Positions 1-29,304 of a DNA stretch of 29,304 nt are shown here, in pieces. The notes beneath the pieces were generated by a model. That model was not told the origin of the DNA and made no database searches. It was given only the letters and a program-made list of their open reading frames with translations. The stretch's first letter is position 1. Each line of letters starts with the position of its first letter. Source of the stretch: a virus; IMG/VR virus record IMGVR_UViG_3300025598_002118, positions 1 to 29,304 of that record; one strand, given 5' to 3'. The position numbers and the translations under genes were made by a program.

Positions 1-175
1 TGGAATCTTGACTTTTACTAAAAAATAATGCCCAAGCACCATTTTTTGCAGATGTAGATACTGTAGAAATTACACCCTTGTGGCCATAATGGGGAGGATT
101 ACTTCTCATAAATGCAAAACTTACATGTGGTCCAACGGCTTCATTAAAATTAGTGCGAGTGGTTAAGGTCATCAT
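1..175 (-). CDS. N-terminal part of HxGH cytidylyl/adenylyltransferase-like protein (partial)
   Basis: The frame stays open from the ATG at 175 to the window edge (58 codons), so only the N-terminus is seen. Residues 23-32 read MRSNPPHYGH, a good match to the first signature of the HxGH nucleotidyltransferase superfamily (R-x-N-P-P-x-x-G-H), which binds the nucleotide triphosphate. Near the edge, SKSQD resembles the S-x-S-Q-D stretch that follows the second strand in phage members of this family. Such enzymes join CTP or ATP to a phosphorylated small molecule; the substrate cannot be read here. The ATG is preceded by a late-type promoter box and an inverted repeat. A second ATG directly follows the first (172). 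It lies next to a ligase-fold nucleotidyltransferase gene, a pairing I recall from marine T4-like phages. The family is fairly secure; the substrate is unknown. Confidence 0.7.
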   Translation of the reverse strand, partial: MMTLTTRTNFNEAVGPHVSFAFMRSNPPHYGHKGVISTVSTSAKNGAWALFFSKSQDS

Positions 176-180
176 ATAAT

Positions 181-201
181 CCAGATAAAATATTTATCTG
201 G
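181..201. repeat. Perfect 9-bp inverted repeat around a late-promoter box
   Basis: CCAGATAAA and TTTATCTGG flank a 3-base centre, giving a perfect hairpin or palindrome in the 28-base gap between two minus-strand genes. It encloses a GATAAATA box. There is no T-run after it on the minus strand, so a simple rho-independent terminator is unlikely. It could be a terminator or processing hairpin for the upstream gene, or a protein-binding palindrome over the promoter. Confidence 0.6.
191..198 (-). promoter_or_regulatory. T4-late-like promoter box GATAAATA
   Basis: Seven of eight bases match the T4 late consensus TATAAATA, with A/T-rich ATTTTA following as at 2051 and 11725. The box ends 15 bases before the start codon at 175, which would give a leader of about 10 bases. 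Confidence 0.5.
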
Positions 202-203
202 AT

Positions 204-908
204 TTAATTTAACGCTATTACTTCTTTACTGCCAAGAATCTGTGCAGTGTATTTGCAAGCACGTGGATTGATGATATTCACTTCTTTTTCTTCTGGATTA
301 CCACGAACATCTACGCTTAAATTATCAATATTGTTTGGTGGAGTTGTAGCAGTGAGTAAAACATAAACTTCTTTGCCTTCGCTATGTGTGCGACCTTCAA
401 CACCTTCTATATAATCATCAATAACATCACGATCAACGGTCCAGTGTGAACCTAAATCTGTGCGATTCAAATCTTCAAATTTTTGTAAGAATACAATACG
501 ATATAGCACACCACCTTGTTGTATTATAGCATCAACTTCATTGCTATAATCATAAATTTCAACTGCTCCACGACGACTATCGCCATAATAATCTGTCCAA
601 AACTTTAATGCATCAGCAAAATATTTTGGATCAATCAGCCTATTGTTTTTTTCTTTTGCGGGTGATGGCAGCGTATTAAAATATTCCCATGTATTAGAAT
701 CACGAACAACGCTAAACTCTTCTGGTTTAGCACCATTATTTTTTATGGCATAATCAATCCGATATTTTGTATACCAATCTACTGCTTCATCATATGAATT
801 AAAAAACTTTGCATTATCGTGCATATCGTTTGGCTTACCATTACGAAACAATTCATAATAACCCGGTCCAGTTTTTTGTGGCGTGGTTTCTATTTCACTT
901 ATACGCAT
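204..908 (-). CDS. Unknown phage protein; faint ADP-ribosyltransferase-like features
   Basis: A 234-residue protein of no firmly recognised family. The start is taken as the ATG at 908, which overlaps the stop of the upstream gene as TAATG; a TTG 15 bases upstream is also in frame but less likely. The C-terminal half has features that recall an ADP-ribosyltransferase fold: a strand with LYR (Arg at about 137), a GSHW stretch at 153-156, and EEKEV near 206-210 followed by NPRACKYT, placed like the catalytic E-x-E strand of R-S-E class enzymes. The middle S-T-S element is not clear, so this is a hypothesis only. It is sandwiched between two nucleotidyltransferase-like genes and probably cotranscribed with the ligase-like one. 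Confidence 0.75.
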   Translation of the reverse strand: MRISEIETTPQKTGPGYYELFRNGKPNDMHDNAKFFNSYDEAVDWYTKYRIDYAIKNNGAKPEEFSVVRDSNTWEYFNTLPSPAKEKNNRLIDPKYFADALKFWTDYYGDSRRGAVEIYDYSNEVDAIIQQGGVLYRIVFLQKFEDLNRTDLGSHWTVDRDVIDDYIEGVEGRTHSEGKEVYVLLTATTPPNNIDNLSVDVRGNPEEKEVNIINPRACKYTAQILGSKEVIALN

Positions 909-2044
909 TAGGTTGGTGTCCAACGATGTCTTGGAACCAACTTAACATTTGGTTCGCCTGTTTTACCATATACTACATAGCCTTCACCGCCAGCCTCGCC
1001 TTTGGTTGTTTGCTGTATGTCACCGCTTTCTGCGTCAAGTTGCGCAATAATGCTATCTTTAATTGCACGTAGATTTTCCAATACATTAAATGTAGCAAGG
1101 AATCCACGTTGATTCTTAGTAACCCATTCGGTAATTTTATTCTGCATAGGCACACTTTGACGACTGCTTGGTAACCACTCTAAAAACTTATTTGCTAAAC
1201 CTTTGGTGGTTCCAGTACGTGCCATTTGATTATTAAAATTATATAAGATACCCTTAAATCCAGCCATTTTCATAGCAGTAAGATTTTGGTCATTTAAGAA
1301 ATTATCAATAGCGTTTTTGTTGGTAGCAACATATTTTTGTAAATTGGCAACTGCAGTTGTATCTATTTGTGGCTTTGATGCTGCATAACGTGGTCCTAGC
1401 ACAATAAGACCAGCAGTTTTATTAAATGCACTAAAATCACTTATAGGTTGTTGTTCATCATCGCCCATACCAAATTGTGGAAAGAAAGCATGACCAACAA
1501 CGGCTGCTGTTGCTTTACTGATACGTTGACCTAGTTCACTCGTAGAACTAACAGTATAAGTTACATTATTAGGTGTAAAACTATACGCACCATCTTGCAA
1601 CTTAGGACGAGCCATAAACAACAAATCACCATAAACATAACCGCGAAAATTGTTTGGTGTTGCCGCTTCGAATAGTGACCAAAGACTAGCAAACTCTGTT
1701 GCAAATTTTTGACGATTCGCAATTTCTTCTGGTGTTTCTGCTTTACCAGTTTGCATGATAAAACGTGCAAGTTCACTTGGTGATTGAGATTTACCATCTA
1801 TGGTTTTCTTTAACCAGCCATTATGACCAACCATGATAAACTTACCATCAGGCTCACGACCCCAATAAACTTGTGGCTTGCCATCCCACTTCCAGCGTAT
1901 CTGTTGTGGATTGCGTGATATATTAGCAAGTTTATTAATTGCTTTTTCAGCACCTAAACTTCCTTCAATAAGAACAAGGTCTTCAAGGTGTTGGAACGCA
2001 CGACCAACTTTTGGTGCTTCTGTTAGTATTTGGTTTATAAACAT
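908..2044 (-). CDS. DNA-ligase-fold nucleotidyltransferase-like protein
   Basis: 378 residues. Motifs of the covalent nucleotidyltransferase superfamily (DNA/RNA ligases, capping enzymes) occur in order. KWDG at 52-55 corresponds to motif I, with Lys52 the expected AMP-accepting lysine. RGYVYGDLLF at about 134-143 sits where motif III is expected. EGYVVYG at about 354-360 resembles motif IV, and VKLVPR at about 367-372 resembles motif V with its second lysine. The C-terminus ends soon after motif V, so an OB-fold as in true DNA ligases is lacking. Related proteins occur in marine T4-like phages, usually annotated hypothetical. A perfect TATAAATA box lies 6 bases upstream of the ATG and no Shine-Dalgarno is visible, so the mRNA may be almost leaderless. 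The fold is likely; the substrate (DNA, RNA or a small molecule) is unknown. Confidence 0.7.
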   Translation of the reverse strand: MFINQILTEAPKVGRAFQHLEDLVLIEGSLGAEKAINKLANISRNPQQIRWKWDGKPQVYWGREPDGKFIMVGHNGWLKKTIDGKSQSPSELARFIMQTGKAETPEEIANRQKFATEFASLWSLFEAATPNNFRGYVYGDLLFMARPKLQDGAYSFTPNNVTYTVSSTSELGQRISKATAAVVGHAFFPQFGMGDDEQQPISDFSAFNKTAGLIVLGPRYAASKPQIDTTAVANLQKYVATNKNAIDNFLNDQNLTAMKMAGFKGILYNFNNQMARTGTTKGLANKFLEWLPSSRQSVPMQNKITEWVTKNQRGFLATFNVLENLRAIKDSIIAQLDAESGDIQQTTKGEAGGEGYVVYGKTGEPNVKLVPRHRWTPT

Positions 2045-2050
2045 TATAAA

Positions 2051-2058
2051 ATATTTAT
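2051..2058 (-). promoter_or_regulatory. T4-late-like promoter TATAAATA
   Basis: Exact match to the T4 late promoter consensus. It overlaps the TAA stop of the upstream gene and lies 6 bases before the ATG at 2044. With T4 spacing the transcript would start within a base or two of the ATG. Confidence 0.65.
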
Positions 2059-2540
2059 AGGTTTTCTAAGAACCAGATATAGGTTGGAACAGAGAATGTT
2101 AAACGCCATTCACCATTCCAACCTAAGTTTTTGTATGAATCAGGTAGAGGCTCTGCTTCGTAAAATGGAAAGTCTACATTTTCATTCATTTGTTTATGAT
2201 ACTTTCCTAAATTATAAAAAAGATAATCTAATTCAATTTCATCTATTTCTATTTGTTTTATGTTTAATATTTGATCTGCAACAATTTCATATTTTTCATT
2301 TAACTTAGTATGAATATTTGTTTTGTCAATTAATCGAATTTGTATAGTATGCTCACCTTCTGTAAGTTCACGTGAAAAACTAATAACTTTTTCGTTATTG
2401 TCATTATTTTTTTCAATTACTACACCGTCTTCGATTAATTCATTATCAAGTAGAACAGCAAACTTTGGTGGCTCGTTGTGCCAGTCACTATCAAGTGTAA
2501 CCTTAATATCAACTGTTTCTGTTTCTACTTGAATACTCAT
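2055..2540 (-). CDS. Unknown phage protein, probably beta-rich
   Basis: 161 residues, not recognised. The first hundred residues alternate hydrophobic and charged positions typical of beta strands (for example VDIKVTLDSDW, then KFAVLLDNELI), and HTIQIRLID near residue 65 looks like a sandwich-fold strand. The C-terminus has an aromatic-rich tail, including GWNGEWRLTF and PTYIWFLEN. This combination suggests a small binding or virion-associated domain, but no function can be assigned. The start at 2540 has AAGG eight bases upstream. It lies just downstream of the glycosyltransferase-like gene and is probably cotranscribed with it. Confidence 0.75.
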   Translation of the reverse strand: MSIQVETETVDIKVTLDSDWHNEPPKFAVLLDNELIEDGVVIEKNNDNNEKVISFSRELTEGEHTIQIRLIDKTNIHTKLNEKYEIVADQILNIKQIEIDEIELDYLFYNLGKYHKQMNENVDFPFYEAEPLPDSYKNLGWNGEWRLTFSVPTYIWFLENL

Positions 2541-2549
2541 AGTTTAACC

Positions 2550-3440
2550 TTATTTTACACTATCTTTTTTCTTAAGATTTAATTTTATTGGTTTAACTTG
2601 CTGTGGTGGTTGTTGTGCTTGTTCTAGCGGATATTTTGCATCAGGATTTAGATGATGCGGCCCGCCATTACTAACTTGATTTGTTAGAACTTTCTTTAGT
2701 TCTTCAACATCACCTTCATATTTGTGATAACCAGTATGATCAAGTTTAATACCAGTATCAGCAAAAATTTTACCACCAGCCATGCGCCATAGATAACAGA
2801 ATGTCCAATCTTCACTAAGATAGTTGTCATCTTTGTCAATCATGGTATCAAATAAACCATACATAAGTGGTTCGTATTGCGCACCAATACCAATATTATC
2901 ACGATATTTTAATTCAGGATGCAGCGAAATCAATTGTTCAATTACATGGCGTTTTACCATCATGAATCCTGTACCTAGTGTAGAAACTTCAACTAGATCA
3001 CCCATAGAAATTGGGTTAGGAACTGTGTTAATAACATAGCGAATAGGAATACGCTTCATAGGATATACACCGCCAACAACATCTTGATTTGCAAGTAACA
3101 AACGAATGATGGCCTCTGGGTCAAAACCAAGATCAACGTCAATAAACATAAGATGTGTTGCTGCTTGATTAAACAAGAATTTTGCTACTAGGTTATTGCG
3201 TCCACGAGTAATAAGTGATTCATTAACCATAGTATCAATACTATAATTTAATCCCATTTTACCAGCAATAATGCCAAACTTAATCATAGCAATAAAAGTG
3301 GCTTCATTACATAAACCACCATACATAGGTAAACAAAAATGAATATGTTGTTTGCGAAGAAAATCTAATGCTTCTGGTGGCAAACCGAATGTTTCGGCTT
3401 TGGGTTGTTGTTGATTTTGTGGATTAAGTGTTTCTGTCAT
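2550..3440 (-). CDS. Glycosyltransferase-like protein (GT-A fold)
   Basis: 296 residues from the chosen ATG at 3440, which has GGAAAG well placed upstream; an in-frame ATG at 3452 would add four residues but lacks an obvious ribosome site. Residues 98-105 read LMFIDVDL, a strand ending in a D-x-D motif (Asp101, Asp103) of the kind that holds the metal and sugar nucleotide in GT-A glycosyltransferases. LGTGFMMVKR at about 155-164 and SEDWTFCYLW at about 209-218 match the acceptor-side and E-D-x positions of family 2-like enzymes, and His235 could be a late metal ligand. The C-terminus is basic and proline/glutamine rich. The role is unknown: sugar decoration of virion, DNA or host surface are all possible. 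A proline/glutamine-rich stretch precedes the domain. Confidence 0.7.
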   Translation of the reverse strand: MTETLNPQNQQQPKAETFGLPPEALDFLRKQHIHFCLPMYGGLCNEATFIAMIKFGIIAGKMGLNYSIDTMVNESLITRGRNNLVAKFLFNQAATHLMFIDVDLGFDPEAIIRLLLANQDVVGGVYPMKRIPIRYVINTVPNPISMGDLVEVSTLGTGFMMVKRHVIEQLISLHPELKYRDNIGIGAQYEPLMYGLFDTMIDKDDNYLSEDWTFCYLWRMAGGKIFADTGIKLDHTGYHKYEGDVEELKKVLTNQVSNGGPHHLNPDAKYPLEQAQQPPQQVKPIKLNLKKKDSVK

Positions 3441-3502
3441 TGATCTTTCCATAATGTGTAGATATAATTAATTATCTAATTTAGTCACTATGGTAGAATT
3501 TT

Positions 3503-3874
3503 TTAAGTATTGTAAAGAACTTGATTGATATTACCACTAGCAAAGTTTGTAATATGCGCACGGCACCATACAAAATTGCCAGTGAAGTTAAAGAAATAAT
3601 TTCCAGTAGTAGGAGTGCTGCCATCACCGATTGCAGTTGAAGTAATATCAAACCAATCACTATCGGTTGGATTTTGTAGTAGAGTTGCTTGAAATTTAAT
3701 AATACCAACAAAGTTTGTTAATTTATAACTTACAGTGTGTAGACCATCAGTATAGCCATAGTAACCATTACCTTTTAACTGGTTGCTGCTCCAAGTTGTG
3801 CTAATACCATCATATGGTGGGTAAACTTGACCAAAACTTATTGCACTTAGCACTACTTGTGGTATACTTGCCAT
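3503..3874 (-). CDS. Small putative virion structural protein
   Basis: 123 residues, rich in Gly, Asn, Ser, Thr and aromatics with almost no charge, a composition typical of phage neck, tail or fibre-associated proteins. Strand-like segments such as GLHTVSYKL, GIIKFQATLL and NFVWCRAHITNF suggest an all-beta fold. It starts two bases after the stop of a 56-residue gene and shares a late-type promoter box with it, supporting a virion role. No named family is recognised, so the structural call rests on composition and promoter class. Confidence 0.65.
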   Translation of the reverse strand: MASIPQVVLSAISFGQVYPPYDGISTTWSSNQLKGNGYYGYTDGLHTVSYKLTNFVGIIKFQATLLQNPTDSDWFDITSTAIGDGSTPTTGNYFFNFTGNFVWCRAHITNFASGNINQVLYNT

Positions 3875-3876
3875 TA

Positions 3877-4047
3877 TTATTCCGCTTTTTCAACTTCAAC
3901 AATTATATTATTGCCAACTAATTCCTGAACAACACTTTCAATACTTTCAACAATATCATCACGCAGGATGTCTTGATTACTTGAATTTTTGTCAGCAACA
4001 AGTTTGCTTACTTTGATAACTAATACTTCTTCGTAGATTTTAGCCAT
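3877..4047 (-). CDS. Small acidic unknown protein (56 residues)
   Basis: A short complete reading frame from ATG 4047 to TAA 3877-3879. Its start overlaps the end of the upstream gene by eight bases. GGAG sits seven bases before the ATG, and a late-type AATAAATA box lies 15 bases upstream. The protein has strand-like EEVLVIKVSKLV near the N-terminus, then a probable helix (DDIVESIESVVQELV) and an acidic end. The tight fit between neighbours and a good ribosome site make it a real gene. Function unknown. Confidence 0.75.
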   Translation of the reverse strand: MAKIYEEVLVIKVSKLVADKNSSNQDILRDDIVESIESVVQELVGNNIIVEVEKAE

Positions 4048-4390
4048 TTAATTGCTCCGTAGTATTTATTCGTGGCTTGCGGCCACGCTTTTTGCCTGCG
4101 CCTTTTTTGAGTCCATCGGCTTTAATATCAAATGCCAAACCAAGACGCACAGGTTCCATACCATCAATTTCAATAATTTTGTCATTGGGAACGCTATATT
4201 TGCGACCATTTCTATGACTTGCAATAAACTTGTATATACCATCTTCATGATGCACACGGTCAACATTTAAGAACATCAATTCTTCTGTGGGCATACCACC
4301 AAATGCTTGGACAGGACACTTGGCAAGTATTCTGGTTTTGCGATTTATAATACCACGATCAATAAGTGCTTTTGCAAGATTGCCATTCAT
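4040..4390 (-). CDS. Unknown protein with C-terminal AT-hook-like basic tail
   Basis: 116 residues. The ATG at 4390 overlaps the TGA of the upstream gene (ATGA), indicating translational coupling. The body contains probable beta strands around the segments FLNVDRVHHEDGIYKFIASH and KYSVPNDKIIEID. The C-terminus is strongly basic and includes KKRGRKPR (about residues 99-106), which matches the R-G-R-K-P core of AT-hook minor-groove binders. DNA binding is therefore an inference from the tail; no enzymatic motif is visible. Confidence 0.75.
   Translation of the reverse strand: MNGNLAKALIDRGIINRKTRILAKCPVQAFGGMPTEELMFLNVDRVHHEDGIYKFIASHRNGRKYSVPNDKIIEIDGMEPVRLGLAFDIKADGLKKGAGKKRGRKPRINTTEQLNG
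4063..4070 (-). promoter_or_regulatory. T4-late-like promoter box AATAAATA
   Basis: Seven of eight bases match TATAAATA. It lies inside the end of the preceding gene, 15 bases before the ATG at 4047, with GGAG between. It would drive the small gene and the putative structural gene at 3503-3874. Confidence 0.45.
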
Positions 4391-5112
4391 ATTTTATTTT
4401 CCTTCTTTGCATGTTTATAAATCTTGTGGATGCCATTCTGAAACAGCATATATAGCAGCGGAATATTATCGCTACTTTTGCAGAATACACGAACGGCACC
4501 ATAATAATATCCAAATGTATCTTTACCAGTAACAGCACGTTTGCACCAACGTTCAAGATCATCATTCATGCTTAGGTCATCATTATTGCTTTCAACAAAT
4601 TTATACAGCGCAACCAACTTCTCACGCTGTAGTTGTTTATTGTTAAGATCAGATTGCCAACCCCAATATGTATTAAAGTCAACCTGATATTGGATATCTG
4701 GGTTATACTTTTTTTCACTGATAAGTTTTACATCAACAGCAATATTATCAAGATTATTCAACTCGTCAATATACTGCGTACTACTTGTAGTTAAACGATA
4801 AACAAGAGGACGCAGTTCTGGGTTGTCAAGAAACGCATCAAGCACGGCTGTTTGATTGGTAAAAATACGCAGATAACCTTCACGACGCGTACGTGCATAT
4901 GGATCAATATCACGAACTTGGTCTATGATAGTCTTCGCATGAGTCCACATCCAACGTTGCACTTCTTCATAGTGACCATTGCAACCCAATTCCAAACGGA
5001 ATCTATACTTTTGCTTATACCAAGTTTTAGCCTCACTGTTCACACGCCAACTCGGAAGCATGCTTTTGAACTTTTCCTGATACTCAATTATCTTTTGTTC
5101 TGTTACTGTCAT
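4387..5112 (-). CDS. Unknown phage protein, mostly alpha-helical
   Basis: 241 residues, not recognised. The sequence is rich in Trp, Tyr and charged residues, with probable helices through most of its length (for example HYEEVQRWMWTHAKTIIDQV near residue 47). Segments such as RRAVTGKDTFG-like basic turns and VRVFCKSSDN suggest a compact folded protein rather than a structural repeat. It overlaps the end of clpA by 29 bases and the next gene by ATGA, so it is probably expressed with clpA. No catalytic motif is evident. Confidence 0.75.
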   Translation of the reverse strand: MTVTEQKIIEYQEKFKSMLPSWRVNSEAKTWYKQKYRFRLELGCNGHYEEVQRWMWTHAKTIIDQVRDIDPYARTRREGYLRIFTNQTAVLDAFLDNPELRPLVYRLTTSSTQYIDELNNLDNIAVDVKLISEKKYNPDIQYQVDFNTYWGWQSDLNNKQLQREKLVALYKFVESNNDDLSMNDDLERWCKRAVTGKDTFGYYYGAVRVFCKSSDNIPLLYMLFQNGIHKIYKHAKKENKI

Positions 5113-7318
5113 TTTTCGCCACCAATTCTAACTTGTCATTAAGCAAGTCTACTTTAATTGTAACACCGTTTTGTGATTTGTCAAACAGTATTTTCTTTGC
5201 TAACGGAACTTTAATATATTCATGAATTGTGCGGCTCATTGGTCTTGCGCCAAGTTGTGGGCTATAACCCTTCTTGACAAGCCAATCATATGCAGTATCG
5301 GTAACATCGAGAGTGATGTTTTTACCAACCATTTGTGCCTGTAGTTCAGCGATAAACTTTTCAGCAATTTTGCGGATGGTTTTGGTATCTAATTTATTGA
5401 ATGTAACAATCGCATCTACACGATTGCGAAACTCTGGACGAAAATGTTCTTTAACAGCAGCATCTACGGCATCACTACGATCTTGGTTGCCAAAGCCAAT
5501 AACAAGACGTTCACTGTCAGCGGCACCAAGATTACTTGTCAAAATCAGTAGTGATTGGCGACAATCAGCACGTTTGCCGTTTGTGCCAGTAATAAAACCT
5601 TCGTCCATAACTTGCAGCAATACTTGTGCAACATCAGGATGTGCTTTTTCAATTTCATCAAATAGAATAATACAGTGTGGATTTTTGGCTACTTCACTAA
5701 TTAACAATCCACCCGCAAGGTTAGCATCTTCGTATCCAACATAGCCAGGTGGCGCACCAATCAATCTTGAAATGCTATGCCGTTCTTGATATTCACTCAT
5801 ATCAAAACGCAACAGTTTCATATTAAGTCTTTCACTTAATTGTTTGGCAAGTTCTGTTTTGCCTGTGCCAGTAGGTCCAAGAAATAAGAAGGAACCAACA
5901 GGTTTGTTGTCAGCCTTTAAGCCAGCCTGACTTACCAATACACGGTCAAGAACAGCATCTACGGCCGTATCTTGATTATAAACTTTTGCTTTAATTTCTT
6001 TGTCAAGGTTGGGCATTAGTTTTTGTGTATTTTCTACACCTAACTGTGATTCTGGAATACCAGTAATACGACTTAACTCACGACGAATCTGCGCAACATC
6101 AATTGTTCGTGATCCACGTGATTGTGTGCGTCTTAGTGCGGCTGCACTATCAATTAAATCAATTGCTTTATCTGGCAATTTTTTGTCTGCTTGATAGCGA
6201 TGACTTAACATTACTGCTTCAATTACAGCAGCATCTGTTATTTTTACGTTATGAAATGTTTCATAATTTGGTTTAATTCCAAGCATGATTGTTTTACAAT
6301 CTTCAATACTTGGTTCGCCTACATTTACTTTATTAAAACGGCGCATAAGAGCACGGTCTTTTTCAAAATGCTTGGTATACTCTTCCCATGTAGTAGAAGC
6401 AATAACCTTAAAGTCACCACGTGCAAGTGCTGGCTTAATCATATTACCAAAATCAACATTACTATTGCTGCCAGCACCTGCGCCATGCATTTGATGTGCT
6501 TCATCAATAAAAAGAATAACATTACCGCGTTCTGTTGCAGCAGTAAGTATTTCTTGTAGTCGCTCTTCAAAATCACCGCGATATTTGGTGCCAGCAAGTA
6601 ACGAACCAATATTCAAACTATAAACATCATGTTCTCGCAAAAACTTAGGAACATCATTATTCACAATATTATATGCAAGACCTTCAGCAATAGCAGTTTT
6701 ACCAACACCTGGATCGCCAACAAGAATAACATTACATTTATTTTTACGTGCAAGAATTTGTGTCATGTCAGCAATTTCACTTGCACGACCAATAACAGGA
6801 TCAATCTTGCCATTTATAACTAAATCATTTAGATTTGTGCAATACTCATCTAAGGCGTTGCCAACATGTACACCTTTTTTGCGATGCTTTGTAAATTCTT
6901 CAATAACTTTTTCTGGATCAACACCATATTTTTTTAGATAAAACGCAGCATGACTTTGTGTTTCTTTACTGATACTAAGATACAAATCAGTCAAGTTGAT
7001 TTGCTGACGACCAAGTAAGATTACTTGTGTGAAAGCACGATTAAAAACACGTTCAAGTGCATGTGTTTTCTTGGGTTCTACAATATCATCACTTTGTGGT
7101 ATATTTTCAAAAATATAATTTTCTAATTCTGTAATTAAATTAGGAACATCAATACCGATTTGTTCTAGTAAATTTTGAAAACCACGCTCATGGAGCATAC
7201 TGACTAGCAAATGTTCCACAGTATAATATTGGTGATTGTTATCAATAGCAAATTGCTTTGCTATTTTAACTACTTTTTCAAGGTCGCCATTAGAATTAAA
7301 GTTATTTGATTGGGTCAT
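5084..7318 (-). CDS. clpA: ClpA-type AAA+ protein unfoldase
   Basis: 744 residues, close to bacterial ClpA (about 758). An N-terminal Clp domain (1-145) precedes two AAA+ modules. D1 has Walker A GDPGVGKT (201-208), Walker B ILFIDEAH (268-275) and an RR finger region (326-327). D2 has Walker A GPTGTGKT (481-488), Walker B IILFDE (550-555) and FRNR (630-633). There is no long coiled-coil middle domain, so it is ClpA- rather than ClpB-like. VIGFG at 606-610 sits where ClpA carries the IGL/IGF loop that docks on ClpP, so the protein should be able to feed host protease. The pore motif GYVGYED is intact (525-531). It follows the dnaJ-like gene and has its own strong promoter predicted to start exactly at the ATG. 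ClpP and ClpS are not in the window. Likely role: controlled proteolysis or remodelling of host proteins. Confidence 0.93.
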   Translation of the reverse strand: MTQSNNFNSNGDLEKVVKIAKQFAIDNNHQYYTVEHLLVSMLHERGFQNLLEQIGIDVPNLITELENYIFENIPQSDDIVEPKKTHALERVFNRAFTQVILLGRQQINLTDLYLSISKETQSHAAFYLKKYGVDPEKVIEEFTKHRKKGVHVGNALDEYCTNLNDLVINGKIDPVIGRASEIADMTQILARKNKCNVILVGDPGVGKTAIAEGLAYNIVNNDVPKFLREHDVYSLNIGSLLAGTKYRGDFEERLQEILTAATERGNVILFIDEAHQMHGAGAGSNSNVDFGNMIKPALARGDFKVIASTTWEEYTKHFEKDRALMRRFNKVNVGEPSIEDCKTIMLGIKPNYETFHNVKITDAAVIEAVMLSHRYQADKKLPDKAIDLIDSAAALRRTQSRGSRTIDVAQIRRELSRITGIPESQLGVENTQKLMPNLDKEIKAKVYNQDTAVDAVLDRVLVSQAGLKADNKPVGSFLFLGPTGTGKTELAKQLSERLNMKLLRFDMSEYQERHSISRLIGAPPGYVGYEDANLAGGLLISEVAKNPHCIILFDEIEKAHPDVAQVLLQVMDEGFITGTNGKRADCRQSLLILTSNLGAADSERLVIGFGNQDRSDAVDAAVKEHFRPEFRNRVDAIVTFNKLDTKTIRKIAEKFIAELQAQMVGKNITLDVTDTAYDWLVKKGYSPQLGARPMSRTIHEYIKVPLAKKILFDKSQNGVTIKVDLLNDKLELVAKNDSNRTKDN

Positions 7319-7324
7319 AATACT

Positions 7325-7352
7325 AATATAACACCATTTTACTTTCTGTCAA
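7325..7352 (-). promoter_or_regulatory. Sigma70-type promoter of clpA
   Basis: TTGACA at 7352-7347, a 16-base spacer, and TATATT at 7330-7325. The -35 box overlaps the TGA stop of the dnaJ-like gene. Standard spacing puts +1 at 7318, the A of the clpA ATG, so the transcript would be leaderless. Confidence 0.75.
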
Positions 7353-8221
7353 GTATTTATTGGTTTAAGTTCAAGTATTTTTTGGATTAATTTAAGTTGT
7401 TCTGTAGTAAAAATTGATGGAATTTTAATATTAATTTTTGCAATATATTTGCCACGTGTGCCATTTTGACGCGGAAAACCCTCATCTGTAATGCCAAATT
7501 GACTGCCAAATTGTGTGCCATGTGGTATATTGAGTTCAATTGTTTTGCCGCTAGGTAAGTCAAGTGGAACAACACAGCCAGTCATAGCCTGAAAAGCATC
7601 AATTGTAATATCTTCTGTTACATTTTCACCTTCACGGCGAAATCTGGCGTGACGGTTTACTTTTATTTGAATATCTAAGTTACCACGTGGTATGCTTGGA
7701 TTACCATCATCTCCTTTGCCTACAACTTGAAATACAAATCCATCTTCAACGCCTGCTGGTATTTCAATATTAATTTTTTCCATACTGTTTGAAGTTTTAT
7801 ATTCCACTGTTTTTGTTATAGGATAAAGTGTTTCTAAAAAATGTAATTCTAAAACTATGCGTAAATTTCGGTTTCTAGGCTGTTGTCTTGTTTGAAATCC
7901 AAATTGGTTAAAGAATTGGTCATGAAATGCAGCCATAGGGTCTGGTCCGCCACCAAAATTAAAGTGAAATTCAAATGGATTACCAGCACGTTGTGCAAAT
8001 GGATTATGTTGAAATTGTGGTTGTGGATTACGAAGTGTATGGTCATAATGCGCACGACTATTTTGATCGCTTAGCGTATTATATGCTTCATTTATTGCTT
8101 GAAACTTTGCAACATCGCCGCCTACATCAGGATGATGTTGCTTTGCTAGTTTTCTGAATGCAGATTTAAGTTCTTCTGGAGTGGCATTTTGTGCCACTCC
8201 AAGAGTTTCATAATGATTCAT
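7349..8221 (-). CDS. DnaJ/CbpA-like J-domain co-chaperone
   Basis: 290 residues. An N-terminal J domain (about 1-64) includes the essential HPD at 30-32, the signature that stimulates DnaK ATPase. A Gly/Phe-rich linker (about 65-115) follows, then a two-part C-terminal client-binding domain to the end. The four CxxCxGxG zinc motifs of class I DnaJ are absent, so this is a class II, CbpA-like protein. It should work with host DnaK, as none is encoded here. Its ATG overlaps the stop of the amidohydrolase-like gene (ATGA), and clpA follows, giving a protein-quality-control cluster. The J-domain identity is clear; the client is unknown. Confidence 0.92.
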   Translation of the reverse strand: MNHYETLGVAQNATPEELKSAFRKLAKQHHPDVGGDVAKFQAINEAYNTLSDQNSRAHYDHTLRNPQPQFQHNPFAQRAGNPFEFHFNFGGGPDPMAAFHDQFFNQFGFQTRQQPRNRNLRIVLELHFLETLYPITKTVEYKTSNSMEKINIEIPAGVEDGFVFQVVGKGDDGNPSIPRGNLDIQIKVNRHARFRREGENVTEDITIDAFQAMTGCVVPLDLPSGKTIELNIPHGTQFGSQFGITDEGFPRQNGTRGKYIAKINIKIPSIFTTEQLKLIQKILELKPINT

Positions 8222-9225
8222 TTGCGTTCAAATAGTCTTTGCGCATTTTTATATGCAATTTTTTCCCTAATATGTTCAGGAACTTGCGCTAAAATTTCAC
8301 GCCATACATCAATAATTTGTTCATAGTGTTCCCACGCAGCAATAGTATGACAATCTGTAGCAAACATGATATTGTCTTGCCATCTATGCAAGAAAGCCAT
8401 CCACTCACGCTTAATAGTGCCATCGAGATTTAACATGCTGCTTTCAAGTGTTGCTTGTTTCTTACGACTTAGTAAACTATATCTACCTACCCAATCGCCA
8501 TACTTATTAAGCCAAATTTTTCTAAAGTGAAACATGTCTTTTTTGCTAAGTGTCATATAAACATTTTTACTATGATAAGTCATAATTTCATTAGCATATT
8601 CTTGGTTAGTATATGCACAGTGTGGTATGATAAAATCAACATCCCTGTAATCAGCAAACAATTTGTTAAAAGATGGCCAATCACGTTCCCAATTATAATT
8701 TTCCCAGTGAGCCATTACGGGAACATTTTTGCCACGCAAGAAGTCCATAAGTTTTCTGCTATTTGGACCATTTGGATCAACATATCTTTCACCAGTCAAA
8801 TTTGTTTCTTTATATTCAATAACATGTTGTTTATCTGCATGGTTGTAGTGCAATTCACCAATAAATTTACAACCTGCATTAACTTCTTTCATAATCTGAT
8901 TAATAAATTCATCGCTTAAATCACCACGTTGATCATTACGCTTTGTAGTCCCTAACATAATAAATTGTGGGTATTTTTTTGCAATTTCAAGGGTGTGACC
9001 TCTGCCATCTTTTTCTTGTGAATATCTTGCAAAAAGTGCTAATTTGCGCACATTAGTTTTTTTCATAGCCTCAACGATTAAATCGCCAGGCACATTATTA
9101 TTAATTTGTCCCATCGCATCAAAAAGGGGACCAGTATATTTTTCTTTTGGTTTGTTTAACTTATTTGCTTTAAGACGCAAAAGTTTGAAAAACTCAAAAA
9201 AATCTTGAATAAAGACAGATTGCAT
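8218..9225 (-). CDS. Amidohydrolase-2-like TIM-barrel protein, metal site incomplete
   Basis: 335 residues from the ATG at 9225, which has AGGAG eight bases upstream; an in-frame TTG at 9243 is rejected. The pattern fits the amidohydrolase-2 family: VPVMAHW with His173, DFIIPHCAY with His202, FATDCH with Asp291, and a C-terminal helix (REKIAYKNAQRLF) that is very typical of the family. However, the N-terminal strand where these enzymes normally carry H-x-H reads LFDAMGQI (about 34-41), so two metal ligands appear to be missing. It may use a different metal arrangement or be non-hydrolytic. It has its own sigma70-type promoter and is coupled to the dnaJ-like gene. Confidence 0.8.
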   Translation of the reverse strand: MQSVFIQDFFEFFKLLRLKANKLNKPKEKYTGPLFDAMGQINNNVPGDLIVEAMKKTNVRKLALFARYSQEKDGRGHTLEIAKKYPQFIMLGTTKRNDQRGDLSDEFINQIMKEVNAGCKFIGELHYNHADKQHVIEYKETNLTGERYVDPNGPNSRKLMDFLRGKNVPVMAHWENYNWERDWPSFNKLFADYRDVDFIIPHCAYTNQEYANEIMTYHSKNVYMTLSKKDMFHFRKIWLNKYGDWVGRYSLLSRKKQATLESSMLNLDGTIKREWMAFLHRWQDNIMFATDCHTIAAWEHYEQIIDVWREILAQVPEHIREKIAYKNAQRLFERK

Positions 9226-9246
9226 AGTTGAACTCCTATACAATTA

Positions 9247-9273
9247 ATTATCAGAAATTTGAGCAATTGTCAA
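9247..9273 (-). promoter_or_regulatory. Sigma70-type promoter upstream of the amidohydrolase-dnaJ pair
   Basis: TTGACA at 9273-9268 immediately follows the holin stop codon. GATAAT at 9252-9247 is the best -10, with a short 15-base spacer; a 17-base spacer gives the weaker TAATTA. The predicted start leaves a leader of about 14 bases that contains AGGAG. Confidence 0.5.
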
Positions 9274-9936
9274 TTAAGTTGTGCTTATACTACCAGTTTT
9301 TGGTGGATTATTTGCACTGCTATTTGCGTTTGCTGCTGCATTTTTTTCTTGTGTTCTGCCCCAAGCAGTTACGCCCAAAATAGCACCAAATGCAAGATGA
9401 ATTAATCCGCCATTTGCAAGTGTTAAACTTTGCCACTGTGTATATGTAACGGTATTCGCACCAAGACTTTTTAAGAAAATTGGCATTAACATACTTAATA
9501 CTGGTGCGATAACAAAGTCAAAAAAACAAATTAACATATAAAGCCAACCCATTGCTGGACGCCAATATGCTTTCATCCAGTGTTCGCTGGCTTTTTCTTC
9601 TTTTTTATTTTCATCTTTTGCTATTTGTGCACGTTCATATGCAACTTCATCTTCTTTTTGATCTTCATGGCGATCTTCAAGCGCCATTTTATGAAATTCT
9701 TTTTTTTCTTCTAACTCAAAACGTCTTTCTTCTAAACGAAGTTTACGAAGTTCAATATTATTTTGATCGGCTTCTGATAGTGTAACTACGGGTGCAACAG
9801 GAACAGCAGTTTTTAACTGCGCATCTTCTGGACGCTCATCATCTGCCATGCGGCGTGGTCCAACTGGCTCATCATCTTCTTCAATTACTACTGCCACTTG
9901 TGTTTCCTTGAGTGGTTGAAGTTTTGGTAGTTCCAT
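9274..9936 (-). CDS. Holin-like membrane protein (3TM holin type) with long charged N-terminal region
   Basis: About 220 residues from the ATG at 9936. A GTG at 9897 with AAGGA seven bases upstream is an equally good start. The frame is open back to 10113, but that would overlap the o-spanin gene heavily. Residues 40-120 are highly charged and helical, with a run of Glu/Lys/Arg. WRPAMGW then opens a long hydrophobic stretch (about 129-155), and GGLIHLAFGAILGVTAW forms a second (about 176-193). The W-R-P-x-x-G-W entry and spacing match the 3TM holin family that permeabilises the inner membrane at lysis. It directly follows the spanin genes. No endolysin is present in the window. Confidence 0.75.
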   Translation of the reverse strand: MELPKLQPLKETQVAVVIEEDDEPVGPRRMADDERPEDAQLKTAVPVAPVVTLSEADQNNIELRKLRLEERRFELEEKKEFHKMALEDRHEDQKEDEVAYERAQIAKDENKKEEKASEHWMKAYWRPAMGWLYMLICFFDFVIAPVLSMLMPIFLKSLGANTVTYTQWQSLTLANGGLIHLAFGAILGVTAWGRTQEKNAAANANSSANNPPKTGSISTT

Positions 9937-10291
9937 CTTTGGTGGCTTGGCTATCGTAGTATTGCTTATAGGCGTTAATTTGTGCTTGATACTGTCTAAT
10001 AACTTTAACAAGGTTGGCTTGGTTGACTGCCAAGTCTTCATAATCTCTTGGATTAATGGCGAAAAGGCTTTCGCTATGTGCTTTTCCAAATGCCGTGTCA
10101 ATGTGATCTTCACTTCCTGGTTTTGCTGATTTATTTACTACATGCCATTCAATATCATTTAGTTTAATTTGGTCTACACTCGGAAGCACTAGTGTAGGAC
10201 GTTCTACAGTTACTACTGCTGTAGTTGGTTGTGCTGTCTGGCATGCAGCAAGTAATAAACATAGTGGAATGGTTTTAACAACCTTGAGCAT
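9881..10291 (-). CDS. Rz1: o-spanin (Rz1-like outer-membrane lipoprotein)
   Basis: 136 residues. The N-terminus is a lipoprotein signal: MLKVV, a hydrophobic core, then LLLAACQT with lipobox cysteine at 17. The mature part is Thr/Val/Pro-rich at first, then holds a spanin-like helix around FAINPRDYEDLAVNQANL (about 77-94), and a low-complexity Thr/Ser/Gly tail. Lipidated o-spanins sit in the outer membrane and join the i-spanin across the periplasm to fuse the membranes at lysis. It overlaps the upstream i-spanin gene by 17 bases and the downstream holin gene, the compact arrangement usual for Rz/Rz1. Confidence 0.85.
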   Translation of the reverse strand: MLKVVKTIPLCLLLAACQTAQPTTAVVTVERPTLVLPSVDQIKLNDIEWHVVNKSAKPGSEDHIDTAFGKAHSESLFAINPRDYEDLAVNQANLVKVIRQYQAQINAYKQYYDSQATKDGTTKTSTTQGNTSGSSN

Positions 10292-10676
10292 TTGCTATAC
10301 CTTTATTGACTGTATCTTCTATGCAGCGGAATGACTTTGCTGTAGCATCATTCATACGCTTTTGTAATTCTGTAGGCTTACTGGCTGCAAATGCACCAAG
10401 ATCACGGTTATTTTTTGTAAATTTTTCTTGAATGTCATTTACTTCACTACGAGCAGCCTGATAATCATCAAATGTTTTTTGTGAAATTGCTTGTTGTTCT
10501 TTGAGATCGGCTTGTGTTTTTTCTAGTGTTGCAGTAGTAGTTTTTAGAGCAAAATCCTTGCTTGCTACTTCCTGATTCAATCTTGCTAGTTCATCCTGTG
10601 TATACTTAAAGTAGCCTACTACTGCACCTATTAGTAAAACTACTGCCAATATTTTATAAATTGAAAATCCAAACAT
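10275..10676 (-). CDS. Rz: i-spanin (Rz-like inner-membrane coiled-coil protein)
   Basis: 133 residues. A single N-terminal membrane anchor (IYKILAVVLLIGAVVGYF, about 6-23) is followed by a long periplasmic coiled coil with heptad-like Leu/Ala and many Gln/Lys/Glu residues (about 30-90). It ends in a short region with two cysteines. This N-in, C-out layout is that of i-spanins. The start is the ATG at 10676, overlapping the upstream stop as TGATG. It pairs with the adjacent lipoprotein gene. Confidence 0.82.
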   Translation of the reverse strand: MFGFSIYKILAVVLLIGAVVGYFKYTQDELARLNQEVASKDFALKTTTATLEKTQADLKEQQAISQKTFDDYQAARSEVNDIQEKFTKNNRDLGAFAASKPTELQKRMNDATAKSFRCIEDTVNKGIANAQGC

Positions 10677-11197
10677 CAATTGATTCCACTAAGTTTCTTT
10701 ATTGCTTCTATATCACTATTTAACTTTTGTGTTTCACTTTTTACTTTGTTATATTCTAAAATTGTTTTCTCATAACTTTCTGGTGTTGAGGGCACAATTT
10801 TATTAAAATTTTCTTCATTCATAGGTTCATAGTTATTACTTTTATACCAACGAAATTTCCACTCATTACGCTTTACACCTGTTAGATAATTCAAATCATC
10901 TAGCATTTCATCAATTTGTTTATAAACACTAGGACTGCGTTGAACTTCAACAAATACTATTCTTTCATTATCATGTATTTCACCGCTGCTTACATCAGCG
11001 TCAAGTACAAAATCATATCCATTTTCTAAGAAACTAACCAAATCATTAGCAGGCATTAAATCTTTAACTTTAAAACTTAAAGTTATTACATCATTAGACT
11101 CACCCATCTTACTGTTAAATTCATCAATATGAATTGTATTGGCAACAAGATATTTTAAATCGTCAATAACTAAACCTTCATTAAGTTGGTTGTTCAT
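10676..11197 (-). CDS. Unknown phage protein, possibly virion-associated
   Basis: 173 residues from the ATG at 11197, chosen because AAGG stands nine bases upstream; the in-frame ATG at 11215 lies inside the preceding gene. It is acidic with a central mixed alpha/beta segment: VITLSFKVKDLM, then FVLDADVSSGE, then RIVFVEVQRSP, then a helix. NEWKFRWYKS is followed by a helical C-terminus (about 135-170) that looks coiled. No family is recognised. Its place in a late-type operon ahead of the lysis genes, after another unknown gene, suggests a virion or assembly role. Confidence 0.75.
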   Translation of the reverse strand: MNNQLNEGLVIDDLKYLVANTIHIDEFNSKMGESNDVITLSFKVKDLMPANDLVSFLENGYDFVLDADVSSGEIHDNERIVFVEVQRSPSVYKQIDEMLDDLNYLTGVKRNEWKFRWYKSNNYEPMNEENFNKIVPSTPESYEKTILEYNKVKSETQKLNSDIEAIKKLSGIN

Positions 11198-11708
11198 TAT
11201 CTTCACCTTCTTCATTATCTTGATTAGTTTGATCTGTTAAACTTTTTTCAATACTAGTTTGTAAGTCTGCCAAATCAATTTCTTCACCAGCAATATCAAC
11301 ACTGCCTTGTTTAATATCATTAAGTAATTTTTTTGGAAGTAGTATTTCTACATACCATATAGGAAAATCAACTAATTTTCCTTTATGACTGCCTGGTCTA
11401 ATGTCGCCTGGACTTCTAATGCTAACAGGCATTTGCACTTTATCTTTTTTATAGTTAATCTTTGCGCCATATGGTAATAGTCTTTTTGCAGCAGCAGGGT
11501 CTGGCATTCTTTCTAATGGCCACATAAATGTGCATTTGACCCAGTAACGACTAATAATTGGACCTTCAACTAACTCACCTATGCGCCAGTTAGGAAAAGT
11601 ATAGAAGTCCATATTATCAAGAACACGTTCAAAGTCACATAGCATGCTTATTGCAGCATCACTCATGTAGATTTGTTTAATTGCTTTTAAATTCTGTTTA
11701 ATATCCAT
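11181..11708 (-). CDS. Conserved-looking phage protein, possible virion protein
   Basis: 175 residues from the ATG at 11708 (AAGG eight bases upstream; the GTG two codons earlier is rejected). The central region carries strand-like blocks around FYTFPNWRIGELVEGP, YWVKCTFMWPLERMPDP and FPIWYVEILLPKKL, with basic SIRSPGDIRPGSHKGKL between them. The C-terminus is very acidic. I have the impression of similar proteins in T4-like aquatic phages but cannot name the family. A late-type box upstream and the operon with lysis genes fit late expression. Confidence 0.75.
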   Translation of the reverse strand: MDIKQNLKAIKQIYMSDAAISMLCDFERVLDNMDFYTFPNWRIGELVEGPIISRYWVKCTFMWPLERMPDPAAAKRLLPYGAKINYKKDKVQMPVSIRSPGDIRPGSHKGKLVDFPIWYVEILLPKKLLNDIKQGSVDIAGEEIDLADLQTSIEKSLTDQTNQDNEEGEDNEQPT

Positions 11709-11724
11709 AGTCACAACCTTAAAA

Positions 11725-11732
11725 TATTTATG
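11725..11732 (-). promoter_or_regulatory. T4-late-like promoter CATAAATA for the late/lysis operon
   Basis: Seven of eight bases match TATAAATA, followed by TTTTA as at two other sites. It lies 16 bases before the ATG at 11708 with AAGG between. It would drive the two unknown genes, both spanins and the holin. Confidence 0.55.
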
Positions 11733-11823
11733 CTTATATTACATGTGCAAACTTTACATAAAACTGTTAATAATAAAAATTAAATATTTTTGTGCTACAA
11801 CCAGCACAGGAAGATAATAATTC
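11733..11823. promoter_or_regulatory. Divergent intergenic region upstream of phoH, with hairpin and ribosome site
   Basis: This AT-rich stretch separates the minus-strand late operon from phoH. A TTTACA at about 11752-11757 is a possible -35 for phoH, but no good -10 sits at the right distance. GTGCT (11792-11796) and AGCAC (11803-11807) form a small hairpin just before the AGGAAG ribosome site (11808-11813), ten bases ahead of the phoH ATG. The hairpin could tune access to the site. Confidence 0.45.
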
Positions 11824-12582
11824 ATGAAGCGTAAACAGAAACTAAAAGAACAAATGAACCCAAACAACGCATCTCAATCTAAAAATTATTACAACGTAAC
11901 GCAAATAGAACAGTTTCTACCTCAACGAAAACGAACTGTTGAAATTATCCCTAGAAATTTAAATCAGGAAAATTACCTAGCACTGCTTATGGACCCTTCT
12001 GTAAGTATTATAATTGCAAGTGGACCAGCAGGAACTGGTAAAACTTTACTTGCTATGCAGGCTGCTATTAAATTCCTTAAAGAACGTCAAATTGATAAAA
12101 TTGTAATGACAAGACCAGCAGTTGGTGTTGAAGGTGAAAGACATGGTTTTTTACCAGGTGATTTAGTTCAAAAAATGGAACCTTGGACTAAACCACTATT
12201 TGATGTGCTGCATGAATATTATACGCCACGAGAAACACTTTCTATGATCGAAAATGGTGTTGTTGAAATTTGCCCACTTGCTTTTATGCGTGGTAGAACA
12301 TTCAAAAATGCACTAATTATTGCAGATGAAATGCAGAATGCAACGCCTAATCAAATGAAAATGTTATTAACACGTATAGGTGAAGGAAGTCGTATCATAG
12401 TAACAGGAGATGTTCGACAGACTGACAGAACAGAAGGTGAAAATGGATTGCTAGATTTTAACAAACTAGTTAATCAATTCCGCGACAGTAACTATGTTGG
12501 CACCGTAGAATTTACAGGATACGATATTGAACGCCATCCAGCAGTAGAGGAAATTCTAAGAATTTACGGAGATATCAAATAG
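11824..12582 (+). CDS. phoH: PhoH-like ATPase
   Basis: 252 residues, the only plus-strand gene. A single P-loop domain carries Walker A GPAGTGKT (67-74), KIVMTRPAV (92-100), Walker B IIADEMQN (165-172) and the sensor-like IIVTGDVRQTD (191-201), all in the order of the PhoH family. The basic N-terminus (about 1-40) is a phage-type extension. PhoH proteins are widespread in aquatic phages; RNA-binding or nuclease-linked ATPase roles are proposed but not settled. It reads towards the clamp-loader operon and its last eight bases overlap the end of the gene at 12575-12931. Confidence 0.92.
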   Translation: MKRKQKLKEQMNPNNASQSKNYYNVTQIEQFLPQRKRTVEIIPRNLNQENYLALLMDPSVSIIIASGPAGTGKTLLAMQAAIKFLKERQIDKIVMTRPAVGVEGERHGFLPGDLVQKMEPWTKPLFDVLHEYYTPRETLSMIENGVVEICPLAFMRGRTFKNALIIADEMQNATPNQMKMLLTRIGEGSRIIVTGDVRQTDRTEGENGLLDFNKLVNQFRDSNYVGTVEFTGYDIERHPAVEEILRIYGDIK

Positions 12583-12931
12583 TCTTACGACTTAATAATT
12601 TTAACAAACGCCACTGTTCATAGGCATCTTTAACGGCGGTATTTTCATGTTGGCTATCCATCGCCCAACTTGTTTGGTTAATCCAACCGCCGTTTTTGCC
12701 TTGTGCTTTGTATATTGCCCATGCTTCTGGTAGATACTGTTCATACCAAGTATCTTCGCCTTGATCGTTACGTGTCATACCAAAGAAAGCATTACCGTCC
12801 ATTATTGCGCATACCTCTGCTATAGGACGCAGCAAATCTTTTTCTTTTTGTGTAAATTTTCTTTTTTTATGTTTTTGGTTATAATTTTGCCAAAACCAAT
12901 GCAAAAAAGATTCAGGTGTGCTTTTAGTCAT
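12575..12931 (-). CDS. Unknown protein downstream of the clamp loader
   Basis: 118 residues, Trp-rich (for example LHWFWQNYNQ near the start and TWYEQYLPEAW in the middle), with a basic KHKKRKFTQKEK stretch at about 20-31. It occupies the position held by the clamp-loader partner gp62 in T4, and its start overlaps the clamp-loader stop. However, it is shorter than T4 gp62 and shows no similarity that I can see. It may be a divergent small clamp-loader subunit or an unrelated protein. Confidence 0.72.
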   Translation of the reverse strand: MTKSTPESFLHWFWQNYNQKHKKRKFTQKEKDLLRPIAEVCAIMDGNAFFGMTRNDQGEDTWYEQYLPEAWAIYKAQGKNGGWINQTSWAMDSQHENTAVKDAYEQWRLLKLLSRKTI

Positions 12932-13853
12932 GTAGATCGGCTAACTCACAAAATGTTGCACTTAAGTTAATTTCAGCATCTGCTACCATGCTGTGATTTA
13001 CTAAGCCATTACGGATGATGATAATTGCACGGTCTTTGTTTTCATCGTTGCTTGCAAATAAGTCAAGATTATCATACATCCAACGAAATACTTCTTCCAT
13101 TTCATCGGGACGCACTTGGCTGCATATTAATTTACGTGCTTCACGAATCTTCCTTGCTTTGAATAATTCAACTGCTTGTAAACGATAGTCATTGCTGTTC
13201 TGTGAACCTTGAGAAATAGTTTGTAACACACCACCGCTGCTACCACTTTGTAGTGAGTTAATGCACTTACGAAGGTCAGGATACTGTGCGCTTACATAAG
13301 TGTCTAACACATCTAGATCAAAGTTTATATTTTCTTCAACAAGAATTGTGGCAGCACGAGCAGTAAACTCTGTTTTGTCAAGTTTCTCAATATGGAAACC
13401 TTGACAACGACTATGAAGTGCTGGAATAATCTTGTTAGGATAGTTGCATGTCATAATAAAACGAGCGGTGCTGCTATAAGTCTCCATCAAACCTCGCAGC
13501 ACCGCTTGCGCGTTAGGTGACAGATAATCTGCCTCATCTAACAGCACTACCTTAAATTCACCAAATGGTATTGTTGATACAAAACCTTCAATACGTTCAC
13601 GAATAAAGTCAACGCCGTTATCTCTGGAAGCGTTGATTTGCATAATATCATAATCTTCTACGCCAAGATCATTCATGAGAACCTTTGCAAGCGTAGTTTT
13701 ACCTGTGCCTGGTCCACCACTGAATAGCAGATGCGGAATATTCTTTTCACTTACCCACTGTCGAACTTGTGCTTGTTGGGCATCATCACGCCAAACATAA
13801 TCGTTTACCGTGCGTGGGCGGTATTTCTCTGTCCAAAGATAATTTGTAATCAT
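12924..13853 (-). CDS. gp44: Sliding-clamp loader large subunit (T4 gp44-like, RFC-type AAA+)
   Basis: 309 residues. It opens with WTEKYRPRTVNDYV, the usual start of RFC/gp44 proteins. It has Walker A GGPGTGKT (46-53), Walker B VVLLDEAD (102-109), the sensor 1 strand RFIMTCNYPNKI (131-142) and the S-R-C motif (148-150) that supplies the trans arginine. A helical lid and collar follow. It loads the phage sliding clamp for replication and late transcription. A strong sigma70-type promoter precedes it with predicted +1 at the ATG, and no ribosome site is visible upstream. Confidence 0.93.
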   Translation of the reverse strand: MITNYLWTEKYRPRTVNDYVWRDDAQQAQVRQWVSEKNIPHLLFSGGPGTGKTTLAKVLMNDLGVEDYDIMQINASRDNGVDFIRERIEGFVSTIPFGEFKVVLLDEADYLSPNAQAVLRGLMETYSSTARFIMTCNYPNKIIPALHSRCQGFHIEKLDKTEFTARAATILVEENINFDLDVLDTYVSAQYPDLRKCINSLQSGSSGGVLQTISQGSQNSNDYRLQAVELFKARKIREARKLICSQVRPDEMEEVFRWMYDNLDLFASNDENKDRAIIIIRNGLVNHSMVADAEINLSATFCELADLHD

Positions 13854-13859
13854 AGATTT

Positions 13860-13888
13860 ACTATAAACTAGTTTTTATATTTTGTCAA
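13860..13888 (-). promoter_or_regulatory. Sigma70-type promoter of the clamp-loader gene
   Basis: TTGACA at 13888-13883, a 17-base spacer, and TATAGT at 13865-13860. Standard spacing places +1 at 13853, the A of the ATG, predicting a leaderless mRNA as for clpA. The -35 overlaps the end of the gp31-like gene. Confidence 0.75.
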
Positions 13889-14280
13889 ATATAATCGCCA
13901 AAGGTCAAATTTTCTTTTGGTGGCTCGTCGCTTGAAAGTAGAATATCTTTAGGATCAACAAGACGAACTGTAGTAGTTTCACCATATTCATCTGTCATAT
14001 CAAGACCACGTGTCCAACGACCATGTGCAACTAGGATATATTCGCCTGGTTTTACGTCTTCTTGTAGTCTGCCAACAGCTACTACTTCTGCCCAACGTGG
14101 ACGAATGCCTTGACCTTTCTTATCATCATCAAGAATGATGATACCACCAAGTGTCATGCGTTCACCAAATTCCATGTCTTTTACAAGAACATTATTTTTA
14201 GTAGGAGTAATTTTACGATAATCACCTAAAATGTGATGTAAACTGCTTGTAGCACCTTTAATTTGTGTCGCTGTTGCCAT
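13885..14280 (-). CDS. gp31: GroES/gp31-like co-chaperonin
   Basis: 131 residues, longer than host GroES (about 97) and near T4 gp31 (111). After a 20-residue N-terminal extension, ITPTKNNVLVKD begins the GroES barrel. GERMTLGGIIIL (39-50) occupies the place of the mobile loop that binds GroEL, with the hydrophobic G-G-I-I-I-L contact. WAEVVAVGR and VKPGEYILVAHGRW complete the barrel strands. Phage proteins of this type replace GroES on host GroEL to fold the major capsid protein. It overlaps the upstream gene by 23 bases and has GGTGA upstream of the ATG. Confidence 0.88.
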   Translation of the reverse strand: MATATQIKGATSSLHHILGDYRKITPTKNNVLVKDMEFGERMTLGGIIILDDDKKGQGIRPRWAEVVAVGRLQEDVKPGEYILVAHGRWTRGLDMTDEYGETTTVRLVDPKDILLSSDEPPKENLTFGDYI

Positions 14281-14470
14281 GTATAATCACCGTTGCATTT
14301 CTTTGACTGTTTCTTATTTCATTAATATAATCATATGTAGTATTTTTTGGTTGTACTACAATATTTTTATCATCATCAAGTAAATTTATATTTGTTTGAT
14401 TTGCGTTGTCTTGACTGTCGTCAATAGGATGAAAAATTCGTTGTGGTTCTTGTTGTGGGAAATTTGTCAT
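14258..14470 (-). CDS. Small unknown protein
   Basis: 70 residues, rich in Asn, Gln and Asp, probably mostly disordered, with a possible short helix around YDYINEIRNSQ and a strand ATVIIHG at the end. Its ATG overlaps the TAA of the upstream gene (TAATG), and it overlaps the gp31-like gene by 23 bases, which supports a genuine coupled gene. No function is apparent. Confidence 0.65.
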   Translation of the reverse strand: MTNFPQQEPQRIFHPIDDSQDNANQTNINLLDDDKNIVVQPKNTTYDYINEIRNSQRNATVIIHGNSDTN

Positions 14471-14886
14471 TATATTCTTCTGCGTTGTGCTCGAAGCAAT
14501 TCCGCAAGTTCTGCACTTTTGGCTTTAGCATCATTAAGCCCGCCAATCCCACTTGGCTCACTTGTTGGATTTACTTCAATTAAATTTTCTTGTGATATAT
14601 TTACTTCTTCTAATCCATTTGGCATGGGTTCAAAAAAGTTATCTGCTATTACAGCACTTGCTGCTTCATCAGCATTAGTATAGATAGGATCGCTGTTTAA
14701 ACTTGCGCCTTGTTGGTTTTTGTAATATTCATTTACTAATTCATCTCTAGAAACCACAATCTGTCCTCCTGGTCCTAATATATCTCCGCGTGCGTTTTGA
14801 CGGCTGTTTCCCACAGCAATAGTTCTTTCTTGTTGAATTTTTAGAGCATTCATGTCTAAAAATTTTCCATTTGCAGTACGATGCAT
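14470..14886 (-). CDS. Conserved-looking T4-like phage protein of unknown function
   Basis: 138 residues with AGGAG well placed before the ATG at 14886. The N-terminus (MHRTANGKFLDMN, then ERTIAVGN and NARGDILGPGG) resembles a protein I associate with T4-like aquatic phages, usually unnamed. The middle is acidic; the C-terminus is an Ala/Lys/Arg-rich helix ending RAQRRRI. No enzymatic motif is seen. It lies between the DnaE-like gene and the gp31-like gene in the mazG operon. Confidence 0.75.
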   Translation of the reverse strand: MHRTANGKFLDMNALKIQQERTIAVGNSRQNARGDILGPGGQIVVSRDELVNEYYKNQQGASLNSDPIYTNADEAASAVIADNFFEPMPNGLEEVNISQENLIEVNPTSEPSGIGGLNDAKAKSAELAELLRAQRRRI

Positions 14887-14896
14887 TTATTACTCC

Positions 14897-14915
14897 TATG
14901 CGTATTTAACGCATA
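14897..14915. repeat. Perfect 7-bp inverted repeat just upstream of a ribosome site
   Basis: TATGCGT and ACGCATA flank a 5-base loop. On the minus strand the hairpin abuts AGGAGTA, the ribosome site of the gene starting at 14886, and overlaps the stop codon of the DnaE-like gene. The loop carries TTAAATA, a weak late-box match. There is no T-run, so a role in translation or processing is more likely than termination. Confidence 0.5.
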
Positions 14916-15421
14916 AATTCTTCAAAATTTAAATTTTGTTTCAAACTGTGTATACGATGAATACCAATTAAGTATAAAACAAAACTAGCAACACTACTTC
15001 CACGTCCAACGCCCCATACTACATTATGCATACGCATAGTGTCAACAAGATATTTTAAGTATTGTAGCAGCGGTAATAGGTTGCGTTCAGCATATTCCAT
15101 TAGTTCTTGACCTGCTCGTTGTAATTCATTTTGGTCAGCACACTGGTCTAATACCCACTTAGCAATATCTAAATTTTTATATTCATCTGGCATAAACCAT
15201 TCTTGTTGGTTATTTGCATGATAGTCATGCGCACTACCATTAAGTGTTGCTAACTTTTTTAATAGTTTATAATCAATATACAAACTTTTTATTGCCGAAT
15301 TATATTTTTCAGGATCAATAATAGCAATATCATCAATAGTAAGTTGCGGATTTACATATAGTAATTGCGCTAACTCGCTATCACTTATTATGCTGCGACC
15401 ATATTCGTCAGTTTTTATCAC
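14906..15421 (-). CDS. DnaE-like fragment (bacterial DNA polymerase III alpha, palm-entry region)
   Basis: 171 residues starting with GTG (AAAGG nine bases upstream), overlapping the previous gene by 14 bases. The C-terminal 70 residues match the stretch of DnaE around its GPGRGS motif: VVWGVGRGSS (about 135-144), then S-F-V-L-Y-L-I-G-I, and finally LNFEEFMR, equal to the L-x-F-E-R-F-L that closes this segment. Upstream, PDEYKNLDIAKWVL and the following helix fit the preceding DnaE region. The protein stops just where DnaE would continue to its catalytic D-x-D, so it cannot polymerise on its own. It may bind DNA, nucleotide or the replisome, or be a relic. Recognition is by eye but the match is strong. 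Confidence 0.72.
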   Translation of the reverse strand: MIKTDEYGRSIISDSELAQLLYVNPQLTIDDIAIIDPEKYNSAIKSLYIDYKLLKKLATLNGSAHDYHANNQQEWFMPDEYKNLDIAKWVLDQCADQNELQRAGQELMEYAERNLLPLLQYLKYLVDTMRMHNVVWGVGRGSSVASFVLYLIGIHRIHSLKQNLNFEEFMR

Positions 15422-16061
15422 CTTTGATGACCTTTGGCTTCCATTTCTTTAGTGGAATAATATTATTTTTTGATTTCTTTTTATCTATTGTAACAGGCTT
15501 TTTCTGCCACTGCAAATATTCTGGCCATTCATTTTCATCATATAGCACTTCAACATCTTTTTTCTTAACTATTGGAATATCAAATGTAGTTGGAGTATTT
15601 CTAAACCACCATGCTGGTTTGTCCCAGTTCTTAAACGATAAATCAGACATTATTTCTTCATTATTGACCATATCCTCATCAACATTTAATGCAATATCAT
15701 CACTTTTATCGCATGAAACTGAAATGTATTCAAGTGACATTCGTCCTTGTGTAATACTTAAAATTTTATACCAAGTAACTATTCCTATAATAAGATTACT
15801 TGGTTGATATGGCAGTGTAATAATACGAGATTTTAATTTTTTGGTAAGAACAGGAAGTATTGGATTAGCAACATAGGAGAATATTGCATCTTGATATAAA
15901 TCTTTTATAAGACTGCGAACTCTGCCAAATGAAGTATGTGGGTCTTCTTCATTAAGTGATTCATCATTAAAACCAATAGTAATTGAATAACTACAAGGCT
16001 CAAGAATATCCTTATAACAATTTATAGCAGTAAAATCTGTGTGCCATGTTACATCGCTCAT
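15408..16061 (-). CDS. Unknown phage protein
   Basis: 217 residues, ATG overlapping the previous stop as ATGA. The first 110 residues look beta-rich (CSYSITIGF, SRIITLPYQ, LIIGIVTWYKIL, LEYISVSCD), followed by an acidic linker and a Trp-rich part (NWDKPAWWFRNTP). The C-terminus is strongly basic (KKWKPKVIKGDK). It is reminiscent of a nucleic-acid or assembly-related protein but I recognise no family. It is in the middle of the mazG operon, directly before the DnaE-like gene. Confidence 0.75.
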   Translation of the reverse strand: MSDVTWHTDFTAINCYKDILEPCSYSITIGFNDESLNEEDPHTSFGRVRSLIKDLYQDAIFSYVANPILPVLTKKLKSRIITLPYQPSNLIIGIVTWYKILSITQGRMSLEYISVSCDKSDDIALNVDEDMVNNEEIMSDLSFKNWDKPAWWFRNTPTTFDIPIVKKKDVEVLYDENEWPEYLQWQKKPVTIDKKKSKNNIIPLKKWKPKVIKGDKN

Positions 16062-16294
16062 CCTATGTCCAAACTATCATTAAAAATTGGATTTTGTTTT
16101 GCAGCACTTGCTTCTGCTGCATATCGCTTGTTAATTTCTTCTTGATAAATGAATAATGCAGCACGTATTTGGTTTACCATATTAGAATTGCCCATTTTAC
16201 CCATAAAACTAATTTTTTTATGTAAATCGTTACTTGCCTTCAACAAATCTTCTAATGATTTTTTTGATAAATCTTCAACCATAGGGTTAAACAT
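16058..16294 (-). CDS. Small helical unknown protein
   Basis: 78 residues from the ATG at 16294, which overlaps the mazG stop as TAATG and has GGAG eight bases upstream. The frame extends further upstream but inside mazG. The sequence is almost entirely helical with a coiled-coil look (SLEDLLKASNDLHKKI, then QIRAALFIYQEEINKRY). This resembles small helical proteins in T4-like phages, with no known function that I can state. Confidence 0.75.
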   Translation of the reverse strand: MFNPMVEDLSKKSLEDLLKASNDLHKKISFMGKMGNSNMVNQIRAALFIYQEEINKRYAAEASAAKQNPIFNDSLDIG

Positions 16295-16710
16295 TATAAA
16301 TCTCCACTTTTGCGATTTTCGCTGTGCCAAGCATCAAAACTACCGCCTGGATAACGACTTTCAAGTTTTTTTACATTTTCATTAATTACATCATTTGGAT
16401 CAAGTCCAAGTGCTGTGCAAGCATTCATCCAATACCAGATAATGTCACCAAGTTCACGCTTCATGTGAAATACATTTTCAGCATTAAGTGGTTTTCCTTG
16501 AAAAAACATCTTCTTAATAATTTCGTTAAATTCGCCGCTTTCAGCACTTAATCCCATACCAGCAGTTAGTAATAGTGCGGGGTTAATTTTCGTGCGATCT
16601 TCTTGATATTGACTTAGTTGGTCAAAACGTTCAGTGAACGAATATTCATGTTTGCTTTGCGCACTAGTTACTTCTAGCACAAAATCTTGATACATTTTTA
16701 GATCAGTCAT
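16294..16710 (-). CDS. mazG: MazG-like nucleotide pyrophosphohydrolase
   Basis: 138 residues. An all-alpha NTP-PPase signature is present: SAESGEFNE (Glu57 and Glu60) and, 26 residues later, ELGDIIWYW (Glu86 and Asp89), the E-x-x-E ... E-x-x-D metal-binding set. KLESRYPGGSFD near 115-126 and SENRK at the C-terminus are also typical of phage MazG. These enzymes hydrolyse (d)NTPs to monophosphates; a role in altering host nucleotide pools or alarmones has been debated. It heads an operon behind a sigma70-type promoter and has AGGAG eight bases before the ATG. Confidence 0.88.
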   Translation of the reverse strand: MTDLKMYQDFVLEVTSAQSKHEYSFTERFDQLSQYQEDRTKINPALLLTAGMGLSAESGEFNEIIKKMFFQGKPLNAENVFHMKRELGDIIWYWMNACTALGLDPNDVINENVKKLESRYPGGSFDAWHSENRKSGDL

Positions 16711-16728
16711 TATTAAACTCCTGATTTT

Positions 16729-16757
16729 AATATAATCGCTGATGTATCAAAAGTCAA
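16729..16757 (-). promoter_or_regulatory. Sigma70-type promoter of the mazG operon
   Basis: TTGACT at 16757-16752, a 17-base spacer, and TATATT at 16734-16729. The predicted start leaves a 12-base leader with AGGAG. It sits just after the stop of the virion gene upstream. Confidence 0.75.
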
Positions 16758-16760
16758 TAA

Positions 16761-17669
16761 TTATAACTGTGTGCGGAACCACTGATTCACGGTTGGATTA
16801 CGTGGCGAACCAACAAAAGTATATCCAAGATGAGTATTAGAAGTAAGTGTAGTTGTATTGCCGTTAATTGTATTACCAGCAACTATAAACAAGTTACTTA
16901 CGTTTACATTTGCACTAATTGTTAGGAATTGACCATCAATAGGGTTACTAGGTAGCGTAACTTTAACATTAGCAAGTGCACCAGCAGCACCATTATCAAG
17001 AATTAACTTACTTACAGCTGTAACGTTTGATGTATTCAAATAACTTGCGCCATTACTAATGTTTGCATAAGAGTAATCAGGATTCATACGAGGGCGACTT
17101 AGTGGGAAGATAGTATACGAAGCACCACCATCATCGCTGATGATTTCATACCAATAGTATCCTGTGCCGCTCTGAGTATAACCAATACTATTGTTAATTT
17201 GATTATAATCTTGTAGGTATTGTGTTCCGTATATTAAACCTGCTGGCCAAATAACACGATGTGTTGTGCTAGTAACGTTAATACGAACACGAATACGACC
17301 TACTGTGCCTGCTGCTGGAAAATTTGTGAAAGCAATAGTAATTGTGCCGTTTGTTTGAACACGATGATAATGTGCACGGCTATGGTCTAGAGTAACGTTA
17401 GTGCTAACAATACCATTATCATATTCAGTCTCACGAAAATCTTGATATTGTGCGCTTGTAATTAGTGTGCCAGCCATGTTATTGTTTAAGGTAGTGCCAG
17501 TTAAAGCACTCTTTACAATTGCTTTGCTTTGCAAATCACTTAATTCACTTTGCGTGTAAGCAAAGTTATTTTTAATATTGGTGAAGTTATCACGAAAACC
17601 CTGGCTATCATTATCAACGCCAGCAACAGGATATGCACCATTTATATTATTTGGATTGACATTACTCAT
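16761..17669 (-). CDS. Virion fibre/tail-associated protein
   Basis: 302 residues, rich in Asn, Thr, Ser and Gly. The N-terminus (about 18-50) includes GVDNDSQGFRDNFTNIKNNF, a segment very like the INVG-type start of the neighbouring 733-residue protein and common in T4-like aquatic phage structural proteins. The rest is strand-rich with GYYWYEIISDDGG and repeats of Asn/Thr turns; the C-terminal 90 residues (KLILDNGAAGALANVKV onward) parallel the end of the 733-residue protein, suggesting a shared fold or common assembly domain. It has an exact TATAAATA box upstream. Function in adsorption or tail decoration is inferred. Confidence 0.8.
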   Translation of the reverse strand: MSNVNPNNINGAYPVAGVDNDSQGFRDNFTNIKNNFAYTQSELSDLQSKAIVKSALTGTTLNNNMAGTLITSAQYQDFRETEYDNGIVSTNVTLDHSRAHYHRVQTNGTITIAFTNFPAAGTVGRIRVRINVTSTTHRVIWPAGLIYGTQYLQDYNQINNSIGYTQSGTGYYWYEIISDDGGASYTIFPLSRPRMNPDYSYANISNGASYLNTSNVTAVSKLILDNGAAGALANVKVTLPSNPIDGQFLTISANVNVSNLFIVAGNTINGNTTTLTSNTHLGYTFVGSPRNPTVNQWFRTQL

Positions 17670-17688
17670 TTATTTTTTCCAACTATTG

Positions 17689-17696
17689 TATTTATA
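17689..17696 (-). promoter_or_regulatory. T4-late-like promoter TATAAATA
   Basis: Exact match, 19 bases before the ATG at 17669, giving a leader of about 14 bases with a GGA ribosome site. A second box, AATAAATA, lies nine bases further upstream (17698-17705) and overlaps the previous stop codon. Confidence 0.65.
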
Positions 17697-17700
17697 ATAT

Positions 17701-20700
17701 TTATTGTAAGATATTTTGGCGAGGGAATTTTAAATAACTGTCGCCATCAAATGGCAACAAATATTGATCTTGGTTATTGATAAACTGTGTTTTGTGAGTA
17801 TCAAAAGTAGTAGGTGATTTTGATTGTATAGTTTGAACATTAACACTTACATACTTTGGAACAGTTTGGCTATTAATTCCAATATTGGCTGCACTATATT
17901 GTAATGTTTGATCCGCCTTGCTGCCATATTGTACTAACACAACTTGATTGACTAATATCTGTTGAATAAACGTTAGTGTAACAGTATTATTTGCGATTGA
18001 GATGCTCCAAACTCCACCACGCTCATTTATTTTGTATGAACCATTAGTAACTTCTGTATAACCTGGCACTATTGCGCTATTCAAATTCCATCCATTATTT
18101 GTCAAGAAAGGAAACTCACTTGCATTATAATTTTCTTGCGTTGAAAATACGATTGTTTTGCCATTCCAATCACCGCTTTGGTCGCCATCTAATCCGCCAA
18201 GAGCATTTATTTGATCTATTGTATGATTATTAATAGAATCAAATGGTAAATCTAATGCATAAGAAACATATGCTGATGGATTGATTCCTAAAACATAACC
18301 TGTATCAAATGTTGTGTATTTTTTATCAAGGAACTTACCTGTAGTTACATTAAAATTTGCATCAAGATTGTTATCTAAAATATATCTATCAACTACAAAT
18401 GGTATTTGTTTAATATCTGTTTGCAGATAGTTATTAAGCAAATAAAGAACTTTTTCGCCTGTGCCTGGTTTCAAATAAGCCAATACTGCGCCTGTAGTAA
18501 AACCTAAAATTTGACCATTTGGTTGAATACTTGTTTGCCAACTAGGTAAAGTATTGCTATTGGTTTCACCAATTGCTACGATTAAATCATCTTGCATGAG
18601 ATTAAGATCATTTGGATATAATCTAGTGCCATTTTGTAGCACAAAACTACTTGACGGTATGCTTACAGTTTCAATACCATTTTTAAAATTGTATGTTTTT
18701 GTATCTTCTAATAAGTTAACGTATATCACATCATATAGCGCATTACCATTACTATCGCTAGCCGTTGCATAATTGTAATTGCCAAAATAAAACTTTTTAT
18801 TATAGTGTCTGCGTGACATAGCAGCAATATAAGAACTACTTTGTGTCGGTGTTAAGCCATAACCAACCAAAACCTTAATATCTTTTTGTATGCCCCAATA
18901 TGGATCATTAGGTCTATAAATTTCATCTGGTTTGAAATAATCTGTGTTTCCTAAAATAGAATTAATAATATTTCGTTTATCAATACTAGGCAAACAAGCC
19001 ATATACAAATTATCATAAGGTGAATACGTTACGGTATTAACAGTTAAATTAAAAGTTTTTTGGCTGTTGATACTTTTACTATAATCATATGTGTTTACAA
19101 TAAACTTATAAGTTCTATCAATAGTGGTTGGTTGTAGTGTTACACCAATATTGGAATTAGTAACGTCAAAAGTTGTAGTGCCTTTATCTAAACTAAATTC
19201 TTGGAAACTAACTCTGCCACTGATACTTCCATCATTTAGTAATGTTAAACCTTGTGGTATTTTGCTGCCGCTTGCCAGTGAGTAATAAAGATTTCTACCG
19301 CTTGAAGATACTGCTGCTACAGAAAGTTCGCTGATATCGCCTGCATTAATGCTTCCTAAATTACTATCTGTTAGCCAAGTAATTCCTAAATTTAGTGAGC
19401 CTAAAATTGTAATAGAAAATACTTGATAAGAACTTACGATGTTTGGGTCTGCTAAACTATAAACTTGAACACTAAAATTATAGGTTTGATTAATATATGA
19501 TTGTGGCGGCACATATCCAGTTAACCAACCAGTAGATGAATCTAAACTTAGACCTGGTGGTAAGCCAAATGTGCTAGGATCAAATGGTGAACTATCCCAT
19601 GCTACTACATCAAATCCAGTATCACCACCGCCTACAACTGAATAGCCTACTTGAACGTTATCGTAATCTATTCCTTGAAACTGAAAAGAAAAATAATTAC
19701 CACTTTGGAAAGTTGAGTAATCACCTAGTGATGTAGTCAAAAGCACTGGTAATCTGTAATTAGTTTCATCAGCAGTAAAGTTAGTATCATCATCTGTTAG
19801 TAGCGAATTATCAGCAGTTAAACTTTGATGATTAATTACGGTAATACTATAATTTTTAATATCAACACCTTTACCATCACTTACTTGAACTGTGAAATAA
19901 TAAACTATTTTGCCAATATTAATAAAACTTTGTCCTGGCGCAAGTTGTAGATTTGTTTCATCAAAAGGTGAAGAATCAAATGGATATGCATCTGTGTCCC
20001 AACCAATAGGCGGCACATAATTAGGAATTAGTGGACCACTAATTATACCATCACTACTTAAACTAGTTCCTAGTGGCAGCGATCCATTAATTATAGAAAA
20101 AGTAAGAGTATCATTATTCAAGTCTACGGCACTAAGTGGAACACTAATCACTATACCATCTGAAAATTCACCTAGACTTTTGTAATTACTTGTAAGCAAT
20201 TGTGGAGGATAGTTACCTGTAATTGTTATACTAAAGTTTCTATCGGTAATTAAACCACTTGCGCCTATTGCACGAACTGTAAAATTACTTGTTCTATCTT
20301 GTGTAACTGCTTCTGGCACACCATCGATACTGTATGTGTCTTTTGGATTACCAGTTACTTGACCGCTGCTATCAATTTGTAATCCATTTGGTAACTTTCC
20401 TGCAATTAGTTTATAGTTAACATCTTTACCATCTGGTTGTCCGCTAGGATCAACTGCTTGTAGTCCAAGTTCAAAATATTGCAGCGATTGTATTTTACCT
20501 AAATTGCCATTTGGCGTAACCCACACTGGATATTGTGTTGCATATCCTTGCGCATTTTCAATAGTTAAAACATCTATCTGTTGAAAAAGAGTATCACCTA
20601 TTACATAAGGATAAACAGGATTACCGTTATTATCAACTGTGCAGAAGTAAGCATACGTTCCGCTAGGATAATCTGGCGTTACACAATAACGACCATTATG

Positions 20701-21522
20701 CACATCAAGATCACCGCTACCCACAAATTGGTAATCTTCAATAAACATTCCCATAGGATAGGTTGCTAAATCATAAGCAGTAGTTCCAGTGCGATACGAA
20801 GAAGATTTTAACCCATAACCGCTTGCTAAATTTTTGACGCCACTGGTATTATCAAGTGGATTTACATAACCACTTGGTCCATAAATTGGAAAACCATCTA
20901 ATGAAAAACCTAATATTTTGCTATGACCATCTGGAAAATAAAGTGAACCACCTAGATAAGATATAACATTCGCATCGGGCAGTCCATGAACCGTGCTGCT
21001 ATAAGGACGACCACCACTGCCACTAATCCAAATAGGTGCAAAACTATAGTCATTATAAAAATATTGACCTGTTGTAGTAGCACGACCGCCTGCATAATCT
21101 TGTTTATACCAGTGCAAACCATTTAAAATTTGGTTTTGTCGCACACCATTTGCATATGTTTGATCAAAATGAAAACCTGCTGGTGTAGTAAAACCAAATG
21201 GTGGACTAGTATCAACTGCGGCTGGATATATTGCTACACCGTTAAGCCAAAAACCTACAAGTTGTTGACCAGTTGTCATAGGATTAGCGGTTAAACTTTT
21301 ACCACTATTATCTACCCAACTGCGATTATAATATTGTGCAAGTGCGATTGTTGATTCGTATATGCTACCATAGCCGTGATATGGCAAACCTACTGCTGTA
21401 AAATTTACTGTATTAGCAATAATATTATTAATTTTTACATTTTGAAGAAATGACCAATTGTCACTTACGTTTATTAAACGTCCAAGTTCAAAATTGGTTG
21501 CTAATCCATTAAATGACACCAT
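17701..21522 (-). CDS. Large virion protein with YHYH domain and Ig-like repeats
   Basis: 1273 residues, the largest gene here. Residues about 85-300 look like a YHYH domain: FWLNGVAIYP, HFDQTYANGV, then GFSLDGFPIYGP (205-216) and DLDVHNGRYCVTPDYPSGTY (271-290), all hallmarks of that family. At least four Ig-like putative repeats (He_PIG type) follow, each with a leading x-G-x-L-P-x-G-L and a closing G-x-I/V-x-G: about 345-435, 440-562, 600-706 and 715-828. The C-terminal 440 residues are of unknown fold. The protein is probably a tail fibre, baseplate-decorating or adhesin subunit. It has a late-type box and GGAG before the start, between two other virion genes. Confidence 0.85.
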   Translation of the reverse strand: MVSFNGLATNFELGRLINVSDNWSFLQNVKINNIIANTVNFTAVGLPYHGYGSIYESTIALAQYYNRSWVDNSGKSLTANPMTTGQQLVGFWLNGVAIYPAAVDTSPPFGFTTPAGFHFDQTYANGVRQNQILNGLHWYKQDYAGGRATTTGQYFYNDYSFAPIWISGSGGRPYSSTVHGLPDANVISYLGGSLYFPDGHSKILGFSLDGFPIYGPSGYVNPLDNTSGVKNLASGYGLKSSSYRTGTTAYDLATYPMGMFIEDYQFVGSGDLDVHNGRYCVTPDYPSGTYAYFCTVDNNGNPVYPYVIGDTLFQQIDVLTIENAQGYATQYPVWVTPNGNLGKIQSLQYFELGLQAVDPSGQPDGKDVNYKLIAGKLPNGLQIDSSGQVTGNPKDTYSIDGVPEAVTQDRTSNFTVRAIGASGLITDRNFSITITGNYPPQLLTSNYKSLGEFSDGIVISVPLSAVDLNNDTLTFSIINGSLPLGTSLSSDGIISGPLIPNYVPPIGWDTDAYPFDSSPFDETNLQLAPGQSFINIGKIVYYFTVQVSDGKGVDIKNYSITVINHQSLTADNSLLTDDDTNFTADETNYRLPVLLTTSLGDYSTFQSGNYFSFQFQGIDYDNVQVGYSVVGGGDTGFDVVAWDSSPFDPSTFGLPPGLSLDSSTGWLTGYVPPQSYINQTYNFSVQVYSLADPNIVSSYQVFSITILGSLNLGITWLTDSNLGSINAGDISELSVAAVSSSGRNLYYSLASGSKIPQGLTLLNDGSISGRVSFQEFSLDKGTTTFDVTNSNIGVTLQPTTIDRTYKFIVNTYDYSKSINSQKTFNLTVNTVTYSPYDNLYMACLPSIDKRNIINSILGNTDYFKPDEIYRPNDPYWGIQKDIKVLVGYGLTPTQSSSYIAAMSRRHYNKKFYFGNYNYATASDSNGNALYDVIYVNLLEDTKTYNFKNGIETVSIPSSSFVLQNGTRLYPNDLNLMQDDLIVAIGETNSNTLPSWQTSIQPNGQILGFTTGAVLAYLKPGTGEKVLYLLNNYLQTDIKQIPFVVDRYILDNNLDANFNVTTGKFLDKKYTTFDTGYVLGINPSAYVSYALDLPFDSINNHTIDQINALGGLDGDQSGDWNGKTIVFSTQENYNASEFPFLTNNGWNLNSAIVPGYTEVTNGSYKINERGGVWSISIANNTVTLTFIQQILVNQVVLVQYGSKADQTLQYSAANIGINSQTVPKYVSVNVQTIQSKSPTTFDTHKTQFINNQDQYLLPFDGDSYLKFPRQNILQ

Positions 21523-21543
21523 AAGTGTGCTACTCCACTAGGA

Positions 21544-21551
21544 TATTTATT
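21544..21551 (-). promoter_or_regulatory. T4-late-like promoter box AATAAATA
   Basis: Seven of eight bases match TATAAATA. It lies 21 bases before the ATG at 21522 with GGAG between, next to the stop of the upstream virion gene. Confidence 0.5.
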
Positions 21552-21554
21552 GGA

Positions 21555-23756
21555 TTAGTTCACCCTTATCCAACGTGGGCCACCAGGCAATTGTTGTGGT
21601 ATTGGATTACCATTATATGGCGCATATTTTACATAGTGCCAACTATAGGGAGTTGTAGGACTTATACTAGTTACGTTACCTTGAACTGTGCTATCATTAG
21701 CAATAATGCGTAAACTACTGACTGTAATATTACTACCGATTGTAAGTCTTGTTCCATCGCTCAGGTTTGCATTTGCTGGTAAATACACATTTGCAATCGC
21801 TACAGTTCCACCAGCAGTATTGTCAAGTATAAGAGTTGAAACGTTACCATAAAGTGTAACTGTATTGCTTGTGCTATTAGCAAGATTTGCAAAATTATAA
21901 CCATTAATAGAGATATAACCTACCACATAACTTGCGCTAGAAACACCGTTGGCAGCAATATTTGCATTTTGATAATAAGTTGGAAGATAGTTAGCAACGC
22001 TAGCATTACTATACAACCCTGTAAGATATTGTGCGCTACCTACAAAGTATGTGGCATTAACATTACCAGTTGTATTAACATTACCTGCATTTATATTGCC
22101 ACTATAGGTTGGTAGATAAGCAGCAGCAGTAGCATTACTATACAAACCTGTTAATAAACTACCATTACCAATAAAGAAATTACCGCTAATATTACCAGTA
22201 GTTAAAATTGTATTAGCAGTAATGTTACCAATATATGATGGTAAGTAAGTTGTAAGATATGCACTTGCTTGAGTGTTACTATATAGTCCGCTTAAAGTAG
22301 AACCATTACCATAATAGAATGTAGATGTAACATTACCAGTTGAACTTAGATTTCCTACAGTTAAATTGCTTGTAACTTTTGCGTTACCAGTAATTTGAAG
22401 TTTGGTGCTGCCATCATCTGTTCCACCAACAACCCAACGACCACTAGTAATACGGCCTGCTTCATTAGATGCTAGAGTTCCGTCTGTATGGAATACGATT
22501 GCTTTGCCAACACTTGCAGTTCCAATAGCAATATTACCGTTTGCAACATAAAGATAAGCATCATTTGGATATGTGATTGTATAACTGCTGTTGTTATAGT
22601 TGTTTGCATTTATGCCAAGATCAACATAATAAGCACTATCGTTACCATTATTTGCAGTAGCAACAATATCAGCACTTGTGCTGCTGCCATTACCTATGTT
22701 TTGAATGTTAATTTGTGTATAGTTTGTGCTATTCTCTACAAAACTTGCTGTCAAATAAGTTGTAGGAACTGTACCTGGTGGACCAACAATAATATCGTAA
22801 GTTCCAACTAAATTGCCAGCATATATGTTGCCGCCACTTACTGTAATGTTACTTGTGGCTGTAAGATTAGCAGCATTAATATTGCCGCTGGCATTAATAT
22901 TACCAGTAACACCGACACCACCTAACGTGACAAGCGCACCATTTGTGTATGAATTACTCACAGCGGTGCTTAGCATATAAACTTCTGTTGCGCTGCTTAC
23001 TACTAAATCAGCAATACCATCAGGATCAATTGTTAAATTTGCGCCACTACCACTAAGTGTAGTAATCGTATTGGAAACAACGTTTCCAGCATACAGATTA
23101 CTTGTTGCAGTTATGTTACCACCACTAAGATTGCCTGTATAGATTGAAAGATAAGCAGCAACATTACTGTTACCATAAGCACTAGGTGTAATACCGCTTA
23201 ATCCACTTAAATAATAACCATTACCTAAAACATAGCCAGCAGTAGCCAGATTACCAGCAGCAGCGATATTTGAGTTGCTATAAAGAGTTGTAATATTTGC
23301 AATTTGAATATTAACGCTAATCAAATTACCAATTGTAGTAACATTTGATAGGTTGTTTCCAGTAAAGTTTTGAGCATTAATGGCTGTGCCAGCAGTAGTT
23401 GCATAAAGTGCAGTAGTAGCAAGTGTGGATGTACTAGCAGTTCCGCTTAAGTTACCAATAATTGGGTAAACTGTGTTTGTAGTAATTTGACCTGTAAATG
23501 TTGCGGTATTTGCTACCATAGATACAAAGTTTGTATTATTTGCAACAATTGCAGCATTATTTGCTATAACAACATTAGCAAGACCAGGCGCAAGAGTTAG
23601 GTTAGCACCAGGCGTGTGTGTATAATAGGTATCGCTAGTGTTTAGATTACCAAAAATTTGACTAAAATTGTTATTAGTTTTTAGTAATGCTGTGCGTATT
23701 GGGTCGCCAGTGCCATCATTTGCAAACGCACCAACATTAATAACCTCTTGAACCAT
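21555..23756 (-). CDS. Repetitive tail-fibre-like virion protein
   Basis: 733 residues. The first 45 residues include INVGAFANDGTGDPIRTALL and NNNFSQIFGN, a common start of T4-like aquatic phage fibre/structural proteins. The rest is dominated by Asn, Thr, Gly, Ser, Ala and Tyr in repeats such as GNGS-x-L-x-GLYSN, T-x-GN-x-x and AAYLPTY, suited to a beta-helical or trimeric shaft. The C-terminal part (about 640-733, with LILDNTAGGTVAIANVYLP) parallels the end of the 302-residue protein downstream. CAGGAG sits in the arm of a hairpin just before the ATG. A role in host recognition is inferred. Confidence 0.82.
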   Translation of the reverse strand: MVQEVINVGAFANDGTGDPIRTALLKTNNNFSQIFGNLNTSDTYYTHTPGANLTLAPGLANVVIANNAAIVANNTNFVSMVANTATFTGQITTNTVYPIIGNLSGTASTSTLATTALYATTAGTAINAQNFTGNNLSNVTTIGNLISVNIQIANITTLYSNSNIAAAGNLATAGYVLGNGYYLSGLSGITPSAYGNSNVAAYLSIYTGNLSGGNITATSNLYAGNVVSNTITTLSGSGANLTIDPDGIADLVVSSATEVYMLSTAVSNSYTNGALVTLGGVGVTGNINASGNINAANLTATSNITVSGGNIYAGNLVGTYDIIVGPPGTVPTTYLTASFVENSTNYTQINIQNIGNGSSTSADIVATANNGNDSAYYVDLGINANNYNNSSYTITYPNDAYLYVANGNIAIGTASVGKAIVFHTDGTLASNEAGRITSGRWVVGGTDDGSTKLQITGNAKVTSNLTVGNLSSTGNVTSTFYYGNGSTLSGLYSNTQASAYLTTYLPSYIGNITANTILTTGNISGNFFIGNGSLLTGLYSNATAAAYLPTYSGNINAGNVNTTGNVNATYFVGSAQYLTGLYSNASVANYLPTYYQNANIAANGVSSASYVVGYISINGYNFANLANSTSNTVTLYGNVSTLILDNTAGGTVAIANVYLPANANLSDGTRLTIGSNITVSSLRIIANDSTVQGNVTSISPTTPYSWHYVKYAPYNGNPIPQQLPGGPRWIRVN
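21975..22330 (-). repeat. Tandem coding repeats in the fibre gene
   Basis: Three units of roughly 40 codons encode the pattern GN(G/A)-x-x-L-(S/T)-GLYSN-x-(A/S)-x-A-x-YL-x-TY. They are centred near 22270, 22140 and 22010 and diverge in DNA while keeping the protein pattern. A looser copy (YYLSGLSG ... VAAYLSIY) lies near 23110-23235. Confidence 0.7.
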
Positions 23757-23764
23757 TTAGAACT

Positions 23765-23784
23765 CCTGCCAATTATTTAGCAGG
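23765..23784. repeat. Hairpin overlapping the ribosome site of the fibre gene
   Basis: CCTGC (23765-23769) and GCAGG (23780-23784) form a 5-bp stem with a 10-base AT-rich loop. On the minus strand the 3-prime arm contains the AGGAG ribosome site of the fibre gene, so the stem could mask it. The loop contains CTAAATA, a weak late-box match. On the plus strand it is followed by TTTTT, so it could also stop antisense transcription. Confidence 0.45.
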
Positions 23785-23791
23785 TTTTTCT

Positions 23792-24148
23792 TTATCCAAA
23801 ACTAACGCTTGTTCCGCAACCACAACTACTTTGTGCTAATGGGTTACTAACTACTAATGTGCTGCTGATAAAATCACTTACAAAGTCAATTTCGCTACCA
23901 ATTAAGTAAACATGTGCAGTACAATCGACTACTAATTTTTTATCTTCGCCTAAATCAATAAAGTCATCACGGTCAGGTGTGCCATTTTTATCATATTCTT
24001 CTTGGTCTGCCGGTATCCAAAAATATTCAAAACCAGCGCAACCGCCGCCTTTAAGACCAAAAATAAGATATGGTTTATCAATATCAATAAGTTTACGACG
24101 AATATGTGTTTTTGCAGATTCTGTTAGATGAACAATATGTGCAGTCAT
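23792..24148 (-). CDS. A-type iron-sulfur cluster carrier (IscA/ErpA/HesB family)
   Basis: 118 residues with the three conserved cysteines of the family: LKGGGCAGFEY (Cys37) and SSCGCGTS (Cys109 and Cys111) near the C-terminus. The length is normal. These proteins bind and pass 2Fe-2S or 4Fe-4S clusters to target enzymes. The internal stretch DQEEYDKNGTPDRDDF (about 49-64) is more acidic than in host copies. It is directly downstream of IF-1 with a gap of one base and is probably cotranscribed. Phage copies are known as auxiliary genes in aquatic viruses; the recipient protein here is unknown. Confidence 0.9.
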   Translation of the reverse strand: MTAHIVHLTESAKTHIRRKLIDIDKPYLIFGLKGGGCAGFEYFWIPADQEEYDKNGTPDRDDFIDLGEDKKLVVDCTAHVYLIGSEIDFVSDFISSTLVVSNPLAQSSCGCGTSVSFG

Positions 24149-24149
24149 G

Positions 24150-24365
24150 TTACTTGAACCTATAGGTTATTCTACCACGTGTTAAATCATACGGGCTAAC
24201 TTCAACACTAACACGGTCTGATTCAATTATTTTAATTTTGTTTCGTCTAATATTGCCACTAGTGTAAGCCAAGATTGAGTGACCGTTGATATCTACTCTA
24301 AAATTACCATTAGGTAGAACTTCGGTAACCATACCTTCCATAGTGACTAAATCCTCTTTAGGCAT
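24150..24365 (-). CDS. infA: Translation initiation factor IF-1
   Basis: 71 residues, matching bacterial IF-1 (72) almost end to end: M-x-K-E-D, then [28 protein letters not shown] and a C-terminal [16 protein letters not shown]. This is the single S1-like OB fold that sits in the A site of the 30S subunit during initiation. The conserved basic positions (R-R-N-K) and S/T-P-Y-D-L-x-x-G-R-I are intact. The ATG overlaps the preceding stop as TAATG and has little ribosome site of its own, so it is probably coupled. Phage copies are uncommon. Confidence 0.93.
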
Positions 24366-24865
24366 TATTTGTATTTAACACTCATGCTGTCGCCAGTGTC
24401 AGGATCAAACATCGTAAATGCATCTAAATCAGTAGGCGGTGCTGGTATTACTGTTCCACCTGTCGCAGTCGTAGTGTTTGTATACAATCCACTTGTCAGT
24501 TCAGCAACTTGTTCTTCGGTCAACGATGGTATAGCACTATATCCACTCATTCTATCATCGGCGGTGGTAGTTGTGTAAACTCCCCAATTACCATAGTTTC
24601 TGCCTTGCTCATATGTTTTGGGTGACCAATATGTGCCTCGTTCTCTATTAATTGTTTCAAATTTAAGTTGTTCTAATTCACGGCGCAGTTCTGTTAATTC
24701 ACGCCACATTTGTTCAAGTGGTCCAACAGGATTAATGTTCATGCTATCTTCTGCTACTTTGGTCAACACCAGTGCTTGCTTGAAAGCATCAATAACAGTT
24801 GGGTCACGGCTCATTAAAACTGCATCTAAGTCTCGCAGTCGTTCTATTAAATCAGTTCGAGCCAT
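24365..24865 (-). CDS. Unknown phage protein, coiled-coil N-terminus
   Basis: 166 residues from the ATG at 24865 (a TTG two codons upstream has AGGA near it and cannot be excluded). The first 75 residues are helical with heptad-like leucines ([32 protein letters not shown]). The C-terminal half is Thr/Gly/Pro-rich and probably flexible, ending in an acidic [10 protein letters not shown]. It overlaps the methyltransferase-like gene by 14 bases and couples to IF-1 by TAATG. No function is recognised. Confidence 0.75.
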
Positions 24866-25424
24866 CGTCAAGCAAGTCCTTTCTGCGGTAAAGTAATGTC
24901 AAGCCAGGTGACCAATATAAATTTTCAGCAATATGCCATGCATCATTATTTTGTAAAAAATGATTTATACCAAAAATTAATCCAATTGGCTGACCACCAT
25001 CGCCAAGTTGAATACCTTGTGCAGGTTTATGCGCAAATGAATAGGTATCCTGAATACCAATATAACGATCTACAAACTGTGCAAATCTTTGGCATACAGT
25101 CATAACAAAATTACCTTCTTGAAAACTGTTGATAAGCATTAGGTCAGTATCTTCAATAGTTTCATATTCTAATATCATTTTGTTATTAAATACAAGTTTA
25201 ACATTATTTTCAGTTGCTATTTGTTGATAATCACTAATATCAATTTGATCATGATCATATACTACAATCGTGTCTGGTTTTGTGCTTAATGCAACAAGAG
25301 TAGACAGCCCATTACCAAATCCAACAATAGTAATATGTTTAACTCGTCTACACCAATCCAAAAAACGGAACATTTGTGGGTTAGTGCTAATATTTTGTGC
25401 GATGTTTTCATAAATTTCCTGCAT
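24852..25424 (-). CDS. Rossmann-fold methyltransferase-like protein
   Basis: 190 residues from the ATG at 25424; the frame runs upstream to 25487 but overlaps the previous gene. HITIVGFGNGLSTLVAL (about 30-46) resembles motif I of class I SAM-dependent methyltransferases (x-G-x-G-x-G/S), and DTIVVYDHDQID (about 51-62) the acidic end of strand 2. The strand ending DLMLINSF and a closing segment SPGLTLLYRR also fit this fold. The D/E that would bind the SAM ribose is plausible in DHD. The substrate is unknown, and a SAM-independent Rossmann protein is possible. Confidence 0.65.
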   Translation of the reverse strand: MQEIYENIAQNISTNPQMFRFLDWCRRVKHITIVGFGNGLSTLVALSTKPDTIVVYDHDQIDISDYQQIATENNVKLVFNNKMILEYETIEDTDLMLINSFQEGNFVMTVCQRFAQFVDRYIGIQDTYSFAHKPAQGIQLGDGGQPIGLIFGINHFLQNNDAWHIAENLYWSPGLTLLYRRKDLLDDGSN

Positions 25425-25432
25425 GATTATAA

Positions 25433-25711
25433 TTATACCTTTTGATGTTGCTTTGCTAAATTTAATAGCACTTGATATTGTTCCCATGCTTCCATGACAG
25501 TAGGATACTGCTCACGAATCATGGCTTCATAAAATGCGTTCTCTACAATATCATGTGCGGCATTTTTAGTAGTCCAGATTTCTTCACGCTCATTATTTGG
25601 CAGCGTGTTTATACGCACACGAATTTCTTTAAAATTATCATCATAACTAGCAAATGGACGACGAGTGACGGTTTTTCCACCGTCTGGACTTTCATAAATC
25701 CAAGAGGCCAT
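25433..25711 (-). CDS. Small unknown phage protein
   Basis: 92 residues. The N-terminus, WIYESPDGGKTVTRRPF, is a pattern I recall from small proteins of aquatic T4-like phages. The C-terminal half is helical (NAAHDIVENAFYEAMIRE, then AWEQYQVLLNLAKQ). It overlaps the upstream gene by 20 bases and lies in the operon leading to IF-1. No function is apparent. Confidence 0.75.
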   Translation of the reverse strand: MASWIYESPDGGKTVTRRPFASYDDNFKEIRVRINTLPNNEREEIWTTKNAAHDIVENAFYEAMIREQYPTVMEAWEQYQVLLNLAKQHQKV

Positions 25712-25931
25712 TTTTAATTCCTAATGTTTGGGGAGAATGATCAAGGTATAGTTCGCCATCTTCTCGTTCATAAAAGTAAGCATCCGCATCATTAATGATT
25801 ACTTGTAGATCGCTATGGAAAATATCATAATCGGTAAACTCACCATCATCATGATAAACACGGAATACCCATGTTCTACCAATAGGAAGTAATACTCCTG
25901 TTACGCCATTTGCACTTTTTGGTTCACTCAT
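25692..25931 (-). CDS. Small unknown acidic protein
   Basis: 79 residues with probable beta strands (GVLLPIGRTWVFRVYHDDG, then DYDIFHSDLQVII) and an acidic, aromatic-rich second half (DAYFYEREDGELYLDHS). The ATG overlaps the upstream stop as ATGA, pointing to translational coupling. Not recognised. Confidence 0.75.
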   Translation of the reverse strand: MSEPKSANGVTGVLLPIGRTWVFRVYHDDGEFTDYDIFHSDLQVIINDADAYFYEREDGELYLDHSPQTLGIKNGLLDL

Positions 25932-26323
25932 CCTCGTCTACTCTTGCTTCCTACTGTAGTCATATCTGTTTCGGGGGTTGCGTATTGTATAGAACCTTTA
26001 TTAAAAAGTGGCATACAACGACTTGCTTTAATCATGATTTCACGCTGCACTTCTGGACTTTCCTTGTGCAGATTGGTCATGATACCCCTCGCAAAACCAT
26101 TACCAATGCTATTGCTAAGTTTACCGCTATCACGGTCCACAGAATAATCTGGTAAATCATTTTTATGCTCTCCAACCACACGCTTTTTAGCGGCAATTTG
26201 TGAAGGATGCAATCCACGTTTCATAAGCCACTCGTCATGGGGTGTCAATTTTTTGACAGTTTTGGACTGTGATTTAGTGGTGCGGGTGCTTGTATAATAG
26301 GCTGGTAGTAGGTGCATGGTCAT
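25928..26323 (-). CDS. Basic unknown protein heading the IF-1 operon
   Basis: 131 residues from the ATG at 26323; the frame extends upstream to 26389 but a consensus promoter lies in that stretch, so the longer form is rejected. A second ATG two codons later is also possible. The N-terminal half is basic and Ser/Thr-rich (YYTSTRTTKSQSK), followed by HDEWLMKRGLHPSQI, which looks like a small helical motif seen in aquatic phage proteins. The C-terminus is basic. It is the first gene of a seven-gene operon reaching the Fe-S carrier. Confidence 0.72.
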   Translation of the reverse strand: MTMHLLPAYYTSTRTTKSQSKTVKKLTPHDEWLMKRGLHPSQIAAKKRVVGEHKNDLPDYSVDRDSGKLSNSIGNGFARGIMTNLHKESPEVQREIMIKASRCMPLFNKGSIQYATPETDMTTVGSKSRRG

Positions 26324-26354
26324 AGGAATACCCTTGATTTCACAACTGCCTAGC

Positions 26355-26383
26355 AGTATATCACAGTTTTGCACCGCTGTCAA
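26355..26383 (-). promoter_or_regulatory. Strong sigma70-type promoter of the IF-1 operon
   Basis: TTGACA at 26383-26378, a 17-base spacer, and TATACT at 26360-26355. The predicted start at about 26348 gives a 25-base leader. The -35 overlaps the stop codon of the small membrane protein gene. Confidence 0.8.
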
Positions 26384-26619
26384 CCCCAATCTTGCTCTGC
26401 CTCTTTACGCCGTTCTATTGATACCACAGCTTCGGCGTGTGAATATACAAAACTACAAATCACAAGAAAGAGCATAAAAAGCCAAAAAGGTAAAAAACTT
26501 TCAGTATAGTAATATGATAAAAACATCAATCCATATGTGCCGCCTAAAACAGCGACCATTGTAATAGTAGCAGTTACCATATATTGTGCAAATTTTTTAA
26601 GAACTCTAGTATCAATCAT
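26380..26619 (-). CDS. Small membrane protein, two predicted transmembrane segments
   Basis: 79 residues with hydrophobic helices at about 14-36 (MVTATITMVAVLGGTYGLMF) and 43-60 (LPFWLFMLFLVICSFVY), followed by a charged cytoplasmic-type tail (SIERRKEAEQDW). The function is unknown; a lysis, superinfection or membrane-remodelling role is possible. The upstream gap is very AT-rich (TATATTATATTATATAA), with a possible -10 just before the ATG. Confidence 0.7.
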   Translation of the reverse strand: MIDTRVLKKFAQYMVTATITMVAVLGGTYGLMFLSYYYTESFLPFWLFMLFLVICSFVYSHAEAVVSIERRKEAEQDWG

Positions 26620-26640
26620 TTATATAATATAATATATGAT

Positions 26641-27126
26641 TTATTGTTTTTCAATATCTTTTTTATTTGATTCAGGTTCAGCGTGTAATTTTTTTTCGCG
26701 GTCTAAACGTTCTTTTACTGCATTAATAAGTTGTGTCATCGATATCTTGTTTTCACGATACCCTTTAGCAATAAAATCTATATACTTTCTTGTTGGCAAA
26801 TGCATATTGTGATAATTTTTAAACATCTGATAACCAAAAGCATGATAGCTTTTACCACCGTAATTTACGTTTAATTGAATATGATGATAGTGGTCACGTA
26901 AGTCTTCTAAAAAATCTAATCTTGGAATATCAGTAGTTGAAATAGCCCATAGCACACCTTGCACTATACCTTTTGTATCTGGTCTTATATCCGTAAAATG
27001 TTCCATTACGAGTTTATAGCCATGAACTGTGCCACGACCTAACAATCTTGCACTTGGAATACGATGCATCATTTCAACTACATTTGTGTTGTGTCCATAT
27101 GCAAAATATAAAACTTTATCAACCAT
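26641..27126 (-). CDS. Gamma-glutamylcyclotransferase-like (AIG2/GGCT fold) protein
   Basis: 161 residues. VLYFAYGHNTN (5-15) matches the Y-G-S/T-N substrate loop of this fold, here with His in place of the usual Ser/Thr. GRGTVHGYKLVM and KGIVQGVLWAIS fit the next strands, and RLDFLEDLRDHY (69-80) carries the expected catalytic glutamate (Glu74). The C-terminus is a charged tail. Family members cleave gamma-glutamyl amines or peptides, including glutathione breakdown. The activity here is uncertain because the loop has changed. It lies directly after the 2OG-oxygenase-like gene. Confidence 0.75.
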   Translation of the reverse strand: MVDKVLYFAYGHNTNVVEMMHRIPSARLLGRGTVHGYKLVMEHFTDIRPDTKGIVQGVLWAISTTDIPRLDFLEDLRDHYHHIQLNVNYGGKSYHAFGYQMFKNYHNMHLPTRKYIDFIAKGYRENKISMTQLINAVKERLDREKKLHAEPESNKKDIEKQ

Positions 27127-27134
27127 AGTATTAC

Positions 27135-27716
27135 TTATTTTATTAAATTAGAAAAAATAAAATGACAACTTATACGATTTTCATCTTTACCGATGTTACC
27201 AATCATTTCATGCCACTGGTCATAATCGTTTATTTGTAGGTATCCAGTGTTTATTTCATATGGAAAGAAGTATTTGGGATTGGTTTTTTCACGATCATAA
27301 TAAAATTTGGTGCCAAGATCGTTGTTGCTTTCACTCAAATATACTTGCATACTCACAGGAATATTAAAATAACCTTTGCGTTTAGTTTCATCTTCATCAA
27401 AATCACGATGAATAGGTGCGGCATAGCCATGCAAGTCACGCCATAAACTAGTGACTATTCTATCACTAAATTCAAATTTCCAATTCAATTTTTCTTCTAA
27501 TTCTTTTGCAATATCTACACTAATTTTTTTAAGTATTGCTAACTGAGGGCAACTGTTTAGATTTAATAACAGCCTTGGAAGTGTTTCTTGTTCTTGTTGA
27601 TTGCTCCACAAATAACTATTCCAATTTGCAGATTTACAAAAATCAACAATTTCCTGTGGGAATACATCAGTAACTCTGTATAGGTTATTGTTGTTTCCCA
27701 CAGGAATAATATTCAT
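27135..27716 (-). CDS. 2-oxoglutarate/Fe(II)-dependent oxygenase-like protein
   Basis: 193 residues. The double-stranded beta-helix signature is visible: IHRDFD gives H-x-D (His103, Asp105), NDYDQWHEM supplies the distal His169, and ENRISCHFIF provides Arg181 for 2-oxoglutarate. PVSMQVYLSE and GYLQIN are core strands. Such phage enzymes hydroxylate protein side chains, nucleobases or small molecules; the target is unknown. The ATG overlaps the endonuclease stop as TAATG. Confidence 0.72.
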   Translation of the reverse strand: MNIIPVGNNNNLYRVTDVFPQEIVDFCKSANWNSYLWSNQQEQETLPRLLLNLNSCPQLAILKKISVDIAKELEEKLNWKFEFSDRIVTSLWRDLHGYAAPIHRDFDEDETKRKGYFNIPVSMQVYLSESNNDLGTKFYYDREKTNPKYFFPYEINTGYLQINDYDQWHEMIGNIGKDENRISCHFIFSNLIK

Positions 27717-28549
27717 TAGTCGTTGCCTGGATCGCCCTTACAAACTTTCTTCTTTGCATCTGCAACAGACTTAAAATCAACAGGCCAGAGTGCTGACTTT
27801 GCTTTCTTGTCTGCGCCTGCTGGTAGTGGGAATGTTAATCCACTTGCGGCTTCAACATCAGCAACGGTAACTTGAACCTTAGTTAAGTCGTTGCCTTGAT
27901 TTTCTGCTTGTGGAAACAAGAACGCAAGAACTTCTTTGGTTTGTATATCAATAACAATCTTCCACAACTTGTTTGGAACTGTTACCTTATTAATACCAAT
28001 TGTCTTGTCTTTTCCAACAGTATAAATGTTACCAGCATAGATGAGTATAGTGTGATTACGTGAGAATGTCCAAGCACCAGTTGAAGTTTCTAGCAACTTC
28101 CAGATACCACGATTAAGACCTGGTAACTGTGGTGACATATTACTCATTAAGAATGACTCATACTCAACTTGTTGATCCCAAGATTGATGCGCATCATTAG
28201 CAATATGACCTTGATCATAGCCACTAGCAGCATAATCACTTGGTGCGCTGCGCTTGTCAGCAGGCAGAGCAGCATCAGCAGCAAACGCATTGCTACGTGC
28301 TACACAACCATTAACATGTTCTGGTGTAATTTCCCATGCTGCCCATAGTGGTTCTTTTGCAGCATTATCATGCTGAACATAGTAACCTTGACGGCATAGT
28401 GGTGTAGTATCATGCTTTTGTGTATCAGTAACTTTACCAAATGGCATGAAAGCAGCACATACAGCATCTGGCTGATTTGGACGCTGATTCCACGCATGTG
28501 CAAGCGTTGGAACCAAAAGAGCGGCAATAATTAGTAGAATTTTCTTCAT
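27716..28549 (-). CDS. Secreted DNA/RNA non-specific endonuclease (NUC family)
   Basis: 277 residues. A clear signal peptide (MKKILLIIAALLVPTLAHA, cleavage after residue 19) indicates export to the periplasm. The nuclease core shows YDQGHIAN (111-118), where the family normally has D-R-G-H with the catalytic His; here Arg is replaced by Gln. MSNMSPQ and LNRGIWKLLE (135-154) give the metal-holding Asn and the conserved Asn/Trp/Glu set. Several cysteines suggest disulfides. The ATG at 28549 has AAAGGA well placed. The likely roles are digestion of DNA in the periplasm, either incoming phage DNA or host DNA released on lysis. A terminator isolates it from the upstream genes. Confidence 0.88.
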   Translation of the reverse strand: MKKILLIIAALLVPTLAHAWNQRPNQPDAVCAAFMPFGKVTDTQKHDTTPLCRQGYYVQHDNAAKEPLWAAWEITPEHVNGCVARSNAFAADAALPADKRSAPSDYAASGYDQGHIANDAHQSWDQQVEYESFLMSNMSPQLPGLNRGIWKLLETSTGAWTFSRNHTILIYAGNIYTVGKDKTIGINKVTVPNKLWKIVIDIQTKEVLAFLFPQAENQGNDLTKVQVTVADVEAASGLTFPLPAGADKKAKSALWPVDFKSVADAKKKVCKGDPGND

Positions 28550-28573
28550 AAAAGTTTCCTTTGTTGGATGTAG

Positions 28574-28581
28574 TATTTACC
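28574..28581 (-). promoter_or_regulatory. Weak late-type box upstream of the endonuclease
   Basis: GGTAAATA matches TATAAATA at six of eight positions, 24 bases before the ATG at 28549, just after the terminator. TATATG in front could also act as a -10. A promoter is expected here since the terminator precedes it, but neither match is strong. Confidence 0.3.
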
Positions 28582-28584
28582 ATA

Positions 28585-28618
28585 TAAAAAAGCACCAGCA
28601 GATTTCTCTACTGGTGCT
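28585..28618 (-). terminator. Rho-independent terminator
   Basis: AGCACCAG (28618-28611 read on the minus strand) pairs perfectly with CTGGTGCT (ending 28591) across a 12-base loop, followed by TTTTTAT. This is a classic intrinsic terminator for transcription coming from the genes above 28769. Confidence 0.85.
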
Positions 28619-28655
28619 AATCTTAGAATTATATTATTATTTTTACATCTAAATT

Positions 28656-28736
28656 TGCTAGTTAATCAAGTTATATTTTACGCTAGTTATTATTTTAAGT
28701 TAGTTTTTACTACTGTTTATATTCTACGCTAGTTAT
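28656..28736 (-). repeat. Direct repeats in the intergenic region (CTAGTTA family)
   Basis: Two 19-base copies, 28672-28690 and 28718-28736, differ at one position and contain the core TACGCTAGTTAT; their starts are 46 bases apart. A partial copy (GCTAGTTAA) lies at about 28657-28665, and AAGTTAGTT near 28697 is a weaker relative. The gap 28619-28768 otherwise holds no plausible gene. On the minus strand each full copy reads AACTAGCGTA(A/G)AATATAA. They may be protein-binding sites, tandem promoters or an origin-like element. Confidence 0.6.
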
Positions 28737-28768
28737 AGGTGCCATTCAGAGTGACCCTACATTTTTAT

Positions 28769-28969
28769 TTAGCATTTGATACCAATGTCATTCAACATTT
28801 TTACGGCATCATCTACCTTGCCATTCTCAACTTCAAATTCGAGCATGTCAAGATAAATCAACATCATATCACTTTCATCAAGTTCATCTACCCAAGCATA
28901 TCCATTTAATTCAGGATATGGTTGTGTCCAACTGAACTTTAGTGTAGGAAACTTTTTCTTTTCACTCAT
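28769..28969 (-). CDS. Small acidic unknown protein
   Basis: 66 residues from the ATG at 28969, chosen because GGA sits about eight bases upstream; an ATG two codons earlier is also in frame. It overlaps the previous gene by eight bases. The N-terminus is basic (EKKKFPTLKF), the rest acidic with one long helix (DMMLIYLDMLEFEVENGK). It is the last gene before the terminator and repeat region. No family is recognised. Confidence 0.72.
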   Translation of the reverse strand: MSEKKKFPTLKFSWTQPYPELNGYAWVDELDESDMMLIYLDMLEFEVENGKVDDAVKMLNDIGIKC

Positions 28970-29168
28970 TTTCATTATCCAATTTGCGTTGATAATCTTC
29001 TACTACTGCACGAAGTGGATCAAGCCTAACTAGCGCACGATGACCATTAGGTCTAATGTGTAATATAAACTTATCGCCATCTTTCCAACCCATTTGTGCG
29101 ATGGGAAGGTCTTCATCTAATATAAGCCCAAAAGGATTGATGTCCCAAAAATATCCGTCTGCTAACAT
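28962..29168 (-). CDS. Small unknown protein
   Basis: 68 residues, start overlapping the upstream TAA as TAATG. It reads as a compact beta-rich domain (YFWDINPFGLIL, then WKDGDKFILHIRPNG) with a charged helical tail (RAVVEDYQRKLDN). Not recognised. Confidence 0.72.
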   Translation of the reverse strand: MLADGYFWDINPFGLILDEDLPIAQMGWKDGDKFILHIRPNGHRALVRLDPLRAVVEDYQRKLDNENE

Positions 29169-29302
29169 TACCAGTTCTCATAATCAGTTACATCAAGTTT
29201 TGCAATTTGTTCGCCGTGTTCGTCAATAGCAATGACATTGACATTTTCGCCAATGCCAGTGCTATTTGATACGATAATCTTTACACTTTTAGCAGTCATC
29301 AT
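29168..29302 (-). CDS. Very small unknown protein (44 residues)
   Basis: A complete short frame from ATG 29302 to TAA, joined to the next gene by TAATG. The predicted product looks beta-rich (KSVKIIVSNSTG, then NVNVIAIDEHGEQIAKLDV). The bases just upstream (TA before ATGATG) suggest the same TAATG coupling to a gene outside the window. A further upstream start cannot be ruled out. Confidence 0.62.
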   Translation of the reverse strand: MMTAKSVKIIVSNSTGIGENVNVIAIDEHGEQIAKLDVTDYENW

Positions 29303-29304
29303 TA

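What the first reader, a model, noticed from the sequence alone, without database searches (positions are those of the whole stretch)
14906..15421. Stand-alone fragment of bacterial DNA polymerase III alpha
The C-terminal part aligns by eye to the DnaE region around G-P-G-R-G-S and ends at L-x-F-E-x-F, exactly before the catalytic aspartates. The reading frame is intact, in an operon with a good ribosome site, and the downstream DNA does not resume the DnaE frame. This looks like a maintained domain with a new job, such as a decoy or regulator of the host replicase, rather than a broken gene.
Basis: partly seen in the sequence, partly recalled or inferred. Interest (0 to 1): 0.65.

Follow-up and report, generated by a model that had tools for sequence, protein, structure and literature searches.

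The report
N-terminal half of split phage polymerase
The gene is not a leftover or decoy piece of a bacterial DNA polymerase: it is one half of a miniature polymerase that large T4-like phages encode as two separate proteins, the other (catalytic) half lying elsewhere in the same phage genomes; this two-part arrangement was already proposed in 2021 and I found no laboratory test of it.

Summary
The 171-aa ORF at 14906-15421 (-) matches DnaE around GxGRGS and stops exactly before the catalytic aspartates. The interpretation (decoy or regulator of the host replicase) is not supported, because the missing catalytic part exists as a second stand-alone gene. In 80 of 80 IMG/VR relatives the N-half stops at the same place. 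A ~190-aa protein (phrog_11778) elsewhere in the same genomes begins at M-PDIDIDF and carries the three Asp, RP and KxxH residues of DnaE, invariant in 32 of 32. All 58 top-ranked named phage records with the N-half also carry the C-half, as do two weaker cases checked (RAS14, Slicko01) and the 338-kb contig nearest to the window (72% identical N-half). The N-half sits in the clamp-loader operon, the C-half beside primase and helicase. The N-half is under purifying selection (dN/dS 0.04-0.15). Both halves have Pol III alpha as best structural matches. Iyer et al. 2021 (PMC7824862) described the pair as a split minimal Pol III alpha of group 2.2 jumbo phages, so this is a new member of a known kind. 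The window is a 29-kb fragment; its own C-half is expected, not seen. Heterodimer formation and polymerase activity remain unproven.

The parts
14906..15421 (-). N-terminal (NTP-binding, GxGRGS) half of the split minimal DNA polymerase III alpha; 171 aa, phrog_11127
14912..15127 (-). Part detectably homologous to DnaE (residues 99-170); the invariant G137-x-G-R-G-S142 motif is at 14996-15013
   Evidence: PF07733 match; motif invariant in 48 of 48
14906..14920 (-). Fixed C-terminus E-F-M-R-stop, equivalent to E. coli DnaE about residue 393, just before MPDFDVDF (399)
   Evidence: 80 of 80 relatives end here within 0-4 residues
15408..16061 (-). Upstream 217-aa gene whose end overlaps the N-half start by 14 nt (probable translational coupling); fast-evolving, function unknown
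14470..14886 (-). Downstream 138-aa gene (phrog_14844, unknown), detected beside the N-half in 81 of 86 loci
13885..14280 (-). GroES-like co-chaperonin of the same conserved operon (82 of 86 loci)
   Evidence: Pfam Cpn10 E 9.9e-7
12924..13853 (-). Sliding-clamp loader large subunit (T4 gp44 type), same operon (73 of 86 loci)
   Evidence: phrog_168 E 2e-81
12575..12931 (-). Small gene overlapping gp44, in the position of the clamp-loader small subunit (gp62-like; by position only)
   Evidence: no family match; position as

Best explanation
The ORF is the N-terminal subunit of a two-chain, abridged family-C DNA polymerase core encoded by large T4-like phages. It supplies the GRGS (NTP/triphosphate-binding) element of the palm. 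The C-terminal subunit (phrog_11778, about 190-210 aa), encoded elsewhere in the same genomes, begins at DnaE's conserved M-PDIDIDF and supplies the three catalytic aspartates and shortened fingers. The two chains most likely assemble non-covalently into one active site, with no intein or intron at the junction, and work at the phage replisome beside the phage's own family-B polymerase, perhaps in primer extension, gap filling or lagging-strand work. Shown here: homology, fixed complementary breakpoints, conservation of active-site residues, co-occurrence, purifying selection on the N-half, replisome operon context. Inferred: the C-half in this particular phage, physical assembly, catalysis and the exact role.
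For: N-half: PF07733 and phrog_11127; 80 of 80 IMG/VR relatives end 0-4 residues after E/D-F-L/M/I-K/R; GxGRGS invariant in 48 of 48; dN/dS 0.04-0.15. C-half found in the same genomes; its start codon is often the Met of MPDIDIDF itself; D3/D5/D7, H34/G37, K66-x-D68, R135-P136-K138, K165 and H168 invariant in 32 of 32; collinear blocks with DnaE at DxDxD, RP and KSH. Co-occurrence: 58 of 58 top-ranked named records with N also have C, plus RAS14 and the complete 141-kb circular Slicko01; both in the nearest large relative G001 and in G002, G004, G005, G009-G013, G017, G018. AlphaFold models pLDDT 87.9 and 90.7; top 12 and top 14 PDB rows are all family-C polymerases. PolB present in 10 of 10 genomes tested. 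Published proposal of the same split enzyme: PMC7824862.
Against: The window is a 29-kb fragment without the C-half, so its presence in this phage is inferred from relatives. The pair lacks PHP, nearly the whole thumb interval (E. coli D401 to H511 is 110 residues, here 31) and most of the fingers (R639 to K758 is 119, here 30), so it may not be a processive polymerase. Foldseek E-values are weak (0.001-0.03) and global rmsd is high. Seven contigs of 88-289 kb showed only the N-half and five of 110-222 kb only the C-half, though all may be incomplete. No complex could be modelled with these tools.
Confidence: 0.85

Rival explanations
1. The two halves do assemble, but the product is a non-replicative nucleotidyltransferase (short-patch repair, end-tailing, or primer maturation for PolB) rather than a template-copying DNA polymerase, because the thumb and most of the fingers are gone. 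This is a variant of the best explanation (its role), not an alternative to the split-enzyme reading.
For: Loss of the thumb interval and of about 90 residues of the fingers; a family-B replicase is present in 10 of 10 genomes.
Against: The motifs for catalysis and dNTP contact in DnaE are kept; gene neighbours are replisome genes.
Confidence: 0.3
2. One reading: a stand-alone decoy or regulator that binds the host replicase or clamp.
For: The protein alone lacks the catalytic aspartates.
Against: The catalytic half is encoded in trans in all 58 top-ranked named phage records; the break is exactly complementary; GRGS is invariant across widely different phages; known alpha contact sites for beta, tau and epsilon lie outside this piece (established knowledge).
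Confidence: 0.04
3. Broken remnant of a captured host dnaE gene.
For: Shorter than DnaE; described as 'truncated' in phage CBB (PMC5259590).
Against: Purifying selection; same endpoint in 80 divergent relatives; conserved operon.
Confidence: 0.01
4. The halves are joined after expression by a split intein or a trans-splicing intron.
For: Split inteins and fractured genes are known in phages (own knowledge).
Against: The N-half ends in a stop right at the junction, with the next gene 19 nt away; the C-half begins with its own ATG at or a few residues before the catalytic motif; no Rfam RNA in the window.
Confidence: 0.02

Closest known systems
Split minimal DNA polymerase III alpha of group 2.2 jumbo phages (Iyer et al. 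2021, PMC7824862)
   Same: [quoted passage not shown] same phage group (Atu_ph07 and gammaproteobacterial jumbo phages).
   Different: No difference in kind; a new, divergent member (39-41% identical to the nearest isolates). The exact junction, the two operon contexts and a member in a 141-kb phage are details added here.
phrog_11127 (N-half) and phrog_11778 (C-half), both 'DNA polymerase'
   Same: Near full-length match, E 1.6e-40, for the window protein; E 4e-73 or better for C-halves of relatives.
   Different: Two separate families; nothing in the entries as returned links them as one enzyme.
Bacterial DnaE (E. coli Pol III alpha, 1160 aa)
   Same: GRGS loop, DxDxD, KxD, RP and KSH motifs in the same order.
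   Different: No PHP, thumb interval, most of the fingers or the beta-binding/OB/tau regions; two chains instead of one.
Split family-B polymerase gp43 of some Aeromonas T4-like phages (own knowledge)
   Same: A phage polymerase encoded as two polypeptides.
   Different: Different polymerase family and independent origin.

Membership tests
Split minimal Pol III alpha (Iyer et al. 2021), N-terminal subunit | Stand-alone GRGS-bearing NTP-binding piece homologous to DnaE, ending before the catalytic Asp | tested here: met
Split minimal Pol III alpha (Iyer et al. 2021) | Separate, distant gene for the Mg2+/template-binding C-terminal piece in the same genome | tested here: inconclusive
   Absent from the 29-kb window fragment; present in the nearest large relative G001 and in 58 of 58 top-ranked named records
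Split minimal Pol III alpha (Iyer et al. 2021) | Phage also encodes a family-B polymerase | tested here: inconclusive
   Not in the window fragment; found in 10 of 10 large relatives, G001 included
Split minimal Pol III alpha (Iyer et al. 2021) | Halves reconstitute an active enzyme | not testable with these tools
   No complex modelling or assay available; the 2021 paper also only calls it likely
Bacterial DnaE / full Pol III alpha | Single chain with PHP, palm, thumb, fingers and beta-binding domains | tested here: not met
   171 aa, only PF07733 positions 23-94 matched, no PHP match
Decoy/inhibitor of host Pol III | No catalytic partner encoded by the phage; binds host replicase | tested here: not met
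   Catalytic partner gene present in relatives; binding itself not testable here

The most novel reading that the evidence does not exclude
A working two-chain family-C polymerase without thumb and PHP, about 360 aa in total, which shares the fork with a phage family-B replicase, and which may be a relic of an ancestral multi-gene family-C polymerase (as Iyer et al. suggest) rather than a fragmented DnaE.
Probability: 0.35. Interest if true: 0.75.

Novelty: new member of a known kind. Interest (0 to 1): 0.4.

Why it matters
If the two halves form an active enzyme, it would be a minimal family-C polymerase, split exactly between the GRGS loop and the catalytic aspartates, working beside a family-B replicase. 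That is directly testable with two small proteins from laboratory phages such as 121Q or PA5oct, and bears on whether bacterial replicases arose from smaller, separate parts. Recognising the pair also corrects database labels: the C-half is often annotated 'hypothetical protein' or 'putative membrane protein', and the N-half 'DNA polymerase III alpha subunit'.

Tried and rejected
A weak PF07733 match in phage Munch at 63835-64044 looked like the missing half but lies in a frame with four stops across other genes: rejected. The true C-half is missed by PF07733 and was found through weak PF17657 finger matches. Fused or adjacent halves within 10 kb in 160 loci: none. DxDxD within 600 nt downstream of the N-half in 80 loci: none. 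Intein or intron joining considered and rejected. Literature searches found no later experimental work on the split enzyme in the open library. A first zinc-finger pattern gave 0 of 80 because its spacing was wrong; the corrected one gave 75 of 80. Mirror-tree analysis left out, because shared descent would dominate it.

Full report
What is there. The ORF at 14906-15421 (-) is 171 aa with a GTG start and TAA stop. Its start overlaps the upstream gene by 14 nt, with AAAGG 9 nt upstream, and the next gene begins 19 nt after its stop. Residues 99-170 match Pfam PF07733 (E 3.9e-9, over the curated cut-off), but only profile positions 23-94 of 260. The protein matches phrog_11127, 'DNA polymerase', over nearly its whole length, E 1.6e-40. 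On E. coli DnaE the match ends at residue 392; GRGS is at 361 and MPDFDVDF starts at 399.

Is it a remnant? No. tblastn finds matches in 103 named phage records, led by SCTP-2, the PA5oct group, Atu_ph07 and the RaK2/121Q/Munch group; the unlisted tail was not examined one by one. IMG/VR holds at least 597 relatives. All 80 inspected end 0-4 residues after the E/D-F-L/M/I-K/R terminus. G137, G139, R140, G141, S142 and S146 are identical in 48 of 48. dN/dS among related pairs is 0.04-0.15. The operon is conserved: of 86 loci, the next gene is detected in 81, GroES in 82 and the gp44 clamp loader in 73.

Where are the catalytic residues? In a second gene. A search of whole phage genomes with the Pfam finger domain PF17657 gave weak matches to ORFs of 192-213 aa in four of six phages. 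These proteins belong to phrog_11778, and the family was then found in the other two as well. They begin with M-PDIDIDF or a close variant, the start codon often being the Met that precedes PDIDIDF in DnaE. They keep DxDxD, HxxG, KxD, RP and KxxH in DnaE order, all invariant in 32 of 32. On the DnaE map the N-half stops and the C-half starts within about six residues of each other. The C-half gene lies beside primase and helicase, about 15 kb (XacN1) to more than 200 kb (Phosso) from the N-half in the records examined.

Do they go together? All 58 top-ranked named records with the N-half also have the C-half; among the 59 top C-half records the single exception is a 109-kb record that is probably partial. 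RAS14 and the complete 141-kb circular Slicko01 also have both. In IMG/VR, the 338-kb contig G001, whose N-half is 72% identical to the window's, has both, as do G002, G004, G005, G009-G013, G017 and G018. Seven contigs (88-289 kb) show only the N-half and five (110-222 kb) only the C-half; all may be incomplete. The window's own record is only 29,304 bases, so its C-half is expected, not seen. No fused or neighbouring pair was found in 160 loci.

Structure. AlphaFold models of both halves are confident (pLDDT 87.9 and 90.7). In the PDB the first 12 rows for the N-half and the first 14 for the C-half are family-C polymerases, with modest scores. Compared with E. coli, the D401-H511 interval shrinks from 110 to 31 residues and R639-K758 from 119 to 30. 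By the published domain boundaries of E. coli alpha (own knowledge: PHP 1-270, thumb about 433-510), PHP and thumb are absent and the fingers are cut down.

What is known. Iyer et al. 2021 (PMC7824862) described this: in group 2.2 jumbo phages a minimal Pol III alpha, split into an N-terminal NTP-binding and a C-terminal Mg2+/template-binding protein from distant genes, beside a family-B polymerase, likely reconstituting an enzyme. The CBB paper noted the truncated 'Pol III alpha' and the Atu_ph07 paper listed gp316 as Pol III alpha, neither in the passages read naming a partner half. PolB is present in 10 of 10 large relatives tested. So the finding is a new member of a known kind; the added points are the exact junction, the two operon contexts, the strict co-occurrence and a member in a 141-kb phage.

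Mechanism. Most likely the two proteins assemble into one active site and act at the phage fork next to PolB. Clamp-loader and primase-helicase neighbours fit primer extension or gap filling. Assembly and activity are inferred. The decoy idea is unlikely because the missing half is encoded by the same phages and because this piece does not contain the alpha-subunit regions that contact beta, tau or epsilon (established knowledge of E. coli alpha).

Noticed in passing
L225:1288-3036 (+), contig G001 near 23.6-25.4 kb: The nearest large relative also encodes a separate 582-aa single-chain compact family-C polymerase (RGSAGS...LPDIDID in one chain; phrog_405 E 1.5e-63), in addition to the split pair and a PolB.
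   Followed up: partly
L110-L189, upstream of the C-half (e.g. L112:8281-8970, L016:79-798, L198:2304-3038 (-)): A ~230-245-aa gene with an N-terminal zinc-finger-like CxxC-x(10-13)-H-x(1-3)-C motif occurs in 75 of 80 C-half loci; function unknown, possible partner.
   Followed up: partly
L112:9742-10143 (-), L110:4822-5199 (-), L198:1081-1512 (+): A ~110-140-aa gene on the opposite strand overlaps the 3' end of the C-half in the loci read (121Q, Atu_ph07, Phosso, MIJ3, SCTP-2, Munch, Slicko01 too), often with a WWWESNR motif; a convergent overlap kept across distant phages.
   Followed up: no
window 15408-16061 (-): The 217-aa gene overlapping the N-half start evolves fast (detected in 25 of 86 relatives, mostly at 20-27% identity) but sits in the same place; no family match.
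   Followed up: partly
window 23792-24148 (-): ORF ending in ...SSCGCGTSVSF, resembling A-type iron-sulfur cluster carriers (IscA/ErpA); judged by eye only.
   Followed up: no
L230 (Alishewanella phage Slicko01, 141 kb, circular): Both halves occur in a phage below jumbo size, with the C-half next to both the clamp loader and the primase/helicase genes.
   Followed up: partly
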